Of a stretch of DNA of 64,000 bases, positions 1 through 64,000 are shown in pieces. Within the stretch, counting starts at the first letter, position 1. Every line of letters begins with the position of its first letter. The translations under genes and the position numbers were made by a program. This DNA comes from Metallumcola ferriviriculae (GTDB lineage Bacteria; Bacillota; JADQBR01), in NCBI RefSeq assembly GCF_035573695.1, contig NZ_CP121694.1, positions 2,332,501 to 2,396,500 on the forward strand, in the 5' to 3' direction. The notes beneath the pieces are model-generated. The model made no database searches. It was not told the DNA's origin and saw only the letters and a program-made list of their open reading frames with translations.

Positions 1-12
1 TAAGTTAGAATT

Positions 13-1149
13 TTATTGTAGAATAGAGATTAATACACCTGCTGCAACTGCCGAACCAATAACCCCTGCGACATTAGGTCCCATGGCATGCATCAATAAA
101 AAGCTTTTAGGATTGGCTTCCCTGCCTAGTTTTTGCGATAAACGTGCCGCTTCTGGAACTGCGGACACACCAGCCGCGCCAATAATGGGGTTAACCCTAC
201 CGCCAGTCATTTTATACATAACCTTACCAAAGATCAACCCGCTTGCCGTACCGATGACAAATGCCGCTAAACCTAAAGCCAAAATCCCAATAAATTCTAA
301 GGTAAAGAACCTCTCAGCTGTAGCACTGGCACCCACCGTAACCATCAGAAAAATTGTCACGATGTTCATAAGTTCGTTGGCGGCGGTTTTTGACAGCCGA
401 TCAGTCAGACCGGTTTCCTTCAGCAGATTACCCAACATCAACATACCAACTAGAGGCATGGCATTAGGTACCAATAAGCCAACAAGAACTACCACAATTA
501 TCGGGAAGATCATTTTCTGAGCTTTAGAAACCGGACGCAGCTGATGCATCATTATCGCCCGTTCCTCTTTGCTGGTCATCGCTTTAATAACCGGGGGCTG
601 AATCATGGGTACCAAAGCAATATATGAATACGCCGCCACAGCAATTGGGGCTGCTATCTCCGGTGCCAGCAGCGCGCTGGTATAGATGGCGGTCGGGCCG
701 TCAGCTCCACCAATAATTCCAATGGCACCCGCTTGAGCCGGTGTAAAACCTAGCAAAATAGCACCAAGAAAACTGGTGAAAATACCAAACTGAGCCGCAG
801 CACCCAGCAGCAGGGTTACCGGATTAGCTATCAAGGGTGCAAAGTCGGTCATTGCGCCTATGCCGAGAAATATCAGCGGTGGATAAATTCCTAACCAAGT
901 CCCCAAACCCAGGTAATGCAGCAGTCCACCAAATAATGCAGCGGAAGGTTCCCGCAGCAAGCCGGTGTTGGGAATATTAGATAAGAGAATACCAAATGAA
1001 ATGGGTACCAATAACAATGGCTCGAAATGCTTTGAAATTGACAGATACAGAAGCAGCATTGCTATTAGGATCATACCTATTTGGCCAATTTCTATGTTGT
1101 AAAATCCTGTCCAGTTAACAATAAAATTACTTAGCTTTTCCAGGAGCAA
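13..1149 (-). CDS. mmdB: Na+-translocating methylmalonyl-CoA/oxaloacetate decarboxylase beta subunit
   Basis: Integral membrane subunit (378 aa) of the biotin-dependent sodium-pumping decarboxylases (OadB/MmdB/GcdB family). It decarboxylates carboxybiotin and exports Na+. The sequence is almost all hydrophobic segments and contains the family's conserved GGADGPTAIYTSALLAPEIA stretch near residues 147-166 and a conserved GAAGVSAVPEAAR stretch near the C-terminus. The start is TTG at 1149, 8 nt after GGAGG; an overlapping ATG 3 nt upstream is out of frame. It is the last gene of the mmd/mcm/suc run. The substrate is inferred from the adjacent mutase and epimerase to be methylmalonyl-CoA rather than oxaloacetate or glutaconyl-CoA. 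Confidence 0.93.
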   Translation of the reverse strand: MLLEKLSNFIVNWTGFYNIEIGQIGMILIAMLLLYLSISKHFEPLLLVPISFGILLSNIPNTGLLREPSAALFGGLLHYLGLGTWLGIYPPLIFLGIGAMTDFAPLIANPVTLLLGAAAQFGIFTSFLGAILLGFTPAQAGAIGIIGGADGPTAIYTSALLAPEIAAPIAVAAYSYIALVPMIQPPVIKAMTSKEERAIMMHQLRPVSKAQKMIFPIIVVVLVGLLVPNAMPLVGMLMLGNLLKETGLTDRLSKTAANELMNIVTIFLMVTVGASATAERFFTLEFIGILALGLAAFVIGTASGLIFGKVMYKMTGGRVNPIIGAAGVSAVPEAARLSQKLGREANPKSFLLMHAMGPNVAGVIGSAVAAGVLISILQ

Positions 1150-1183
1150 GCATGACTCCCTCCTTTCCTAATGGACCAATTTA

Positions 1184-1594
1184 TCAACCGATAACTACTA
1201 ACGTATCGCCTGAACCAACGGTAGCACCTTTTTCTGCAAGAATTTCTTTGACTTCACCGCTTGTACTGGCGGTAACCTCGTTTTCCATCTTCATCGCTTC
1301 AAGAATAATCAGCACATCACCTTCGTTAACCTGCTGCCCGACGCTTACCTTGATATCCAGCACAGTACCCGGCAGTGGTGCGGCAACTTGCTCACCAGCT
1401 GCCGTTGGTGCCGCAGGCTTAGGTGCTGCCGGTTTTGGCGCCGGTGCCGCTTTTGCCGGTGCAGCAGCGGGCTTAGGAGCGCTGACCGGGGCTTTAGCTG
1501 TTTGCCTAACAGTCTGAGAAGTACCACCCATTTCCTCTACTTCTACTTCATATAATTCACCGTTAACGGTAACGCGAAACTTTTTCACACTCAT
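1184..1594 (-). CDS. mmdC: Biotin carboxyl carrier subunit of methylmalonyl-CoA decarboxylase
   Basis: Biotinyl protein of 136 aa that carries CO2 from the carboxyltransferase to the membrane beta subunit. It has a short N-terminal beta segment, an Ala/Pro/Lys-rich flexible linker (about residues 33-66) and a C-terminal biotinyl/lipoyl domain with the EAMKMENEV motif; the biotinylated lysine is Lys102. The ATG overlaps the stop of the upstream gene (TAATG), which points to translational coupling. GGAGG is only 2 nt from this ATG, so the GTG two codons further in (1588) may be the true start. Confidence 0.93.
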   Translation of the reverse strand: MSVKKFRVTVNGELYEVEVEEMGGTSQTVRQTAKAPVSAPKPAAAPAKAAPAPKPAAPKPAAPTAAGEQVAAPLPGTVLDIKVSVGQQVNEGDVLIILEAMKMENEVTASTSGEVKEILAEKGATVGSGDTLVVIG

Positions 1595-2019
1595 TACCTC
1601 CCTTTTCTTTCAAAATACCGCTGTCTGGTATTAATAATTTCATTACGTCCGGCCTGAGACCAGGCCACACCGCTTCCCACTGTGGTACCGACACGCCTGA
1701 CACCGGTAACCTGTACATCTGGGGAATCCTCCCCCAGTATGGCGGCCAGCGCTGCAGTGATGGCTGCCACCACCGACCCGGGGATAGCTTCAATAGCGGG
1801 CTCTGCCGGTAGTCGCGCTGCAGTACTAGGTACCACAGGCTGTTCTTGTTTTACAGGTTTGCTCACCTGTACCTCCTGCTGAGGGGCTGATTCTTCCTTA
1901 CTGAATCTGTCCCACACTTTATTCATGGTGGCCAAAATTAGACTCAAAAGAATTAATACCAGAAAGGTTATCCCCATACCCATAATGGTTACTGTAATGG
2001 CAAAATTTATACTTTCCAA
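1594..2019 (-). CDS. mmdD: Sodium-pump decarboxylase gamma/delta (OadG-type) small subunit
   Basis: A 141-aa protein with one N-terminal membrane helix (about residues 7-31), then a charged, Pro-rich linker and a C-terminal segment holding VAAITAALAAI. This is the layout of OadG/MmdD proteins, which anchor the carboxyltransferase to the membrane beta subunit and aid assembly. The C-terminal part (about 90-140, ending in a Gly-Arg basic tail) resembles the extension seen in several clostridial members. It lies between mmdA and the biotin carrier, with a 1-nt overlap to the latter. Family assignment is by architecture and context, because these subunits diverge strongly. Confidence 0.85.
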   Translation of the reverse strand: MESINFAITVTIMGMGITFLVLILLSLILATMNKVWDRFSKEESAPQQEVQVSKPVKQEQPVVPSTAARLPAEPAIEAIPGSVVAAITAALAAILGEDSPDVQVTGVRRVGTTVGSGVAWSQAGRNEIINTRQRYFERKGR

Positions 2020-2034
2020 AATATCAACTCCCTT

Positions 2035-3585
2035 TTAAACGGGTACGTTACCATGTTTCTTACCCGGCCTGCTTTCCCGTTTAGTAACCAAAGTTTCCAA
2101 TGCTTTAATAAGATTAGGCCGCGTCTCTTTTGGTTCCAACACGACATCTACAAGGCCCCGAGATGCTGCAACATAAGGATTGGCAAACCGCTCCCGATAT
2201 TCGTCTATCTTTTCCTGACGTACTTCAGGCGGGTTTTCTGCATCGGCTATTTCTTTTCGGAAAATAATATTTGCAGCCCCTTCAGGTCCCATTACTGCTA
2301 TTTCCGCTGTGGGCCAAGCAAATACCTGATCGGCTCCTAATGAGCGTGAGCACATTGCCAGATAAGCTCCGCCATACGCTTTACGTAAAATCAGCGTAAT
2401 TTTGGGGACCGTAGCTTCTGAATAAGCATATAACAGCTTAGCGCCGTGACGAATGATACCACCAAATTCCTGTTGAGTTCCTGGCAAATATCCGGGTGTA
2501 TCTACCATTGTTAAAATAGGAATATTAAATGAGTCACAGAAACGAATAAACCTTGAAGCTTTGTCCGAAGCATTTATGTCCAAACAACCTGCCAGCATTC
2601 TCGCCTGATTAGCAATAATGCCGACAGAACGACCATTCAACCTGGCAAACCCAACTACCATATTGGTAGCGTACATTTCTTGAACTTCGAAAAAGTCTCC
2701 ATTATCTACTATATTGCTAATTACCTGCCTGACATCGTAGGGCTTGTTGGGATCAGAAGGTACTATCTCATTTAATACCTCTTCAAGGCGACCGATTTCA
2801 TCATTGTTTTCTAAAATTGGAGCTTCTTCCAGGTTATTACCCGGTATAAAGCTCAGCAGTCTTTTAATCTGCTCAATGCATTCGTCCTCGGTTGGTGCCC
2901 GAAAATGAGCAACGCCGCTGGTCTGATTATGCGTTTTGGAACCTCCCAAATCTTCCGATGATACTTCTTCACCGGTTACAGTCTTAATCACTTGAGGTCC
3001 GGTAATAAACATTTGGCTCGTATTATCCACCATAAAAATATAATCAGTCAGTGCTGGTGAATAAACTGCACCGCCGGCACAGGGCCCCATTATCACAGAT
3101 ATTTGAGGAATAACACCTGAAGCTAATGTATTACGCTTGAAAATTTCCCCATAACCATTAAGAGCATCTACACCTTCTTGAATTCTTGCTCCACCGGAAT
3201 CATTAAGCCCAATTACCGGAGCACCCATTTTTACTGCTAAGTCCAACACTTTACAAATCTTGGCCGCATGCATTTCGCCTAAAGTTCCACCAATTACAGT
3301 GAAATCTTGAGCATAAACATAGACTAAACGACCGTTTACGGTACCATAACCGGTAACTACACCTTCTCCTGGTGCCTCCACATTCTCCATCCCCAGTTGG
3401 TTGCACCTATGGGTAACAAACTGGTCAATTTCTACAAAGCTTCCTTCATCCAAAAGATGATTTAATCGTTCCCTGGCAGTCATTTTACCCTTCTCATGCT
3501 GTTTGGCAATACGTTTTTCACCGCCGCCGGCCAATACTTTGTCTTGCTGCTCCTTCAAATCCTTTAATTTTTCATCAAAAGACAT
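2035..3585 (-). CDS. mmdA: Methylmalonyl-CoA decarboxylase alpha (carboxyltransferase) subunit
   Basis: Acyl-CoA carboxyltransferase of 516 aa, the usual length for MmdA and propionyl-CoA carboxylase beta. It transfers the carboxyl group of (S)-methylmalonyl-CoA to biotin. It has two crotonase-fold halves. Oxyanion-hole glycine segments are visible at NDSGGARIQEGVDAL and GPCAGGAVYSPALTDYIF in the N-half and at KAYGGAYLAMCSRSLGAD in the C-half. It sits directly between the epimerase and the other decarboxylase subunits. There is no biotin carboxylase gene nearby, which supports the decarboxylase rather than the ATP-dependent carboxylase reading. Confidence 0.95.
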   Translation of the reverse strand: MSFDEKLKDLKEQQDKVLAGGGEKRIAKQHEKGKMTARERLNHLLDEGSFVEIDQFVTHRCNQLGMENVEAPGEGVVTGYGTVNGRLVYVYAQDFTVIGGTLGEMHAAKICKVLDLAVKMGAPVIGLNDSGGARIQEGVDALNGYGEIFKRNTLASGVIPQISVIMGPCAGGAVYSPALTDYIFMVDNTSQMFITGPQVIKTVTGEEVSSEDLGGSKTHNQTSGVAHFRAPTEDECIEQIKRLLSFIPGNNLEEAPILENNDEIGRLEEVLNEIVPSDPNKPYDVRQVISNIVDNGDFFEVQEMYATNMVVGFARLNGRSVGIIANQARMLAGCLDINASDKASRFIRFCDSFNIPILTMVDTPGYLPGTQQEFGGIIRHGAKLLYAYSEATVPKITLILRKAYGGAYLAMCSRSLGADQVFAWPTAEIAVMGPEGAANIIFRKEIADAENPPEVRQEKIDEYRERFANPYVAASRGLVDVVLEPKETRPNLIKALETLVTKRESRPGKKHGNVPV

Positions 3586-3598
3586 GTAAGCTCACCTC

Positions 3599-4003
3599 CT
3601 AATCTTCACGTTCGCAAATTTCTACCAAAGTACCAAAAGATGCCTTAGGGTGAATAAAGGCAATCTTAGCGCCCCCGGCACCTTTACGTGGTTTTTCATC
3701 AATAAGTCGAACACCTTTTTCTTTTAAGTCTGCCAGAGCTACTTCTATATTATCCACGCGAAAAGCAATATGTTGAATCGCCTCACCCTTAACAGCAATA
3801 TATTTGGCAATAGGTCCATCAGGGTCTGTAGATTCAAGGAGCTCCACCTCGCTGTCCCCTGTGGGCATGAAAGCCACTTTTACCTTCTGATCGGCCACTT
3901 CTTCAATTTCGGCTACCTTCATTCCTAATACATCTTGGTAAAAGGCCTTTGCTTCCTCAATGCTCTTCACCGCAACACCCACATGATCAATTTTTTTTAT
4001 CAA
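3599..4003 (-). CDS. mce: Methylmalonyl-CoA epimerase
   Basis: Glyoxalase/VOC-fold epimerase that interconverts (S)- and (R)-methylmalonyl-CoA. It begins with the family's [12 protein letters not shown] and contains the metal-ligand segments [15 protein letters not shown] and a C-terminal GTLVEICE; these supply His, His and Glu ligands. I chose TTG at 4003, which lies 7 nt after GGAGG and gives 134 aa, the normal length. The longer reading from GTG at 4024 would place the ribosome-binding site inside the coding region. It is co-oriented between mutase and decarboxylase, which completes the stereochemical link between them. Confidence 0.94.
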
Positions 4004-4065
4004 ACTGTCTCCCTCCTTCACCACTTGATAAAAAGCATCCTTGGGCTACAACGTTCTCACTTTTC

Positions 4066-4461
4066 CTAAAATTCAACATGCTCCATGATAAACTTTACTA
4101 TTTCTTTTGTTGATGCCCCAGGAGTAAAAATCTCTGCAATACCCGCTTCTTTAAGGTACGGAATATCATCTTCCGGTATAACACCCCCGCCAACAACTAG
4201 AATATCATTGGCACCTTTTTCCCGCAGCAGTTCTACTACCGGTGGAAATAAGTGCATATGGGCACCAGAAAGGCTGCTGATACCCACGACCTGAACATCC
4301 TCCTGAATAGCGGCTTCAGCAATCTTTTCGGGAGTCTGCCGCAAGCCGGTATAAATTATTTCCATGCCCGCATCCCTAAGAGTCTGGGCTATTACCTTGG
4401 CGCCTCGGTCATGCCCATCCAGGCCGGCTTTGGCAATAAGCACACGAATTGGTTTATCCAC
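4066..4461 (-). CDS. mcmA2: Methylmalonyl-CoA mutase, cobalamin-binding (C-terminal) subunit
   Basis: A 131-aa B12-binding domain encoded as a separate gene, as in many Clostridia and archaea. The DxHxxG cobalamin signature is present as Asp15-Gly-His17-Asp-Arg-Gly20, where His17 replaces dimethylbenzimidazole as the lower cobalt ligand. The later [13 protein letters not shown] and [10 protein letters not shown] segments are the other cofactor-binding loops. It lies 12 nt downstream of the large subunit, so the two form the working mutase. Confidence 0.96.
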
Positions 4462-4473
4462 ACTAATCCCTCC

Positions 4474-6162
4474 CTAAATTACTACCTGCTGCTGGTATTC
4501 GCCAAATACTTCCCGCAGTACGCCGCATATCTCACCTAGGGTGGCATATGCCTTAACCGCAGCAATAATATACGGCATTAGGTTATTATCTGATTGAGCA
4601 GCGTTGCGTAGAGCTTTCAAGGTCTCAGCAACTTCCTGCTGGCTACGTTCCTGCCTTACCTGTTCGATTTTATCGCACTGTCTCTGGGCCACTGCCGGGT
4701 CTACCTTGAGCAGGTCGGTGGGGGTATCTTTTCTCATCTTAAACTTATTTACCCCAACTACAACTTTGTCGTTGCTTTCTATCTCTTGCATGTATTTATA
4801 AGCACTTTCTTGGATTTCCTTTTGCATATATCCTTTTTCTATCGCTTTAGCTGCTCCACCCAATTTATCGATCTTCTCAATATAATCCAAGACCATATCT
4901 TCGATATCATTGGTCAGTTTTTCTACGAAAAATGAACCGCCCAAGGGATCAGCCGTCTCGGTGACACCTATTTCATGGGCGATAACCTGTTGGGTTCTTA
5001 AAGCTATTAATACCGCATCTTCACTTGGTAAAGCCAATGCCTCATCCTTAGAGTTGGTGTGCAGAGATTGGGTACCTCCTAATACCGCACTGAGCGCTTG
5101 AAAAGCAACCCGCATGATATTGACATCCGGCTGCTGAGCAGTTAATGTCACACCGGCAGTTTGGGTATGGAAGCGCAGCATCAGAGATTTTTTGTTTTGA
5201 GCACCAAAACGCTCTTTCATAATTTTGGCCCAAACCCTCCGAGCTGCCCGAAACTTGGCTATTTCCTCGAAGAAATTGAGATGAGCATTAAAAAAGAACG
5301 ATAAACGCGGTGCAAATTCATCCACATCTAACCCGGCATCAATAGCGGCTTGTACATAAGCAATACCGTCGGCTAAAGTAAAGGCTATTTCCTGAGCAGC
5401 TGTTGCACCGGCCTCACGAATATGGTAACCACTGATACTAATGGTATTCCAGTTGGGAACATCCTTAGCGCAGTACTCAAAAATATCAGTAATTAATCTC
5501 ATTGATGGCTCAGGGGGAAAAATGTATGTACCGCGAGCCACATATTCCTTAAGAATATCATTCTGAATGGTGCCTGATAGTTGTTCCGGCGTAACCCCTT
5601 GTTTTTCAGCCACGGCAATATACATGGCCAAAATAACTGCTGCCGGTGAATTGATGGTCATAGAGGTGCTCACCTTTTCCAAGGGAATACCATCATAAAG
5701 AATTTCCATGTCCTTTAGGGAGTCAATAGCTACTCCTACTTTACCCACTTCACCTCGAGCCAAAGAATGGTCGGAGTCATAGCCAATTTGAGTTGGCAGG
5801 TCAAAGGCAACGCTTAAGCCGGTCTGCCCTTGTTCAAGAAGATACTTAAAACGCTGATTGGTCTCCTCGGCAGTACCAAATCCGGCGTATTGGCGCATGG
5901 TCCAGAACCGACCTCTATACATGGTAGGTTGGACCCCGCGAGTATAAGGGTAATGACCGGGCATACCCAGGTCTCTTTGATAATCAGCATCTTCCAAAAG
6001 GTCCGGCGAATACAATCGTTCAATGGGAATGCCTGAGTCAGTCTCAAAGTTTTCCTTTCGTTCGGGAAAACGGCTGACAGTCTTTTGCACAGTGGTCTCA
6101 TCCCACTGTTCCTTAGCTTGTTTCACTTTATCTAAACCTTTCTTATCATACATGTTTTCCAC
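4474..6162 (-). CDS. mcmA1: Methylmalonyl-CoA mutase, large (substrate-binding) subunit
   Basis: TIM-barrel catalytic subunit of 562 aa; rearranges (R)-methylmalonyl-CoA to succinyl-CoA by a B12 radical mechanism. Family signatures are visible: [20 protein letters not shown], where the conserved Tyr and Arg contact the substrate, [32 protein letters not shown], and the [16 protein letters not shown] region. It ends without a cobalamin domain, which is supplied by the next gene. A 93-nt gap to sucD holds a GGAGG ribosome site but no promoter I would defend. Confidence 0.97.
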
Positions 6163-6255
6163 CTCCGATGTACAGTATCAGATGAAAAGTATACAATGTT
6201 CTTAATACTCTCCATCCAATGGTTATAGCACCTAATGACTTTACTTACCAGTAAA

Positions 6256-7122
6256 TTAAAGTATTTCCGATAATATTTGTGGAACTTGAAATGGCAGTTC
6301 GGCGACTTTAACACCGGCAGCAGACAGGGCTTTAACCTTTCCTTCAAAAGTACCTCTGCCTCTTTCAATGATAGCCCCTGCATGACCCATGCGTTTCCCC
6401 GCAGGAGCACTTTTACCGGCCAAGTAGGCAACTACGGGCTTAGAAATATTACCTTTAATGTATTCAGCTGCGTTCTCTTCCGCACTACCGCCGATTTCAC
6501 CAACCATCACCACTGCCTTGGTTTCGGTATCTTGTTCGAACTTTTTCAATACATCAATAAAGTTCAGCCCTACCACCCGGTCGCCCCCCAGGCCAACCAC
6601 CGTACTGGTGCCCATTTTAGCGGCGGTCAAGTTTCCGACTATTTCGTAACTGAGGGTCCCACTGCGGGCGACAACGCCTACATTACCGGGAATAAAGAAT
6701 TGGTTGGGCATAATGCCTATTTTGCATTTACCTGAAGATACGAGACCGAATGTATTGGGACCGACTACAGTTGCGTCCATTTCTTTCGCGAATGCCATGA
6801 TTTCCATGGCATCATGTACGGGAATATGTTCGGTAATACATACCACCACTTTTATACCGGCATCCAGTGCCTCTAAGGCGGCATCCTTGGCAAAAGGAGC
6901 AGGAATAAAAAGAATAGATGCGTCAATTTGGTGATTGGTCACCGCACTGCGAACAGTATTGTACACGGGCTTTCCTTCTACTGTTTGACCGCCTTTACCC
7001 GGCGATACCCCTGCCACTAGGTCTGTACCGTACGCTAACATCTGTTGGGAATGAAATGTACCTTGATTGCCTGTCATTCCCTGTACAAGGACTTTGGTAT
7101 TGTCATCAATATAAATCGCCAC
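6256..7122 (-). CDS. sucD: Succinyl-CoA synthetase alpha subunit
   Basis: ADP/GDP-forming succinate-CoA ligase alpha subunit, 288 aa. It has the CoA-binding [12 protein letters not shown] loop near residues 14-25 and the phosphohistidine segment [19 protein letters not shown] with active-site His247. With SucC it converts succinyl-CoA to succinate while making ATP (or the reverse), linking the mutase product to the C4-dicarboxylate pool. It lies 12 nt downstream of sucC. Confidence 0.97.
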
Positions 7123-7134
7123 TCTGATCCCTCC

Positions 7135-8241
7135 TTATTGGGTTGCTAGCTGAACTGCCGCTTTTGCAGCCTCATCCATTGTTCCAAATGCTTCAATGCC
7201 ATTATCTTTTAATATCTGCACCCCTTTGTCCTCGTTGGTACCAACTAGCCTGATAACCACCGGGACTGGTATTTTCCGCTGCTTCTTCACTGTAATGAAT
7301 GCGGTGGCCACATCATCACAGCGAGTTATGCCGCCGAAAATATTGATAAGTATAGCTTTGGGGTTGGTAGATAGTAATATCTCCAATGCTTTCGCTGTGG
7401 CCTCAACGCCCGCTCCACCACCAGCATCTAAGAAGTTTGCTGGTGCGCCGCCATAATGTTGGATGATATCCAAAGTTGCCATGGTGATTCCAGCCCCGTT
7501 AGCCATGATGGCGATGTTACCGTCAAGCTCTACATAGGATAAACCTAAAGCGTAGGCCTTTTTCTCCGCATCGGTGCGTTCTTCGACCTTTGGCAGGTCT
7601 TTATGGCGATAAAGAGCATCATCATCAATGGTCACCTTGGCATCTGCCGCTATCAGCTTATCTGCTGCCAGCACCAATGGGTTGATTTCCATTAATTCTG
7701 CATCCAATTCCTTAAATGCTTGATAGAGGTTAGCCAAAATCTTGGCAAATTGTTTTGCCTGGTTACCGCTGAACCCCAGTCTGTCAGCTATATCTTTTCC
7801 CAGATATGGCTGCACACCAAGATTGGTGTTGATTGGATGACGAACCATTTTTTCTTCCGGCACATCCTCAATATCCATTCCACCTTCAACGGAAGCCAAG
7901 ATAATGGGTTTTTTTAAAGTGCCGTCAAGAGTAATAGCCAAGTAGAATTCCTTCTCAATGGGAAGTTTTTCCTCTACGAGGACCTTCTCTACCTTTAATC
8001 CTTTCAGCTCCATTCCCAGCAGTTCATCTGCAGCTTGCCGGGCATGTTCCTTACCGGACACAAATTTGATGCCTCCGGCTTTACCCCTTTTCCCGGATAA
8101 AATTTGTGATTTAACAACCGCCTCTTCCAAGTTCTCAGCTTGCTTTGCTGCTTCCTCCGGGGTGCCAGCCACGCCCCCTTTAGGAACAGGAATATTATAT
8201 TTGTCAAACAATTCTTTTCCCATATATTCGAACAATTTCAA
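7135..8241 (-). CDS. sucC: Succinyl-CoA synthetase beta subunit
   Basis: ATP-grasp subunit, 368 aa, beginning MKLFEYMGKELFDKY as in typical SucC. Visible motifs are KSQILSGKRGKAGGIKF (nucleotide site), ELMEINPLVL (Mg ligands) and the C-terminal CoA-ligase flavodoxin fold with NIFGGITRCDDVA. The start is TTG at 8241, 7 nt after GGAGG. It is the first metabolic gene of the propionyl module, 137 nt after the sigma-54 activator. I saw no clear -24/-12 promoter in that gap. Confidence 0.96.
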   Translation of the reverse strand: MKLFEYMGKELFDKYNIPVPKGGVAGTPEEAAKQAENLEEAVVKSQILSGKRGKAGGIKFVSGKEHARQAADELLGMELKGLKVEKVLVEEKLPIEKEFYLAITLDGTLKKPIILASVEGGMDIEDVPEEKMVRHPINTNLGVQPYLGKDIADRLGFSGNQAKQFAKILANLYQAFKELDAELMEINPLVLAADKLIAADAKVTIDDDALYRHKDLPKVEERTDAEKKAYALGLSYVELDGNIAIMANGAGITMATLDIIQHYGGAPANFLDAGGGAGVEATAKALEILLSTNPKAILINIFGGITRCDDVATAFITVKKQRKIPVPVVIRLVGTNEDKGVQILKDNGIEAFGTMDEAAKAAVQLATQ

Positions 8242-8378
8242 GTATATCCCTCCTTAGATTTAGTAACCAAAACCCACTATTGCCTAATTGTCTAATTTAC
8301 GCCCCCTTTCCCCAATTTTGAATTTAAAAATGTTTCTAATAATTAAAACCTGACGAAAGCACAAAAAAACAACATATA
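8242..8378. other. Intergenic gap, activator to sucC
   Basis: This 137-nt AT-rich stretch holds the sucC ribosome-binding site and an A-run just beyond the activator stop. I searched both strands for GG-N10-GC elements. The nearest candidate on the minus strand (TTGGGG followed by GGGGGC) has the wrong spacing by one base. There is no convincing terminator, so read-through from the activator gene is possible. Confidence 0.5.
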
Positions 8379-10082
8379 TTAGCCCAGATTTGCTCGATAT
8401 TTTTTTAGTTTATTATATAGCGTAGCCAAAGAAATATTTAGCGCTTGGGCAGCTTTCTTTTTTCCTTCCAGCGTTTCACCGTAGCGTGCCATTGCGGCTC
8501 TTAACATTATCTGTTCCATTTTATCTAAGGGCATCACCTCGGCAAACTTATTGCTGCTTAACGAGTCAAACTGACCAATATATTGAGATAGTTGATGGTG
8601 AGTCAGTACATTCTCCTCCACCACTACCATGGCACGTTCCAAGACATTTTCCAGTTCCCGAACATTGCCCGGCCAGTCATAACTTACCAAAAGCTGAAGT
8701 GCTTCAGGAGACACGCCTTTAACTTTCTTTCCCAACTTACGATTAAACTTAATAATCAAATACTCGGTTAATACCGGTATGTCATCCTTACGCTCCCGAA
8801 GCGGCGGGACGGACAATTCCACAACATTCAATCGATAGTAAAGGTCCTCCCGAAAAGTGCCTTTCCTGACCATGGATTTTAACTTCCGATTAGTAGCAGC
8901 AATAAAACGCACATTGACTTTGATTGTTTGGGTCCCACCTACCCTTTCAAATTCCCTATCTTGAATGACACGCAATAGTTTTGCCTGTAAAAATAGGTTC
9001 ATATCACCTATTTCATCTAGGAACAAAGTACCGCCATTTGCCAGTTCCACTTTGCCCAGTTTGGTGCGAACCGCCCCAGTAAAAGCGCCTTTCTCGTGGC
9101 CAAAGAATTCACTTTCCAAGAGACTTTCCGGGATAGCGGCACAGTTCACTTTGATAAAGGGCTTATCCCGCCTCTGGCTGGCTTGGTGTACAGCATGAGC
9201 ATAAAGCTCTTTCCCGGTACCGCTTTCACCGGTAATCAGTACTGTGGAATCACTTCGAGCGGATTTCTTAGCCATCTCCATCGTTGCTTTGAATGTTTTA
9301 CTGCGACCGATAAGATCATCGAAATTATATTTGCTACCGGTAATCTGACCAATTCGTGCATATAAATTTTCGATGATAGTGTTTGACTTTTGCAGTTCTT
9401 CCATTAACTTTATAATATCCGTAATTGGCTGAAATACTACAACTGCGCCCTCAATCTTCCCATCAACTAAAATTGGCGCAGAATTAGAAATTACTTCGAC
9501 TCCGGAACCGCCCACTTTAGTGCGATGCCCATGTACCGGTTTTTGCGAGACCAAGCTTTGAGCCAATGCACCGTGAGGAGAAACCTTGAAAATATTTTTA
9601 TTAATACGCTGAGTTTCCAAAACACCTGTCACCCTGGTAAATGCAGGATTGACATACTTGATGATGCCTGTATTATCTGCGACTTCGATTGCTTCCTGAA
9701 CTGAGTTGAGAATCGTTTCCAATTCTCCCTTTAACCTTTTAAACTCTAGCAATTCCTCCTTTTCCTCCAGCAACGAAACAAACAATTTAGCTGCTTGAGC
9801 TTCAATCACGGCCGTGCCTGGTGCTTTAAGCTGGTCTATTTGTTGTTGGACCTCACTGTTGTTTGTCGCTTCAAACAATACATCCATATTTTCCCAGGCT
9901 AATAATTTTTTCAAGTCAGTAGTGACAAAAATGCCTTCTTTTTTTGCCATGGCAATAGTAGGTGCATTGGGATTAGTATCACACACGCCTACAATCTTAA
10001 CCTTTCTTACTTCTTTCAGCATTTTAAATATGGCGCTGCCGCCCTTCCCAGCACCAACAAGTCCCACGCGAAAAAGCTGCAT
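8379..10082 (-). CDS. Sigma-54-dependent activator with N-terminal Rossmann and PAS domains
   Basis: Enhancer-binding protein of 567 aa. Residues 5-100 look like an NAD(P)-binding Rossmann fold: GLVGAGKGG with Gly10, Gly12 and Gly15, then GVCDTNP ending a second strand. A PAS domain follows at about 122-230. The AAA+ domain runs from about 253 to 485, with Walker A GESGTGKE (285-292), the sigma-54-contacting GAFTGA loop (332-337) and Walker B TLFLDE (352-357). A Fis-type helix-turn-helix closes the protein (about 543-562). It stands at the head of the sucCD-mcm-mce-mmd run and probably controls it. PAS-containing activators also head the propionate (mmc) cluster of syntrophic Pelotomaculum. 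The Rossmann domain may sense NAD(H) or a related ligand; that is inference. Confidence 0.92.
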   Translation of the reverse strand: MQLFRVGLVGAGKGGSAIFKMLKEVRKVKIVGVCDTNPNAPTIAMAKKEGIFVTTDLKKLLAWENMDVLFEATNNSEVQQQIDQLKAPGTAVIEAQAAKLFVSLLEEKEELLEFKRLKGELETILNSVQEAIEVADNTGIIKYVNPAFTRVTGVLETQRINKNIFKVSPHGALAQSLVSQKPVHGHRTKVGGSGVEVISNSAPILVDGKIEGAVVVFQPITDIIKLMEELQKSNTIIENLYARIGQITGSKYNFDDLIGRSKTFKATMEMAKKSARSDSTVLITGESGTGKELYAHAVHQASQRRDKPFIKVNCAAIPESLLESEFFGHEKGAFTGAVRTKLGKVELANGGTLFLDEIGDMNLFLQAKLLRVIQDREFERVGGTQTIKVNVRFIAATNRKLKSMVRKGTFREDLYYRLNVVELSVPPLRERKDDIPVLTEYLIIKFNRKLGKKVKGVSPEALQLLVSYDWPGNVRELENVLERAMVVVEENVLTHHQLSQYIGQFDSLSSNKFAEVMPLDKMEQIMLRAAMARYGETLEGKKKAAQALNISLATLYNKLKKYRANLG

Positions 10083-10212
10083 AATCTATCCTCTCCCCGG
10101 AGTTAAAGAAATTTAGGTCTTTTTGTTCTTTGCGGTGATTAAGTTTATGCATGTATTTATTAGAACTTTCGTAATAATTAGAAGAATTCCTGCTTTCCAC
10201 AGTGATATTTTT

Positions 10213-10232
10213 CTTGTATACATGTATACAAG
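10213..10232. promoter_or_regulatory. Perfect 20-bp palindrome, possible operator
   Basis: CTTGTATACATGTATACAAG is a perfect inverted repeat lying 131 bp upstream of the sigma-54 activator start and 11 bp beyond the ahcY terminator. TTGTATACA half-sites of this kind are common for GntR-family repressors, but no GntR gene is in the window. It is the best operator candidate for the activator gene. Confidence 0.45.
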
Positions 10233-10242
10233 GTCCATTAGC

Positions 10243-10280
10243 AAAAAAAGTTGCACCGAACCTATTTGTCCGGTACAACC
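10243..10280 (-). terminator. Rho-independent terminator after ahcY
   Basis: Read on the minus strand, GTTGTACCG pairs with CGGTGCAAC (nine pairs, one G-U) around an 11-nt loop and is followed by seven T. It lies 14 nt after the ahcY stop and separates it from the sigma-54 activator. Confidence 0.85.
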
Positions 10281-10293
10281 TATATGGAGTGTA

Positions 10294-11544
10294 TTAAAGC
10301 TCCCAGCTATCAAGGTATTTCTTTTGTTCTTCAGTAAGTTGATCAATTTCATATCCCAGGGCTTGCAGCCGAAGCTGCGCGACACCTTTATCAATCACTT
10401 CAGGCACCTTATGCACTCCGGCTTTTAATTGATCGCCACTTTCCAAAATATATTGAAGTGATTTTGCCTGCAGGGCAAAACTCATATCCATAATCTCAGC
10501 TGGATGACCGTCCCCCGCGGCCAAATTAACCAATCTTCCTTCTGCCAGCAAATTTAAAGCCCTGCCATCACTAAACCTATACTGCTGTACATTAGGCCGC
10601 ACCACCACCATCTCTTGGGACATTTCTTCTAAGGCAACTTTATCAATCTCTACGTCAAAATGCCCGGCATTTGCTAAAATGGCCTGGTCCTTCATAACCT
10701 GGAAATGTGCCCGATGAATTACAGATTTGTTTCCTGTAACGGTAACAAAATAATCACCCAACGGCGATGCTTCAATTAGCGGCATAACTTGAAATCCATC
10801 CATCAACGCTTCGTTTGCCTTAATTGGATCAATTTCACAGACTAATACCCTAGCACCCATCCCCTTGGCACGCATGGCCACACCCTTGCCACACCATCCA
10901 TAGCCTATTATTACCACGTTTTTCCCTGCGACCACTAGGTTTGTAGTGCGATTAATCCCATCCCATACGGACTGTCCGGTGCCGTAGCGATTGTCAAACA
11001 AATACTTTGATAGGGCATCATTCACCGCCATCATCGGGAATGATAACGTTCCTTCTTTTTCCATGGCCTTAAGCCTTAAAATCCCTGTAGTGGTTTCTTC
11101 ACTGCCCCCGACTACACCAGGCAGAACATCGCGCCGCTTACCATGGAGTAAGGATACCAGGTCACCACCGTCATCAACTATCAAGTCCGGCTCAAAGTCC
11201 AGCGCTTTGTTAAGATGCAGACGATATTCATCTCCGGTCGCTCCATACCAGGCATACGCAGTGATACCCTGCTTGACCAAAGCGGCCACCACATCATCCT
11301 GGGTGGATAGCGGATTTGAAGCAACTACCGCTACTTTAGCACCACCTCGTTGCAAAGTCATCGCCAAATAGCCCGTTTTTGCCTCTAAATGTAAACAAAT
11401 AACTACTTTCTTTCCCGCAAAGGGTTTTATTTGCTCCAATTCATCGCCCATATTGGAAAGAACCGGCATGTGACTGGCAGCCCAAGAAATCTTTTTCAAT
11501 CCCTGCGGAGCTAAGTTAATATCCTTAATCATAAATTCAGCCAA
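10294..11544 (-). CDS. ahcY: S-adenosylhomocysteinase
   Basis: NAD-dependent hydrolase that splits S-adenosylhomocysteine into adenosine and homocysteine, removing the inhibitor made by methyltransferases. The NAD-binding motif [20 protein letters not shown] and the substrate segments [18 protein letters not shown] and [19 protein letters not shown] are clear. It lacks the roughly 40-residue insertion of eukaryotic-type enzymes, so it belongs to the shorter archaeal/Thermotoga-like group. I chose TTG at 11544 (8 nt after GGAGG; 416 aa). The ATG at 11562 would put the ribosome site inside the gene. Its 20-nt spacing to the NERD gene suggests co-transcription. Confidence 0.95.
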   Translation of the reverse strand: [416 protein letters not shown]

Positions 11545-11564
11545 TTTTGTACCCTCCTTCATGC

Positions 11565-12404
11565 TTAACCCAAACTGTGTGTAGCAAATTTTAGAGCAAT
11601 CTGATTTACCTGTTGTTCGCTTAATTGGTCATTCAGATGATCATCATTAATAAAGTCTAAAAGTTTATCCTTCTTTATTACCGTTAACCGAGGGTCTTCT
11701 CCTTCAATGATGCTTTTAGGATGCGCCATTACCACCGCAGATATCAAAGGTATTTTCCAACCGGTGAAGTTTTCCCGAAAGAACTCTCTTAGCACCCTTT
11801 CGTGGCGTTGGACTTGATGATGGGGACTTTCCATGCCTTCACGCAGAACACTGTTGTGTACCGCCTTAATGGTAGACCAATCGCCATTGGGTGAAATTAC
11901 CACCATACCGTTGATTGTCTTCGTTTCAAGGTGAAAGACACCCTTAGGTCCAATCACCAGATGGTCCATTTGTTGAGCTTGATACTTCTTACTGGGTAAC
12001 TGAATGTTATTGATCACCACGAAAGACTTGGGCAGCCAACTAAGGTGATGCGCCACCGCTTGTTCGCCTCGCATACCAGCTTCCAGCATATTCTTTTTCC
12101 GGCGCAAGGATTTGATGTTATGTACTAGCTGGCGACGTATTTCATCTTTGTTGGGCTGATATAGTACCAAGTAGGCGCAGGTGATGAGTAAGGAGAAAAA
12201 CAAAGCACCGGTAATTCCTGAAGTGAAATCTAATAGTCCGTTGGATATTATCACTAGAATAATGAAAACAATAGTGGTCGGAATGGCCACCACGATATAG
12301 ACAAAGGGAAAGTTTTTCTGATTATCTAGTTTTTCAATTTCATGCTGATAGTAGGTTATCTTCTCTTCAATCTCGCCTACCTGTTCATTTAGATGCTGTG
12401 ACAT
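11565..12404 (-). CDS. Membrane-anchored NERD (nuclease-related) domain protein
   Basis: 279 aa. A short N-terminal coiled coil (about 5-30) precedes two membrane helices (about 33-54 and 64-85), then a second basic helix and a NERD domain (about 113-230). The NERD motifs are visible: GMRGEQAVAHHL, QLPSKKYQAQQMDHLVIGPKGVFHLETK, and GDWS. The Asp in MDHLVI and the ETK lysine correspond to the restriction-endonuclease-like catalytic residues. The family's function is poorly known; a nuclease role is inferred from the fold. It lies immediately upstream of ahcY, and I know of no functional link between them. Confidence 0.85.
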   Translation of the reverse strand: MSQHLNEQVGEIEEKITYYQHEIEKLDNQKNFPFVYIVVAIPTTIVFIILVIISNGLLDFTSGITGALFFSLLITCAYLVLYQPNKDEIRRQLVHNIKSLRRKKNMLEAGMRGEQAVAHHLSWLPKSFVVINNIQLPSKKYQAQQMDHLVIGPKGVFHLETKTINGMVVISPNGDWSTIKAVHNSVLREGMESPHHQVQRHERVLREFFRENFTGWKIPLISAVVMAHPKSIIEGEDPRLTVIKKDKLLDFINDDHLNDQLSEQQVNQIALKFATHSLG

Positions 12405-12516
12405 TAACCGGCTCCCCCTGCTGGACTAATAAATAAAATTAAGCATTGTAAGGAGGGTAACCCCCTATTAATACCCATTTTTATCAACGACACATAATTC
12501 ATTAATTTAAATCAAA

Positions 12517-13125
12517 CTATCGCTCAGCTTCGGCCAATGATTTTAACTTAGATACCGTCAAACCGGCTAAAAAAGCAAAATCTTCAGTTGGTAAGTAACC
12601 CGACGCGGAACGGTTAAAAAGAATATTAGCGGAAGCGTCAAACTCTTCATCCCCTTCCCAAAGAACCACGGTCACCGGCACCCGCGGTAAAGCAGCAAAT
12701 GTAAAACTCACATCACCTAAAGTCTCAGGTTTGCCGCCAAGGTTTGTTGCGGCACCACGAAATTCTTCAGGGCTGCTGCCAAATAACTGTAAAAACGGAC
12801 GGATAGACCGATTAGTAAAGGGAGTATTATAAATTTCTCCGCCGGGCAGCTCTTTAAAGGAGATATAATCCTTTTCTATTGGGTTTCCCGACGCCGCAAC
12901 CAAGTAATGCAAAATGAGAATTCTCTCAATCAAAGGAAGTTCAGTATTAATAAATTTGCCGTCAGGATAAGAAATATCTATGCCGCTGTTAAAGTATTTT
13001 AAACGAAACAGCCCTTGCTCCGCTAAAAATTCAACCCCGGCCCTGTCCGAAACATCTTTGGGACTGGCCTTTCTAAGTTGGGTAAGCGCTTCTGTTAAAG
13101 TAACATCCAAATTTGATCCAGTCAT
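12517..13125 (-). CDS. DUF3786 domain protein
   Basis: Soluble 202-aa protein resembling the DUF3786 family, which is found mainly in anaerobes and often near corrinoid or CODH/ACS genes. Recognisable segments are YISFKELPGGEIYNTPF near the middle and VTVVLWEGDEEFDASANILFNRSASGYLPTEDF towards the end, the latter split over the family's most conserved region. No catalytic residues are established. It has a good ribosome site (GGAGG, 9 nt spacing). It stands alone between ablB and the NERD gene. Confidence 0.75.
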   Translation of the reverse strand: MTGSNLDVTLTEALTQLRKASPKDVSDRAGVEFLAEQGLFRLKYFNSGIDISYPDGKFINTELPLIERILILHYLVAASGNPIEKDYISFKELPGGEIYNTPFTNRSIRPFLQLFGSSPEEFRGAATNLGGKPETLGDVSFTFAALPRVPVTVVLWEGDEEFDASANILFNRSASGYLPTEDFAFLAGLTVSKLKSLAEAER

Positions 13126-13450
13126 TGATATTACCCTCCAGTATTTTCTAAAATTACATAACCATTTAAAAGTATATCATAAATGAAAAAAAATTTCCTT
13201 GATAGGAAATTAGCTAGGTAAAGAGAATCCAAAAGGGCCCAAAAGGGCCCTTTTGGATTCTCTCTCACCCTCCGGGTATAAGTGCGAAGCCAGCAAAACT
13301 GGCGAGTCTTCTTTAAGAAACGCAAAGCGTATTGGTGACGTACGCCAGCAGTCCCAAGTTCGCGAAAAAGAATGGTTGTGATCGGAAACACTTACAATTC
13401 AGCGCAGAAAATTCGCCAATCAACTGCGGTGGACTGTTTGGATACCCTCT
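13126..13450. repeat. Intergenic structured segment, probable dispersed-repeat relic
   Basis: A 325-nt stretch with no credible gene. It holds a perfect 19-bp inverted repeat (13222-13263, listed separately) and a second hairpin, GCCAG-caaaa-CTGGC, near 13290-13305. The minus-strand open frame through it (86 codons, ending in a Leu/Phe-rich tail) resembles the spurious frames often called in structured repeats rather than a protein. Repeat status is inferred from the structure, since no second copy exists in this window. Confidence 0.4.
13222..13263. repeat. Perfect 19-bp inverted repeat with 4-nt loop
   Basis: AGAGAATCCAAAAGGGCCC (13222-13240), loop AAAA, and its exact complement at 13245-13263. 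There is no T-run on either side, so it is unlikely to be a simple terminator. It lies between ablB and the DUF3786 gene. Confidence 0.8.
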
Positions 13451-14368
13451 TTAAGATAACGGTTTTTGACTAAGTACCTTCACCCATAGGTTCATATCTT
13501 CAAATTTACCACATATGTGACAGTTTTTAATAAACTGACCTTTAAAATCATATCCTAGTTTGCGAAACACCATATTCATCCCTGTTGAGCGGGCCCTTGC
13601 CAAGCTGTAAATTACCTGTAGTCCCTTTTTCTGCATATCTTCGCCTAACCTGTCCAATATGAAGCGCATTAATCCCCTGCCCCTGTAATCGGGAGAGGTG
13701 GCGCAATCAGTCATCTCTGCATTGTTATAATTGAAATTCCTTTCCGCAGAAGCACTGCTGATTATCTTGCCCTCATCCAACACTAGTAAAAATTCTACAT
13801 GGTTATCCATTATCTGCTTTACATATTCCGGATCATTCAATGGTGTAGGGTAAGTTTTAAAAGTACCGTCGTAAAACTCAGCTAATTCCGGTGCGTACTC
13901 TTCGCTGCCCGTTACCACATCCCACTGAGACGTATATTTATCTTCGCTATCGTTAAAGTTAGGGGCTTCCGCCAATACCTTATCTAGAATTGACTTTTCC
14001 TCTTCCACAAAGGGGCTACGCCTTCGTTCTTCGGAAAGAAAATATGAGAGGCAGTGTGCAGTCTCTCCATTAAAATACCCGGGGATTTCTCCTTCCTTAA
14101 TAAACCCTCTTGCACTAAATTCCTGCCAATTTGCGGAAACGTTAAACAAAATTTTACTAACCTGATTTTTTCTTCCTAGGGCCATCAGTCGCTGAGACAC
14201 GGCATCAGCATCACCGTCATAATCCAATACCTTTAATCTTTCATTGGGAAAATCCAAATACACATTGAGACTGCAGCGGTCATCTTCGGCGGTCCATGAA
14301 AACCCATAAGCGTCGCCAAAGAAAGACACTTGTTCCTTATCGTTTATAAATACCGTTTGATTATTCAT
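13451..14368 (-). CDS. ablB: Beta-lysine N6-acetyltransferase
   Basis: 305-aa protein with a GNAT acetyltransferase domain in its C-terminal half: EFLLVLDEGKIISSASAE, then the acetyl-CoA loop SPDYRGRGLMRFILDRL. It acetylates beta-lysine to N-epsilon-acetyl-beta-lysine, a compatible solute of methanogens and some anaerobic bacteria. It follows ablA by 19 nt, and this pairing defines the pathway. The length suits the AblB family. Confidence 0.93.
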   Translation of the reverse strand: MNNQTVFINDKEQVSFFGDAYGFSWTAEDDRCSLNVYLDFPNERLKVLDYDGDADAVSQRLMALGRKNQVSKILFNVSANWQEFSARGFIKEGEIPGYFNGETAHCLSYFLSEERRRSPFVEEEKSILDKVLAEAPNFNDSEDKYTSQWDVVTGSEEYAPELAEFYDGTFKTYPTPLNDPEYVKQIMDNHVEFLLVLDEGKIISSASAERNFNYNNAEMTDCATSPDYRGRGLMRFILDRLGEDMQKKGLQVIYSLARARSTGMNMVFRKLGYDFKGQFIKNCHICGKFEDMNLWVKVLSQKPLS

Positions 14369-14387
14369 TATCTCACCCTTTATAATT

Positions 14388-15656
14388 TTAACAGTAAGTT
14401 TTGCGTCTTTTTTCCCTCAAGTTACCCTTAGGTGTCAGGCTAAGTCTCTTCTCCGCAAAAAGCTTTGCCAGACCAACCGGGTCCTTATGAGACAGCCATT
14501 TACATGTCTCACAGTCTTCACAGGCACCACCATTATCACCTTCCCCCGGTTGTCCATAAGCGCAAATCACACCTTCATAATTCCTTAGAATTACTTTATC
14601 ATCGGACTGAGAAATCATGTACTGAGGGCTAACGGGAATTTTACCGCCACCGCCGGGAGCATCTACTACAAAGGTTGGTACTGCCAAACCAGATGTATGT
14701 CCCCGGAGCATTTCCATAATTTCAATGCCTTTGGATACCGAGGTACGGAAGTGCTCAATGCCCGGTGACAGGTCGCATTGGTAGAGATAGTACGGTTTCA
14801 CTCTGTTAAGAAGCAACTGATGATTTAAGTCCTTAATAATATATGGGCAGTCATTGATACCTTTCAAAAGTACCGTTTGGTTACCCAGCGGCACCCCGGC
14901 ATCTGCCAGTTTGGCACATGCCTCCCTCGCCTCGGGAGTAATCTCATGGGGATGGTTAAAGTGCGTATTAATATAAATTGGGTGGTACTTTTTTATCACC
15001 CGGCAGAGCTCGTCGGTAATCCGCATAGGCATAACCACGGGGGTACGGGTTCCCAATCTGATAATTTCTACATGCTCAATCTGCCTCAGTCGGCTTAGCA
15101 GGTAATCTAACCGTTCGTCAGAAATCAGCAAACTATCACCGCCTGAAAGCAGTACATCGCGAATAACCGGGGTTCTTTTGATATAATCCAATGCCGTTTC
15201 CAATTGTTCTTCCGGCATCATTGTATCGGTGGTCCCGGCCAGACGCCGTCGCGTACAATGTCGGCAGTACATGGAGCACTGGTCAGTAACCAAAAAGAGT
15301 ACCCTGTCAGGATATCGATGAGTAATCCCTGGAACAGGAGAGTCTACATCTTCATGGAGAGGGTCTTCCAAATCATAATCGGTTTCCTTAAGTTCCCAAG
15401 CTACAGGTACCGCTTGCTTCCTCACTGGACATTCCGGATCATCTCTTTCCATTAAACTGGCATAATACGGCGTAATAGCCATCCGAAGGGATTCCAATGC
15501 CTTGTTGATGTCGTTTTCCTCTTCTTTGGGAATATTAATAACCTTTTTCAAATCCTCCAAGTTGTCAATTCGGTTTCTTACCTGCCAGTGCCAATCCAGC
15601 CATTGCTGGTCAGGGACATCTTGCCAGATTTGTGCTTTCTTGAGTTCATGCATCAT
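14388..15656 (-). CDS. ablA: Lysine 2,3-aminomutase
   Basis: Radical-SAM/PLP enzyme, 422 aa, that turns L-alpha-lysine into L-beta-lysine. The cluster motif is CSMYCRHCTRRR (CxxxCxxC). The later PGGGGKIPV loop and the segment around YLYQCDLSPGIEHFRT match the KamA/AblA group, as does the short C-terminal Cys-rich zinc tail (CEDCETCKW). With ablB it makes acetyl-beta-lysine, so an osmolyte role is likelier than lysine fermentation. The start ATG at 15656 follows GGAGG by 9 nt. Confidence 0.95.
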   Translation of the reverse strand: MMHELKKAQIWQDVPDQQWLDWHWQVRNRIDNLEDLKKVINIPKEEENDINKALESLRMAITPYYASLMERDDPECPVRKQAVPVAWELKETDYDLEDPLHEDVDSPVPGITHRYPDRVLFLVTDQCSMYCRHCTRRRLAGTTDTMMPEEQLETALDYIKRTPVIRDVLLSGGDSLLISDERLDYLLSRLRQIEHVEIIRLGTRTPVVMPMRITDELCRVIKKYHPIYINTHFNHPHEITPEAREACAKLADAGVPLGNQTVLLKGINDCPYIIKDLNHQLLLNRVKPYYLYQCDLSPGIEHFRTSVSKGIEIMEMLRGHTSGLAVPTFVVDAPGGGGKIPVSPQYMISQSDDKVILRNYEGVICAYGQPGEGDNGGACEDCETCKWLSHKDPVGLAKLFAEKRLSLTPKGNLREKRRKTYC

Positions 15657-15683
15657 TCTCTCGCCTCCAAATATTCATGAAAA

Positions 15684-15741
15684 AAAGACTTAAAACCCTG
15701 GCACATTTTTAGTATTTCCTGTACCGTAATTTTAAGTCTTT
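15684..15741 (-). terminator. Terminator-like hairpin in the ablA leader
   Basis: On the minus strand AAAGACTTAAAA pairs perfectly with TTTTAAGTCTTT (12 bp) across a 34-nt loop and runs straight into further T residues. It lies 27 nt before the ablA start and downstream of the candidate promoter, so it could attenuate ablAB expression. No known riboswitch core was recognised. Confidence 0.5.
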
Positions 15742-15759
15742 CAGTTACTTACCAAAATT

Positions 15760-15788
15760 ATTTTACCAATAAAAGCATCAATTTACAA
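15760..15788 (-). promoter_or_regulatory. Candidate sigma-A promoter for ablAB
   Basis: TTGTAA at 15783-15788 and TAAAAT at 15760-15765, 17 nt apart on the minus strand. It would start transcription just before the leader hairpin. Confidence 0.45.
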
Positions 15789-15906
15789 AGCCGCTCTCTC
15801 ATCCTAAGATGGCTCAGTAACCTATATCAGTGGATTAACAAGCTTAAGGTTTACCATACTTAGTATTATGTAAACTTAATACCTGAAACACTGCCATATT
15901 TTCACT

Positions 15907-15935
15907 TTGACTTTTACTTATCGGTGCGATATAAT
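15907..15935 (+). promoter_or_regulatory. Strong sigma-A promoter for tRNA-Arg
   Basis: TTGACT (15907-15912), 17-nt spacer, perfect TATAAT (15930-15935). The tRNA begins 12 nt after the -10 element. Confidence 0.88.
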
Positions 15936-15946
15936 ATTTCTTGCTG

Positions 15947-16023
<77 letters not shown>

Positions 16024-16049
16024 AGTTCTACATACTAGTATATAATAAT

Positions 16050-16083
16050 GGCAAGGGTGCCCACCCTTGCCGTCTTAATTTTC
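16050..16083 (+). terminator. Terminator after tRNA-Arg
   Basis: GGCAAGGGT-GCCC-ACCCTTGCC hairpin (9 bp) followed by a T-rich tail (GTCTTAATTTT), 26 nt after the tRNA. The tail is imperfect. Confidence 0.65.
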
Positions 16084-16163
16084 TAGACTTCTCGCTTTCC
16101 AGTCTTCTCGCTATTTTCCAGTCTTCTCACTTTGAGTTACTAAATGATTTGTTTTATTCTTTG

Positions 16164-16361
16164 CTACCCTTTCTTTTTCCGGTCGCACTTAACCATACCC
16201 TGATAGCATTCTTGACAGAGAAAATCCTCACATTCAGGACAGAGACGCATGTCCGGCGGATGTGCATCCAAGCAGTCATAGCAGTAGCTGGTATCACAGT
16301 GCCGGCAAATCACACCGGATACATCTTTGGTTTTGCAGCGGTCACAAACCGGTATGCGCAT
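16164..16361 (-). CDS. Small Cys-rich zinc-finger protein
   Basis: 65 aa with eleven cysteines. They form five CxxC pairs (6/9, 19/22, 27/30, 41/44, 49/52) plus Cys59, with His21 and His34 as further possible ligands. The spacing recalls B-box/RING-like cross-braced zinc folds. Family not recognised. It ends in a Lys-rich tail, which fits a small nucleic-acid- or protein-binding zinc module. It has no operon partner; it is the first minus-strand gene on the other side of tRNA-Arg. High Cys density and absence of low-complexity sequence support a real gene. Confidence 0.7.
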   Translation of the reverse strand: MRIPVCDRCKTKDVSGVICRHCDTSYCYDCLDAHPPDMRLCPECEDFLCQECYQGMVKCDRKKKG

Positions 16362-16476
16362 ATTTTACACTCCAAACCATTTGATATATCAATCTTATTC
16401 GTTCCTATTCGTTATTTTTACCATTATTTCCTGCATCAAGCATCAAGGTAAAAGAGGCAGGTTCTTCTAGCTATAT

Positions 16477-16551
16477 GCCACGGGGACAGTTCCATCGTCT
16501 TCCCTCCGGCCCTTCGCTACGCTACGGGGACGCTCGAACCGTCCCCATGGC
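16477..16551. repeat. Imperfect inverted repeat with GGGGAC-GTTC core
   Basis: Left arm GCCACGGGGACAGTTC (16477-16492) and right arm GAACCGTCCCCATGGC (16536-16551) pair with two mismatches around a GC-rich loop. GGGGAC(G/A)GTTC palindromes of this kind are dispersed in many clostridial genomes. It lies between the Cys-rich gene and pduL. Confidence 0.55.
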
Positions 16552-16610
16552 TCCGCTTATCCAAAAATATGCCGAGGACTCCCGGTTTTAGCATAGCTTC
16601 AGAGGGATGC

Positions 16611-17216
16611 TCACCCTACTAAATCCAGCGCATCCTGGGTTCTGCCTAAAATTTTCACCTGGTCACCTGTAGCAAGCATCGATGCGTTGGCTTCGTCAGT
16701 ATCAATATGCATTTCCAAACGAAAATCGGGATGAACCCGCACTATTACACTGTGGAAGCAAAGTTCTCTTTCCCCTTCCACCAATACGCTTACCCGGTCA
16801 CAGTCCTTATAACCTAGTTGTTTAGCTTCTTTTGGCGACATGTGAATATGACGCACAGCAATAATCACGCCTTCCGACAAACTGACTGTCCCTGCCGGAC
16901 CCACCAACATGCAACCCGGGGTACCTGCCAAATCGCCCGACTCTTTTACCGGAGCCTTGATACCCAGCCTAAAGGAGTCTGTACGGGAAATTTCAACCTG
17001 AGTACTTTTCCTAATGGGGCCAAGCACTCTAACCCCTTCCACAATACCTTTCGGGCCAACCAGCGAGACGGTTTCCTGAGCGGCAAATTGTCCCGGTTGT
17101 CCCAGATCCTTCACTTCAGCTAAAGAGTAATCTTTACCAAACAACATCTCCAAATGTTTCGGGCTCAGATGAACATGGCGATTTGATACGCCAATAGATA
17201 CTGTAGCTGTTCTCAT
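16611..17216 (-). CDS. pduL: Phosphate acyltransferase PduL
   Basis: Acyl-CoA to acyl-phosphate transferase of the PduL type (about 201 aa from ATG 17216), unrelated to Pta. Both tandem half-domains are visible. The signature NRHVHLSPKH near the N-terminus and VRHIHMSPKEA in the second half supply the zinc-binding histidines, and DLGQPGQFAAQETV and VHPDFRLEMHID complete the pattern. There is no microcompartment gene around it and no N-terminal encapsulation peptide. It probably makes acetyl phosphate or propionyl phosphate for substrate-level ATP. The TTG at 17243 is a poorer start because a G-run before ATG 17216 gives a ribosome site. Confidence 0.93.
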   Translation of the reverse strand: MRTATVSIGVSNRHVHLSPKHLEMLFGKDYSLAEVKDLGQPGQFAAQETVSLVGPKGIVEGVRVLGPIRKSTQVEISRTDSFRLGIKAPVKESGDLAGTPGCMLVGPAGTVSLSEGVIIAVRHIHMSPKEAKQLGYKDCDRVSVLVEGERELCFHSVIVRVHPDFRLEMHIDTDEANASMLATGDQVKILGRTQDALDLVG

Positions 17217-17370
17217 TAGCTTCCCCCCCCAATTACCGTTCAACCATTCACCATCTATTTTCTACCATTCAAGGACAACTAGCTACCATTTGCCCTTATT
17301 ATACTACCGTTGGCGACAGGCTTCAAGAGAAGGGAAATATGTTCTAAAATAGAAAATTTTCAGCTTTGAC

Positions 17371-17405
17371 GCACAATTTGAATAGTGTGTCTATTCAAAT
17401 TGTGC
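17371..17405. repeat. Perfect 15-bp inverted repeat
   Basis: GCACAATTTGAATAG (17371-17385), loop TGTGT, exact complement 17391-17405. It lies between cobB and pduL, 41 nt after the cobB stop. No T-run follows on the minus strand, so termination is uncertain; it could be an RNA-end or operator structure. Confidence 0.6.
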
Positions 17406-17446
17406 CCATTTAACTTCCGCCACCAGCATAGTAGGTGGGCGAATCT

Positions 17447-18187
17447 TCACTGACACAACATACTTTGTAAATCCGAAAGTACCCCGCCGATACTCTCCCT
17501 AAAGATTACTGCAGCAGACTCATCATAACTGGTGGGAGTATTGTTAACGATAATCAGTTGGCGTGCCAGCTGCGGCAGCGAGGCCACGGGGTAAACCTGT
17601 AGGCTGGTTCCAGCGACCAGCAAAAGGTCACAACCGGATAAAACCTTAGTCGCCCGAAAGAAATCATGAGACATCGGGTCCTCAAACAATACCACATCGG
17701 GGCGCAAAATGCCCGAACAGTGACATCTTGGCGGATTAATTCCATTGTCCAGTTGTTCGGTAACTTTTGAAAAGTCCACCCTATCGCCGCATTCCAGGCA
17801 ATGGCCAGTGCGCATATGACCATGAACCTCTAACACGCTTTTGGAACCGGCTGCATAATGCAGTCCATCAATGTTTTGCGTAACTATGCCTAAGAGGAGA
17901 CCCCCATCTTCCATTTCTTTAAGCGCACGATGCCCCCTGTTAGGCTGGGCATCAGCAAATGTCCGCCAGTGGGAAATGGTGTCTTGATAAAATTTTTTTG
18001 GATTATGACGCAGCGCACTGGCTGAAGCGGTTTTTAAGGGATTGACTTTTTCCCAAAGTCCTTTACCCGGGCTGCGGTAATCCGGAATACCGCTTTCCGT
18101 ACTAATTCCTGCACCCGTCAACGCAAAGGCCCTACTGGCTTGTATCATCAAATCCGCAGTTTTTTTCAACCTCTCTTGATACTCCAT
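17447..18187 (-). CDS. cobB: Sirtuin NAD-dependent protein deacylase
   Basis: About 246 aa. NAD-binding signatures GAGISTESGIPDYRSPGKGLWE and TQNIDGLHYAAGS, catalytic His in LEVHGHM, and a zinc site with CLECGDR and CHCSG pairs. It removes acetyl or other acyl groups from lysines, for example on acyl-CoA synthetases. I chose ATG 18187, which follows GGGGAGG by 5 nt; a longer reading from 18223 adds 12 unconserved residues. Standing next to pduL, it may help regulate acetyl/propionyl metabolism, but that is only suggested by position. Confidence 0.94.
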   Translation of the reverse strand: MEYQERLKKTADLMIQASRAFALTGAGISTESGIPDYRSPGKGLWEKVNPLKTASASALRHNPKKFYQDTISHWRTFADAQPNRGHRALKEMEDGGLLLGIVTQNIDGLHYAAGSKSVLEVHGHMRTGHCLECGDRVDFSKVTEQLDNGINPPRCHCSGILRPDVVLFEDPMSHDFFRATKVLSGCDLLLVAGTSLQVYPVASLPQLARQLIIVNNTPTSYDESAAVIFRESIGGVLSDLQSMLCQ

Positions 18188-18264
18188 GGCACCCTCCCCA
18201 TTCTTTTGTTCTACATTCGCCAACAGCGGCTATTTCCCTCCCATATGCTTATCCTCATTCCCGC

Positions 18265-20295
18265 TTAATACATGTTTCTTAATCTTTGCAGCCAATCTAA
18301 CAAGCCATTTTGTTTTTTACCCTGTCCCGGGTTTCTTTTTTGTTCTTTGTCACTACTAGAATTATTCCAGTTCCGGCTCGGGTCATGGGTATTATCAAAT
18401 TGCTTCGGCTCCGTCCCTTTAATAAAACTCATGGTTTTAACCCTGGGGCAGTACTGAGTGGCTCGTAGACCTGAATCCAGACAAATATCAATCTTGACAA
18501 TATTATTCGGCACGGAAAATGCTTTCACTGGTTGGTTTTCCATCGCTTTCGCCATAAATTTAGCCCAAATTGGGCCGGCCACCCGCCCACCTGGCAGCCA
18601 AATGGATCGACTCTGATCATCAAAGCCCACATAAACCGCTGTTGATAATTGCGGCGTAAAGCCGGCAAACCAAGCATCTCTATATTTGTCTGTTGTTCCT
18701 GTCTTACCTGCCGCGGGCCGGGTAAGATATTGTCGTAAATTAGACGCCGTCCCTCCTGGTTCGAGCACACTTTCCATCATATTTGTAACCAAATATGCCG
18801 TGCTTTTTGACAAGGCCACAGCTCTTTTAGGCTTATGTTCTAGTATTACATCATCTTCTTCGCCGACTACCTTCTTGATAAATATGGGGTCCGTTTTGAT
18901 TCCCCCTGCCGCTAAAGTGGCATATCCCCGGGCTAATTCCAACGGCGTCAACCCAATTGAGCCTAAGGCCAATGAAAGGTATGGCTGTAACGGCGTGGTA
19001 ATTCCCATATTTTTAGCTTCCTGTACCAAAGCTTCAGGACCCATTAGATAGTTTAACCTCACTGCCACCACATTGTCGGAATGCTGCAGCGCCTCCAGTA
19101 AAGTAAATTCCCGGTAGTGATACGGCTCATCTCCATAATCCTCAGGTTTATAGACCTCTCCGCTGGGCAGGGGATACTCCACCGGTTCACAACGAATTGT
19201 CGTCGCCTGAGTATATCCTCTGTCAATGGCAGCAGCATATAAAAACGGCTTCATAGAAGACCCCGGCTGCCTGCGTGCCTGGGTGGCCCTGTTAAATTGA
19301 CTTTCCTCAAAGTTCCGCCCACCCACTAATGCCTTGACATAGCCGGTAGCTGGATCTATTGCTGCCAGCGCTGCCTGCAGTTGAGGGTCCTGCTCGGCAA
19401 GAACTTCCTTGACCGCCTGCTGCGCCGATTCCTGCATCCTCAGATCAAGAGTAGTATATACTTTCAGCCCGCCTCGGTAGATAGATTCTTCTGGTAATTT
19501 TTGCGATAATTGACCGATTACTTCCTGGACAAAGTACGGCGCTTTGTCTTCCACTTCCAATGATGCCAATTTTAAAGGTTTCTCTTTCGTCGCATCCGCC
19601 TGTTCAGCGGAAATAAAATTCAGTTCAACCATTTTATTGAGAACAAAATTGCGTCTTGTTTTAACTTTCTCCGGTCTTTTGAAAGGATCGTAATAACTTG
19701 GTGCTCGGGGCAGTGCCGCTAAGGTGGCCGCTTCCTCCAAAGTCAAGTCCTCTGCATTTTTGCCGAAATAACGGCGAGAAGCTACTTCTATGCCATATGC
19801 ACCCCGCCCGAAATAAACCAAATTAAGATACATATTGAGAATTTCTGTTTTGGTATAAGTACGTTCTAATTCCACTGTCAGAAGTGCTTCTTTAACTTTT
19901 CTAGTGAAGGTACGCTCATGAGTCAAGTATAAGTTTTTAGCCAACTGCTGGGTAAGGGTGCTCCCTCCCTCTACCACATCCCAAGCCCTGACATTACGGT
20001 ATATTGCCCGGGCAATACCATTTAAATCAAAACCATGATGCTGATAAAATCTTTCATCCTCCACAGCCACCAGTGCCTGGCGCATCAAAGCGGGTATTTT
20101 ATCATCGCTAATAACGATTCGGTTTTCCTCAAACAATGTATCGATAACATTACCCGCGCTGTCTAAGATTACCGTTGTCTCCGGTATTTCCGGTTTCGGT
20201 AGAGGTCGTGCCAGTCCGCAGCCAACAATAGTAAGAGCAGTAAGCAGAAACAATAGTGACAGGTTTATTATATGCTTATATCCCAATTGCCTCAC
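18265..20295 (-). CDS. Class A penicillin-binding protein (PBP1A-like transglycosylase/transpeptidase)
   Basis: 676-aa bifunctional peptidoglycan synthase. The GT51 domain (about 50-220) has EDERFYQHHGFD, GGSTLTQQLAKNL and RKVKEALLTVELERTYTK, each a family signature. The transpeptidase domain (about 300-620) has SSMKPF (SxxK, catalytic Ser), SDN and KTGTTD (KTG). The N-terminal hydrophobic segment ends IVGCG, which fits a lipobox with Cys26, although a plain signal anchor is equally possible. The C-terminus is a Lys/Asn/Ser-rich tail before QNGLLDWLQRL. It acts at the outer face of the membrane. Confidence 0.95.
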   Translation of the reverse strand: MRQLGYKHIINLSLLFLLTALTIVGCGLARPLPKPEIPETTVILDSAGNVIDTLFEENRIVISDDKIPALMRQALVAVEDERFYQHHGFDLNGIARAIYRNVRAWDVVEGGSTLTQQLAKNLYLTHERTFTRKVKEALLTVELERTYTKTEILNMYLNLVYFGRGAYGIEVASRRYFGKNAEDLTLEEAATLAALPRAPSYYDPFKRPEKVKTRRNFVLNKMVELNFISAEQADATKEKPLKLASLEVEDKAPYFVQEVIGQLSQKLPEESIYRGGLKVYTTLDLRMQESAQQAVKEVLAEQDPQLQAALAAIDPATGYVKALVGGRNFEESQFNRATQARRQPGSSMKPFLYAAAIDRGYTQATTIRCEPVEYPLPSGEVYKPEDYGDEPYHYREFTLLEALQHSDNVVAVRLNYLMGPEALVQEAKNMGITTPLQPYLSLALGSIGLTPLELARGYATLAAGGIKTDPIFIKKVVGEEDDVILEHKPKRAVALSKSTAYLVTNMMESVLEPGGTASNLRQYLTRPAAGKTGTTDKYRDAWFAGFTPQLSTAVYVGFDDQSRSIWLPGGRVAGPIWAKFMAKAMENQPVKAFSVPNNIVKIDICLDSGLRATQYCPRVKTMSFIKGTEPKQFDNTHDPSRNWNNSSSDKEQKRNPGQGKKQNGLLDWLQRLRNMY

Positions 20296-20397
20296 CGGTG
20301 CATTCCTCCCGTCTCTGACGGTCCTTTACTAAGCAAGTATTATTCCCGATGAAGCTATTCTTTACTCAAAAAGGATATAAAGGAAAAACCCGCGTTG

Positions 20398-21120
20398 TCA
20401 GGGGGCAGTATGGCCGGCAGAATGTAATGAAGCCTGGGACAAAATCCCAGGAAGTTGGGAAATCTCCTCTATTTCCGGTACGGGTAGGAGTGGCGTTTCA
20501 TGCTCAAAATCCCATGTTGGCGCTTTTAGCAGCACCGCATTCAGCCCCGCACGCAGTGCCGGATTGATATCCGATTTGATACTATTACCCACAGACCACA
20601 CCTTATCTAATGGGAATGCGTTAGATTGAGCCAGCTCAGTAAAGAGATAGGGATCCTTTTTTCCAACCACCAACACACTTTGAAAGTAGTGCTCCAGCCC
20701 ACTTTCCTTTAGTTTTTCTATTTGGTGAGCTTTTTCACCTTTAGTAACCAATATCATGTGATAATCTTCCCTTAGCAATGTCAGAGTTTCCCGAGACCCC
20801 TCTTTCACTATCGGAGCTTGGCGAAAAACCCACCACCCGACTTGCTCAACTTCCTTTTCCATTGACTCACAAATACCTGCTCGTTTATTTTTGCTGCAAT
20901 ATCGGTAAACCTGCACCAGTGCTTTAGGAAAACATTCATTAACAAAGCCGTACTTGGTAACCATATCAATATCAAAACGGTTGACTACATCAAGCAGATT
21001 GGGCATATCCAGACCTTGAGAAACCATCAACTGCTTGAAGCGGACCTTTGCCTCATCAAATACCGCATTAGTGGCTACCAAAGTATCATCAAAATCAAAG
21101 ATTATTGCACCATCAGCCAA
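20398..21120 (-). CDS. HAD-superfamily hydrolase
   Basis: 240 aa. Motif I is FDFDDTLVATN with the nucleophile Asp, motif II is ILVTKG, and the motif III/IV region is VVGKKDPYLF...WSVGNSIKSDINPALRAGLNAVLL. The helical cap lies in between. This places it with phosphatase-like HAD enzymes (YjjG/Gph-like), but the substrate cannot be told. It is a single gene between the PBP and the feo operon, and the C-terminal 20 residues are Ser/His-rich and poorly conserved. Confidence 0.85.
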   Translation of the reverse strand: MADGAIIFDFDDTLVATNAVFDEAKVRFKQLMVSQGLDMPNLLDVVNRFDIDMVTKYGFVNECFPKALVQVYRYCSKNKRAGICESMEKEVEQVGWWVFRQAPIVKEGSRETLTLLREDYHMILVTKGEKAHQIEKLKESGLEHYFQSVLVVGKKDPYLFTELAQSNAFPLDKVWSVGNSIKSDINPALRAGLNAVLLKAPTWDFEHETPLLPVPEIEEISQLPGILSQASLHSAGHTAP

Positions 21121-21199
21121 TGTTCTCTCCCCTCTCTTACCAACAGTTTACAGTACAAATTTCTACCGGGCAATAAATTGTTAACATTGAGCATAAATG

Positions 21200-21229
21200 A
21201 ACCGCTGCCTAAATTTGCAAGCAGCGGTT
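21200..21229 (-). terminator. Hairpin after the feo operon
   Basis: AACCGCTGC pairs with GCAGCGGTT (9 bp, 12-nt loop). It lies 55 nt beyond the zinc-ribbon stop; the tail (CATTTATG on the minus strand) is only moderately T-rich. Confidence 0.45.
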
Positions 21230-21283
21230 ACTCAAACGATTTCCTTAATGCGCCCTAGCGATAAAATTGCTTTTATTGTTTAG

Positions 21284-21427
21284 CTATTTCTTTAGCAGGC
21301 ACTTACCGCATCCAGTACAATCTCCACCGTGAAGCAGCAAATGATTACAACGCGGACAACGTTGGTACTTATCAGCATCGACATCAGCCCCGCATTGAGG
21401 GCAGGTTACTATCTTACCCTTAGCCAC
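21284..21427 (-). CDS. 47-residue zinc-ribbon protein downstream of feoB
   Basis: Short gene starting at GTG 21427, 8 nt after a perfect GGAGG, and ending TAG at 21284-21286. The product contains four CxxC pairs: TCPQCG, RCPRCN, DCTGCG and the overlapping CGKC (eight cysteines would make two metal sites; I count seven). It begins 23 nt after the feoB stop on the same strand, so it is the third gene of the feo operon. Small Cys-rich proteins (FeoC or unnamed zinc ribbons) often sit here. It may bind iron or zinc and modulate FeoB; that is inference. The ribosome site and Cys pattern make a chance frame unlikely. Confidence 0.8.
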   Translation of the reverse strand: MAKGKIVTCPQCGADVDADKYQRCPRCNHLLLHGGDCTGCGKCLLKK

Positions 21428-21450
21428 CAAAATGACCTCCTTACCAACAT

Positions 21451-23295
21451 TTACATCAGGACTTGAGATACCAATCCACCGACAAAGAAAGCGATCATCA
21501 AGATTGTCACCCAGATTATTACAGCTTCTTTACGTCCACGTTCTTTAAAGATAACCATGGCTGATGCAATACAAGGCACAAAAATTGTAATAGTTATTAA
21601 TGAAACTACTGTTTGCAGCGGTGTCAAGTTTAAGCCATATAATCCAGCTGCTCCAAAATCACGACGGACAAAGCCCATAATAAATGCCGTCGATGTTTCT
21701 TTAGGCAGCTGCAGCCAACCAACCGTCAAAGGAGCCACCGCATCCTGTATTACAGCAAGCACACCGGTAATCTGCATGACACCAATGATCAATGCGCCAA
21801 GAGCAAAGAGCGGCGTCGCTTCTTTTAAAAACATGGTAGTCTTGGTAACAGTCTTCTTCACCACATTTTCCAAACGCGGTATGCGAAGAGGCGGCAGGTC
21901 AATTAATAAATCAGTAGACTCACCGGGAATAATCCGGTTGAGGACTGTTCCCACAACCACCAACACGATAAAGATTACCGCCACATAGAGAGCGATATAA
22001 CTGGGCCCAAGACCGGCAAGCATACCAACAATCACTGCCAGCTGCGCCGAACATGGGATAGCGAGGGCCAAGAGAAAGATAGCAATACGTCTTTCCCTGT
22101 CTGAACCTAAAAGTCTGGTGGTGATTGTGGCCATGGTCACGCAGCCAAAGCCCAAAATCATGGGGATTACCGCACGGCCATTAAGGCCAATCCCGGTGAG
22201 CAGCCGGTCCACCAAAGCAGCGAGGCGCGGTAGATAACCCGAATCTTCCATAGCGGAAAGCGCGAAATAAAATCCCACCACCAAAGGCAGCAACAATCCA
22301 AGAATATAAGTTGCGGTCATAGTCAGGACACCAAATTCGCCAATAAGCAGCTTGGCAATAATACCTTCCTGCCCGATTAATGGCACCAACAAATTCCTTA
22401 TAAACGGTTCATACATACCCTGCATAATGGTTTCTTCGGTGATACCTACTACTGTCTGAGCGATAAACACACCGATTATTTCATACATCGCCCATAATAC
22501 AGCTGCCAAAATAGGTATACCTGTCCACGGGTAGATCATCCACCGACCTAAGCGGGTGGAAAATGAAGCACCTTGATTGGTATCACGAACAACATGTCCG
22601 ACAATATCGTTGACTCGATGCCGGCGCTGTACATAAATGCTATCCTGCATCGTGCCCGGCTCTAAACCGTGTCGCTGGGCGACATGAGCATCACCCTCCA
22701 ATATCAGCAGTGCATCCCCCTGATTACCTACCCTATCCACCAATTTAGTTAATTTCCTTTTTAGGTGATGATCAATTAAGCCCGGCCGGGCACTGCCAAT
22801 TGACTGACGCAGTTGATCAAAACCCTCTTTTCGCACGGCTACCGTAGGAATAACCAGTACACCTAACAGGTCACTGAGTAAATCGACATCTATCTTGATA
22901 CCATTCTTTTCAGCTTCATCCACCATGTTCAATGCCACTATCATGGGAATACCGGTATCGATAATTTGCTGGGTCAAAAATAGGTCGCGCTCCAAATGCA
23001 CGGCATCCACAACATTAATCACCATATCGGCGCCTAAAATCACATCCCGGGCCACCACTTCCTCATCATTAAAAGAAGAAATGCCATAAACACCAGGCGT
23101 GTCTATGATTACATCTTTGTTAAACATCCCATGGGAGATATCCAATGTGGTACCGGGGAAATTAGATACATCCACATATAACCCGGTTATAGCATTGAAA
23201 ATAACTGACTTACCCACATTTGGGTTTCCAGCCAGCACAATCTTTCTTGCATCTTTAGGTAGATTTAAGTGATCTGCCAGATCGTGACAATGCAT
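21451..23295 (-). CDS. feoB: Ferrous iron transporter FeoB
   Basis: 614 aa, within the range of clostridial FeoB. The N-terminal GTPase has G1 GNPNVGKS (24-31), G3 DTPGVYGI and G4 NMVDEAEK. A spacer domain follows, then a membrane region with the paired gate domains; ALAIPCSAQLAVIVGML carries the conserved Cys of the pore. It moves Fe2+ across the cytoplasmic membrane. It overlaps the end of feoA by 41 nt and has its own GGAGG site, so the two are probably translationally coupled. Confidence 0.96.
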   Translation of the reverse strand: MHCHDLADHLNLPKDARKIVLAGNPNVGKSVIFNAITGLYVDVSNFPGTTLDISHGMFNKDVIIDTPGVYGISSFNDEEVVARDVILGADMVINVVDAVHLERDLFLTQQIIDTGIPMIVALNMVDEAEKNGIKIDVDLLSDLLGVLVIPTVAVRKEGFDQLRQSIGSARPGLIDHHLKRKLTKLVDRVGNQGDALLILEGDAHVAQRHGLEPGTMQDSIYVQRRHRVNDIVGHVVRDTNQGASFSTRLGRWMIYPWTGIPILAAVLWAMYEIIGVFIAQTVVGITEETIMQGMYEPFIRNLLVPLIGQEGIIAKLLIGEFGVLTMTATYILGLLLPLVVGFYFALSAMEDSGYLPRLAALVDRLLTGIGLNGRAVIPMILGFGCVTMATITTRLLGSDRERRIAIFLLALAIPCSAQLAVIVGMLAGLGPSYIALYVAVIFIVLVVVGTVLNRIIPGESTDLLIDLPPLRIPRLENVVKKTVTKTTMFLKEATPLFALGALIIGVMQITGVLAVIQDAVAPLTVGWLQLPKETSTAFIMGFVRRDFGAAGLYGLNLTPLQTVVSLITITIFVPCIASAMVIFKERGRKEAVIIWVTILMIAFFVGGLVSQVLM

Positions 23296-23530
23296 GGTCT
23301 TTCACCTCCTGCGCTACCGGTTCCACAGTGATTTTCTTTGCCAGGGCCCGCCCAACGGCGATTTCCTGTCGATTTTTATTTACAATTATCGGTCCCAGCG
23401 GAATAACTTCACCACAGGTAATAATTTCTCCTTGAGAAAGGCCGAAACGAATTGCCTGAGCCTGCACTTTTCCCGTGGGAATCGATTTAATTTGATAAGC
23501 TGCTCCTTTACGAGCTTGATCTAGTGTCAA
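23255..23530 (-). CDS. feoA: FeoA SH3-like regulatory protein
   Basis: About 91 aa, a small SH3-like beta-barrel (FeoA domain) with the typical LSQGEIITCGEVIPLGPIIV core and GRALAKKI near the end. It associates with FeoB and is needed for iron uptake. I chose TTG 23530, 8 nt after GGAGG; the alternative GTG at 23539 overlaps that ribosome site. The promoter with a Fur box lies about 70 nt upstream. Confidence 0.92.
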   Translation of the reverse strand: MTLDQARKGAAYQIKSIPTGKVQAQAIRFGLSQGEIITCGEVIPLGPIIVNKNRQEIAVGRALAKKITVEPVAQEVKDHALSRSGRSLKST

Positions 23531-23545
23531 TTTTGGCACCTCCGA

Positions 23546-23560
23546 TGATAACTGTTATCA
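23546..23560. promoter_or_regulatory. Second Fur-like palindrome at the feoA ribosome site
   Basis: TGATAACTGTTATCA is a perfect 7-1-7 inverted repeat, with 13 of 15 positions matching the Fur consensus TGATAATnATTATCA. It sits 16-30 nt upstream of the feoA start. Confidence 0.5.
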
Positions 23561-23597
23561 ATGAATGGTTATAAAAAAACCAATTAATCCTACTATT

Positions 23598-23626
23598 ATT
23601 CTATGATAATAATTCTCACTTTTCAA
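23598..23626 (-). promoter_or_regulatory. feo promoter with Fur box in the spacer
   Basis: On the minus strand: -35 TTGAAA (23621-23626), 17-nt spacer, -10 TAGAAT (23598-23603). TGATAATAATTCTCA on the plus strand (23604-23618) matches the 7-1-7 Fur consensus at all but one position and fills the spacer. Iron-bound Fur would therefore block RNA polymerase directly. Confidence 0.75.
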
Positions 23627-23792
23627 GCTATTTTTCTGACATTTACTAAAAATAAAATTTATTGCTTATCTAACATAGATAATTATTTTATACTGCGACT
23701 GACCTCGCCACTGCTAGTTTCTTAATTAAGCCCACATTGTCTATCAATTATTTCAAGCGCCTCTGTTCACCCTTGCCAAGTTAGGCAGTATT
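23627..23792. other. AT-rich intergenic region upstream of feo
   Basis: About 166 nt between the feo promoter and the amidase stop. I see no gene and no clear terminator. Confidence 0.4.
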
Positions 23793-24512
23793 CTATCCCA
23801 GTTGTTGGTACATCCGCCGCAGTACCACCGCCAACTGAGCCCTGGTTATCGGTTGGTCCGGCGCAAATTGGCTATCAGATATTCCTACGAGCAGACCCTG
23901 TTTCACCGCCCAAAGGATGCTGTCTTTTGCCCAATGCCCCTGAATATCAACAAAACGGCTGCCTGGTTCGGTATATGGCTTACCTAACTGCTGGAGCATA
24001 CCTTTTGCCAGCGCCGTGGCCAATTTTTGCCTTACTGCATCTTTTTGCAGCTGCTTCGCGGCTTCCGAATTAGAAATAAATCCTAATTCCACCAGTACTG
24101 CCGGAGCCTTTGTCTCGCGAAGCATGTAAAAGTTGCTCGCCTGGACACCGCCATCAGGCCAAGCCATTTCCTTTACCAAAGCGTTCTGCAGCTTACCCGC
24201 CAGCTGCTCTGCCTGTCCCCCCTTGGCAATAATGTGGCTGCTAAGATAGTTAGGTTCGGAAGATGTGGAACTGTTGATATGAACGCTGATAATATAATCA
24301 ACTGCAGCTTTATTAAGCATTGTCGCCCGCTCTTGCAGGGTTAAATACACATCCTCTTCCCGAGTTAACAGCGTTTCTAGGTTATTATACTGAAGAAAAT
24401 CCTTAAGCCATAGGGAAATAGCCAAAGTGACTTGTTTTTCCTGAAGGTTGAGTACATTATTGGTTGCACCGGGGTCCTTTCCCCCATGTCCGGGGTCTAT
24501 CCCAATTAACAT
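23793..24512 (-). CDS. N-acetylmuramoyl-L-alanine amidase with an SLH domain
   Basis: 239 aa from ATG 24512, which follows GGGAGG by 7 nt; the upstream in-frame extension has no ribosome site. The amidase_3 domain has zinc ligands in GIDPGHGGKDPGA, then EVL-like TREEDVYLTLQER, SVHINSS and the catalytic Glu in LVELGFISN. A single S-layer-homology domain forms the C-terminal 55 residues (FVDIQGHWAKDSILWAV...PITRAQLAVVLRRM). There is no signal peptide, which is odd for a wall enzyme, so export or a cytoplasmic/spore role is unresolved. Confidence 0.9.
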   Translation of the reverse strand: MLIGIDPGHGGKDPGATNNVLNLQEKQVTLAISLWLKDFLQYNNLETLLTREEDVYLTLQERATMLNKAAVDYIISVHINSSTSSEPNYLSSHIIAKGGQAEQLAGKLQNALVKEMAWPDGGVQASNFYMLRETKAPAVLVELGFISNSEAAKQLQKDAVRQKLATALAKGMLQQLGKPYTEPGSRFVDIQGHWAKDSILWAVKQGLLVGISDSQFAPDQPITRAQLAVVLRRMYQQLG

Positions 24513-24710
24513 AAAAATACCTCCCTGTTTAAAATGAAAATGGCCGATAAACCAACGCGCATTCCATCTTATGTTGAAGGAGGAAAATAGTTTACTTCCC
24601 TTACTTCCAATAACATCGGTTGTCAGAAAGTTAACAAACCAAGGTAACTGCCCTGCCCGGGCCGCCAAGTTAGATGGACACCTCAGGTTGTCGACAGCAC
24701 TCTCTCTCTA

Positions 24711-25046
24711 TTAATCTTCCTTAGTTAATTCTAAAACTGTCCTTATCGCTACTGCCACGCCTCTTTCTCCCATCCGGTCGCTCCAATCGGAACCATTGAT
24801 AATTTCACGAATGGCAGTTTCCTCTTTAGCGGAAAGCTCGTCCAGTTTTGTTTCATAATCCGCAAGCAAATTCAAAACGGCGGGCACCTCATCTCCCGTT
24901 AACTGCTCAAGACAGGAAAAAAAATAATCCAGCTCTCTTTTAGAAATAATACCTTGTTCTTCTTTTCTTAACAAGATATTGGGAAGGGCCACCAATAACC
25001 CCTGCCAACGCTGTCTGAGAAACATCTGAGTCTGCTGTTCTTTCAA
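24711..25046 (-). CDS. Hypothetical protein co-transcribed with the DnaB-like helicase
   Basis: 111-aa, mostly helical, acidic protein with no motif that I recognise. The sequence is rich in Leu, Glu and Lys, has no membrane segment, and contains one Cys only. Its ATG overlaps the helicase stop by 4 nt, so it is almost certainly translated with it. A helicase partner or loader-like accessory is possible from position alone; nothing in the sequence (no P-loop) supports a DnaI/DnaC-type ATPase. Confidence 0.7.
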   Translation of the reverse strand: MKEQQTQMFLRQRWQGLLVALPNILLRKEEQGIISKRELDYFFSCLEQLTGDEVPAVLNLLADYETKLDELSAKEETAIREIINGSDWSDRMGERGVAVAIRTVLELTKED

Positions 25047-26419
25047 TGGCCTCCGCCGCCCTTTGCGATGGGGTCAGACATAATCATAGTCTTCTTATCA
25101 AAAAGAATAGGGATATCTATTCCACCCGGGCCGTCTCTATTTTTATCAATCCTAATCCAGTAGTTTGCCGCCACATCTTGTAGTTCCTGGTTTTCGTTGG
25201 CCTCTTCATAGGTAATAGGCTCCAGTTTAAGCATTAAATCCGCTTCGTTTTTCATTCGCTTAGCACCCTGTAAGCTTCCGTCATCATTAAGCTGTACCAA
25301 AGCGACAACTGCAATATCCAATGTTTGGCCAAGGGTTTTCAATGTACGCATAATCATTTCCAACATCTGGAATTCCTTCATATTGTCAGACAATTTCTCC
25401 ATCCGCCCGACATAATCTACAATAATCATTTTAATACCCTTTTGTACCTTATACTTTCGTGCTATCGAAACACATTTCTCCGGCGTAAGTTTTGGCACCG
25501 CCTGAGAGTAGAATCGGCTGTTATAAAGCTGATTATAACCGTTAGAAATATTCAAAAATTCTTTATCAGAAATATTACCGAAGCGGATACGCTGCTGTTC
25601 CACGGTACTGAGCAGCGATGCCCAACGCAGTGCAATCTGCTGCTTGCTCATTTCAGTATTGAGATAGAGGATTGGTTCGGTTTCCTTGGCCAATACTGAC
25701 ACAGTCGCAGCCAAGTTCATACTCCAAGCCGTCTTGCCGTGACCGGTACGGGCACCAAGAATAACTAAATCCCCGGGCTTGTATCCCATACAACACTGGT
25801 TGAGAAGTTTATAGCCAGTGTCCAATCCGTCCAAAGGGTATTCGCCCCTGGCATTAAACTCCAAAAAACGTTTCCTTCTCTTCTCGATTTCTTCCAACCC
25901 ATAATTGGCCAGATCCTGTGGCATATCACCCGTTTCGTCTATCTCTAAGGCCACTAAGTTAGTCAGGTCATCCTCGGCCTTCATTAATAAATCACTGGTC
26001 TCTTCCCGGCCTTTTTGCACCATTTCTAGATTTTTAGTCAAAAATCGGTAGAAATTACGCAGCCGATAGCGATCCTTTATGACACCGATCCAATACTTGA
26101 TATTACCTTCACCGATGAAAAACTCAGCAATTTCCTTTAATTCTTCAAATTCAGCGGTATTTTTGAATAAAGAATGTTTCTTAACTTCTTTTAATAATTC
26201 AAAGTAACTGGGATTAATGCTTTTTCTATATAAAGAAGTGATCATATCGAAGATCAACTTATGCTTAGGAAGATAGAAATGCTCTGCAGTCAAAGTGTTA
26301 ATTGCCTCTATCAAACACTCCTCGGAGTTCATCATAGCTGCCAGCATCCGTTTTTCCGCTTCAGCATCATAGAGTTTGTTTTCCATCACCTCTTGCGGGA
26401 CGCTCACCTTTTTCACCAT
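25043..26419 (-). CDS. DnaB-like replicative helicase
   Basis: 458-aa hexameric helicase. The N-terminal DnaB domain (about 15-115) is followed by a linker and a RecA-type ATPase with Walker A GARTGHGKTAW, Walker B KMIIVDYVGRM and the arginine finger in the RIDKNRDGPGGID region. DnaB usually occurs once in the main replication region with rplI or lonC, so this copy, next to a DnaD-like protein and away from those genes, may be a second paralogue or the only copy relocated. Whether another exists cannot be seen here. It follows the DnaD-like gene by 108 nt. Confidence 0.9.
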   Translation of the reverse strand: MVKKVSVPQEVMENKLYDAEAEKRMLAAMMNSEECLIEAINTLTAEHFYLPKHKLIFDMITSLYRKSINPSYFELLKEVKKHSLFKNTAEFEELKEIAEFFIGEGNIKYWIGVIKDRYRLRNFYRFLTKNLEMVQKGREETSDLLMKAEDDLTNLVALEIDETGDMPQDLANYGLEEIEKRRKRFLEFNARGEYPLDGLDTGYKLLNQCCMGYKPGDLVILGARTGHGKTAWSMNLAATVSVLAKETEPILYLNTEMSKQQIALRWASLLSTVEQQRIRFGNISDKEFLNISNGYNQLYNSRFYSQAVPKLTPEKCVSIARKYKVQKGIKMIIVDYVGRMEKLSDNMKEFQMLEMIMRTLKTLGQTLDIAVVALVQLNDDGSLQGAKRMKNEADLMLKLEPITYEEANENQELQDVAANYWIRIDKNRDGPGGIDIPILFDKKTMIMSDPIAKGGGGH

Positions 26420-26450
26420 CCTCCGTGCTTACTCCATCTTATCTATTTCC

Positions 26451-26543
26451 TCAAACAGTTAAGTAATTACCATATGTGGGCTTAACCGCCTGCACATCTA
26501 ACTTGCCCCAAGATTGCCGTCAAACAGTTAAGTAATTACCATA
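26451..26543. repeat. 24-bp direct repeat around the dnaD-like stop
   Basis: The same 24 bases occur at 26451-26474 and 26520-26543, 69 nt apart. The first 20 are TCAAACAGTTAAGTAATTAC. The second copy covers the stop and last codons of the DnaD-like gene, so the first is a duplicated 3' end lying between that gene and the helicase. Confidence 0.8.
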
Positions 26544-27505
26544 CCTGTTTCCGGGTCAATCTTTGGTATGTTTCTTTTTACACTAAGCTTGTCCGCCTGC
26601 TTGTCACGTCGTTTCGACTTTTTCGCCTGATGGGCTTCTTCTTCGGAATTTACATGCTCAGGGTCTGAAATACCCTTCTCCCGCCAACTTTTTAAAATAG
26701 TTTCAATATAATTAAAACTGGGTTGGGATGCAGCCAGGCAGCCCTTTTCCAGCGCCAAAGCGATCATTTCATCAGAAAATCCCCATTCAGATGACCAACG
26801 CCTCAAAGCACTTTTTTCCGGATTACTTTTTATTGGCCGACCCAATACTTGGGCAAATTTGTTAATCCAATAATAATCCTGGTCATAGGTGAGAAACCAA
26901 TCCCTAACCTCTGATACCGACTTAAAACCCGCATTATATAAACTTTCCATCACGGCCTTTATCCGCCAGTCCTTCTGCCACACACCACTTCTTTCACAGC
27001 ATTCAATCAAGACATATTCTACCAGTTCCAACGCAAACTCATATTCGTAAAGCCATTGAATAATCATCCGTTCGTGTTTGGGCGCTACGGGCAGACCAAC
27101 CACCTGGCTAAAAAGCTTCGCCAAACGGTCAAATTCTTCCTCCCGTCCAACATTATCCTCTTTTCTATTAAACAAGCTCTGAAGTCGCTCATAAAGCCCG
27201 TCCAACATGTAAACTTTAGACCACCGCCCCTGGTCATCCTGAATTGACATCAGTCGGATAATCCCCTTCTCCTCCAAATGAGATAGTATTTCTTTCATTT
27301 CGGATTCGGCGATAGTGGAGCATTGAGTGAGCACTTTAAGCAGCGGTCGCCGCTGATTTTGAGATTGTCTAAACCTGAGTAGTTGAATAATTACCATTAC
27401 ATCACGCTCATCCAAACCCAAGCGGGTGTAATTTTCTATTAAAATATTGGGCACAAATGTTGCCCCCTGCTCCATCAATAAGCTGAGGGGTGATGTGGAT
27501 TCCAT
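26528..27505 (-). CDS. DnaD-like primosome protein
   Basis: About 325 aa from ATG 27505, beginning MESTSPLSLL; the frame extends upstream but without a ribosome site. The N-terminal winged helix (about 10-110) matches DnaD-type replication initiators (FVPNILIENYTRLGLDERDVMVIIQLLRF). Two DnaD_DnaB_2 domains follow: one ending LYEYEFALELVEYVLIECCE...AGFKSVSEVRDWF, the second ending ALEKGCLAASQPSFNYIETILKSWREKGI, whose YxxxIL(K)xWxxxGI motif is diagnostic. The C-terminus is a Lys-rich tail. It would recruit the helicase at origins or restart sites; the next gene encodes such a helicase. Confidence 0.88.
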   Translation of the reverse strand: MESTSPLSLLMEQGATFVPNILIENYTRLGLDERDVMVIIQLLRFRQSQNQRRPLLKVLTQCSTIAESEMKEILSHLEEKGIIRLMSIQDDQGRWSKVYMLDGLYERLQSLFNRKEDNVGREEEFDRLAKLFSQVVGLPVAPKHERMIIQWLYEYEFALELVEYVLIECCERSGVWQKDWRIKAVMESLYNAGFKSVSEVRDWFLTYDQDYYWINKFAQVLGRPIKSNPEKSALRRWSSEWGFSDEMIALALEKGCLAASQPSFNYIETILKSWREKGISDPEHVNSEEEAHQAKKSKRRDKQADKLSVKRNIPKIDPETGMVIT

Positions 27506-27732
27506 AAAATAGGGTCCCTCCATCCCGAAAAACTGTAATGACATTATACCATGAATAACCAGTTCATTAAACGACAGACTAAACACTAGGAAGTTTAATT
27601 TGCCGTAAATCCTTCGCAGTTTTAACTTCTTGCTTCTGCTACAATAAATCTTTCCAACACTCATTTGAAAAGAAAGCACTTAGGAATGGACCCGCAGACT
27701 TGCATAAATTTTATTTAAGGGAGCGTTGAAAC

Positions 27733-28587
27733 GTGGAGCAACTTGAAACTCTTTTTGATAGAATTTTTTTAACCCAGCAGCCGTCAGCAGACCGATTTTC
27801 CGTCTACCGCTTTTATCAATTGTTGGACCAAGAACCGATAAACACTCTGGAAGTCCTCTTTTTTAATTATCATTGGCGTCAAGAAAAAATCAATTACAGC
27901 GTTATGAAAGGTTTTTTTCTACGGCATTCGCCGCATATCTATCATGCGCTGACAAAATTTGCCGTGCCTCTCGAAAGAAACTACCTCTATGCTTGCCTAG
28001 AGAAAGACTTTTTTAGCAAACAAGTTTCTTTTCTCGCCACCCTAAGAAACTTAATTAAGGACACTTTGAAGTGCATTACTGATAATACCACTGTAAACTC
28101 TAAAGATGCCGCGCGTACCTTAAGAAACATGAAGCATACCGATAACATCGCCCTACAGGTGAAAGAGAACCTGCGCATACCGTTTGACTCCATTACAGTC
28201 TTAGATGATGTGGAAACTTTTGCAAACGGCGCGGAAGTTTTGGCAGACCTGTCGCAAATGCGCTGTGCTTATTTCTCCCCAGCTGCGGTGGTAAGTTTTC
28301 CACCCACCGATGAAAATATAGGAGCCACTCCCTTTCTCAGTCGCCATCTGCAGCAATTGCTTACACCGAAAAAAAAGGAACAAATATGCCAGGTATTGAA
28401 AAGCATAATTGAAAACCATCCTCTCCCCGACCTGGTAAAGCAAGCTTTAGCCCTTTACATGACTCTAATGGGGGATGATATTCCCTGGCAGAAGCACCCT
28501 TTTATTTTACGTCTCTACTACAATAGCTATTGGCACTGGAAAGTACAACAGATACGTGATAAAGCCACGGAAGGCGTAAAAACATAA
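27733..28587 (+). CDS. Hypothetical protein, divergent to the dnaD-like gene
   Basis: 284 aa from GTG 27733 with GGGAG 9 nt upstream. It is soluble and mostly helical, rich in Leu, Phe and Tyr, with several Trp near the C-terminus (DIPWQKHPFILRLYYNSYWHW). I recognise no domain. It shares its upstream region with the dnaD-like gene and is followed at 95 nt by the P-loop/Asp23 gene. YtxC-like sporulation proteins of similar size occur near primosome genes in bacilli, but I cannot confirm that relation from sequence. Confidence 0.75.
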   Translation: MEQLETLFDRIFLTQQPSADRFSVYRFYQLLDQEPINTLEVLFFNYHWRQEKINYSVMKGFFLRHSPHIYHALTKFAVPLERNYLYACLEKDFFSKQVSFLATLRNLIKDTLKCITDNTTVNSKDAARTLRNMKHTDNIALQVKENLRIPFDSITVLDDVETFANGAEVLADLSQMRCAYFSPAAVVSFPPTDENIGATPFLSRHLQQLLTPKKKEQICQVLKSIIENHPLPDLVKQALALYMTLMGDDIPWQKHPFILRLYYNSYWHWKVQQIRDKATEGVKT

Positions 28588-28681
28588 CGAAATTTCCTAC
28601 CCTGATTTTCCTCCGGCGTTATTTTGTATTATAATAAACTGAAGCAGGATTAACTGCCATTACCGGGATTGAGGGGAAGAT

Positions 28682-29530
28682 TTGATTATGTACATATTAG
28701 CGCTGGTCGGGTCCAGCGGAACCGGCAAAAGCCATCGGGCTATTGCCGTTGCCCATGACCACAAAATTGACGCCATCATTGATGATGGCTTATTGATTAA
28801 AGGTAGTGAAATTGTAGCGGGTAAATCCGCCAAACGCCAAGCAACAAAAATCGGTGCCATCAGGACTGCACTATTTAGCGACAGTGAACATTCCGATGAA
28901 GTGAATAAGGCCATCTCGCAGCATAATCTTGAGCGGCTGCTCATTCTCGGCACTTCCCGCGCCATGACCAATCGTATCGCCGAAAATCTTGGTATGGATC
29001 GCCCGCAGCATTATTTAGAAATCACGGACATCGCAACTGCGGATGAAATACAGGAGGCACTGAATACCCGTAAATATCAAGGGAAGCATATTGTCCCGGC
29101 GCCTACGGTGCAGGTAAAGCCCCGATTATCCGGCACAATCATCGAGCCGGTTAAAACTTTGTTCCAGCGCAGGCACCAGACCCACCCCCAGCTGGATAAA
29201 ATGTGGGTGGAGCAGTCAGTGGTCAAACCCACTTTCAATTCCCTGGGACGCTTCTACATCGCCAATCCGGTCTTAACCCAAATTATCACTTATGTCACTA
29301 ACTCCTTGGAAAATGTAGACAAAGTGTTAAAAATTCAGGTGGATACTTCCGAAAACGGCGTAATTTTTAATATAGACATCGCCGTATACCTAGGGCCATA
29401 TCTTCCCGGTTTAGCCGAAGAAATACAGCGGGTTGTTGTTAAAGAAGCAGAACACATTACGGCCCTGCATGTAATAGCGGTAAACGTCTCGATTAAAAAG
29501 GCCCGCATCGGACAATCATTCCTTATTTAA
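28682..29530 (+). CDS. P-loop NTPase fused to an Asp23/Gls24-like domain
   Basis: 282 aa. The N-terminal half has a P-loop, VGSSGTGKSHRA (about 10-20), a Walker-B-like hydrophobic stretch IDAIIDDGLLI and LERLLILGTS, suggesting a small kinase- or KAP-like ATPase fold. The C-terminal 90 residues (from about 190, FYIANPVLTQIITYVTNSL to VIAVNVSIKKAR) match the Asp23/Gls24 (DUF322) envelope-stress domain. The start is TTG 28682 with GAGG 7 nt before it; ATG 28688 is an alternative. The last 15 nt overlap the convergent glycoside-hydrolase gene. Function unknown; Asp23 proteins associate with the membrane, and the fusion suggests an ATP-controlled form. Confidence 0.8.
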   Translation: MIMYILALVGSSGTGKSHRAIAVAHDHKIDAIIDDGLLIKGSEIVAGKSAKRQATKIGAIRTALFSDSEHSDEVNKAISQHNLERLLILGTSRAMTNRIAENLGMDRPQHYLEITDIATADEIQEALNTRKYQGKHIVPAPTVQVKPRLSGTIIEPVKTLFQRRHQTHPQLDKMWVEQSVVKPTFNSLGRFYIANPVLTQIITYVTNSLENVDKVLKIQVDTSENGVIFNIDIAVYLGPYLPGLAEEIQRVVVKEAEHITALHVIAVNVSIKKARIGQSFLI

Positions 29531-30778
29531 AGCTCTACCAGTATATCTGTTGCTGGCATTCCATAATATCCATTCTTCCAAACCGGCATCATAAGTGGCC
29601 TTAATTTGGGCCCGCACTTCCTTTGCACCATATGAATAACCATAGCTGAAATCCTGCAGCCAGGGACGGATTATATTATCCGTATCCCTGGTTTTATATA
29701 CTGCATCGGTAAGACTCTTATAAACTGTTTTATAAGGAGATGCATTGGGATTCTTAATACCATAACTCCCCGGAGCATAGTGAGACGGATATACCATCGG
29801 TGAGACATAGTCGGCGCTGCCGGCTATCAACTCTATCTTCTGTCCGATGCCCAAGTCGTCCTCTGCCGAACAAGTTAAGCCGAACACGTCTGCCGAAACA
29901 AATGCTCCTGCTTTATGGATTTTTTCTCCGGCATAAGCTAGAAACGCTTCAATGGTATCTGCCCTATTTTTATTATCCTTCCCAGGATATACTGCTTCCT
30001 TCAGCGGCCCGTCGGAGGGGAAGCGTACATAATCGAACTGTATTTCCTCAAAGCCCGCACGGATAGCTGCCAACGCGATATCTACATTGTAATCCCACAC
30101 CTCTTTTTTGTATGGGTTAGTCCATGCTTTCCCCTTGTAATCCCGCCAAATACCGCCGGATTTTCTCTGGACAGCTAATTCCGGGTACCTGTCTGCCACC
30201 AACGGATCCTTAAAGACCACAACCCTGGCAATGGTATAAATGCCTCGCTCCTTTAAATCAGTCACCAACGCGGGTAAATCTTTAATTTTATATGTAACGG
30301 CACTGACGGAGAGTTCGGGGTCTGTCTCCAGCGGAGTGGTCAGATAACCAGTGGCGTCCTTGATATCCACTACCAAAGCGTTTAATTCCGTCTTGTCTAT
30401 CAAATCAATTAAGCGCTCAATATTTTTAGAACCGGCAGTAAACCCGGTGGCATAAATCCCCTTGACTGCCACCCGCGCAGGCAGTGCTTTTTCGGCTTTA
30501 ATTTCGCCAGTTCTCGTGTCGGATGTTTCCGACGTTCCCGTTTCAGTGATTTCAGTTTCACCATTGCTTGACGTAGTTTCATCTTTCGGATCATCTTCTT
30601 TTAATCCTTCATCATCCGCCGCAGGTTTCTCTTGTTTCTCTACTTTTTCCGCATCGGCAACCGCCGGCTTAACCTGGTTATCGTCCATCGGTTTACCGCT
30701 GGTACTAAGCAGCTGGCCTACGGCCAAACTGAGAAGAATAACCGCCGCAACAGCCAGCATCATTGATTTCTTCATCAA
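29516..30778 (-). CDS. Putative exported glycoside hydrolase (DUF4015/GH13-like)
   Basis: 420 aa. A signal anchor (about 5-24) is followed by a Glu/Asp/Lys/Thr-rich low-complexity linker (about 35-95), and then a TIM-barrel domain of the DUF4015 putative glycoside-hydrolase family. The barrel begins VKGIYATGFTAG and includes VVDIKDATGYL, a Asp-rich strand, FEEIQFDYVRFPSDG with the probable catalytic acid, and SADVFGLTCSAEDDLGIGQ. It acts outside the membrane, perhaps on wall or surface polysaccharide; no substrate can be stated. Its 3' end overlaps the convergent P-loop gene. Confidence 0.88.
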   Translation of the reverse strand: MMKKSMMLAVAAVILLSLAVGQLLSTSGKPMDDNQVKPAVADAEKVEKQEKPAADDEGLKEDDPKDETTSSNGETEITETGTSETSDTRTGEIKAEKALPARVAVKGIYATGFTAGSKNIERLIDLIDKTELNALVVDIKDATGYLTTPLETDPELSVSAVTYKIKDLPALVTDLKERGIYTIARVVVFKDPLVADRYPELAVQRKSGGIWRDYKGKAWTNPYKKEVWDYNVDIALAAIRAGFEEIQFDYVRFPSDGPLKEAVYPGKDNKNRADTIEAFLAYAGEKIHKAGAFVSADVFGLTCSAEDDLGIGQKIELIAGSADYVSPMVYPSHYAPGSYGIKNPNASPYKTVYKSLTDAVYKTRDTDNIIRPWLQDFSYGYSYGAKEVRAQIKATYDAGLEEWILWNASNRYTGRALNKE

Positions 30779-31152
30779 CTAGTGCACCATCCCTTATTGT
30801 ATGTTAGTGCACTATATTCGACATATTTCCGGTGTTTTCCTCTACAGGGCATTAAACTTATCACTGACATATTTAACCAGCAGACAAAATGGGTCAAGTT
30901 ATTGTCACTTATTTTGTCACTTATTGGTGTCAGGCACCAATAAGTGACACCAATAAGTGACACGGCCGACTCGGCGGCGCCACTCGCCATAGGTCGCTTC
31001 GCTATACCCTCCTACATTTAACATAAGGGGGCAAGCCCCCTTAACAACCCCAAGTATAGGAAATTATCCACAACCCATAATTTTCTGTCCTGAAAATACC
31101 TATTTTCATTCCTATGATGGTGCCGCGCTACCAGCACAGGAGTCTATCCATT
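30779..31152. other. Intergenic region with palindromic repeat
   Basis: About 370 nt. It holds the GGTGTCAGGCACC hairpin (30904-30963), a GGGGGC(a)AGCCCCC-like hairpin near 31024-31043, and a GC-rich stretch. I see no gene on either strand. Confidence 0.6.
30904..30963. repeat. Palindromic repeat, TGTCACTTATT/GGTGTCAGGCACC family
   Basis: Core hairpin 30915-30949: TGTCACTTATTGGTG, loop TCAGG, exact 15-bp complement. An extra half-copy of GTCACTTATT lies on each side (30904-30913 and 30952-30961), making the structure nested. The same TGTCACTTATT and GGTGTCAGGCACC words recur near 34.99-35.03 kb. Confidence 0.85.
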
Positions 31153-31185
31153 AAAAAAACGGAAGCCGTAATGCTCGACTCCCGT
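31153..31185 (-). terminator. Terminator after the beta-CASP gene
   Basis: On the minus strand ACGGGAGTC pairs with GGCTTCCGT (two G-U pairs) and seven T follow. It is 20 nt after the stop of the downstream-facing gene. Confidence 0.75.
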
Positions 31186-31204
31186 TCTATCTACTATTGC
31201 AATT

Positions 31205-32758
31205 TTACTTTAATTCCTGCAGCAATGTCGCCAGCTGAGCGGCAGCATTTTCTCGTTGTGCTTGAGGCAGGTGGGTGATTTTCTCCCTGAGAGCATTTAA
31301 CTCATCCAGCACCACCTCAGGCTCAAGCTGTTTATCTACAGGAATATCGCTGCCCATCTGGGAAATGTCAACCCGTTCAAGCCAGTTGGGCACATAAGTG
31401 CGCACCCCGTATTTCTGAACCAAGAGCCGCGACAAAGTCTTAGCGGAATCAATTTCTCCATGGGTAATAAATATCGTACCCGGCATTTTTTTGAATTTAC
31501 CTACCCAGTTGATGAGATTTTCTTGATCTGCATGGGCAGAAAAACCGTCTATTTCCACAATGTTGGCCCGGACAGCAACTTCCTCACCGTGAATGCGTAC
31601 CTTATCCGCACCGTCCAGTATGCGCCTGCCCAGCGTTCCTTGGGCCTGATAGCCCACGAACAACAGAGTGCTTTCCGGTCGCCAGAGATTATGCTTCAGA
31701 TGGTGTTTGATACGTCCGGCATCGCACATACCGCTGGCGGAAATGATAATTGCACCGCCTTTGATAGTATTTAGCTGTTTTGATTGCTCGGCACTCATAG
31801 ACATCTGCAATCTCGGCAAATAGAAGGGACATGCTCCGCCCATTTTTTCCTGCAGCTCTTGAGTTTCTTGGTCAAAATATTCCGGGTGACTGCAGAATAT
31901 ATCAGTAGCATTGATGGCCAAAGGGCTATCCACATATATGTCCCTGGACTGCACCTCGCCCTGTTCAATCAATTTCGCCAAATAGTACAGCAAATCTTGA
32001 GTTCTTTCTACAGCAAAAGCGGGGATAATCAGATTTCCGCCGCGAGCGAAGGTATCTTTGACGGTCTGCTGTAACATCTCCAATCTTTTATCCTTATCCT
32101 GATGGATGCGACTGCCGTATGTGGACTCCATCAGCAAGACATCAGCATCCTCGATAATTGTCGGGTCATTAATTATCGGCTGCTGAAAATTACCGATATC
32201 GCCGCTAAATACCACTTTAGTTTCTTTATTGCCTTCTTTTACCCATATTTCAATCATTGCTGAGCCCAAAATATGTCCAGCGTCTCTAAACTTCGCCCGA
32301 ATATTCGGAGTTAGCTGGATTATTTCACCATAATCTACACCACGAAAGTATTTCATGCATTGCTGGGCTTCCTCTGCGGTATAAATGGGCTCCAGCAGGG
32401 ACTTACCGGCCCGGAGAAGCTTCCGGTTTTTACGCTCTACTTCCATCTCCTGGATATGACCGCTATCCGGCAGCATCACCTGCAGCAGGTCAGCCGTTCC
32501 TCTGGTACAATAAGTGTTGCCGCTGAAACCATGCTTATAAAGCTTAGGCAGTAGACCTGAATGGTCAATGTGGGCGTGAGTGAGCAACACCGCGTCCACT
32601 TCATTGGCAGGCAACGGTAGTTCGCCATAGTTTCTTTCCTTGATGGCCTTCGAACCCTGGAACATACCACAATCAACTAGAATCTGGCTCTCGCCTGTAT
32701 CAAGCAGATAGCATGAACCAGTCACCGTTTGGGCCGCGCCTAAAAACTGTATCTTCAC
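31205..32758 (-). CDS. Beta-CASP metallo-beta-lactamase-fold RNase-like protein
   Basis: 517 aa from GTG 32758, 7 nt after GGAGG; a longer reading adds 17 unconserved residues. It contains the zinc motif LTHAHIDHSGLLP, then DAGHILGSAMIEI and FSGDIGNF, the beta-CASP insertion with LLMESTYGSRIH, and the C-terminal RMMBL domain with VEIDGFSAHADQENLINWV and FITHGE. These mark it as an MBL-fold/CPSF-like RNA-processing enzyme (YsxB/ MBL-RMMBL family), shorter than RNase J and lacking its C-terminal domain. The role in this cell is probably RNA cleavage, but substrates are unknown. Confidence 0.9.
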   Translation of the reverse strand: MKIQFLGAAQTVTGSCYLLDTGESQILVDCGMFQGSKAIKERNYGELPLPANEVDAVLLTHAHIDHSGLLPKLYKHGFSGNTYCTRGTADLLQVMLPDSGHIQEMEVERKNRKLLRAGKSLLEPIYTAEEAQQCMKYFRGVDYGEIIQLTPNIRAKFRDAGHILGSAMIEIWVKEGNKETKVVFSGDIGNFQQPIINDPTIIEDADVLLMESTYGSRIHQDKDKRLEMLQQTVKDTFARGGNLIIPAFAVERTQDLLYYLAKLIEQGEVQSRDIYVDSPLAINATDIFCSHPEYFDQETQELQEKMGGACPFYLPRLQMSMSAEQSKQLNTIKGGAIIISASGMCDAGRIKHHLKHNLWRPESTLLFVGYQAQGTLGRRILDGADKVRIHGEEVAVRANIVEIDGFSAHADQENLINWVGKFKKMPGTIFITHGEIDSAKTLSRLLVQKYGVRTYVPNWLERVDISQMGSDIPVDKQLEPEVVLDELNALREKITHLPQAQRENAAAQLATLLQELK

Positions 32759-32926
32759 CGAATCTCCTCCTTCGTTCCGGGCGAATAATTTCACCCGGGG
32801 TGGTTTCATTTCTTGCCATTTTCACTATATATTTCAATTCATGATACTTTGACTATATTATCATTACTTCTTCTCATTTCGACACCGCTCAATGTTATAC
32901 CTTCCCTAAGTGGACTCGATTCCATA

Positions 32927-34102
32927 CTAGCCAATTCGCCGGGCCACAAACCGTTCCATTCTATCCATTGCCTCTTCAATTTGTTGAATGGAAGAAGCAT
33001 AGGATATGCGAATATGCCCTTCACCGCCCCTGCCAAATGCTGAACCAGGCACCACAGCTACCGATTCCTCTTTCAGCAGTTCCTCGCAAAAGTCATCTTC
33101 ATTCAGACCCGTGTTTTTAATTGAAGGAAAGGCATAAAACGCCCCCCGAGGCTCGAAGCACTCAAGACCCATATCCCGCAGGCGCTTTAATATCAGTCTG
33201 CGCCGTTGGTTATATTGCTCCACCATATACTCTACCTGCCCCATACCGTTGTTTAAGGCCTCTAGGGCGGCCATCTGCGCGGTCACCGGTGCACAGAGAA
33301 TGGTATACTGGTGAATTTTAACCATGGCCGCGATAATATCCCGATGCCCCGCTGCAAAGCCAACCCGCCAGCCAGTCATGGCGAAGGATTTGGAGAAGCC
33401 GTTAATCAATATGGTCCTATCCTTCATCCCCGGTAGAGAGGGGAAACTGGTGTGTTCACCACTGTAACTTAATTCACTATATATCTCATCAGCAATCACC
33501 AATAGGTTATTTTCTTCCACCACCTTGGCTATCTCCGATAATTCCTCTCGAGTCATTACTGCCCCCGTGGGATTGTTTGGATAACAAAGTATCAACACCT
33601 TAGACCTAGGTGTAATTACCTGCCGCAGCTGCTCAGCGGTAAGCTTGAAGTCATTTTCCGCTTTGGTGGCAATAGAAACAGCTTCACCGCCGGCCATCAC
33701 AGCACATGGCTTATAGGAAACATAACAAGGTTCGGGTATAATCACCTGGTCACCAGAATTAATTACCGACCGTAACGCCAAATCCACCGCTTCACTGGCT
33801 CCCACCGTCACCAGAACCTGATTATCCGGCGAATATTCCAGCTGATAGCGCTCCGCTAAATATCTGACGATACCCTTTCTCAACTCCGGGGTACCGAAAT
33901 TCGAGGTATACATGGTATATCCTTTTTCCAGAGAGTAAACACATGCTTCCCGCACGTGCCAGGGAGTGACAAAGTCCGGCTCCCCCACCCCCAAGGAAAT
34001 TACTCCTTTAGTATTGGCCACCAAGTCGAAAAACTTTCTGATTCCAGAAGGCGGCAGTTCCTTTAATCGCTGGACAACAAAATCACCGGCCTGAAAAGTC
34101 AT
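32927..34102 (-). CDS. PLP-dependent aminotransferase (class I/II)
   Basis: 391 aa, fold type I. PLP motifs are visible: NPTGAVMTREEL with the Asn-Pro, VIADEIYSELSY, and the Schiff-base lysine Lys238 in INGFSKSFAMTGWRVGFAAG. It resembles the aromatic/aspartate aminotransferases (PatA/MalY-like) that pair with an Lrp/AsnC regulator. It overlaps that gene by 4 nt and lies under T-box control. The preferred amino acid would follow from the T-box specifier, which I could not fix. Confidence 0.92.
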   Translation of the reverse strand: MTFQAGDFVVQRLKELPPSGIRKFFDLVANTKGVISLGVGEPDFVTPWHVREACVYSLEKGYTMYTSNFGTPELRKGIVRYLAERYQLEYSPDNQVLVTVGASEAVDLALRSVINSGDQVIIPEPCYVSYKPCAVMAGGEAVSIATKAENDFKLTAEQLRQVITPRSKVLILCYPNNPTGAVMTREELSEIAKVVEENNLLVIADEIYSELSYSGEHTSFPSLPGMKDRTILINGFSKSFAMTGWRVGFAAGHRDIIAAMVKIHQYTILCAPVTAQMAALEALNNGMGQVEYMVEQYNQRRRLILKRLRDMGLECFEPRGAFYAFPSIKNTGLNEDDFCEELLKEESVAVVPGSAFGRGGEGHIRISYASSIQQIEEAMDRMERFVARRIG

Positions 34103-34581
34103 GGACTTATCACCTGCCGCCGATCTTCCTCTCCATCATCAAAGATCACGCCGGCATCCTTATACTGCTTCAGGACAAAGTGGGTCATGGTGCTTTGGAC
34201 ATGTTCAATGGTGGCTAATTTCTCCGCCACAAACAAAGCAACCTCCTTCATACCCTTACCTTCCACCACCACCGACAGATCATAACCTCCGGACATTAAA
34301 GCCACAGAAAGCACTTCGGGAAAACGATAAATACGCTCCGCCACTTCATCAAATCCCACATCACGCTGTGGAATTACCTTCACATCAATTTGTGCACTAA
34401 CCCGATTGGCAGCGGTTTTATCCCAGTTAATTAAAGTATTGTACTTAATGATTACCTTTTCTTCTTCCATGGCCTTAATTTCACTGGTAAGCTCATCTTC
34501 CGGCACTCCCAACATAACGGCAATTTGCCCGTGAGAGATTCTGGCGTTACAACGCAACAGTTCAAGAATTTTTTCTCTCAT
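34099..34581 (-). CDS. Lrp/AsnC-family transcriptional regulator
   Basis: 160 aa. The N-terminal helix-turn-helix (ILELLRCNARISHGQIAVMLGVPEDEL) is followed by the RAM ligand-binding domain (QIDVKVIPQRDVGFDEVAERI...MSGGYDLSVVVEGKGMKEVALFV). It overlaps the aminotransferase ATG by 4 nt, so the pair is an operon. It sits 58 nt downstream of a T-box terminator. It probably senses an amino acid or keto acid and controls its own operon or others. Confidence 0.92.
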   Translation of the reverse strand: MREKILELLRCNARISHGQIAVMLGVPEDELTSEIKAMEEEKVIIKYNTLINWDKTAANRVSAQIDVKVIPQRDVGFDEVAERIYRFPEVLSVALMSGGYDLSVVVEGKGMKEVALFVAEKLATIEHVQSTMTHFVLKQYKDAGVIFDDGEEDRRQVISP

Positions 34582-34638
34582 TATACCTCTCCCCCTACAG
34601 ATTAATAAAGAAATACGGTCAGACGCCTACCTCACAAT

Positions 34639-34883
34639 AAAAAAAGACCCTCATCCCAAAGGGACGAAAGTCTTGTTTCCGCGGTACCACCCTTGTAGAT
34701 TTAAAAAGATAATTCATTTTAAACCCACTCTAATCAGTTAACGCCTGACTTCGGACCGATTCATCACCGATCAGCTCCAGGGCGGCCTAAGCAGCATCTC
34801 TTTACCGGGCTCTCACCATTTTCCCGACTCGCTTTAAAGTACCTGCCGCTAATCTTCCCGTTCACAGCTTATTTTTATAAATT
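34639..34883 (-). promoter_or_regulatory. T-box leader upstream of the AsnC/aminotransferase operon
   Basis: Minus-strand leader from the predicted start at about 34883. The T-box sequence AAGGGTGGTACCGCGG lies at 34679-34694. The terminator stem (34639-34676) starts AAGACTTTCGTCCC and ends in seven T. Stem I with the GAGTCGGG..GGTGAGAG..CCCGG apical part is visible, followed by CTGGAGCTG at about 34772-34780. Uncharged tRNA would stabilise the antiterminator. The specifier is ambiguous; GCC (34784-34786) just before CTGGAG would mean alanine, but pairing of GCGGC with GCCGC competes with that reading. Confidence 0.93.
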
Positions 34884-34889
34884 TCTAAC

Positions 34890-34919
34890 ATTGTATCACT
34901 ACGCCCCGACTTCTGTCAA
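34890..34919 (-). promoter_or_regulatory. Promoter of the T-box operon
   Basis: TTGACA (34914-34919), 18-nt spacer, TACAAT (34890-34895) on the minus strand, just before the T-box leader. Confidence 0.82.
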
Positions 34920-34967
34920 TAAAAAAATAACAGATAAAGCTGTCGACAAGCAATAACTTGACAAAAA

Positions 34968-35034
34968 GGTGCCTGGCACCATTTAAAAATAAGTGACACC
35001 CTTTGGTGTCAGGCACCAAGGGGTGTCACTTATT
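34968..35034 (-). repeat. GGTGCC/GTGTCAGGCACC palindromes, likely doubling as the metF terminator
   Basis: A long hairpin at 34988-35034 has 21-bp arms (one G-U) around the loop TCAGG. It is followed on the minus strand by TTTTTAAATG and then by the short palindrome GGTGCCTGGCACC (34968-34980). It starts 14 nt after the metF stop, so it could end the 19-kb acs/hdr/met transcript. The words are shared with 30904-30963. Confidence 0.75.
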
Positions 35035-35048
35035 GTTTCTTATTTAAT

Positions 35049-35972
35049 TTAGGATACTTTCGGTCTGGGGTAAAGGCCGGCTTTTTCAACAATGGTGGGA
35101 ATAATTTCTTCCCAGGCCACTGCCATAATGTGCACGCCGGCGATACCTTCCATCTTCTGCAGGTGTTGAATCTGCTCTACGCAGATTTGGACACCTTCTG
35201 CTTTGGGGTCTTCTGCCTTTTCCATCCGCTCAATAATCGAATCAGGCACTATCATCCCGGATACATTCTTATTCATGTAGCGGGCTGCCTTATGGGATTT
35301 AAGCGGCATCAGGCCTGCTACAATCTTGGCTTTCTTATGCAAACCACGTTCCCGAACCATATCCATCCACCGTTCAAAGCGTTCCATGTCGAAAATACAT
35401 TGGGTCTGAATGAAGTCTGCACCAGCATTAATTTTCTTCTCCAGGCGCATTACCCTGTATTCAAAAGGGTCACCAAAGGGGTTAGCCACCGCACCAATAA
35501 GGAATTGGGGCTCACTTTCCTTCATTTCCTCACCACAGACAAATTGCTTGTCATCACGCATCTGCTTCAGTGCTGCTACCAGTTGGATAGAATCCAAGTC
35601 ATGTACATTTTTACTGGTAGGGTGGTTACCGAAAGACTGATGGTCCCCGGAAAGACAGAGCACATTTTTCACACCCAGACTGGCGGCACCCAAAAGGTCA
35701 CTCTGGATACCAATGCGGTTACGATCTCGCACGGTCATCTGGATAATGGGCTCTAATTCCTCACCTAAGACATGCACTGCCGATGCAATACTGGAAATAC
35801 GGACAATGGCAGTCTGATTATCCGTCAGGTTAGCCGCATCCACATATTCCTTCAGCATTTTGGCGTGCTCTTTAATTATTGCCGGATTCGAATGCTTCGG
35901 AGGACCAATTTCACCACTGACAACAAATTCACCTTGTTCAAAAAGTTTTTCTAATCTGCTGCCGCTCTTCAC
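35049..35972 (-). CDS. metF: Methylene-tetrahydrofolate reductase catalytic subunit
   Basis: 307 aa, FAD-containing TIM barrel that reduces 5,10-methylene-THF to 5-methyl-THF. Recognisable parts are GEIGPPKHSNP at the N-terminus, the QTAIVRISS and CLSGDHQSFGNHP segments, and GADFIQTQCIFD. It is the short MetF type that works with MetV, with no C-terminal regulatory domain. Its ATG overlaps metV by 4 nt. As the last gene of the acs/hdr operon it supplies the methyl group for AcsE. Confidence 0.94.
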   Translation of the reverse strand: MKSGSRLEKLFEQGEFVVSGEIGPPKHSNPAIIKEHAKMLKEYVDAANLTDNQTAIVRISSIASAVHVLGEELEPIIQMTVRDRNRIGIQSDLLGAASLGVKNVLCLSGDHQSFGNHPTSKNVHDLDSIQLVAALKQMRDDKQFVCGEEMKESEPQFLIGAVANPFGDPFEYRVMRLEKKINAGADFIQTQCIFDMERFERWMDMVRERGLHKKAKIVAGLMPLKSHKAARYMNKNVSGMIVPDSIIERMEKAEDPKAEGVQICVEQIQHLQKMEGIAGVHIMAVAWEEIIPTIVEKAGLYPRPKVS

Positions 35973-36640
35973 GGTATCATCACGTCCTCTCTCACGACCT
36001 TACGCGGGCCACCATCTCTGGATTTTGACCAATCTTTCGCAGGTTCAATTTCCATAAGCTTATCAAGCTGACCCAATTTCTTCATCCGGTCATAGATTAA
36101 CTGCCAAGCGCATTCAACATCCTGATTAATTTCACACTTACCATCCTGGGAACCGCCGCAGGGGCCGTTCAGGATAGATTTGGAGCAGCGAATAATCGGA
36201 CAAATGCCGCCTGTTTTATGCAGCACACATTCACCACAAAGCCCGCAGCGCTCGCCCCAAACACCGTGCTCCATCGCACCACCGGCAAACTTGGTATTAA
36301 GTGCAGGAACTACCCACTTGTCAAAACGCTCGGCAATAAACTGAACGCCGACACCACAAGCCATGGATACCACGCAATCGATGTCATCGGTGATATACTT
36401 TTCCAACATATCCATATACTCTGGGTCACACTGACGGCTTAAGGTTACCTCTACTGTTTCCAGAGGCTTGTTTTCCTTTTGCCGCAGCATGCGCAAAGCA
36501 GAAGCCAGAACTCCTACTTCTTTTTCCCCACCGGCAAGGCAGACTGTTACACAACCACCACATCCTACTACCAGCACCTTGTTCGCATCTTCGATAAGTT
36601 TAGCAACTTCAGCGATAGATTTTCCCTGAGCAACAATCAT
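35969..36640 (-). CDS. metV: MetV, zinc/Fe-S accessory subunit of methylene-THF reductase
   Basis: 223 aa with an N-terminal CGGCVTVCLAGG, a central CDPEYMD region, and a C-terminal CGLCGECVLHKTGGICPIIRC..NGPCGG cysteine cluster, the layout of the MTHFR C-terminal (MetV) family. In Moorella and Acetobacterium it forms a complex with MetF and passes electrons to it from partner proteins. Here MvhD and HdrA lie immediately upstream. Confidence 0.9.
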   Translation of the reverse strand: MIVAQGKSIAEVAKLIEDANKVLVVGCGGCVTVCLAGGEKEVGVLASALRMLRQKENKPLETVEVTLSRQCDPEYMDMLEKYITDDIDCVVSMACGVGVQFIAERFDKWVVPALNTKFAGGAMEHGVWGERCGLCGECVLHKTGGICPIIRCSKSILNGPCGGSQDGKCEINQDVECAWQLIYDRMKKLGQLDKLMEIEPAKDWSKSRDGGPRKVVREDVMIP

Positions 36641-36674
36641 CTAGCATGTCACCCACTTTCTTATAGTTTGAGAT

Positions 36675-37139
36675 TTATTCATTGCCATCAGCTTCTTTCC
36701 CGGCTGCAGCTTCCTGCCCGCTCTTGTAAGCAGGGTTGAGCGGACTGGGACCCAGCTTCCTTATTCTTTCAGTCATCTCCTGAGCGACCTCGGCAAAACG
36801 CGGTCCCATAGAACCTGAGAGGTTGAACATCTCCAACCGTTCTCCGTCAATGCCGATTTCGTCAAGAAGCTTCTTAGCTTCCTTAATCCGCCGCTTAGCC
36901 ATGATATTGCCCTTCAAAAAGTGGCAGTCCCCTTCCAGGCAGCCGGCCACGTATACCCCGTCAGCTCCCTTTTCAAAGGCCTCCAGAACTACCCGTACAT
37001 CAGTTTTGCCTGAACAGGGCAATTCCACAATACGAATGTTGGCCGGATATTGGAGCCGCATGGAACCGGCCAAGTCTGCAGCGGAGTACGCACAATAATA
37101 GCAACAAAAGGCAACTAATTTGGGTTCAAAGTCGCTCAT
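36675..37139 (-). CDS. mvhD: MvhD-like [2Fe-2S] electron-transfer subunit
   Basis: 154-aa hydrogenase delta/MvhD domain. Cysteines in FCCYYCAYSAADLAG, in ELPCSGKTD and in GCLEGDCHFLKGN fit the [2Fe-2S] site. In methanogens MvhD links hydrogenase or formate dehydrogenase to HdrA. Here there is no hydrogenase gene, so it probably joins HdrABC to MetVF. It abuts hdrA with no gap. The last 15 residues are Lys/Glu/Ala-rich. Confidence 0.92.
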   Translation of the reverse strand: MSDFEPKLVAFCCYYCAYSAADLAGSMRLQYPANIRIVELPCSGKTDVRVVLEAFEKGADGVYVAGCLEGDCHFLKGNIMAKRRIKEAKKLLDEIGIDGERLEMFNLSGSMGPRFAEVAQEMTERIRKLGPSPLNPAYKSGQEAAAGKEADGNE

Positions 37140-40100
37140 TTATAGCACCTCCGCCAGCAAGCCGTGTACTTTCTTAATGACTTGCCCATCTTTATAATGC
37201 TGCAGTTCAATTGCCTTAGCCGGACATTCGGAAACGCATGTTCCGCAGCCCTGGCACTGTACCTCATTAATTTCCGCAACAAAGTCGTCGTTAATCTTGG
37301 GTACATTATAGGGGCAGGCACGCACACAGGTAAGACATGCTGCACACTTATCCTGATCAATTTTAGCCACTACGCCGCCTACCATCAAATTATCCTTAGA
37401 TAAGATGGTACACGCTCGGGCCACCGCACCCTGAGCCTGGTAAATAGCTTCACTGACAAACTTGGGTGAATGAGCAGCGCCGCAGAGGAACAATCCTGCA
37501 GACGGGAAATCAATCGGTCCAAGTTTGGCGTGGGTCTCTACAAAGAACCTGTCTTCATTTAAAGTAGTCTTAAACATTGTACCAAGCTTTGCGATATCCT
37601 CCGGTGCCACAGTGGCTGTCGCCAGTACCACCTGGTCAGGATGCAGCACGATGTTTTCCCGGGAAGACGGGTCAAATACCTCCATCTTCAATAGCGGGTT
37701 CTCTTTATTGACCGTTTCTAAGCTGGGCTTGTTCTCCGGGTCGTACTGGATAAAGACAACACCCAGTTCCCTGGCCTGCTTGTAATACTCCTCGTAGAAA
37801 CCGTAAGTCCTGATATCGCGATAAAGTACATACGCTTCGTTTTCAGGATGTTCCGTCTTGATCTTAATCGCGTTTTTGAGAGACTGGGCACAACAGGTAC
37901 GACTGCAGTACTTTCTCTCATCGTCTCTGGAGCCGACGCACTGAATAAACACTACCTGCTTATTCTTTTTCGCATCCCATTTTCCTTCAAATAACTGCTG
38001 CTCCATTTGGACGTTGGTACAAACGCGGTCATCCTTACCAATCAGGTACTCATCAGGCACATACTCTTTCGCACCGGTAGCCACAATTACCACACCATGC
38101 TCAACCTTATGGGTATCTCGCACATGGTCCTTACCCGATTCTGCTTGGGAAATAGTAGTGGTAAAATGACCCTGGTGACCGCCGTAATCTTCAACACGGC
38201 TGTTAGTAAATACCTGAATTAAATCATTATTTTCTACTTTTTTAATTGTTTCCTCTAGAAAACCTTTTAAATCTTTTCCTTCAATAGTAGCACGCAGATT
38301 GCGAGCAAATCCGCCCAACTCGGGCTCTCTTTCCACTATGAAGGACTCATATCCCTGGCTTGACATGGATAGAGCCGCCGACATACCGGCAATACCGCCG
38401 CCCACAATCAATGCCTTGGGAACTACTGCCACCGGATGTTGATGCAGCGGTTCGTGAGTCTGTACCTTTTCAATGGCACCTCTTACCAAATCCTTTGCCT
38501 TCAGAGTAGCCGCAGGATGGTCATCCCGATGTACCCATGAACACTGGTCTCGAATATTGGCCATTTCAAACAGGTACTGGTTTAAACCGGCTTCGCGGCA
38601 TACCTCTCTAAACAACGGTTGGTGGGTGCGAATGGTACAAGAAGCTACCACTACACGGTTAAGATTATGCTCCTCCACCAGCTCTCGCATTTTCTTGGTA
38701 GTATCCTCTGAACAGGTGTAGAGGTTATCCTCGGCATACACCACTCCGGGTATAGTCTTAGCGTAGTCAACGACGCTGGGCACATCCACCACCGAGCCAA
38801 TATTAATACCACAGTGGCAGATAAATACACCTACCCGGGGTTCTTCCTGACTGACGTCCTTCTCCTCAGGATAATCTTTTCCTCTCACCAGCGTACCCCG
38901 AGCCGCAGCCAACGCACCACCGGCCGTGGCTGCCGCCGCACTGGCATTCATCACTGTCTCCGGAATATCACGGGGACCCTGGAATGCACCGGCTACATAA
39001 ATACCCGCTCTGCTGGTTTGAGTGGGATTAAGTGTCTCTGTCTCAGCAAAACCAAACTTATTCAGCTTAAAGTCAGCAATTTCTGCCAAATCGGCTGCTG
39101 ACTTAGGCGGCTGGACACCCACTGCCAATACCACCATATCAAATTCCTCGGTTACCATTTCCCCGTCCTGAAGATAACTAATATACAAATTTTTGGTAAT
39201 GGGGTCTTCCTTGACACTGGAAATCATGGTCCGAGTGTACTTAACACCCGCCTCTTTGGCAGAATCTACATACTTATCAAAGTTTTTACCATAGGAACGC
39301 ATATCCAGATAAAAAATAGTCGGTTCGATATTCTTATCGTGTTCCTTAGCGATAATTGCTTCCTTGGTAGAGTACATACAGCAGATAGATGAGCAGTACT
39401 CACCACCGTCTCGAGCGCAATCCCTGGAGCCGACACATTGGATAAAGGCGGTTTTTCCCGGTGCTTTACCGTCCGCCGGCCGTTCCACATGGCCCTTGGA
39501 AGGACCGGTAGAACTTAACAAACGCTCAAATTCCAAGCTGGTAATTACATTGTCATAGACGCCATAACCATATTCACCGGTCTTTTCCGCATCAAAGAGG
39601 TCATAACCGGGTACCAAAATCATGGAGCCCACATCTAATTCTACAGTTTCCTCTTCCTGCCAGTGCTGCACAGCATTCTTTTTACACACTGCTTCACACT
39701 GGAGACATTCAGAGCAAATACCGCAATTCAAGCACCGTTTTGCTTCTTCTACGGCCTGTTCCTCACTAAAGCCCTGATACACCTCACCGAAATCACTGCC
39801 TCTATTGGCCGCATCAGCCATACCCTGTTGTAAACGGGCACTGCCTCTAACCGGCGTTTTCAAGGGCGGGCCAAGCTTTTCTTCACGCTTAACACCTCTG
39901 CCCTGGCTCAAATCTTCACCATTGATAAAACGATCAATGGAAACAGCTGCTTCATGGGCACCTGCTACAGCATCCACTACCGATTTAGGTCCGGTGACAA
40001 TATCGCCACAAGCAAAGACACCTTCCGCTCCGGTAATTAAGCTGACCGAATCAGCTACGATGGTACCTGCCCGGGTGGTTTCAATACCGCTATTATCAGG

Positions 40101-41615
40101 AAGGAATGTAATGTCAGATGCCTGGCCGATAGCTACAATCACCATATCAGCATCAAAATCTTTCTTCACACCATCCTCAAATTGAGGGTTGAATCTTCCC
40201 TCTTCATCAAATACCGAAGCGCATTTTTTCATGGCTGCACCGGAAACCTTACCGTTACCAAGGAATTTCTCCGGTCCCCAGGAGGGATTAATGATGACAC
40301 CCTCTTCAATGGCTTCTTCAATTTCCCATTCGTGAGCAGGCATTTCGTGTCTTGCTTCCAGACAAGTCAGATTAACTTCTTCAGCACCCAGACGCAATGC
40401 AGTTCGGGATACATCAATAGCTACATTACCACCGCCAATAACCAGTACTTTCTTACCCACCGGCGGTTTTTCGCCCAGCGCAGCCTTTCTTAATAAATCA
40501 ACGCCGCCCACAATGCCTTCCTGGTCTGCACCTTCCAGTTTCAGCATGCGAGAATCCTGTGTGCCTACGGCAATCAATACCGCATTATAATCTTTTTGTA
40601 ACTGTTCTAAGCTGATATCTTTGCCTATTCTGGTATTCGGCTTAAATTCAATGTCGCCGGTACCCAGCATCCACTCAGCTTCTTTCTTCACCGATTCTTC
40701 CGGCAGCCGATAGCGGGGAATACCGCCGCGCAACATGCCGCCGGCTTCCGGCAAAGCATCAAATATAGTAACTTTATAGCCTTTTAGCGCCAAATCTTGG
40801 GCCGCAGTCAAACCGCCCGGACCGGCACCGATGACAGCAATTCGTTCTTCTCTAGCTTCCACTTCCACCTGAGGAGATAGAGCCGCTTCATCTACCCAGC
40901 CATAATCTGCAGCTGCGCGCTTCAGATAAGCAATGGCGATAGGGTCATCATATTCGGCCCGGTTACATTCACCCTCACAGGGATGATGACAGATACGACC
41001 GCAGATACCGGCAAAGGGCATCCTACGCCGCACCACTTCCAAAGCTTCTTTGAATTTACCCTGGGATATCAGTGCCACATAACCTTGGGCATTAGTGCCC
41101 GCGGGGCATGTGCTCCGACAGGGAGGCGTGCCCTTCTTTTCAATGAGAAATTTATTAGGCACAGCCTGTGGAAAACGCTTGTAAACCGCTTTCCGCGAAT
41201 CCATATTTTCATTAAATTCATTGGGGACTTCTACGGGACAGGCCTGCTCACAGTCGCCGCAGGCGGTACATTCGTTGATATCAATGTAACGCGGCTGCTG
41301 CTTAACCTTAACCTTGAAATTTCCCTCCTCGCCATCTACTTGAGTGATGGTTGAGCAGGTATAAATGTCAATGTTAGGGTGACCGAGAGTATCTGTCATC
41401 TTCGGACCCAATAAACACATAGCACATTCGTTGGTAGGGAAGGTCTTATCCAGTTGGGTCATTTTGCCGCCAACTGACGGTTCATCCGTGACCATATGCA
41501 CTAGATAACCGGCATTGGCCAAATCCTGAGCGGACTGCATTCCTGCAATACCACTACCCAACACCAAAACCGACCCCACAACTGAATTGTTTTTCTCATT
41601 TTTCATGCATCTCAC
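37140..41615 (-). CDS. hdrA: Triple-module HdrA with NfnB/GltD-like insertion
   Basis: 1,491 aa, far longer than usual HdrA (about 650-1,000). The order seen is: FAD-binding HdrA start (GSGIAGM, 20-26) with one [4Fe-4S] site at Cys116-119-122-126; an NfnB/GltD-like flavoprotein (about 166-570) with Cys cluster 205-217, FAD site GAGPGG (263-268) and NAD(P) site GGGNVA (394-399); an Fe-S segment (Cys628-644) and the rest of the first HdrA with CVGSRD and YCSSICC (727-746); then a second HdrA (about 925-1410) with CHCGINIG, GGGIAGM (1072) and YCSRTCC (1237); finally two [4Fe-4S] sites (Cys1424-1434, Cys1454-1464). It probably bifurcates electrons among NAD(P)H, ferredoxin and MetVF. GTG 41615 or ATG 41606 could be the start. 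Confidence 0.93.
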   Translation of the reverse strand: MRCMKNEKNNSVVGSVLVLGSGIAGMQSAQDLANAGYLVHMVTDEPSVGGKMTQLDKTFPTNECAMCLLGPKMTDTLGHPNIDIYTCSTITQVDGEEGNFKVKVKQQPRYIDINECTACGDCEQACPVEVPNEFNENMDSRKAVYKRFPQAVPNKFLIEKKGTPPCRSTCPAGTNAQGYVALISQGKFKEALEVVRRRMPFAGICGRICHHPCEGECNRAEYDDPIAIAYLKRAAADYGWVDEAALSPQVEVEAREERIAVIGAGPGGLTAAQDLALKGYKVTIFDALPEAGGMLRGGIPRYRLPEESVKKEAEWMLGTGDIEFKPNTRIGKDISLEQLQKDYNAVLIAVGTQDSRMLKLEGADQEGIVGGVDLLRKAALGEKPPVGKKVLVIGGGNVAIDVSRTALRLGAEEVNLTCLEARHEMPAHEWEIEEAIEEGVIINPSWGPEKFLGNGKVSGAAMKKCASVFDEEGRFNPQFEDGVKKDFDADMVIVAIGQASDITFLPDNSGIETTRAGTIVADSVSLITGAEGVFACGDIVTGPKSVVDAVAGAHEAAVSIDRFINGEDLSQGRGVKREEKLGPPLKTPVRGSARLQQGMADAANRGSDFGEVYQGFSEEQAVEEAKRCLNCGICSECLQCEAVCKKNAVQHWQEEETVELDVGSMILVPGYDLFDAEKTGEYGYGVYDNVITSLEFERLLSSTGPSKGHVERPADGKAPGKTAFIQCVGSRDCARDGGEYCSSICCMYSTKEAIIAKEHDKNIEPTIFYLDMRSYGKNFDKYVDSAKEAGVKYTRTMISSVKEDPITKNLYISYLQDGEMVTEEFDMVVLAVGVQPPKSAADLAEIADFKLNKFGFAETETLNPTQTSRAGIYVAGAFQGPRDIPETVMNASAAAATAGGALAAARGTLVRGKDYPEEKDVSQEEPRVGVFICHCGINIGSVVDVPSVVDYAKTIPGVVYAEDNLYTCSEDTTKKMRELVEEHNLNRVVVASCTIRTHQPLFREVCREAGLNQYLFEMANIRDQCSWVHRDDHPAATLKAKDLVRGAIEKVQTHEPLHQHPVAVVPKALIVGGGIAGMSAALSMSSQGYESFIVEREPELGGFARNLRATIEGKDLKGFLEETIKKVENNDLIQVFTNSRVEDYGGHQGHFTTTISQAESGKDHVRDTHKVEHGVVIVATGAKEYVPDEYLIGKDDRVCTNVQMEQQLFEGKWDAKKNKQVVFIQCVGSRDDERKYCSRTCCAQSLKNAIKIKTEHPENEAYVLYRDIRTYGFYEEYYKQARELGVVFIQYDPENKPSLETVNKENPLLKMEVFDPSSRENIVLHPDQVVLATATVAPEDIAKLGTMFKTTLNEDRFFVETHAKLGPIDFPSAGLFLCGAAHSPKFVSEAIYQAQGAVARACTILSKDNLMVGGVVAKIDQDKCAACLTCVRACPYNVPKINDDFVAEINEVQCQGCGTCVSECPAKAIELQHYKDGQVIKKVHGLLAEVL

Positions 41616-41690
41616 TACCTTTTCAAGTAAGATTTGCTCCCTAAACAGTGCACTTCACGATACGGTATTTCACTACCGTGGAGTTCTCCT

Positions 41691-42578
41691 TTAAGATGCA
41701 GCCAACAAATTCAGTGAGCGCAGTAATGGAACAGGGTCTATTAAGTGTTTCTTCAGCCAATCACCGCTCCTGCCGGCACCAATTGCTAATCCTATCAACT
41801 CAGTAATATAAAAGACAGGGACCTTAGTGCCCGGACCGCCTCCGGCTTCATGCTGACGTGTGTCAAGATTGGCCTGGCACAAGGGGCAGGCCGTAACGAT
41901 GGCATCAGCACCCGCGTATTGCGCGGCGTCCACCAATTTTTTAGTTAGTGTCAGCACCAAATCCGGCTGAGAAATTGAAAAACTGCCGCCGCAGCATTCA
42001 GTTTTATGAGACCAGCGAATATTCTCGGCGCCTAAGACACCCAACAATCTGTCCAATGTCTGAGGCTGCTCCGCATTATCTTCAAAAGACACGACCTTTG
42101 CCGGTCTGGTCAAGAGACAACCGTAATAAGGAACTACTTTTAATCCGGCCAACGGCTTTGCCAAGAGGCCGGCGATTTTAGCGCTAATTTCTTCCTGGGC
42201 AAACACATCCACCACATGCCGTACTGCAATGTTTCCTTGATACTGAGCACCCATGATTTCCTGCATATCCAGATTAAGCTCTTCACTGCCTTCACCGCCG
42301 CAGCGCATATGGTGCTCAGCGGTTTTTAATAAGTTATAACATGCGGCACAAGGAACTAAAACATCATTATCCTGCTTCTCCGCCAACACCAGGTTACGCA
42401 AAGGAAGCGCATGCGCCAAGTAATCACTAGTGGAGTGAGCAGAAGTAGCGCCACAGCAATTCCAGTCCTTCAGTTCTTCAAGCTGGATACCCAGCTTTTC
42501 CAGAACCTGTTTGCTTGAAGCATTGTACTCTTCAGCAGTGGAGTGCAGTGAACACCCGGGATAGTAAGTGTACTTCAT
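41691..42578 (-). CDS. hdrB: Heterodisulfide-reductase-like subunit HdrB
   Basis: 295 aa with the duplicated CCG (CX31-39CCX35-36CxxC) cysteine domain: first set Cys9, WNCCGATSAHS and CAACYNLL; second set YGCLLTRPAK, TECCGGSFSI and CPLCQANLD. In HdrB these bind the non-cubane clusters of the active site. Its natural disulfide is absent in bacteria, so the acceptor is unknown. Its ATG overlaps hdrC by 4 nt. Confidence 0.93.
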   Translation of the reverse strand: MKYTYYPGCSLHSTAEEYNASSKQVLEKLGIQLEELKDWNCCGATSAHSTSDYLAHALPLRNLVLAEKQDNDVLVPCAACYNLLKTAEHHMRCGGEGSEELNLDMQEIMGAQYQGNIAVRHVVDVFAQEEISAKIAGLLAKPLAGLKVVPYYGCLLTRPAKVVSFEDNAEQPQTLDRLLGVLGAENIRWSHKTECCGGSFSISQPDLVLTLTKKLVDAAQYAGADAIVTACPLCQANLDTRQHEAGGGPGTKVPVFYITELIGLAIGAGRSGDWLKKHLIDPVPLLRSLNLLAAS

Positions 42579-43141
42579 CGGCTCCCCTCCTTTGCTTTGG
42601 CCTTTTCAAAAATCTGCTTAATTTCTTTCACCTGGCTAATTTTTTCCGGCAGAAACTTGAGTTTGCCTTTTTTCACAAATTCAATGCCCAAACCCATATC
42701 CTGAGTGTAAGCTTTGGTCTTTAATTTAAAACCCAACAACATACCTGCTTCATAAATTCGACCATGGCGCTGGATGGAAGCCAAGAAAGACTCATGAAAA
42801 GCCGGAACCATGGTATCGCCCAGAGCAACATTTTGTTCGGCAGCCATATCTTTTAACGCATCATTGACAGCCGAAATATCAATGCCGTTTGGGCAGCGGT
42901 CTGCACAGGTTTTACAGCAGGCACACACCCAAATGGTACGGCTTTTCAGCAATCTTTCCTGCTGACCAAGCTGCACCAATCTGACCACCTGATTGGGATT
43001 AAAGTCCATGGCAAAACTCATCGGACAACCGCCGGTACATTTCTTACACTGATAGCAGCGGCTGACGGGTTGGCCGGATTTATCCTCCAATTGCTTTAAA
43101 AAAGAAAAGGAAGGCGCTATACTTTTACCAGTACTAACCAA
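42575..43141 (-). CDS. hdrC: Heterodisulfide-reductase-like subunit HdrC
   Basis: 188 aa with two [4Fe-4S] motifs, CYQCKKCTGGCPMSF and CACCKTCADRCPNGI, the usual HdrC pattern. It passes electrons from HdrA to HdrB. It heads the hdrCBA-mvhD-metVF part of the long operon, 79 nt after acsE; its 3' end overlaps hdrB. Confidence 0.93.
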   Translation of the reverse strand: MVSTGKSIAPSFSFLKQLEDKSGQPVSRCYQCKKCTGGCPMSFAMDFNPNQVVRLVQLGQQERLLKSRTIWVCACCKTCADRCPNGIDISAVNDALKDMAAEQNVALGDTMVPAFHESFLASIQRHGRIYEAGMLLGFKLKTKAYTQDMGLGIEFVKKGKLKFLPEKISQVKEIKQIFEKAKAKEGSR

Positions 43142-43220
43142 AAGATTCCCCTCCTAAATACCCCTGTAGGCGAGCAATATCTGCCCGCCCTGAGGTATAA
43201 ACATCTAACTGTTCAAATAA

Positions 43221-44027
<807 letters not shown>

Positions 44028-44039
44028 CTATTACGGCAT

Positions 44040-44065
44040 GGTCAGGTGCCAAATGACACCTGACC
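44040..44065. repeat. GGTCAGGTG/CACCTGACC palindrome between acsD and acsE
   Basis: GGTCAGGTG pairs with CACCTGACC (9 bp) across an 8-nt loop. The core resembles the GGTGTCAGGCACC repeats at 31 and 35 kb. It has no T tail, so it is more likely a repeat or mRNA-processing element than a terminator. Confidence 0.65.
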
Positions 44066-44079
44066 CGCCCAAGAAAATT

Positions 44080-45051
44080 CTAATAACTGTTATCTACCAT
44101 CAGCTGGTCGATTGCCTTCTTGACAATATCAACTGCCTTGGGATGACGCATCAGCAATATGCTGCCGCCTGCCTGCATTAGCGCACTAGCTGTAGATGCC
44201 TCCCATAGGATACCACGATCTTCTTCAACACCCCAACCGGGATATTCTTCTTCGGAAGCACTGGCTTCTTTTGCCCGCCATGCTTCTTTACCAACAGTGC
44301 AAAGTATAGGCATGGATAGCATCTTGTCACCCTGCAGGGCGCCAAGACGAGCACGTTCCATGATGGAATACGCATACTCAATACCATATCCCAGACCACC
44401 GATGGACGGATCAATAATAATCCGGTCAGTGGCTAAGTTCATCTCGGAAATCAAGATGTTTAACTGCTTGCAGATGTTAATGTCCAACGGAGAACGGGCA
44501 ATAACATTATGCTTATGCACCATGCAGGCAGCAGTAATAGACTTGTAGTTCTCCTGCTCGGCAAAACCAATTAAGAGGTTTTCACCGGCAAATGCTTCAG
44601 CAACAGCTGTCAGCACTTCATTATCCTTATCTTCAATCTCACAACCGGTAATAATCAAAGGAACACCTACGGCTCCTAAAACTTCTTTGACAGCTGCAAC
44701 ACAGTCTTCAGGAGACTTATTGTCACCGTCGGGGTGAGCTCCTTCAAGTCTTACGTAAATAACGTCAGCGCCATACTCATCAACGCATTTTTTCGCCCAT
44801 TCGCCCGGCTTATCCAAAACACCTTCAAAATGTTTGGTAATGGTTTCGGGCCAACTGGGAACAATGTCCTGAACTTCCATGGCCACGATAGGCCTATTTA
44901 CTATTTCACCTTCAAAGTGATGGAAAGGCAGTGCGGCATCGCCGCCCACGGTATAGGTAACCGTACGGGAGCCACCTTCTTCTTTGGTAGCACCCAATGT
45001 TACTTGGCCCACCTTGCTGAGGGTTTTTTCCTTAACAATATTTACAGCCAT
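44080..45051 (-). CDS. acsD: Corrinoid/iron-sulfur protein small subunit
   Basis: 323 aa, TIM-barrel small subunit of the CFeSP heterodimer. Typical segments are [35 protein letters not shown] and [23 protein letters not shown]. It holds cobalamin at the interface with AcsC while the methyl group goes from AcsE to acetyl-CoA synthase. It lies 48 nt after the second cooC. Confidence 0.95.
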
Positions 45052-45099
45052 AACTACTCTCCTTTCTTTCCTCCGAATATAGGAACTTCACTAACTAAC

Positions 45100-45855
45100 T
45101 TACAGTTTGACCTGACTGAGGATATCCTGCACAGCTTTTACTGCAGCAGAGTCAGCAGGCAAATCGAATAACGGCTTACCTTCAATGTCAAACTGGCTGA
45201 CCAAGGGATCCATGGGTATGGTGCCGATTAATTCCAGGCCGGTCTTTTTGATTTCCGGCATCAGCGGCTCAATACCCTGCTCCTGGGTCTTGGTTATAAT
45301 CAGGTAAAGATTATTTACCGGCGCCTTAAGCGAATCCACAAGTTCTTTTACCCGTCCGGCAGAGCGGACACTGCGCGCCGATGCATCACTGATGACAAAT
45401 AAATGCTCCACTTTTGGAATAGTTCGCCTGCTGATATGCTCAAGGCCGGCTTCGTTATCCGCCACCAGATAATCATAGTTTTCACTTAATGATTCCAGGT
45501 GTTTTTTCAATAAATCATTTGGATAACAATAACACCCGGGCCCCTGTGGATTACCCATCACCAGCAGGTCCAAATTCTTAGTAGTCTCTACAATGGCGTG
45601 AGACATTTTAAAGTCAATAAACATATCTTTAGTCATTCCCGAAGGAACGGCCTTAGGGTCTTTGGTTTCAGTAAGAATGTCGGAAATCATGGTGTCCACC
45701 TCAAGACCCAATGCCTCATTCAAATTGGCATTTGCATCTGCATCCAGGGCCAGAATTGACCCCTTCTTTTTCTCAATGAGGTAACGAATTAATAGGGCTG
45801 AAAAAGTGGTCTTACCTGTGCCACCCTTTCCTGCTACGGCAATTGACATAGTCAT
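45100..45855 (-). CDS. cooC: CooC-family nickel-insertion ATPase (second copy)
   Basis: 251-aa MinD-like P-loop ATPase with VAGKGGTGKTTFSALL and the CooC-type GPGCYCYPNDLL motif, in which a Cys pair binds nickel. It probably inserts nickel into acetyl-CoA synthase (AcsF-type role). It abuts acsV with no gap. The start is ATG 45855, with an in-frame ATG two codons in. Confidence 0.92.
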   Translation of the reverse strand: MTMSIAVAGKGGTGKTTFSALLIRYLIEKKKGSILALDADANANLNEALGLEVDTMISDILTETKDPKAVPSGMTKDMFIDFKMSHAIVETTKNLDLLVMGNPQGPGCYCYPNDLLKKHLESLSENYDYLVADNEAGLEHISRRTIPKVEHLFVISDASARSVRSAGRVKELVDSLKAPVNNLYLIITKTQEQGIEPLMPEIKKTGLELIGTIPMDPLVSQFDIEGKPLFDLPADSAAVKAVQDILSQVKL

Positions 45856-47778
45856 TTATTTCACTTCCTTTCCCTGTTCATCCTTATTTAACGACGGAAA
45901 CAAGGTCAAGTCGGTATGAGGGATAAATGTTGCGGATACAAATTCATCCATGAAGGTGGTACCGGCAGAAAGCTCCAGATAGGTCATCAAATGACCCAGT
46001 TCCTTGCATTCCTTATAGGCATCTTGAGACAACAACGCCAATTTGGCCCCTTTCACGGAAGTATTGCCCATAAATTCGTATCTGTCACGGTCCACGTCGG
46101 GCAATAAGCCGATCTGCACCGCATCATCCACATTGAGATAGTTACCAAAGCCACCGGCAATAATTATTTTCTCAATCATATTCACATCTAACTGCATCGA
46201 TTTTAAGAGACTTTGGATACCGGCAAATACAGCACCCTTTGAACGAAGAAGATTTTTAATGTCTGCTTCGGTAATAACCACATCTTTATCAACACCGCTC
46301 TCTTCCGCCCAGGCCAGGACATACTCCCAACCGTCCTCGCTTTTTCGTAAGCGCGGTGTATCCTTATCACGGAAAAACTGACCTGTGCGGTCAATCAGAC
46401 CTACTCGGTGCAGTTTCGCCATGCAGTCAATTAACCCTGACCCGCAAATACCGATAGGTTTTTCATTACCGATAATCATTAAACTTACATCAAAGGTTTC
46501 TGGGTCAATTGAAACCCTTTCTATTGCTCCGCCCATGGCTCGCATACCAAAGGTGATGCCGCCGCCTTCAAAGGCCGGTCCGGCGGAACAGGCACAGGAA
46601 ATTAAAAATTCATTATTTCCCAATACTATTTCGCCATTAGTACCGATGTCTATGAACAGCGTCATCATTTCCACCTTGGCCATCTTCGCAGCCAATACAC
46701 CGGCAACGATATCGCCGCCCACATAACTGGCTACTGCCGGGAAACTCAACACCCAGGCTTCGGGATTAATATTGATTCCCAGCAGCCTCGCTTTAACCGG
46801 CGGTAGTTCTGTTGCCGTAGGGATATATGGTTCCAAGCGAATATACTTAGGCGGTAATCCCAATAACAGGTGCGCCATAGTGGTGTTACCTGCCGTCACC
46901 GCCACATGTACATCGTCAGGCGAAATGTTATTTTTCTCCAACAGTTTATCGATTAATTCGTTGATGGAGCCGATAACTGCCTTCCGCAGATCATCCAGAC
47001 CATTTTTTTCTCCGGCATGAATCATGCGAGAAATTACATCATCACCGTATCGAGCCTGCTTGTTATAGGTACCTCTACTGTCTACCAAATCACCGGTAGC
47101 CAAGTCCACTACATAAACCACCACAGTGGTGGTACCTATATCAACCGCTAAGCCATAGCCGTCATTTTGCACATGGCCCGGCTCAACCTGCACGATTTCC
47201 GTGATACCGTTCATGCAAGCCAAAGTTGCCGTCACTTTCCAATCTTCCTGGCGCAGGGCTTCCGCCAACTGCTGCAGCACCGGTAATTCCACCATCAGTT
47301 CCTTGCATGCGGTCTTCTGCCTTAATTCCGCCTGAAGTCTAGTAAGGTCGCTGGCATTTTCCGTCAGTGTCGGCGGTTCCAAAGTAAGCTGCACTTTACG
47401 GCACAGGGGTTTGAATTCATACCCTGACAATAAGTCAAGCTCAGACTCCGCCAGCACCTTATGGTTTTCATTTTCCAGCACTACCTGATGTTCCTCCAGA
47501 CGAGAATCCTTGGGAACCTCTATCACCACATCTCCTTCGATAAAAGTCTGACAGGCAAGGTTTAACCCCTGCTCTTTCATCTTTTTGGAGCGATTGCCTC
47601 CCTCAAGACGCACCTGGCCCTGCTGAACTTTAATAGCACACCTTCCGCAACTCCCCTTGCCGCCGCAGACACTTTTTATCTCTATTCCTGCGATGGATGC
47701 AGCCCGGAGAACATTGGTACCTGTCTCTACGGTTAGTGAAATGTCGTCGGGAAGAAACTTTACCAGATGCTTACTCAT
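45856..47778 (-). CDS. acsV: Reductive activator of the corrinoid protein (RACo/AcsV)
   Basis: 640 aa. An N-terminal [2Fe-2S] ferredoxin domain (SVCGGKGSCGRCAIKV...LACQ) is followed by a linker and a large ASKHA-fold domain with DIGTTTVVVYVVDLATGD, DIGTNGEIVLGN and SAGPAFEGGGIT. It uses ATP to reduce inactive Co(II) in CFeSP. It lies directly after acsC (10 nt), the usual neighbour. Confidence 0.95.
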   Translation of the reverse strand: MSKHLVKFLPDDISLTVETGTNVLRAASIAGIEIKSVCGGKGSCGRCAIKVQQGQVRLEGGNRSKKMKEQGLNLACQTFIEGDVVIEVPKDSRLEEHQVVLENENHKVLAESELDLLSGYEFKPLCRKVQLTLEPPTLTENASDLTRLQAELRQKTACKELMVELPVLQQLAEALRQEDWKVTATLACMNGITEIVQVEPGHVQNDGYGLAVDIGTTTVVVYVVDLATGDLVDSRGTYNKQARYGDDVISRMIHAGEKNGLDDLRKAVIGSINELIDKLLEKNNISPDDVHVAVTAGNTTMAHLLLGLPPKYIRLEPYIPTATELPPVKARLLGININPEAWVLSFPAVASYVGGDIVAGVLAAKMAKVEMMTLFIDIGTNGEIVLGNNEFLISCACSAGPAFEGGGITFGMRAMGGAIERVSIDPETFDVSLMIIGNEKPIGICGSGLIDCMAKLHRVGLIDRTGQFFRDKDTPRLRKSEDGWEYVLAWAEESGVDKDVVITEADIKNLLRSKGAVFAGIQSLLKSMQLDVNMIEKIIIAGGFGNYLNVDDAVQIGLLPDVDRDRYEFMGNTSVKGAKLALLSQDAYKECKELGHLMTYLELSAGTTFMDEFVSATFIPHTDLTLFPSLNKDEQGKEVK

Positions 47779-47788
47779 TTAATCACTC

Positions 47789-49126
47789 CTAGGAAAAATG
47801 ACTTTTAGCGAATGCTACGATGCCGGAAGCTTCACGAGGACCAACTGCTACATTCCAGCCGCTGGCTTCCTCAAGCTTTCCTTTCAATACTGCTACGTAA
47901 CCCGGAATTATCAGGTCACGATGTTTAACCTTATCATCCAAACCGACCTTCTTCATAACTTCTGCAATCTTTTCTGCTTCGTATTTACCGGCAGCATATG
48001 CTGTCAAAACAGATGTGCCGTCAGTGTCCACAGAAAGAATATAGCTTGGTATCTTAGTGGATTCTATTTCACCCTGTACTGAGTAGTACGTCAGCGAGAA
48101 ATTGGTTGTGATGTAAACCGGTGAGTTCTCGTCAACTTCGCCAACCTCATGCAGCTTTTGTTCCACCTGGATGGGAACCTGCGGATCAGTGTAGAGGTTC
48201 TGTCTCCAGGAGAGCAGCGGCAGTACATGGGCCTTCTTAGTGGTATTAAGAATAATCACACCCGCATATTTACTTACATAAGTGATCGCCTGGCTGATTT
48301 CCGCCAGTGGATCTTCTTCGTTAGTAAAGACAATTGACGGATAACCGAAAGGACGAAACTTCTTCTTAATAGCCTGACGGCGCATTTGCACCAAATCAGC
48401 AACAGTCTTAGAAGTTTGAGTCTGACCGCTATCGAGGATAAGCTGCTTATGACCGGCAGTCACAACCTTTTCAACCAATTCAGCCAGAGCTTCCAAACCC
48501 TCAGCTTTTACAACCAAAGGACATTCCTTACCCTTAGCTAATTCCACCATTTTCTCGTAATTGTCCCCTGTAGCAGCGCAAATGACGGGCTTCTTATCGC
48601 CGACAACTTCCAGCGCTGCTTCAATAGCGGCAGCATCTTCGGACACCAACATCGGGGTAACTGCGGTATTTGCAGCTACCTTAGCCACGGCATCCTTAAA
48701 TTTACCGGCATCGCCGGATTCGTTGACCACTGCAACGAACTGTACTTTGTACTGCATACCAACCCTTTCAAAGGTTAGGTCTTCAATTTCTTTAGCCTTT
48801 GCTTCGATATCAGCAGCACTCAACGCATCACTGACCTTAAATCCTACGGAAGTCTCATGATAGTATTTCTTGTCATGACGGAACAATTCTGTCTCGTCAC
48901 CCATTTCCACCACATTATCACCAACACCTGCTTTAACCAAGGCAATCGGCGGCGCCGATGCAGACTCAAGGTTAGCCCGTGCTTCGTCAGAAACATAAGG
49001 GCAGGTATCCAATTGTGCTTTACCGTTAGCCAAAGCCATTGCAAACGCGAGACAAGTCGGCGGTCCGCATTCTCCGCAATTTTTCTTTGGCAGCTGTTTG
49101 TAAATTTCAAGACCTGTTAAACCCAT
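47789..49126 (-). CDS. acsC: Corrinoid/iron-sulfur protein large subunit
   Basis: About 445 aa from ATG 49126; the longer frame to 49216 is an intergenic artefact. The N-terminal [4Fe-4S] site is KNCGECGPPTCLAFAMAL...LDTCPY. A TIM barrel and a C-terminal cobalamin-binding domain (ILNTTKKAHVLPLLSW; DDKVKHRDLIIPGYVA) follow. It carries the methyl group on cobalt to acetyl-CoA synthase. Confidence 0.95.
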   Translation of the reverse strand: MGLTGLEIYKQLPKKNCGECGPPTCLAFAMALANGKAQLDTCPYVSDEARANLESASAPPIALVKAGVGDNVVEMGDETELFRHDKKYYHETSVGFKVSDALSAADIEAKAKEIEDLTFERVGMQYKVQFVAVVNESGDAGKFKDAVAKVAANTAVTPMLVSEDAAAIEAALEVVGDKKPVICAATGDNYEKMVELAKGKECPLVVKAEGLEALAELVEKVVTAGHKQLILDSGQTQTSKTVADLVQMRRQAIKKKFRPFGYPSIVFTNEEDPLAEISQAITYVSKYAGVIILNTTKKAHVLPLLSWRQNLYTDPQVPIQVEQKLHEVGEVDENSPVYITTNFSLTYYSVQGEIESTKIPSYILSVDTDGTSVLTAYAAGKYEAEKIAEVMKKVGLDDKVKHRDLIIPGYVAVLKGKLEEASGWNVAVGPREASGIVAFAKSHFS

Positions 49127-49225
49127 ACACCTAACTCCCCTTCCTTGTATATTTTCTCGGCTAGTGAAGCCCGAGTGTAAACGAATGTTCGTACAAATAA
49201 ATATACAAACATACATTTAGATGGC

Positions 49226-49260
49226 AGAGGACAACCGGCCATTTTGGGCCGGTGTCCTCT
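49226..49260. other. Stable hairpin between acsB and acsC
   Basis: AGAGGACAACCGGCC pairs with GGCCGGTGTCCTCT (14 bp, one bulged A) around a 6-nt loop. There is no T tail on the minus strand. It lies 32 nt after the acsB stop, inside the long operon, so it may set mRNA processing or relative expression. Confidence 0.75.
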
Positions 49261-49292
49261 ACCTAAAATAACCTCACTTAAAATTACTTCTC

Positions 49293-51494
49293 TTACATCA
49301 TGGGATCCATGGTCAGTGCCGGATGTCCCTTCTCTTCCAGGAATGACAAAATTTCTTCAGGCCCGGTACCTACGTTCTCATCGGCAATCTTGTCGATAAA
49401 GTCTTCACCCAGACCTTCTTCTTTACTGCGCTCAATAAAGTCTTCACGCAAGTATTCCTTTAGCTCTTTCGGCATCCAAATAATCCGTGCAATGCCACCA
49501 TCTGCAGGGATAAACTTCTTACTGTTGATATAGGTACGGCCGATACCCATGAAACCGGGTGTCTGCAAGCCGCCGCCTACAGTACCTGCCAAAGTAGAGA
49601 AGGTCATACCGCAAGGAGTCATGCCGCCGTGCTCACGAGTGGTAATCATAATACCATTAGCCTCGGGAACGATGGCCATGATAGCCTCGAAGCAGCCGCA
49701 GGATGTCATTGGTCTATCCATCATGGAATAGATATTAACTTCATCCAAATTACGGTTAGACTCTTTATAAACATATTGGTTGACACTATTCCACATACCC
49801 TTTACGTCATCAAGAGCCGTACCTTTGTCGATGGGTTGGTTAGGCCCGGTACTGTCAATCTCGTAAGATGCCCGCGCATCCAACCAGCTTACGGCACCGC
49901 AAAGGCCTACCCGCTCAGGTGTAACCACACAAACGTGGTTCGGAGCAAAGGACTTACAGAGAATACAGCTGTAGAATGTCTCGACATTCTCGTCAGTAAG
50001 ACCTCTGAGACGCTCGTCACGCTGAGTGTAAACATCCCGGGCAATCTTGATATTTTCATCAACCTGAGCCTCATCAGTGATGATTTTAACCTGGACACGG
50101 TCGATAATAGCCGGGAATTCTTCCTTCATTTTAGCGATTAAGAGTTCACCGTAATGCTCGAACTTGAAGCCCTTGGCTACAGCATCTTTGCTGATACGCA
50201 GCCAGTTGATGGCCCGTTGCCCTGTATGCCAGAGACCTTCACCGTAGTTGATAAAGTCGTGGATACGACGCTCCAACACGCCTTCAAAGTCATCCTGCAT
50301 CTTACGGCCGTAAACTTCTACCATAATGCCCAAAGGCAGTCTGGCACCTTCTTCAATGTCATCGATGCTGGGACCGACAACTTCAATCTTACCGTCTTCA
50401 ATATCGTCAGCGCTGACGGAGCGCACCAATTCAAATGCAGTAGTGCGGCTGCCGCCCATTTCCACATACATATCACCTTTACGGATAGTCTCGCCTTCAA
50501 AGGCCGGACCAACAGTAATGGGAATATCAATATCAATACTGGTAATCTTAATGCCGCGAACTTCCAATGCGGTTTGTACCATCTTGTCATAGTCCGGTTC
50601 GGAAATGAACCAGTCCTTAATCTGCTCATCTTCACTAAGTTCCTGGTCGGTAATAACCGGGAAGCCTAAGAAGATACCACCCATGGCGGCAGCAGTTTTA
50701 ACCATATCATGCTCGCCCAAATAAAGGATGAAAGCTAGCACACGGCTCTGCTGATAAGCCCGGTGCGCTTCCCGCTCACCCGGTGCAATACCGGCAAACA
50801 TCAGACCGGCGCGAAGAGCATAGTTACCGGCGTGAACAACCTGAGTGAAGTTACCCAGCGGGAAAGCGATATAATCCACACCCAGCTTAAATCCTTCATC
50901 TAACAGCTGTTCAATAACCTCATCGGACAGGAACAGCATCATCCCTTTGCTCATCAAGTCTTGGACAATCTTAGCCAGTTTCTTGCTGTCCTTGGCCCGA
51001 CCTAGAATTACGGCCTCACCGGGAATAGTCCAGTCAACCATCTTAATACCGTACTTACGCACAACCGGGTCACCGATAAATCCGGTCCAGGGCTGCGGCA
51101 TTAATGGTCCCTCAGTTTCATAGTTGAGATAGCGTATAGCTTCAATAATTTCTGCAGCGTACCAAGTGGATTCACCCCATAGCCGCGCATTTTCAAAGGT
51201 TTTCTTTTCATTAATCTGGGCACGCATCCGGTTTAAAATCGGCGGCAGGTCGCCCAGTTTGGTAACTTCTTCACCGCTCAGGCAGCGGATAACAGGTAAA
51301 TAGTATGCAGTATCAGGGTAGGCAACCGGATGGTCTTCACCAAATCTGCTTATCGCCTGATTTAGCAGAATTTCCGCATAGCTGGTAGCAGTAATGGCGC
51401 CTTCGTAAGCCTGTTTAAAAAGTTTTTTCGGCTCACTGCCCGGCTCGATTGCACCCTCGTAAATGGCATCAAATTTCTTTGCCTCTTGAGTCAT
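49293..51494 (-). CDS. acsB: Acetyl-CoA synthase (AcsB)
   Basis: 733 aa, the usual length. The A-cluster ligands are visible: the [4Fe-4S] cysteines in CILCKSFAPNHVC and VGLCGAVSW, and the CGC bridge in MTSCGCFEAIMAI that holds the proximal and distal nickel. It joins CO from CODH with the methyl group and CoA. It follows acsA by 62 nt. Confidence 0.97.
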   Translation of the reverse strand: MTQEAKKFDAIYEGAIEPGSEPKKLFKQAYEGAITATSYAEILLNQAISRFGEDHPVAYPDTAYYLPVIRCLSGEEVTKLGDLPPILNRMRAQINEKKTFENARLWGESTWYAAEIIEAIRYLNYETEGPLMPQPWTGFIGDPVVRKYGIKMVDWTIPGEAVILGRAKDSKKLAKIVQDLMSKGMMLFLSDEVIEQLLDEGFKLGVDYIAFPLGNFTQVVHAGNYALRAGLMFAGIAPGEREAHRAYQQSRVLAFILYLGEHDMVKTAAAMGGIFLGFPVITDQELSEDEQIKDWFISEPDYDKMVQTALEVRGIKITSIDIDIPITVGPAFEGETIRKGDMYVEMGGSRTTAFELVRSVSADDIEDGKIEVVGPSIDDIEEGARLPLGIMVEVYGRKMQDDFEGVLERRIHDFINYGEGLWHTGQRAINWLRISKDAVAKGFKFEHYGELLIAKMKEEFPAIIDRVQVKIITDEAQVDENIKIARDVYTQRDERLRGLTDENVETFYSCILCKSFAPNHVCVVTPERVGLCGAVSWLDARASYEIDSTGPNQPIDKGTALDDVKGMWNSVNQYVYKESNRNLDEVNIYSMMDRPMTSCGCFEAIMAIVPEANGIMITTREHGGMTPCGMTFSTLAGTVGGGLQTPGFMGIGRTYINSKKFIPADGGIARIIWMPKELKEYLREDFIERSKEEGLGEDFIDKIADENVGTGPEEILSFLEEKGHPALTMDPMM

Positions 51495-51556
51495 TCTATT
51501 TCCTCCTTTCGGGATTCAACTTCAATTAATCAACGAATGGGAGTGCTGAAAACATT

Positions 51557-53575
51557 CTAGAAGTTCTGACAGAGGTCAGTCTCTAACTTCTCAGCAATAT
51601 TCTTATGAACACCCATTTTCCAAGTACGATATTCAAGCGCACCCAACATTTTCTTGGCAGCCTCAGCAGCGTCCATTTCTAAAATGAAGTGCCCGCCGTA
51701 AACGTCACCGGCAATCTGAGTAACGATACTGTACATTAAGTCGCTGCCTTCCAGAGGCGGCATAGTACCGACGTGGACAGGAACACCCATGGTGAGGAAC
51801 CAAGTGCCGATAGCTGCTGCCTTACCACTCATTGCTTCCGGCGCAGAAGCGACAAAGGGAACCTTAGGCGTATCTACACCCATGGCGTCAGCCATATCCA
51901 TCAGCAGATCTGAGGCACGAGTATTATCAACACAAGAGCCCATATGGAAGATAGGCGGAACAGGTGCAGCCAGATCAGCGTTTTCGGTGATCCTAGCCAG
52001 GAACTTCTTCAGACCGTCACCGGCGTACTTTTCAACTGCATCAGGGTCCATCAAGCCGAGCTTGGCATAGGCCTGAGCAGAACAACCGGTAGCCACTACA
52101 AACACGTCATTTTTTAACATTTCTTTAGCAATTTCAACGTGGTTTTGGTCCTGGAAACCTTTCAAATTGTTACAGCCGGCAAAGAGAACTACACCCTTTA
52201 ATTCACCGGCGTCAATTGCATCAGTAAGAACTTTAACGGGGTTATCCGGGTTTACAGTGCTAAACATGTCATAAAGAGCTTCCAAACTCCAACCGGCAAC
52301 CACACGATTTTTAACCTGAGGTATATTAACCTGCTTCTCATCCCGATTTTTATAAGATTCTATAGCAATGCGAATTACTTTCTTAGCATCTTCAAGAGCA
52401 TTTTCCACCTTGAAATTCACGTGTTGCGTACCAGGAATCTTCACGATAGGCGAAGTCGTTATCAATTGGGTATGGAAACATTCAGCAACAGTTGCCAAAC
52501 TGGGCATAATGCACTGAACATCCACTACCATAGCATCAACAGCACCGGTGACAATTGCCAGTTCCGAAGAAGCATAGGAAGTCACCAACGGCACACCGCG
52601 GCGCATCAATACTTCATTACCGGTACAGCAGATGCCCACCAGGTTGATGCCTTCGGCACCGACAGCCTTTGCTTCTGCTTCTAAATCTTGAGCCGCGTCA
52701 ACAATCTTTTCACTTAACAGCGGATTATGACCGTGAACGGCGATATTTACCTTTTTGGCGTTTAAAGTACCCATGTTGGCTTCAGTCTGAACAGGCTCGG
52801 GAGTACCGAAAATAACGTCGGATAAATCAGTGGCAATGTGCATCCCGGTGTAGTCGCAAAGTGCAGTTCTGACCGCACTAAATGTGAGGTTAACCGGGTC
52901 ATTGTCATTACCTACGTGAGCCTGAGCCAACAAGTCGGAAATGTTGCCGTGGATACCCGAAACAAATACGTTACAAGCACGGAACTTTTCCTTACGTCCC
53001 TCGGTAACAGTGTTCATCAACCAGGCTGCTTCACCGTGTCCGGGGATACGGCTGTAGTCTTCAAGCGCCTTGATTGCTACCTCGTTAGCTAACTGGTTAT
53101 CATCTTTACCCTCAACCTCAATGCCAACACGCTTGGCAACCTTCTTAAGCTTTTCAATATCTACCAACTTATAGTCCGGAGCTTTACCTTCAGTCAGTTG
53201 AAGCACAGTATCGGCAATATGCCGTGCGTGCTCAGAGTGAGACGCAGCACCGGTCAGAATTAATGTACCAACACTTCTTGCAACAATGGTCCATGCAGAT
53301 GCACCGCAGGCACCTCTTGAAGCAGGACCCTCGTCATCCTTGATACGGCAGGGACCCATCATGCAAAAACGGCAGCAAATGCCTTTATAACCAAATTGAC
53401 ACTGGGGCTGCTGAGCCATAAAGCGGTCAAATGCTGTAATAACATTCTTTTCCTTTGCTACATCCAGCATTTCCAAAGCAGCAGGGTCTACGGTACGCTC
53501 GCGGGTTTTCTTATCCTGAACCCGTGGCGCGTCAGATGGCCTGCTAGTGTGGTTAGTATCTCTAAATCTTGGCAT
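51557..53575 (-). CDS. acsA: Carbon monoxide dehydrogenase catalytic subunit
   Basis: 672 aa. Cysteines of the B and D clusters are in CQFGYKGICCRFCMMGPCR, and the C-cluster ligands lie in CCTGNEVLMR, FAGCNNLKGFQDQ, VVATGCSAQA and FHMGSCVDNTRA. It interconverts CO2 and CO for acetyl-CoA synthesis. A good ribosome site (AAGGAGG) precedes ATG 53575. Confidence 0.97.
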   Translation of the reverse strand: MPRFRDTNHTSRPSDAPRVQDKKTRERTVDPAALEMLDVAKEKNVITAFDRFMAQQPQCQFGYKGICCRFCMMGPCRIKDDEGPASRGACGASAWTIVARSVGTLILTGAASHSEHARHIADTVLQLTEGKAPDYKLVDIEKLKKVAKRVGIEVEGKDDNQLANEVAIKALEDYSRIPGHGEAAWLMNTVTEGRKEKFRACNVFVSGIHGNISDLLAQAHVGNDNDPVNLTFSAVRTALCDYTGMHIATDLSDVIFGTPEPVQTEANMGTLNAKKVNIAVHGHNPLLSEKIVDAAQDLEAEAKAVGAEGINLVGICCTGNEVLMRRGVPLVTSYASSELAIVTGAVDAMVVDVQCIMPSLATVAECFHTQLITTSPIVKIPGTQHVNFKVENALEDAKKVIRIAIESYKNRDEKQVNIPQVKNRVVAGWSLEALYDMFSTVNPDNPVKVLTDAIDAGELKGVVLFAGCNNLKGFQDQNHVEIAKEMLKNDVFVVATGCSAQAYAKLGLMDPDAVEKYAGDGLKKFLARITENADLAAPVPPIFHMGSCVDNTRASDLLMDMADAMGVDTPKVPFVASAPEAMSGKAAAIGTWFLTMGVPVHVGTMPPLEGSDLMYSIVTQIAGDVYGGHFILEMDAAEAAKKMLGALEYRTWKMGVHKNIAEKLETDLCQNF

Positions 53576-53639
53576 ACTCTTTTACCTCCTTAATTAGAAT
53601 TAAAGATGAAACATTCACTTCGCCAAGGAATGATTCCAA

Positions 53640-54401
53640 TTATTCACCTACCTCTCGTAATATTTGTTGGCCCAATACTTCAATGTTCTTGGATAAATTC
53701 TGAGGCTCTTGAACTTCAAGTCCCATGGCCTGGTCCAAGACGGCCTCGTCAAAATCTATCATTCCAATTACATCCCCAGAGGGGAAACTGGCATAAACAA
53801 AGTCTTTTTCCTTCTGATTACGAATTTTATTACCGACGATTTTTATCTTCTCGATACCCAGTTCACCAGCCAGTTTTTTAACCACCTTCGCAGTTTGGAC
53901 ACTGACCTTACTAGGTTCTGTCACTATAAGCATCAAATCCACATCTTTGGCGGTACCCCTTGTCAGATGCTCTATTCCCGCACCCATATCCAAAAGTACC
54001 GCTTCCTTTTTGCGCAGCAACAATGAGCCCACCAATGCATTTAACACCGAATTTTCCCGGCAGTAGCAAGATGAACCACCCTGTTTCACTGCACCCATCT
54101 TTAAAAAGTTGATATTACCTTGTCTCACCGTATAAGAATCGAGTATATCCCCCACATCAGGATTAAGACTGAAAAAAGCACCGGACCCGCCGGTCTTTTC
54201 TGCAATAATCTCCCGCATATCCACTACGGGCAGCTGTTTGGCTAATTCTTCTTCAGGCAGTCCCAGCACCATACCCAAACTGGTATCGGGGTCCGCATCC
54301 ACCGCAAAGACCTGGTAATTCTCACTTGCCAGAAACTTGATCAAATTTGCAGAAACGGTGGTTTTGCCCACACCGCCTTTCCCGGAAACGGAAATCTTCA
54401 A
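53640..54401 (-). CDS. cooC: CooC-type CODH nickel-insertion ATPase (first copy)
   Basis: About 253 aa from TTG 54401; GTG 54410 overlaps the ribosome site (AGAGGTG). P-loop VSGKGGVGKTT, the GSSCYCRENSVLNAL motif with a nickel-binding Cys pair, and DMGAGIEHLTRGT. It is the first gene of the acs operon and probably matures the CODH C-cluster. Confidence 0.94.
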   Translation of the reverse strand: MKISVSGKGGVGKTTVSANLIKFLASENYQVFAVDADPDTSLGMVLGLPEEELAKQLPVVDMREIIAEKTGGSGAFFSLNPDVGDILDSYTVRQGNINFLKMGAVKQGGSSCYCRENSVLNALVGSLLLRKKEAVLLDMGAGIEHLTRGTAKDVDLMLIVTEPSKVSVQTAKVVKKLAGELGIEKIKIVGNKIRNQKEKDFVYASFPSGDVIGMIDFDEAVLDQAMGLEVQEPQNLSKNIEVLGQQILREVGE

Positions 54402-54786
54402 TGACAGCACCTCTTTTTGCGAATTTTTACACCGACTTTACATCATCAGTTGCTGAAGCTGCTGTTAACTAATTTCGCCGAAACTTTAAAAAAACTTTAC
54501 TCTGCTTGAAATGGTAAAATTCCAATAAACACTAACTTGCATAAAATTATTCTTTCTCAGTTTATATAAATTCTACAACTGCGGCAATTATCCTGCCAAA
54601 CGCACGAAATTTCCAAATATTTAAACCATTCACCGTTACTATTATACCATCTGCCGTCAATATCCTGCGAGCCGGCAAAAAAAGGCCCGTCCTTCAACCG
54701 TTCACCTAGGACATAATACGTTTCGCCGCAGCAAGATATTACTTGTGCAAATTTGCACAAAAAAGAAAACCTCTCCATTGGAGAGG
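54402..54786. promoter_or_regulatory. Leader and promoter region of the acs operon
   Basis: About 385 nt upstream of the first acs gene. It contains an extended -10 candidate on the minus strand (TGGTATAAT, 54641-54649), a perfect palindrome (54743-54760) and the terminator of the upstream gene. No riboswitch was recognised. The start of the transcript is uncertain. Confidence 0.45.
54743..54760. promoter_or_regulatory. Perfect 18-bp palindrome, CRP/FNR-like geometry
   Basis: TTGTGCAAATTTGCACAA is an exact inverted repeat. Its inner TGTGC-N6-GCACA has the 5-6-5 spacing of CRP/FNR-family (including CooA-type) sites. It lies about 340 bp upstream of cooC. Confidence 0.45.
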
Positions 54787-54788
54787 TT
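54758..54788 (-). terminator. Terminator after the repeat-tailed membrane protein
   Basis: AACCTCTCC-ATT-GGAGAGGTT hairpin overlapping the stop codon, followed on the minus strand by a T-rich run (TTCTTTTTT). Confidence 0.85.
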
Positions 54789-55614
54789 AATTGTTTTGCT
54801 GAGCCTGACCATGAACAGCGTCGTTAGGCATTTGCGTTTCATCGCTGCTACCGCCGCCGTGAACCGCATCATCCGGGGCCTGACCGGCGCCGTTGGCACT
54901 ATCTGGTTGCTGACCGCCGTGTACTGCGTCATTCGGTGCCTGCCCTCCATTATGAACACCATCATTGGGCATTCCCTCTTCCGGCGTGGGAGCATTCATC
55001 ATTTCCAGTGCCTGACTGTGGGACTGAAGCATGGGCATCAATTGCGACAACAGTTGGTTGGCGTCAATATTACCCTGATATTTTCCGTCCATCATCAGGT
55101 TTGCTGCTGCTTTTTCAGCGTCTACCGCGAGCTGGAGAATGGTCTTCACTTTGTCCATACTAAAATCGCTGCCGCCCAGCACCATCTTCCAATCGCCGCC
55201 CTCATTTGTTAAAAGGGCGATCTGTAATTGAGATTGACCTCCACCATTTGCCAGCACAAAAGGAATTACCGCAAATTTCCCTGTAGAACTAGCACTAAAG
55301 ACATCAGCCAGCAAGATGCCGCCGCCGTTAAGCGCTTCGACATGCTTCTTTATTTCTTCTTCAGTAACTGCTGCCTGGGTGCTGTCATCCAAGAGATCAT
55401 ACATAGCCATATAATCTCCGCCAACAGCCAGTTTGTAATAATTCTGCAGCACAGTCTCCGGAGCACCCTGCGGTTTGGCTACCGCCTGTTCAATCGGCGG
55501 CGCAAAATAGTACATCCACCCGCCAATTACCAGTATTTGCACAAAAAATACTGCCCCAATCAGTTTTTTCAAATTAGCCACCACATTTCTTCGAAAATTA
55601 TTATAAAAAGACAA
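54787..55614 (-). CDS. Membrane-anchored protein with His-containing C-terminal repeats
   Basis: 275 aa. One N-terminal membrane helix (about 18-37) is followed by a globular part of 170 residues that resembles DUF4878/NTF2-like lipoprotein domains in outline (helix ENYYKLAVGGDYMAMYDLL, then beta strands). The C-terminal 65 residues are low complexity with four copies of P(N/D)D(A/G)VH(G/N), spaced by Gly/Gln/Ala linkers. Each copy has a His. Family not recognised. The outward-facing part could bind metal or haem partners. It stands alone with its own terminator, between the acs operon and the cytochrome cluster. Confidence 0.75.
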   Translation of the reverse strand: MSFYNNFRRNVVANLKKLIGAVFFVQILVIGGWMYYFAPPIEQAVAKPQGAPETVLQNYYKLAVGGDYMAMYDLLDDSTQAAVTEEEIKKHVEALNGGGILLADVFSASSTGKFAVIPFVLANGGGQSQLQIALLTNEGGDWKMVLGGSDFSMDKVKTILQLAVDAEKAAANLMMDGKYQGNIDANQLLSQLMPMLQSHSQALEMMNAPTPEEGMPNDGVHNGGQAPNDAVHGGQQPDSANGAGQAPDDAVHGGGSSDETQMPNDAVHGQAQQNN

Positions 55615-55712
55615 CAGTCTACAAATTCGATATGTTTCGTCAAAGTCCTTTATTTTTATGAATTAATCCTTAACTACAAACAATTAAAATTATTTACTTA
55701 TAACACCGCTGC

Positions 55713-56993
55713 TTAAGGGTTATATACATTATCATAGACACTGGATGCCTCATCATGATCAGTATTATGGCAGTTAAGCACGCAATAACCGCCCTCTGAT
55801 TGCAGTTGATAAAGCGGACCATCTCCGGAAGAACTGTAAACACTATACACCACACCGCTTACCGTATCCGAAAAACTGATTAAATATGCTTCAGATGAGT
55901 TCTCCGCGGGGTCAGCGCCATGTGCATCGTGACAATCCCTGCACTGAGCATTGTTATTGGTAACATGCGTATCATGAAGGTAGGTACCGGAAACAGCCGT
56001 AACTGCATCATAAAAATCGCCGCCGTCAAGGATGCTATTTTCATCATGGCAGGTATAGCAAAAGTCATTATCTTCATTAAGAGTAGCCTGGGCTGCACCG
56101 TAAGGCTGCAGTTTAAGCAGCCAATCCAGACTGGACCCGTGCGGTTCGTGGCAGCCGCTACAGACTATATTAGTATCCGGCGGCGTCAGCGAAGAACTGT
56201 CATGGGCACTCCCTGTCTGATACTCTGCCTGTAATACGTCATGACAGGTAAAGCAGTAATCGCTCCCGCCGCCGCGGTGATAGACTGAGCCGTAAACGCT
56301 TTCATTCACCGAATACAATAGGGCCGGATCGGCAGCAGGGTCAAAATGGGCATCGTGACAGCTGCTGCACTGCTGCTCTCCATCTAACCCCAAGTGATTT
56401 GACCCCGGTTTAGAAAACTCACTTTCAATATCATGAGCTGTACCGGCCACTAACGGCGTTGACCCACTATGACACCGGTAACAGGTCTCATTGACCGTGG
56501 GCCCCATCACCAACTGCTCACTGTCAGCAGTATGCGCCTGATGGCAGTCCCCGCATGCTTCCGGATTATCTGCATAATGCCCATGGGGCATTTTACCAAA
56601 CGGTCCAGCAGAAACCACATCAGAAATTCGGCTGCCATTATCATCAACAGCGCGGATAATGTAATAATAAGTTGTGCCCGCTTGGACATTATTATCACGA
56701 TAATTGTTGACAAAAGAGGTAGAACCACCGTAAACCTGTTTAAGCACGCTTTTTCCGTAAACCACCTCTACCAAGGTGCTGCCTGTATCAACTGATGAAG
56801 CGGTATCACGGTAAATTTCGTATTGATTAGCCTCGACACCATCTTCCCAGCTTAAATCCACATATGTAGACCCGGCGGTGGCGGTGACAGTCAGTGTTGC
56901 GGCATAACTTAACGCGGCACCTATTAACAGGAGCAGGATACCAAACAGCGCTGCCGGCAGATATGATTTCTTACTTAGGGTGATTTTTTTCAT
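55713..56993 (-). CDS. Exported multihaem c-type cytochrome with fibronectin-like domain
   Basis: 426 aa with a signal peptide (about 8-32). A fibronectin-III-like domain (about 33-130, ending YYYIIRAVDDNGSRIS) precedes a cytochrome region with seven CxxCH motifs (CGDCH, CYRCH, CSSCH, CFTCH, CSGCH, CYTCH, CRDCH) and one CVLNCH (CX3CH). Many additional His residues could be distal haem ligands. It is likely to be wall- or surface-located and to carry electrons outside the membrane. It follows the next cytochrome by 11 nt, so the two are co-transcribed. Confidence 0.93.
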   Translation of the reverse strand: MKKITLSKKSYLPAALFGILLLLIGAALSYAATLTVTATAGSTYVDLSWEDGVEANQYEIYRDTASSVDTGSTLVEVVYGKSVLKQVYGGSTSFVNNYRDNNVQAGTTYYYIIRAVDDNGSRISDVVSAGPFGKMPHGHYADNPEACGDCHQAHTADSEQLVMGPTVNETCYRCHSGSTPLVAGTAHDIESEFSKPGSNHLGLDGEQQCSSCHDAHFDPAADPALLYSVNESVYGSVYHRGGGSDYCFTCHDVLQAEYQTGSAHDSSSLTPPDTNIVCSGCHEPHGSSLDWLLKLQPYGAAQATLNEDNDFCYTCHDENSILDGGDFYDAVTAVSGTYLHDTHVTNNNAQCRDCHDAHGADPAENSSEAYLISFSDTVSGVVYSVYSSSGDGPLYQLQSEGGYCVLNCHNTDHDEASSVYDNVYNP

Positions 56994-57004
56994 GCCGCGC
57001 CTCC

Positions 57005-58201
57005 CTATTTGTCATGACAATCCTGACACACTGACCAGTAGTCTTTTCGCAGCAGATGATTAACTGCGATGGTTTGTCCGTCTTCATCACCAACGGCAGA
57101 TTGGGCGGTATTCTTGGTACTACCGTGGGCATAGTGACAAGTAAGACAAAACATCTTTTTACTACTGCCGGTACCTTCAAGGGGTAAAGTAGTGGTCATC
57201 CCAACATCATCCGGTGCTACACCCACTGGGTGCCGGTATTTACCGTCAGTCTGGTAGGTTCCTGAAGCAGGGGTACTGCCCGCACCTATCGGTGCATTAT
57301 AGTCTGCATGACAGCCGTCACACAAGCTGTTCATTCCCCATTTATAATTAACCCGCTCAACACCATAAACTTTATCAGTGACAGCGTAAGCCCCCACATG
57401 AATATCAGGGTCTTCCGGTGTGGACGGCACTATTAGCCGATAATTCACCGTCGCTCTAGTGGGAGTGTTATGGGCGGTGTGACAGCTGACACAGCTCAAT
57501 TCACGCCCAGCATAATTAGGATTACCGCCGGGGGCCTCAGTGGGCATTACACCCAATGAATGTTTGGATTCGGAAATCACAGCCGTACCCGAGGTGGAAC
57601 TTGAGGAATGTCCGTTGCTTTCACCAAATGCCCCTCCTGGTGCCTGCAATGGGGTAGTAAATGCACCATCAGTATCAACCATACCACTGAGAACATCATA
57701 CTTACTCATACTGCCGTCGTGACAGGTCAAGCACAGGTCATCAACTTCTTCTTGATTCAATAATTTATCACTTAGGCTGGTATGGGTATTGTGACAATCG
57801 GCACATAAGTTGTCATCATCAGTCCAAAGATAGTGCTTTAGTTCGTGAGGTGGATAGGCCGGTCCTACATATGTAGAATTTGTCACTGTTGCATCATTGT
57901 TAGGATCAGTTACAGTCCCCGCGGTGCTGACCAGGAAATAATAATTTACATAAGGTTCAATGCCGCTTTCCACCCGGTAGTACTCTTGATAGTCGCCGGT
58001 GGTATAAATATTATCCCATACTGAGCCATCGGTGCTCTGCCAAATATCATAGGATTCCCCGGGATTTCCCTGCCAAAGAATATCAATAATATTACTACTC
58101 CTGGGAATTACTCTGATTTTTTGCGGAGCGGAAAGAGCTAGACCGGGCATAATGCCTAATAATATAAGGATTATAATTGCAAAAGAAAATTTTTTCCGCA
58201 T
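57005..58201 (-). CDS. Exported hexahaem c-type cytochrome
   Basis: About 398 aa from ATG 58201. A signal peptide (MRKKFSFAIIILILLGIMPGLALSA) is followed by a fibronectin-like domain, then six CxxCH motifs: CADCH, CLTCH, CVSCH, CDGCH, CLTCH and CQDCH, the last at the very C-terminus. GGAGG is 12 nt from the ATG, a little far. Its layout closely matches its downstream neighbour, which suggests duplication with loss of haem motifs. Confidence 0.92.
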   Translation of the reverse strand: MRKKFSFAIIILILLGIMPGLALSAPQKIRVIPRSSNIIDILWQGNPGESYDIWQSTDGSVWDNIYTTGDYQEYYRVESGIEPYVNYYFLVSTAGTVTDPNNDATVTNSTYVGPAYPPHELKHYLWTDDDNLCADCHNTHTSLSDKLLNQEEVDDLCLTCHDGSMSKYDVLSGMVDTDGAFTTPLQAPGGAFGESNGHSSSSTSGTAVISESKHSLGVMPTEAPGGNPNYAGRELSCVSCHTAHNTPTRATVNYRLIVPSTPEDPDIHVGAYAVTDKVYGVERVNYKWGMNSLCDGCHADYNAPIGAGSTPASGTYQTDGKYRHPVGVAPDDVGMTTTLPLEGTGSSKKMFCLTCHYAHGSTKNTAQSAVGDEDGQTIAVNHLLRKDYWSVCQDCHDK

Positions 58202-58217
58202 AATCGTAAAAGCCCTC

Positions 58218-59168
58218 CTACCCTTCGTTGTCCGGCAGTGCATAGACCAATACCCGACCGTGCTCACGGTCAGTGACATACATACGGTTATCTATGATTT
58301 CCACATCATTGGGGAAATTCATCTTATCACCGCTTAAACCGTTCTTACCCAACTCCATCTCAATCTGATAATATTCATTCAGCACCAGTACTCTGTGCCC
58401 CAAAGTATCCGCTAAATAAATCTTACCTCGCTTATCCACCGCGATTCCCCTAGGTACGGATACAGGCAGGTCCTGCCGGGAAACTACGCGCAGCACCTCA
58501 CCGTTTACGTCAAATACCTGGAGTCTACCATTGCCACTATCGCTGACGTAAATACTATCACCCCAAACAGCTATGCCATTGGGATAAGACAACAGTCCTT
58601 TAAGATTGCCCGGCGCACCAAATTTATATTGCAGCTTGCCCTTGGTATCCAGCACCAGTATTTCACCGGTTCGATTGGCTACATAAATTCTCTCGCCCGC
58701 ATAATCAAGTGCCAACGGGCTTAATGGGCTGCCAATTTTTTTACCACTCCAGACATCTACCAAGATACCCTTACCATCAAAGACTTTAATATTATTACTG
58801 CGAAACTCTCCTACATATAGCCTGCCCTCATTATCCACGGCAAGGGCGTTGGGGTAATTGAAGCTGCCCTCAATATAACGCAGGAAATTACCTTCAATAG
58901 TATACACATTAACCCTGTTGCGTCCCGTGTCGGTAACATAAATAAACTCATTATCCCTGTCAACTGCCATAGCCAAGGGGTGAGACAGTAAGCTGCCTGT
59001 GCCGTCGTCGTCAATAGCGCCCAAGTACTGAACCGTATTAATCAAATTAGGAGCAGGTTCATCGAATACCGACCTCTGCCAGTCGGCAAATCCGGCCCCT
59101 GCTGCTATTAAAAATATTCCTATTAGTAATGCGGCAGTTCCCATTAAAACAGGGTATCTATTAGACAA
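58218..59168 (-). CDS. NHL-repeat beta-propeller protein, secreted or anchored
   Basis: 316 aa. An N-terminal hydrophobic segment (about 7-27) precedes about six NHL repeats, each with a YVTDTGRNRVNVY-like strand and a downstream G-N-F-L pattern (for example YVSDSGNGRLQVF and YLADTLGHRVLVL). The fold is a six-bladed propeller facing outside. It probably docks cytochromes or polysaccharides. It directly precedes the two fibronectin-like cytochromes (16 nt). Confidence 0.9.
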   Translation of the reverse strand: MSNRYPVLMGTAALLIGIFLIAAGAGFADWQRSVFDEPAPNLINTVQYLGAIDDDGTGSLLSHPLAMAVDRDNEFIYVTDTGRNRVNVYTIEGNFLRYIEGSFNYPNALAVDNEGRLYVGEFRSNNIKVFDGKGILVDVWSGKKIGSPLSPLALDYAGERIYVANRTGEILVLDTKGKLQYKFGAPGNLKGLLSYPNGIAVWGDSIYVSDSGNGRLQVFDVNGEVLRVVSRQDLPVSVPRGIAVDKRGKIYLADTLGHRVLVLNEYYQIEMELGKNGLSGDKMNFPNDVEIIDNRMYVTDREHGRVLVYALPDNEG

Positions 59169-59382
59169 TTCTTATTCCCCCGAACCCAAGTGAAATTAAT
59201 AACTTATGGTACCAATTATAATTTTTGTGTCTTTTCACTGTGTATTCTAATTTTGACAAATGTTATAGATATCCTGCTTAAAAGCAGGGTATATTTCTTC
59301 CAAATAGGTTAATAATTTATGAACAAGACAACAAATTAGCCCACGGATGTGTTATCTGCTAATTTCTTTTATGTCCTACGTG

Positions 59383-59463
59383 TGGTACAGTGCGACCCCC
59401 GCTTTCAGCCTAACGGCTGTTACTAGCTTCACTGTTCGGGACTGTCACCCTATCGAAACCACC
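59383..59463. ncRNA. Unassigned structured RNA candidate with three nested helices
   Basis: GTGGT/ACCAC (59383-59387 with 59459-59463), ACAGTG/CACTGT (59388-59393 with 59431-59436) and CAGCC-TAAC-GGCTG (59407-59420) nest neatly. The strand is not certain. On the plus strand it would run into the terminator at 59484-59515; on the minus strand it would be a leader for the NHL-cytochrome operon. It could also be an omega-RNA-like relic of an IS200/IS605 end. No family was recognised. Confidence 0.45.
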
Positions 59464-59483
59464 GATCTCAAGTAACATTAATA

Positions 59484-59515
59484 AAAAACACCGGAGAAAT
59501 TCTCCGGTGTTTTTC
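59484..59515. terminator. Bidirectional terminator
   Basis: ACACCGGAG-aaatt-CTCCGGTGT flanked by an A-run on the left and five T on the right, so it works in both directions. It ends the large cytochrome gene on the minus strand. Confidence 0.88.
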
Positions 59516-59551
59516 ATCCTAACTGTTACTGCCCTAAATTAATTATTGCAA

Positions 59552-61345
59552 TTAGTTAGTAGGAACTAACTCAGAACCGTTTGAAGCTTGAATGGCTTGA
59601 GTATCAGCACTATAGTATCCTTCGTCATGCAAGAATGTGCCATTATGGTTATCAATGTGACACTTCCAGCATACTGCCATGTTCACATAACGCTTAAGCG
59701 CGGAGGACGGGTTAACGTCGGCAGCCAATGCTTTAGTATCATCAGCGTTACGCATAATCTGCTGAGAAGTACCGTGAGCATAGTGACAGGAGAGACAGGT
59801 CAAAGTATCGCCGGGATTACCGTGAGAATAGCCGGATTCCCAGACGAACTGCTGGCTAGCAGGATCGCTACCTAATGCACCACGGTTAATAGTGTGGCGA
59901 TATGCAGTGGTGTAACGGCCTTCTAAAGCAGCGCCGGTGTTTTCGGGATCTTCAAACTTGTCTGCATAGTAGTCAGTGTGACAACCTGCGCAGAACCAAG
60001 TAATACCGGTCAGGTCGTAGTCAGACTTAGGATTGGTAATAGCCTGCTGAGAACCAGTCCACTTGGTAATCTGTCCGTCAAGACCTTGAATATAACCTTC
60101 GCCATTATGATCGCCGAGGGAAGTTACAGTGCCGTCAGCAATAGTAAGATTATTATTTGAAATATCGCCATCAGCTACGAATTCACCTTCCAGAACTTTA
60201 GCTACTACAGCCGGAACGATAGCAATCTTATACGGACCAGCAGCAGTTTCGGTGGACTTAAGCTGACCGTAGGCGTCAATGTAGTTTACGGCAAATTCAT
60301 GAGCCTGATAGTCATCAGCAAGCAAGCTGATGGTTTGGCCATAGACAAAGTCTTTCGTATCAGGATCGCTAGGTGCCTGACCGTCGAGCATTGCCTGGAC
60401 GTCGGCTGCATAGATAGCTTTGAATACCACTGTCTGGGTTTCGCCGTGTCTATAAGCTTCGCCGCGAGCCCAAGGACCAGTTAATACTGTATCACTAGCA
60501 TCTACTCCGTCACCGGTTACATCATAAACTGCGTTCCAAACGCCATCACTATCAGAGTCAGCCCAGTCGTAAATTTGAACATCTAAACGACCGATATTAG
60601 CCGGGTTGTTGGTCAGTAGACGGTCACTAGCAGAACCGTGCGGCTGGTGACAGGAAGCGCAAGTGAATTCAGCAGTCCAGGAAGCTGTATCCACAACATT
60701 ACCTAACAAGTCAGTACCTTGCGCCTGACGATTACCACCAGGAGCGGCAGCTACTTCTAAAGCACCGGTAGGCATATGCATGGAAGCATTTTCAGCAGCA
60801 TTGAATGCGCCGCCAAAGGAACCGCCGCCGATGTTATCCCAACCTAATACATTAGTAACATCAAAGTCAGCGTCGCCCGGCATATCAAATACGCTCAGCT
60901 TACCTAAAGTACCATCATGGCAAGCAGTACAGGTATTATAAATACCGTTTTGGATTAACAACTTGTCGCCTGCTGCGGTGTGTGTCATGTGGCAGGATGC
61001 ACAAGCGTTAGTAGCTTTTTTGAACTGGCCATGAATGTACAGGTCGTCGTTAACGCCGTCACTCTTAGCACGATTGATTACATCTTCACTTTGACCGTAA
61101 GTACCTGCAGTAACAGTGTTACTCTGGTGAGCGTTAGTACCGGTATAAGTACCATCAGCATCAGCCGGAGTTACTTCTCCTGTTTCGAGATTTGTGCCAA
61201 TTGCAGAGACAGCGTCTGCTGGGCTTTGACCAGCCGGGTAATCAGTAGCATCATCATAGTTACCAGGTGCTGCCATGGCTACTGCAATACCTACTGTCAA
61301 TGACAGTACCATTGCAAGTACGAGAAGCATAGTAAACTTCTTCAT
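59552..61345 (-). CDS. Large exported multihaem c-type cytochrome
   Basis: About 597 aa from ATG 61345. A signal peptide (MKKFTMLLVLAMVLSLTVGIAVAMAA) is followed by six CxxCH motifs: CASCH, CTACH, CASCH, CAGCH, CLSCH and CWKCH, spread over 500 residues with long haem-free stretches between. The stronger ribosome site (AAAGGAGG, 9 nt before ATG 61414) would add 23 charged residues before the signal; both starts are possible. It is cell-surface or wall-associated by inference. Confidence 0.9.
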   Translation of the reverse strand: MKKFTMLLVLAMVLSLTVGIAVAMAAPGNYDDATDYPAGQSPADAVSAIGTNLETGEVTPADADGTYTGTNAHQSNTVTAGTYGQSEDVINRAKSDGVNDDLYIHGQFKKATNACASCHMTHTAAGDKLLIQNGIYNTCTACHDGTLGKLSVFDMPGDADFDVTNVLGWDNIGGGSFGGAFNAAENASMHMPTGALEVAAAPGGNRQAQGTDLLGNVVDTASWTAEFTCASCHQPHGSASDRLLTNNPANIGRLDVQIYDWADSDSDGVWNAVYDVTGDGVDASDTVLTGPWARGEAYRHGETQTVVFKAIYAADVQAMLDGQAPSDPDTKDFVYGQTISLLADDYQAHEFAVNYIDAYGQLKSTETAAGPYKIAIVPAVVAKVLEGEFVADGDISNNNLTIADGTVTSLGDHNGEGYIQGLDGQITKWTGSQQAITNPKSDYDLTGITWFCAGCHTDYYADKFEDPENTGAALEGRYTTAYRHTINRGALGSDPASQQFVWESGYSHGNPGDTLTCLSCHYAHGTSQQIMRNADDTKALAADVNPSSALKRYVNMAVCWKCHIDNHNGTFLHDEGYYSADTQAIQASNGSELVPTN

Positions 61346-61457
61346 GATTGGTTTCTCCTCCTCTTTCTCTTGCTTAATTATTTTTCTTGGTTTGTCACCT
61401 TGCAGTTTTAACATCTTTCCACACCTCCTTTCCACCGCGGCTTGGTGACTCTATGGT

Positions 61458-61479
61458 CAAACGGTAAACGTACCGTTTG
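61458..61479. other. Hairpin upstream of the large cytochrome
   Basis: CAAACGGTA-AACG-TACCGTTTG, 9 bp with a 4-nt loop. It lies about 45 nt before the upstream start candidate of the cytochrome, between it and the NHL gene. No T tail; possible operator or mRNA-stability element. Confidence 0.5.
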
Positions 61480-61507
61480 CCTGCGGAGGAATATATTGGT
61501 ATCTAAA

Positions 61508-61526
61508 GTTTGGCTTACTGCCAAAC
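61508..61526 (-). terminator. Weak hairpin at the NHL gene stop
   Basis: GTTTGGC-TTACT-GCCAAAC, 7 bp, overlapping the end of the coding region. It has only a short T tail, so it is a poor terminator. Confidence 0.3.
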
Positions 61527-62507
61527 AGCTACCCTTAAATTAGCGGTATCAGTGATATAAATACGGCCGTTATCATCGATAAACAAACCGTTAGGCAGGA
61601 TAAACTGATTATCCATACTGCCCATTTCACCAAAGCTTTCATCCAATCGCTCACCGTCTAAACTAAATGTATATACTATATGCGTCAGGTTGCTGACCAC
61701 ATACAATTTATCACCGCGGATACCAATACCCCGAGGATTTACCATCACCGAGGGCTGTCCCTGAGGTGCACCGTTAAATGCTTTGACCAATTTTCCTTGG
61801 GCATCAAAGATTTCAACTCTACCGTTGCCGGTATCAACTACATACATATTCCCTTGGTCGTCCACGGTTATACCATTCGGTGCCAACAACTGCCCGGGAC
61901 TCCGTCCGGATTCGCCGACTTCCAATAGCTTCTTACCATCAAGATCAAATACAAACACTTGAGATTTATTAATATCAGTCACATAAAGCTTATTATCCTT
62001 TATCACCAAATCTCCGGGACCGTCTAAAACCCCGCCGTCATCAAAGTACTTTAAGAAGTTGCCGTCCCGGTCAAAGATGGATATATTGCCGCGGTACAAG
62101 TCAGCCACATAAAGCTGTCCGTTACCATCACCGACAATACCGTACGGAAATTGAAGCTCTCCCTCGCCGTAACCCTGGGTACCAAAACGCTTAATAAAGT
62201 TACCGTCGTAATCAAAAACCTGAATACGATGGTTGTTGCTGTCGCTGACATAAATCCGCTCGTTCATCACCGTTACATCCAACGGCTTTTTAAACTGTCC
62301 CTCACCGAAGGTACCGTAAATCATAAACTGGGGTCTGGACCCTTGATCGACAGCACCGGTCAAAGGGGTTAAAAGTGATTCCGGTGACTTAAGAAATAAA
62401 TATGAAAAAAGAAATAATGCCGTTCCCAACAAAAATATTAAAATCATAATCAAATGAACTAACCATCGCGGCACCCCGCGTACCTGCTGCACTGATGCAT
62501 TTGCCAT
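61515..62507 (-). CDS. Membrane-anchored NHL-repeat protein
   Basis: 330 aa. A single N-terminal membrane helix (about 17-37) anchors about six NHL repeats facing outside (for example VYVSDSNNHRIQVFDYDGNFIKRFG and YVVDTGNGRVEIFDAQGKLVKAF, each a blade). The beta-propeller is close in type to the one at 58.2-59.2 kb, with a recognisably duplicated origin. It probably binds cytochromes or a surface polymer. It starts 29 nt after the TPR gene, so the two are co-transcribed. Confidence 0.9.
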   Translation of the reverse strand: MANASVQQVRGVPRWLVHLIMILIFLLGTALFLFSYLFLKSPESLLTPLTGAVDQGSRPQFMIYGTFGEGQFKKPLDVTVMNERIYVSDSNNHRIQVFDYDGNFIKRFGTQGYGEGELQFPYGIVGDGNGQLYVADLYRGNISIFDRDGNFLKYFDDGGVLDGPGDLVIKDNKLYVTDINKSQVFVFDLDGKKLLEVGESGRSPGQLLAPNGITVDDQGNMYVVDTGNGRVEIFDAQGKLVKAFNGAPQGQPSVMVNPRGIGIRGDKLYVVSNLTHIVYTFSLDGERLDESFGEMGSMDNQFILPNGLFIDDNGRIYITDTANLRVAVWQ

Positions 62508-62536
62508 TTACCTGCGACCTCCTCGGGTTATCTGAA

Positions 62537-63220
62537 TTATTCTAAAGCTGCCAACGCTTCCTTTGCTTCCTGATAACTAGCATCATACTTTATCGCATTT
62601 TGATATGCTTTTTTCGCACTTGCCGGGTCGTTCATAGCTTCGAACACTTTACCGGCCCAGAAATGAATTTCCGCCGCGCCTTCATTCAATATTTGGGCTT
62701 GGGAAATAGAACCTATCGCCTGGTCGTACATTTCCAGATGGTAAAAAGCTATCCCTTGATTCAGATGAGCCCTATAATCGGTTGGGTTTAATTTTACACA
62801 CTGCTGGAATGCTTCCAGAGCTGCATCATACTGCTTTGTTTCAACCATGAGGTATCCCTTGTTTAAATAAGCGGGATAAAAGTTAGGGTCAATTTCGATA
62901 GCTGCATTATAACTTTTAAGAGCATCATCGTACTGCCTTAATTGATAATACGTAAAGCCCAGGTTTACTCGCTGTTGGGGATCATTAGGATTTTCCATAA
63001 CCATTTTCTCATAGTACTGCGCCTGCTCCTGAAAACGCGCAACATCTAAGCCGCTGGTCCAGAAAAATTTATAGCCAATGCCGATGCCGGCACCGAATAC
63101 CACTATAAAAGTTACCAGTACCATCGCGAAAGCAACCAGCCATGAATACTTCTTCTTGACCGTTCCAACCGCCGGGGCAGTAGACACCTCACTCTGCTGT
63201 ACAACATTATTGGTTTCCAA
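62537..63220 (-). CDS. Membrane-anchored TPR protein
   Basis: 227 aa from TTG 63220, 8 nt after GAGGAG; the longer frame overlaps the upstream cytochrome gene. One membrane helix (about 27-49) is followed by a coil and four tetratricopeptide repeats from about residue 80. The TPR consensus W/G-Y-A-P is visible in each, for example VNLGFTYYQLRQYDDALKSYN. TPR proteins are scaffolds; here it may assemble the cytochrome/NHL complex. Confidence 0.88.
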   Translation of the reverse strand: METNNVVQQSEVSTAPAVGTVKKKYSWLVAFAMVLVTFIVVFGAGIGIGYKFFWTSGLDVARFQEQAQYYEKMVMENPNDPQQRVNLGFTYYQLRQYDDALKSYNAAIEIDPNFYPAYLNKGYLMVETKQYDAALEAFQQCVKLNPTDYRAHLNQGIAFYHLEMYDQAIGSISQAQILNEGAAEIHFWAGKVFEAMNDPASAKKAYQNAIKYDASYQEAKEALAALE

Positions 63221-63261
63221 AGAACTCGCTCCTCTCTGATGAATAAAATAAGATTGCAAAA

Positions 63262-64000
63262 TTATTTTAATATAGCCGCTGTATGACAAGCCACGCAGTT
63301 TCTTTCGGAATGGCAAGACAAACATGTTTTGTTCGGGCCAGTAGTTACTTCTATCGGGTGGGGCCGCCGCCAACCCTCGCGATGTTTCATATAATGACAG
63401 CGATTACAGTTTGTCTTAGCCGCAGCCGGCGCCCCTTTCAACGGAGTATTGTCATGGCAAACAAAACAGCCATCCAGTTCCTTATCTCTTCCATGAACCA
63501 CTATCCATTCCTCTTTCATATGCGATGGTGGTTTAGATCCATGACAAGAGCGGCAAAATGGGTTGAAGCGGGCGTACTCCACCGCATTGCTTCTGGCTTT
63601 TTGGGGAATTACCGAAATCGGTTCATACCCGTGACAACTGTCGCATTCAGTAATATCTTTTCTGGCAATTTTGCCGTGTACCTGCAAAAAGTCATCCTGC
63701 CCGTGACTATCAGGCTTTACCGAATATTTATGGCAGGTTTCACACTCCTTGGAAATCTTGCGCCGTTCATGACAGTTCATACAAGTCCCCATATTGGGTT
63801 TGGTTGCATTGGGTGTCATTAACATTTCTACGGGCAGCTGACCAATATCGTTTTCTTTTTGAGAAACAGACCTGCCGGATACCGCACCATGCGCGACACC
63901 TTTATGGCAGGACACGCACCAGATCTTTTTATCCACATGCTTTTGATGGGGTACAATCAAGCCCCCGGCCGTTACCTGACGCGTCAAGCTATGACACTTC
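63262..64000 (-). CDS. Multihaem cytochrome c, 5' end beyond the window
   Basis: At least 246 codons; the frame stays open through the right edge and shows a partial haem motif (KCHS) there, so the TTG at 63987 is not a start. Nine complete CxxCH motifs are visible (CVSCH, CMNCH, CETCH, CDSCH, CRSCH, CFVCH, CNRCH, CLSCH, CVACH), giving at least ten haems. The arrangement resembles NapC/NrfH- or octahaem-related cytochromes, but the N-terminal anchor needed for assignment is missing. Confidence 0.9.
   Translation of the reverse strand, partial: KCHSLTRQVTAGGLIVPHQKHVDKKIWCVSCHKGVAHGAVSGRSVSQKENDIGQLPVEMLMTPNATKPNMGTCMNCHERRKISKECETCHKYSVKPDSHGQDDFLQVHGKIARKDITECDSCHGYEPISVIPQKARSNAVEYARFNPFCRSCHGSKPPSHMKEEWIVVHGRDKELDGCFVCHDNTPLKGAPAAAKTNCNRCHYMKHREGWRRPHPIEVTTGPNKTCLSCHSERNCVACHTAAILK

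Follow-up and report, generated by a model that had tools for sequence, protein, structure and literature searches.

The hdrA gene in the window (the whole 64,000-nucleotide stretch of Metallumcola ferriviriculae DNA analysed here) encodes an orthologue of the HdrA of M. thermoacetica; it is a member of an already described family and not a new architecture. We consider this protein the likely NADH entry point and flavin hub of a type IV methylene-THF reductase, HdrCBA-MvhD-MetVF, with a probability of about 0.6. The preliminary description of the locus had presented the chain as novel, but the same architecture was published for M. thermoacetica in 2022, with three predicted FADs and one NAD(P)H site (PMC9430772), and a 'type III' HdrA with GltD inserted at its ferredoxin domain was reported from archaea in 2025 (PMC12054007). 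The M. thermoacetica protein belongs to the HdrCBA-MvhD-MetVF type IV methylene-THF reductase (PMC9430772, PMC13040438), and the corresponding genes lie together in the window:

35049..35972, minus strand: metF, methylene-THF reductase (PF02219, E=1.7e-43)
35969..36640, minus strand: metV (PF12225, E=2.2e-37)
36675..37139, minus strand: mvhD (PF02662, E=9.5e-50)
37140..41615, minus strand: hdrA, a 1,491-aa double HdrA with an inserted GltD module, 162.7 kDa
41691..42578, minus strand: hdrB-like, with CCG domains (PF02754, TIGR03288)
42575..43141, minus strand: hdrC-like (TIGR03290, below cut-off)
43221..44009, minus strand: acsE-like methyltransferase gene directly upstream of hdrC, named from the ORF sequence and gene order

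The gene order is therefore acsE-hdrCBA-mvhD-metVF, with Wood-Ljungdahl genes ahead of hdrA, and the profile matches agree with the placement of hdrA between hdrB and mvhD, in front of metVF, that had been proposed from the sequence. The acsE-like neighbour holds the same place in the operons of many relatives. The hdrA reading frame comprises 1,491 codons in one frame, with no internal stop; it starts with GTG, and the spacing to an AGG-rich stretch is better for an in-frame ATG at 41606. A frameshift, a mis-assembly or a chance fusion of two or three genes has nothing in its favour except the unusual length, and its probability is negligible: about 45 of the 398 phylum genomes sampled carry this ORF undivided, with a length of about 1,490 aa and 46-83% identity, and two Desulfobacterium MAGs also have relatives that match its full length. 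This recurrence across genomes rules out an artefact of assembly or reading frame. In the Desulfobacterium MAGs, an in-frame TGA comes after the N-terminal part, in the place of a conserved Cys, and probably encodes selenocysteine.

The wider genome search thus recovered the same fusion well outside the window, in about 19 family codes (counted from the table), and the nearest relatives with the same single ORF are 82-83% identical. Among the 48 single-ORF fusions whose surroundings were examined, metV and metF lay within 3.5 kb on the same strand in 35, and 27 had the complete hdrCBA-mvhD-metVF set. This linkage bears out the tie to methylene-THF reductase that had been suggested for the window. 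A Moorella-like operon has also been described in Chloroflexi (PMC5736913). Elsewhere in the genome there are Nfn-like and Stn-like genes, including an NfnA/NfnB-like pair (L126) away from the hdrA locus, a Vhu-like [NiFe] hydrogenase and a hydrogenase-4-like membrane complex. Neither rnfC nor dsrA gave a match over its cut-off in this genome, and no [FeFe]-hydrogenase was found in it.

Searches of each part of the chain against Pfam, NCBIfam and PDB recovered the module order read earlier from the sequence: HdrA at about 14-161, a GltD/NfnB-like module at 163-567, an HdrA core at 634-906 and a second HdrA at 924-1491. The single ORF and these profiles agree on one chain with two HdrA units, laid out as follows:

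41133..41576, minus strand: residues 14-161, first HdrA unit, FAD-binding half and first [4Fe-4S] motif of the ferredoxin domain (aligned to 5odc_A 144-291); C116, C119, C122 and C126 form the first cluster motif of this inserted ferredoxin domain and are conserved in all rows
39735..41132, minus strand: residues 162-627, GltD/NfnB/StnC-like module with two [4Fe-4S], FAD and a predicted NAD(H) site (profiles, PDB alignments)
38898..39734, minus strand: residues 628-906, core of the first unit together with the second cluster motif from the divided ferredoxin domain
37143..38846, minus strand: residues 924-1491, second HdrA unit with N-terminal MvhD-like, TrxR-like and C-terminal 2x[4Fe-4S] domains

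The chain is not an ordinary HdrA throughout, as residues 163-567 are not HdrA. The best NCBIfam subfamily for the insert was PRK12771 (533.9 bits, cut-off 516, residues 151-665), and the HdrA2 and HdrA equivalogs scored 914.9 and 673.9 bits, under their curated cut-offs of 1100 and 1400 respectively. The insertion point was located on the solved HdrA of M. thermolithotrophicus (5odc_A). Residues 634-906 align to 5odc_A 293-567, so that the first HdrA is broken between residues matching 291 and 293 of the template, upstream of the CVGSRD core, as had been noted from the sequence. The insert therefore separates the two cluster motifs of the ferredoxin domain that is itself an insertion in HdrA, and both motifs (C116-C126 and C628-C644) are kept in every relative. 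The second HdrA unit is without this ferredoxin domain, the template jumping from 243 to 323 between residues 240 and 251 of the unit query. A structure prediction for residues 2-921 from a 3-sequence alignment gave a mean pLDDT of 47 and a pTM of 0.35 and was set aside.

Profiles and PDB alignments also support three flavin folds, with an additional FAD/NAD(P) site in the insert. However, a limit of one or two flavins for known HdrA proteins is outdated, as the M. thermoacetica protein was published with three FAD sites, and the figure of about six Fe-S sites was too low. Conserved Cys motifs suggest eight to nine [4Fe-4S] sites, nine by our count: one at 116-126, two in the insert at 166-217, one each at 628-644, 727-746, 933-993 and 1226-1242, and two at 1424-1464. 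The published count for M. thermoacetica HdrA is eight.

The assignment to the M. thermoacetica type can be followed down to single residues, including the pairs of glutamate and lysine in the two HdrA units:

39525..39527, minus strand: E697, first unit, equivalent of the bifurcating-flavin residue E356
39363..39365, minus strand: K751, first unit, equivalent of K409
38001..38003, minus strand: E1205, second unit
37875..37877, minus strand: K1247, second unit

Like M. thermoacetica HdrA, the window protein has two TrxR-like units with a GltD break in the first, E/K in both, a second unit that lacks the ferredoxin domain, and the operon hdrCBA-mvhD-metVF. Domain order is the same and the masses are 162.8 and 162.7 kDa; the E/K pairs of the M. 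thermoacetica protein are one residue off those of the window protein. In the Moorella-like rows L073/L074, counted from the first Met, they fall at E696, K750, E1204 and K1246, exactly the published numbers; it is from these coordinates that the M. thermoacetica record was inferred to be among the Moorella-like rows. Identity between the window protein and L073/L074 is 65-66%, with 64-69% in all blocks. The type III HdrA of ANME-1 and Bathyarchaeota has GltD at the ferredoxin domain, and NADH use was proposed there too, but it is described as type I plus the insert, whereas the window protein has two HdrA units and metVF linkage (PMC12054007). The HdrA of the Sporomusa ovata type IV methylene-THF reductase shares the two TrxR-like units and the operon partners, but is a protein of 101 kDa without the GltD module and with an E/K pair in only one unit (PMC9430772).

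Two positions in the insert bear on its coenzyme and on its role:

40356..40364, minus strand: C418-L419-E420, replacing the Y-R-R of NADPH-using relatives (alignments to solved structures)
40920..40922, minus strand: K232, equivalent of the StnC cluster ligand K170, where NfnB has Glu (alignments; PMC10482914)

The solved relatives in the search output, including the NADPH-using Nfn and StnC, have YRR where the second beta strand ends; the window protein has CLE, as does the whole subclade that holds it and the Moorella-like rows. In many Rossmann folds, NADPH is preferred when this point is basic and NADH when it is acidic. Applied here, this rule makes the insert look built for NADH, not NADPH. 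Furthermore, M. thermoacetica HdrA is cited as having an NADH:benzyl viologen activity of 190 U/mg. Because CLE replaces YRR and NADH activity is cited for the M. thermoacetica protein, NADPH appears an unlikely donor for the window HdrA; the preliminary description had suggested NADPH, and the StnC-like cluster ligand also speaks against it. A published rule on GxGxxG and GxGxxA loops would read GxGxxA as a sign of NADP, counter to the NADH reading (PMC12054007), and the nucleotide loop of the insert is indeed GGGNVA. However, a GGG[N/D][V/T]A loop is common to rows of both motif types, and all aligned inserts are GxGxxA. As CLE and YRR relatives share it, we judged this loop uninformative for the coenzyme here and set it aside as a specificity marker.

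The role of the insert was read against two solved relatives. Like the window protein, StnC (8oh5) has a GltD module with a lysine cluster ligand; in StnC the module is a relay that leads into a separate bifurcating module, the role proposed here for the insert, although StnC is NADPH-specific (YRR) and carries a NuoG-like domain in the fusion instead of HdrA (PMC10482914). Its GltD FAD is non-bifurcating, and its proximal cluster has the Lys ligand K170 where NfnB has a glutamate (PMC10482914). The NfnB/NfnL subunit of NfnAB (5jca, 4ylf) resembles the insert in fold, FAD and Fer4_20 clusters, but has a Glu ligand, YRR and a bifurcating flavin. It is quite improbable that the insert works as NfnB does, with NADPH as donor and the GltD flavin itself bifurcating. 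The homology is real, YRR does occur in some relatives, and R201 of NfnB, which contacts N5, matches a conserved arginine in the window protein; yet this arginine is also found in the non-bifurcating StnC, the insert has neither the Glu ligand nor YRR, and NfnA is absent among the hdrA neighbours. In 5jca and 4ylf, glutamate stands at the K232 position (counted along the printed alignment), and nearly all relatives of the window protein have lysine there, the exceptions being L005/L006 (His) and L119.

The E and K of the first unit are invariant in 48 of 48 relatives, and the second-unit pair is variable. From this, and from the StnC-like lysine, we infer an NADH-oxidizing relay in the insert and the coupling flavin in the first HdrA unit. 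NADH would pass a hydride to the GltD FAD, which, as in StnC, would act as a non-bifurcating gate from two electrons to one. Single electrons would then travel through the two [4Fe-4S] of the module and the clusters on either side of it in the split ferredoxin domain. They would reach the FAD of the first HdrA unit, which is probably the flavin that bifurcates or confurcates. HdrC-HdrB would lead on to MetV-MetF and the reduction of methylene-THF, and the second HdrA unit and MvhD would link to a third carrier. The GltD module would thereby substitute for the external ferredoxin docking of ordinary HdrA. The second HdrA unit in the window also retains its E/K pair and could instead be the bifurcating site. 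Menaquinol has been proposed as co-reductant in recent Moorella papers; the present genome has futalosine-type menaquinone genes, with three matches over cut-off to the menaquinone-synthesis family PF02621. These genes and the Nfn-like and Stn-like ones, next to the lack of an rnfC match over cut-off and of an [FeFe]-hydrogenase, count in favour of the scheme.

A linear scheme, in which GltD and both HdrA flavins pass electrons from NADH or reduced ferredoxin singly to MetVF, with no bifurcation, seems to us doubtful but deserves consideration. The transfer from NADH to methylene-THF is exergonic without coupling, MetVF-type enzymes can use reduced ferredoxin by themselves, and a coupled NADH:methylene-THF activity has never been seen. 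However, uncoupled NADH should then reduce methylene-THF in vitro, and no such reduction was seen with M. thermoacetica. The invariance of the first-unit E/K pair in the 48 relatives also argues for a coupling flavin there.

The relatives also suggest that the insert has a history of its own. In the tree of the HdrA part, a single supported clade unites 29 metVF-linked fusions with one protein that has no GltD; deep branches outside this clade are long and were not used for claims. The GltD inserts of the clade are not monophyletic, and a tree that keeps them in one group is 126 log-likelihood units worse (AU p ~1e-111, from a test on quick-search trees with a clade picked after the trees were seen); stand-alone GltD proteins fall among both insert sets. 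Similarly, L085 (YRR) is about 60-80% identical to L079 (CLE) over most of residues 1-210 and 661-1110 but only 28-47% between about 180 and 630, the stretch where it is 52-69% identical to L087 (YRR). Breakpoints of identity in such mosaic relatives lie near residues 180 and 620. Because the insert tree conflicts with the HdrA clade and L085 is a mosaic, it is well supported by the sequences that GltD modules were exchanged, in one direction or the other, between lineages. For the L081-L085 and L087/L088 lineages, exchange and the difference between CLE and YRR go together, and we predict that a functional switch of coenzyme accompanied it; L078 and L092 have YRR within the CLE clade, suggesting motif changes in place. 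We regard it as an even proposition that GltD is a swappable coenzyme cartridge, with CLE and YRR modules of separate descent placed in one metVF-linked chassis clade and rewiring the complex between pyridine nucleotide pools. The literature searched, which took in few subscription papers, contains no mention of such an exchange, and it is possibly a new point that some lineages combine the HdrA/metVF chassis with another GltD lineage that has an NADPH-type motif.

In summary, the inserted flavin module is real and widespread in the phylum sample, and the window protein adds a member to a described family. In the energy saving of acetogens such as Moorella, a central step is that of the type IV methylene-THF reductase, with NADH as one partner. 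The comparison made here gives direct predictions for this enzyme, namely NADH specificity, an insert that serves as a StnC-like relay and not as an NfnB-like bifurcating site, and a first HdrA unit whose conserved flavin bifurcates; lineages in which the coenzyme module has been swapped naturally offer a further test.

Immediately downstream of metF, at the end of the acsE-hdrCBA-mvhD-metVF operon, the window holds the following:

34968-35034: strong inverted repeats, immediately 3' of metF
34657-34874, minus strand: T-box leader (99.7 bits)

The repeats could serve as the terminator of the acs-hdr-met transcript. The T-box leader lies shortly past the end of metF and 5' of genes for an Lrp/AsnC-like regulator and an aminotransferase.

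In one Moorella-like genome (G260, contig C1), hdrCBA-mvhD-metVF occurs twice (loci L075 and L076), and the two copies are identical in both their GltD inserts and their HdrA cores.

Two further loci lie elsewhere in the M. ferriviriculae genome:

C1:518379-525600 (L121): hydrogenase-4-like membrane complex
C1:1776190-1778700 (L123:4191-6607): separate hdrA with an in-frame TGA

The membrane complex, whose large subunit is NuoD-like, resembles Moorella complexes of the Fdh-Ech type.

Four GltD-inserted HdrA proteins from Desulfobacterium and Syntrophobacteraceae MAGs (L005, L006, L007 and L008) have an in-frame TGA where the window protein has C67, and this codon probably specifies selenocysteine. 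In the separate hdrA of M. ferriviriculae, the reading frame runs through a TGA at a cysteine position (U196, FAD-domain motif), and the adjoining mvhD match also contains a TGA. As selB was found in this genome, both the separate HdrA and the neighbouring MvhD are probable selenoproteins.
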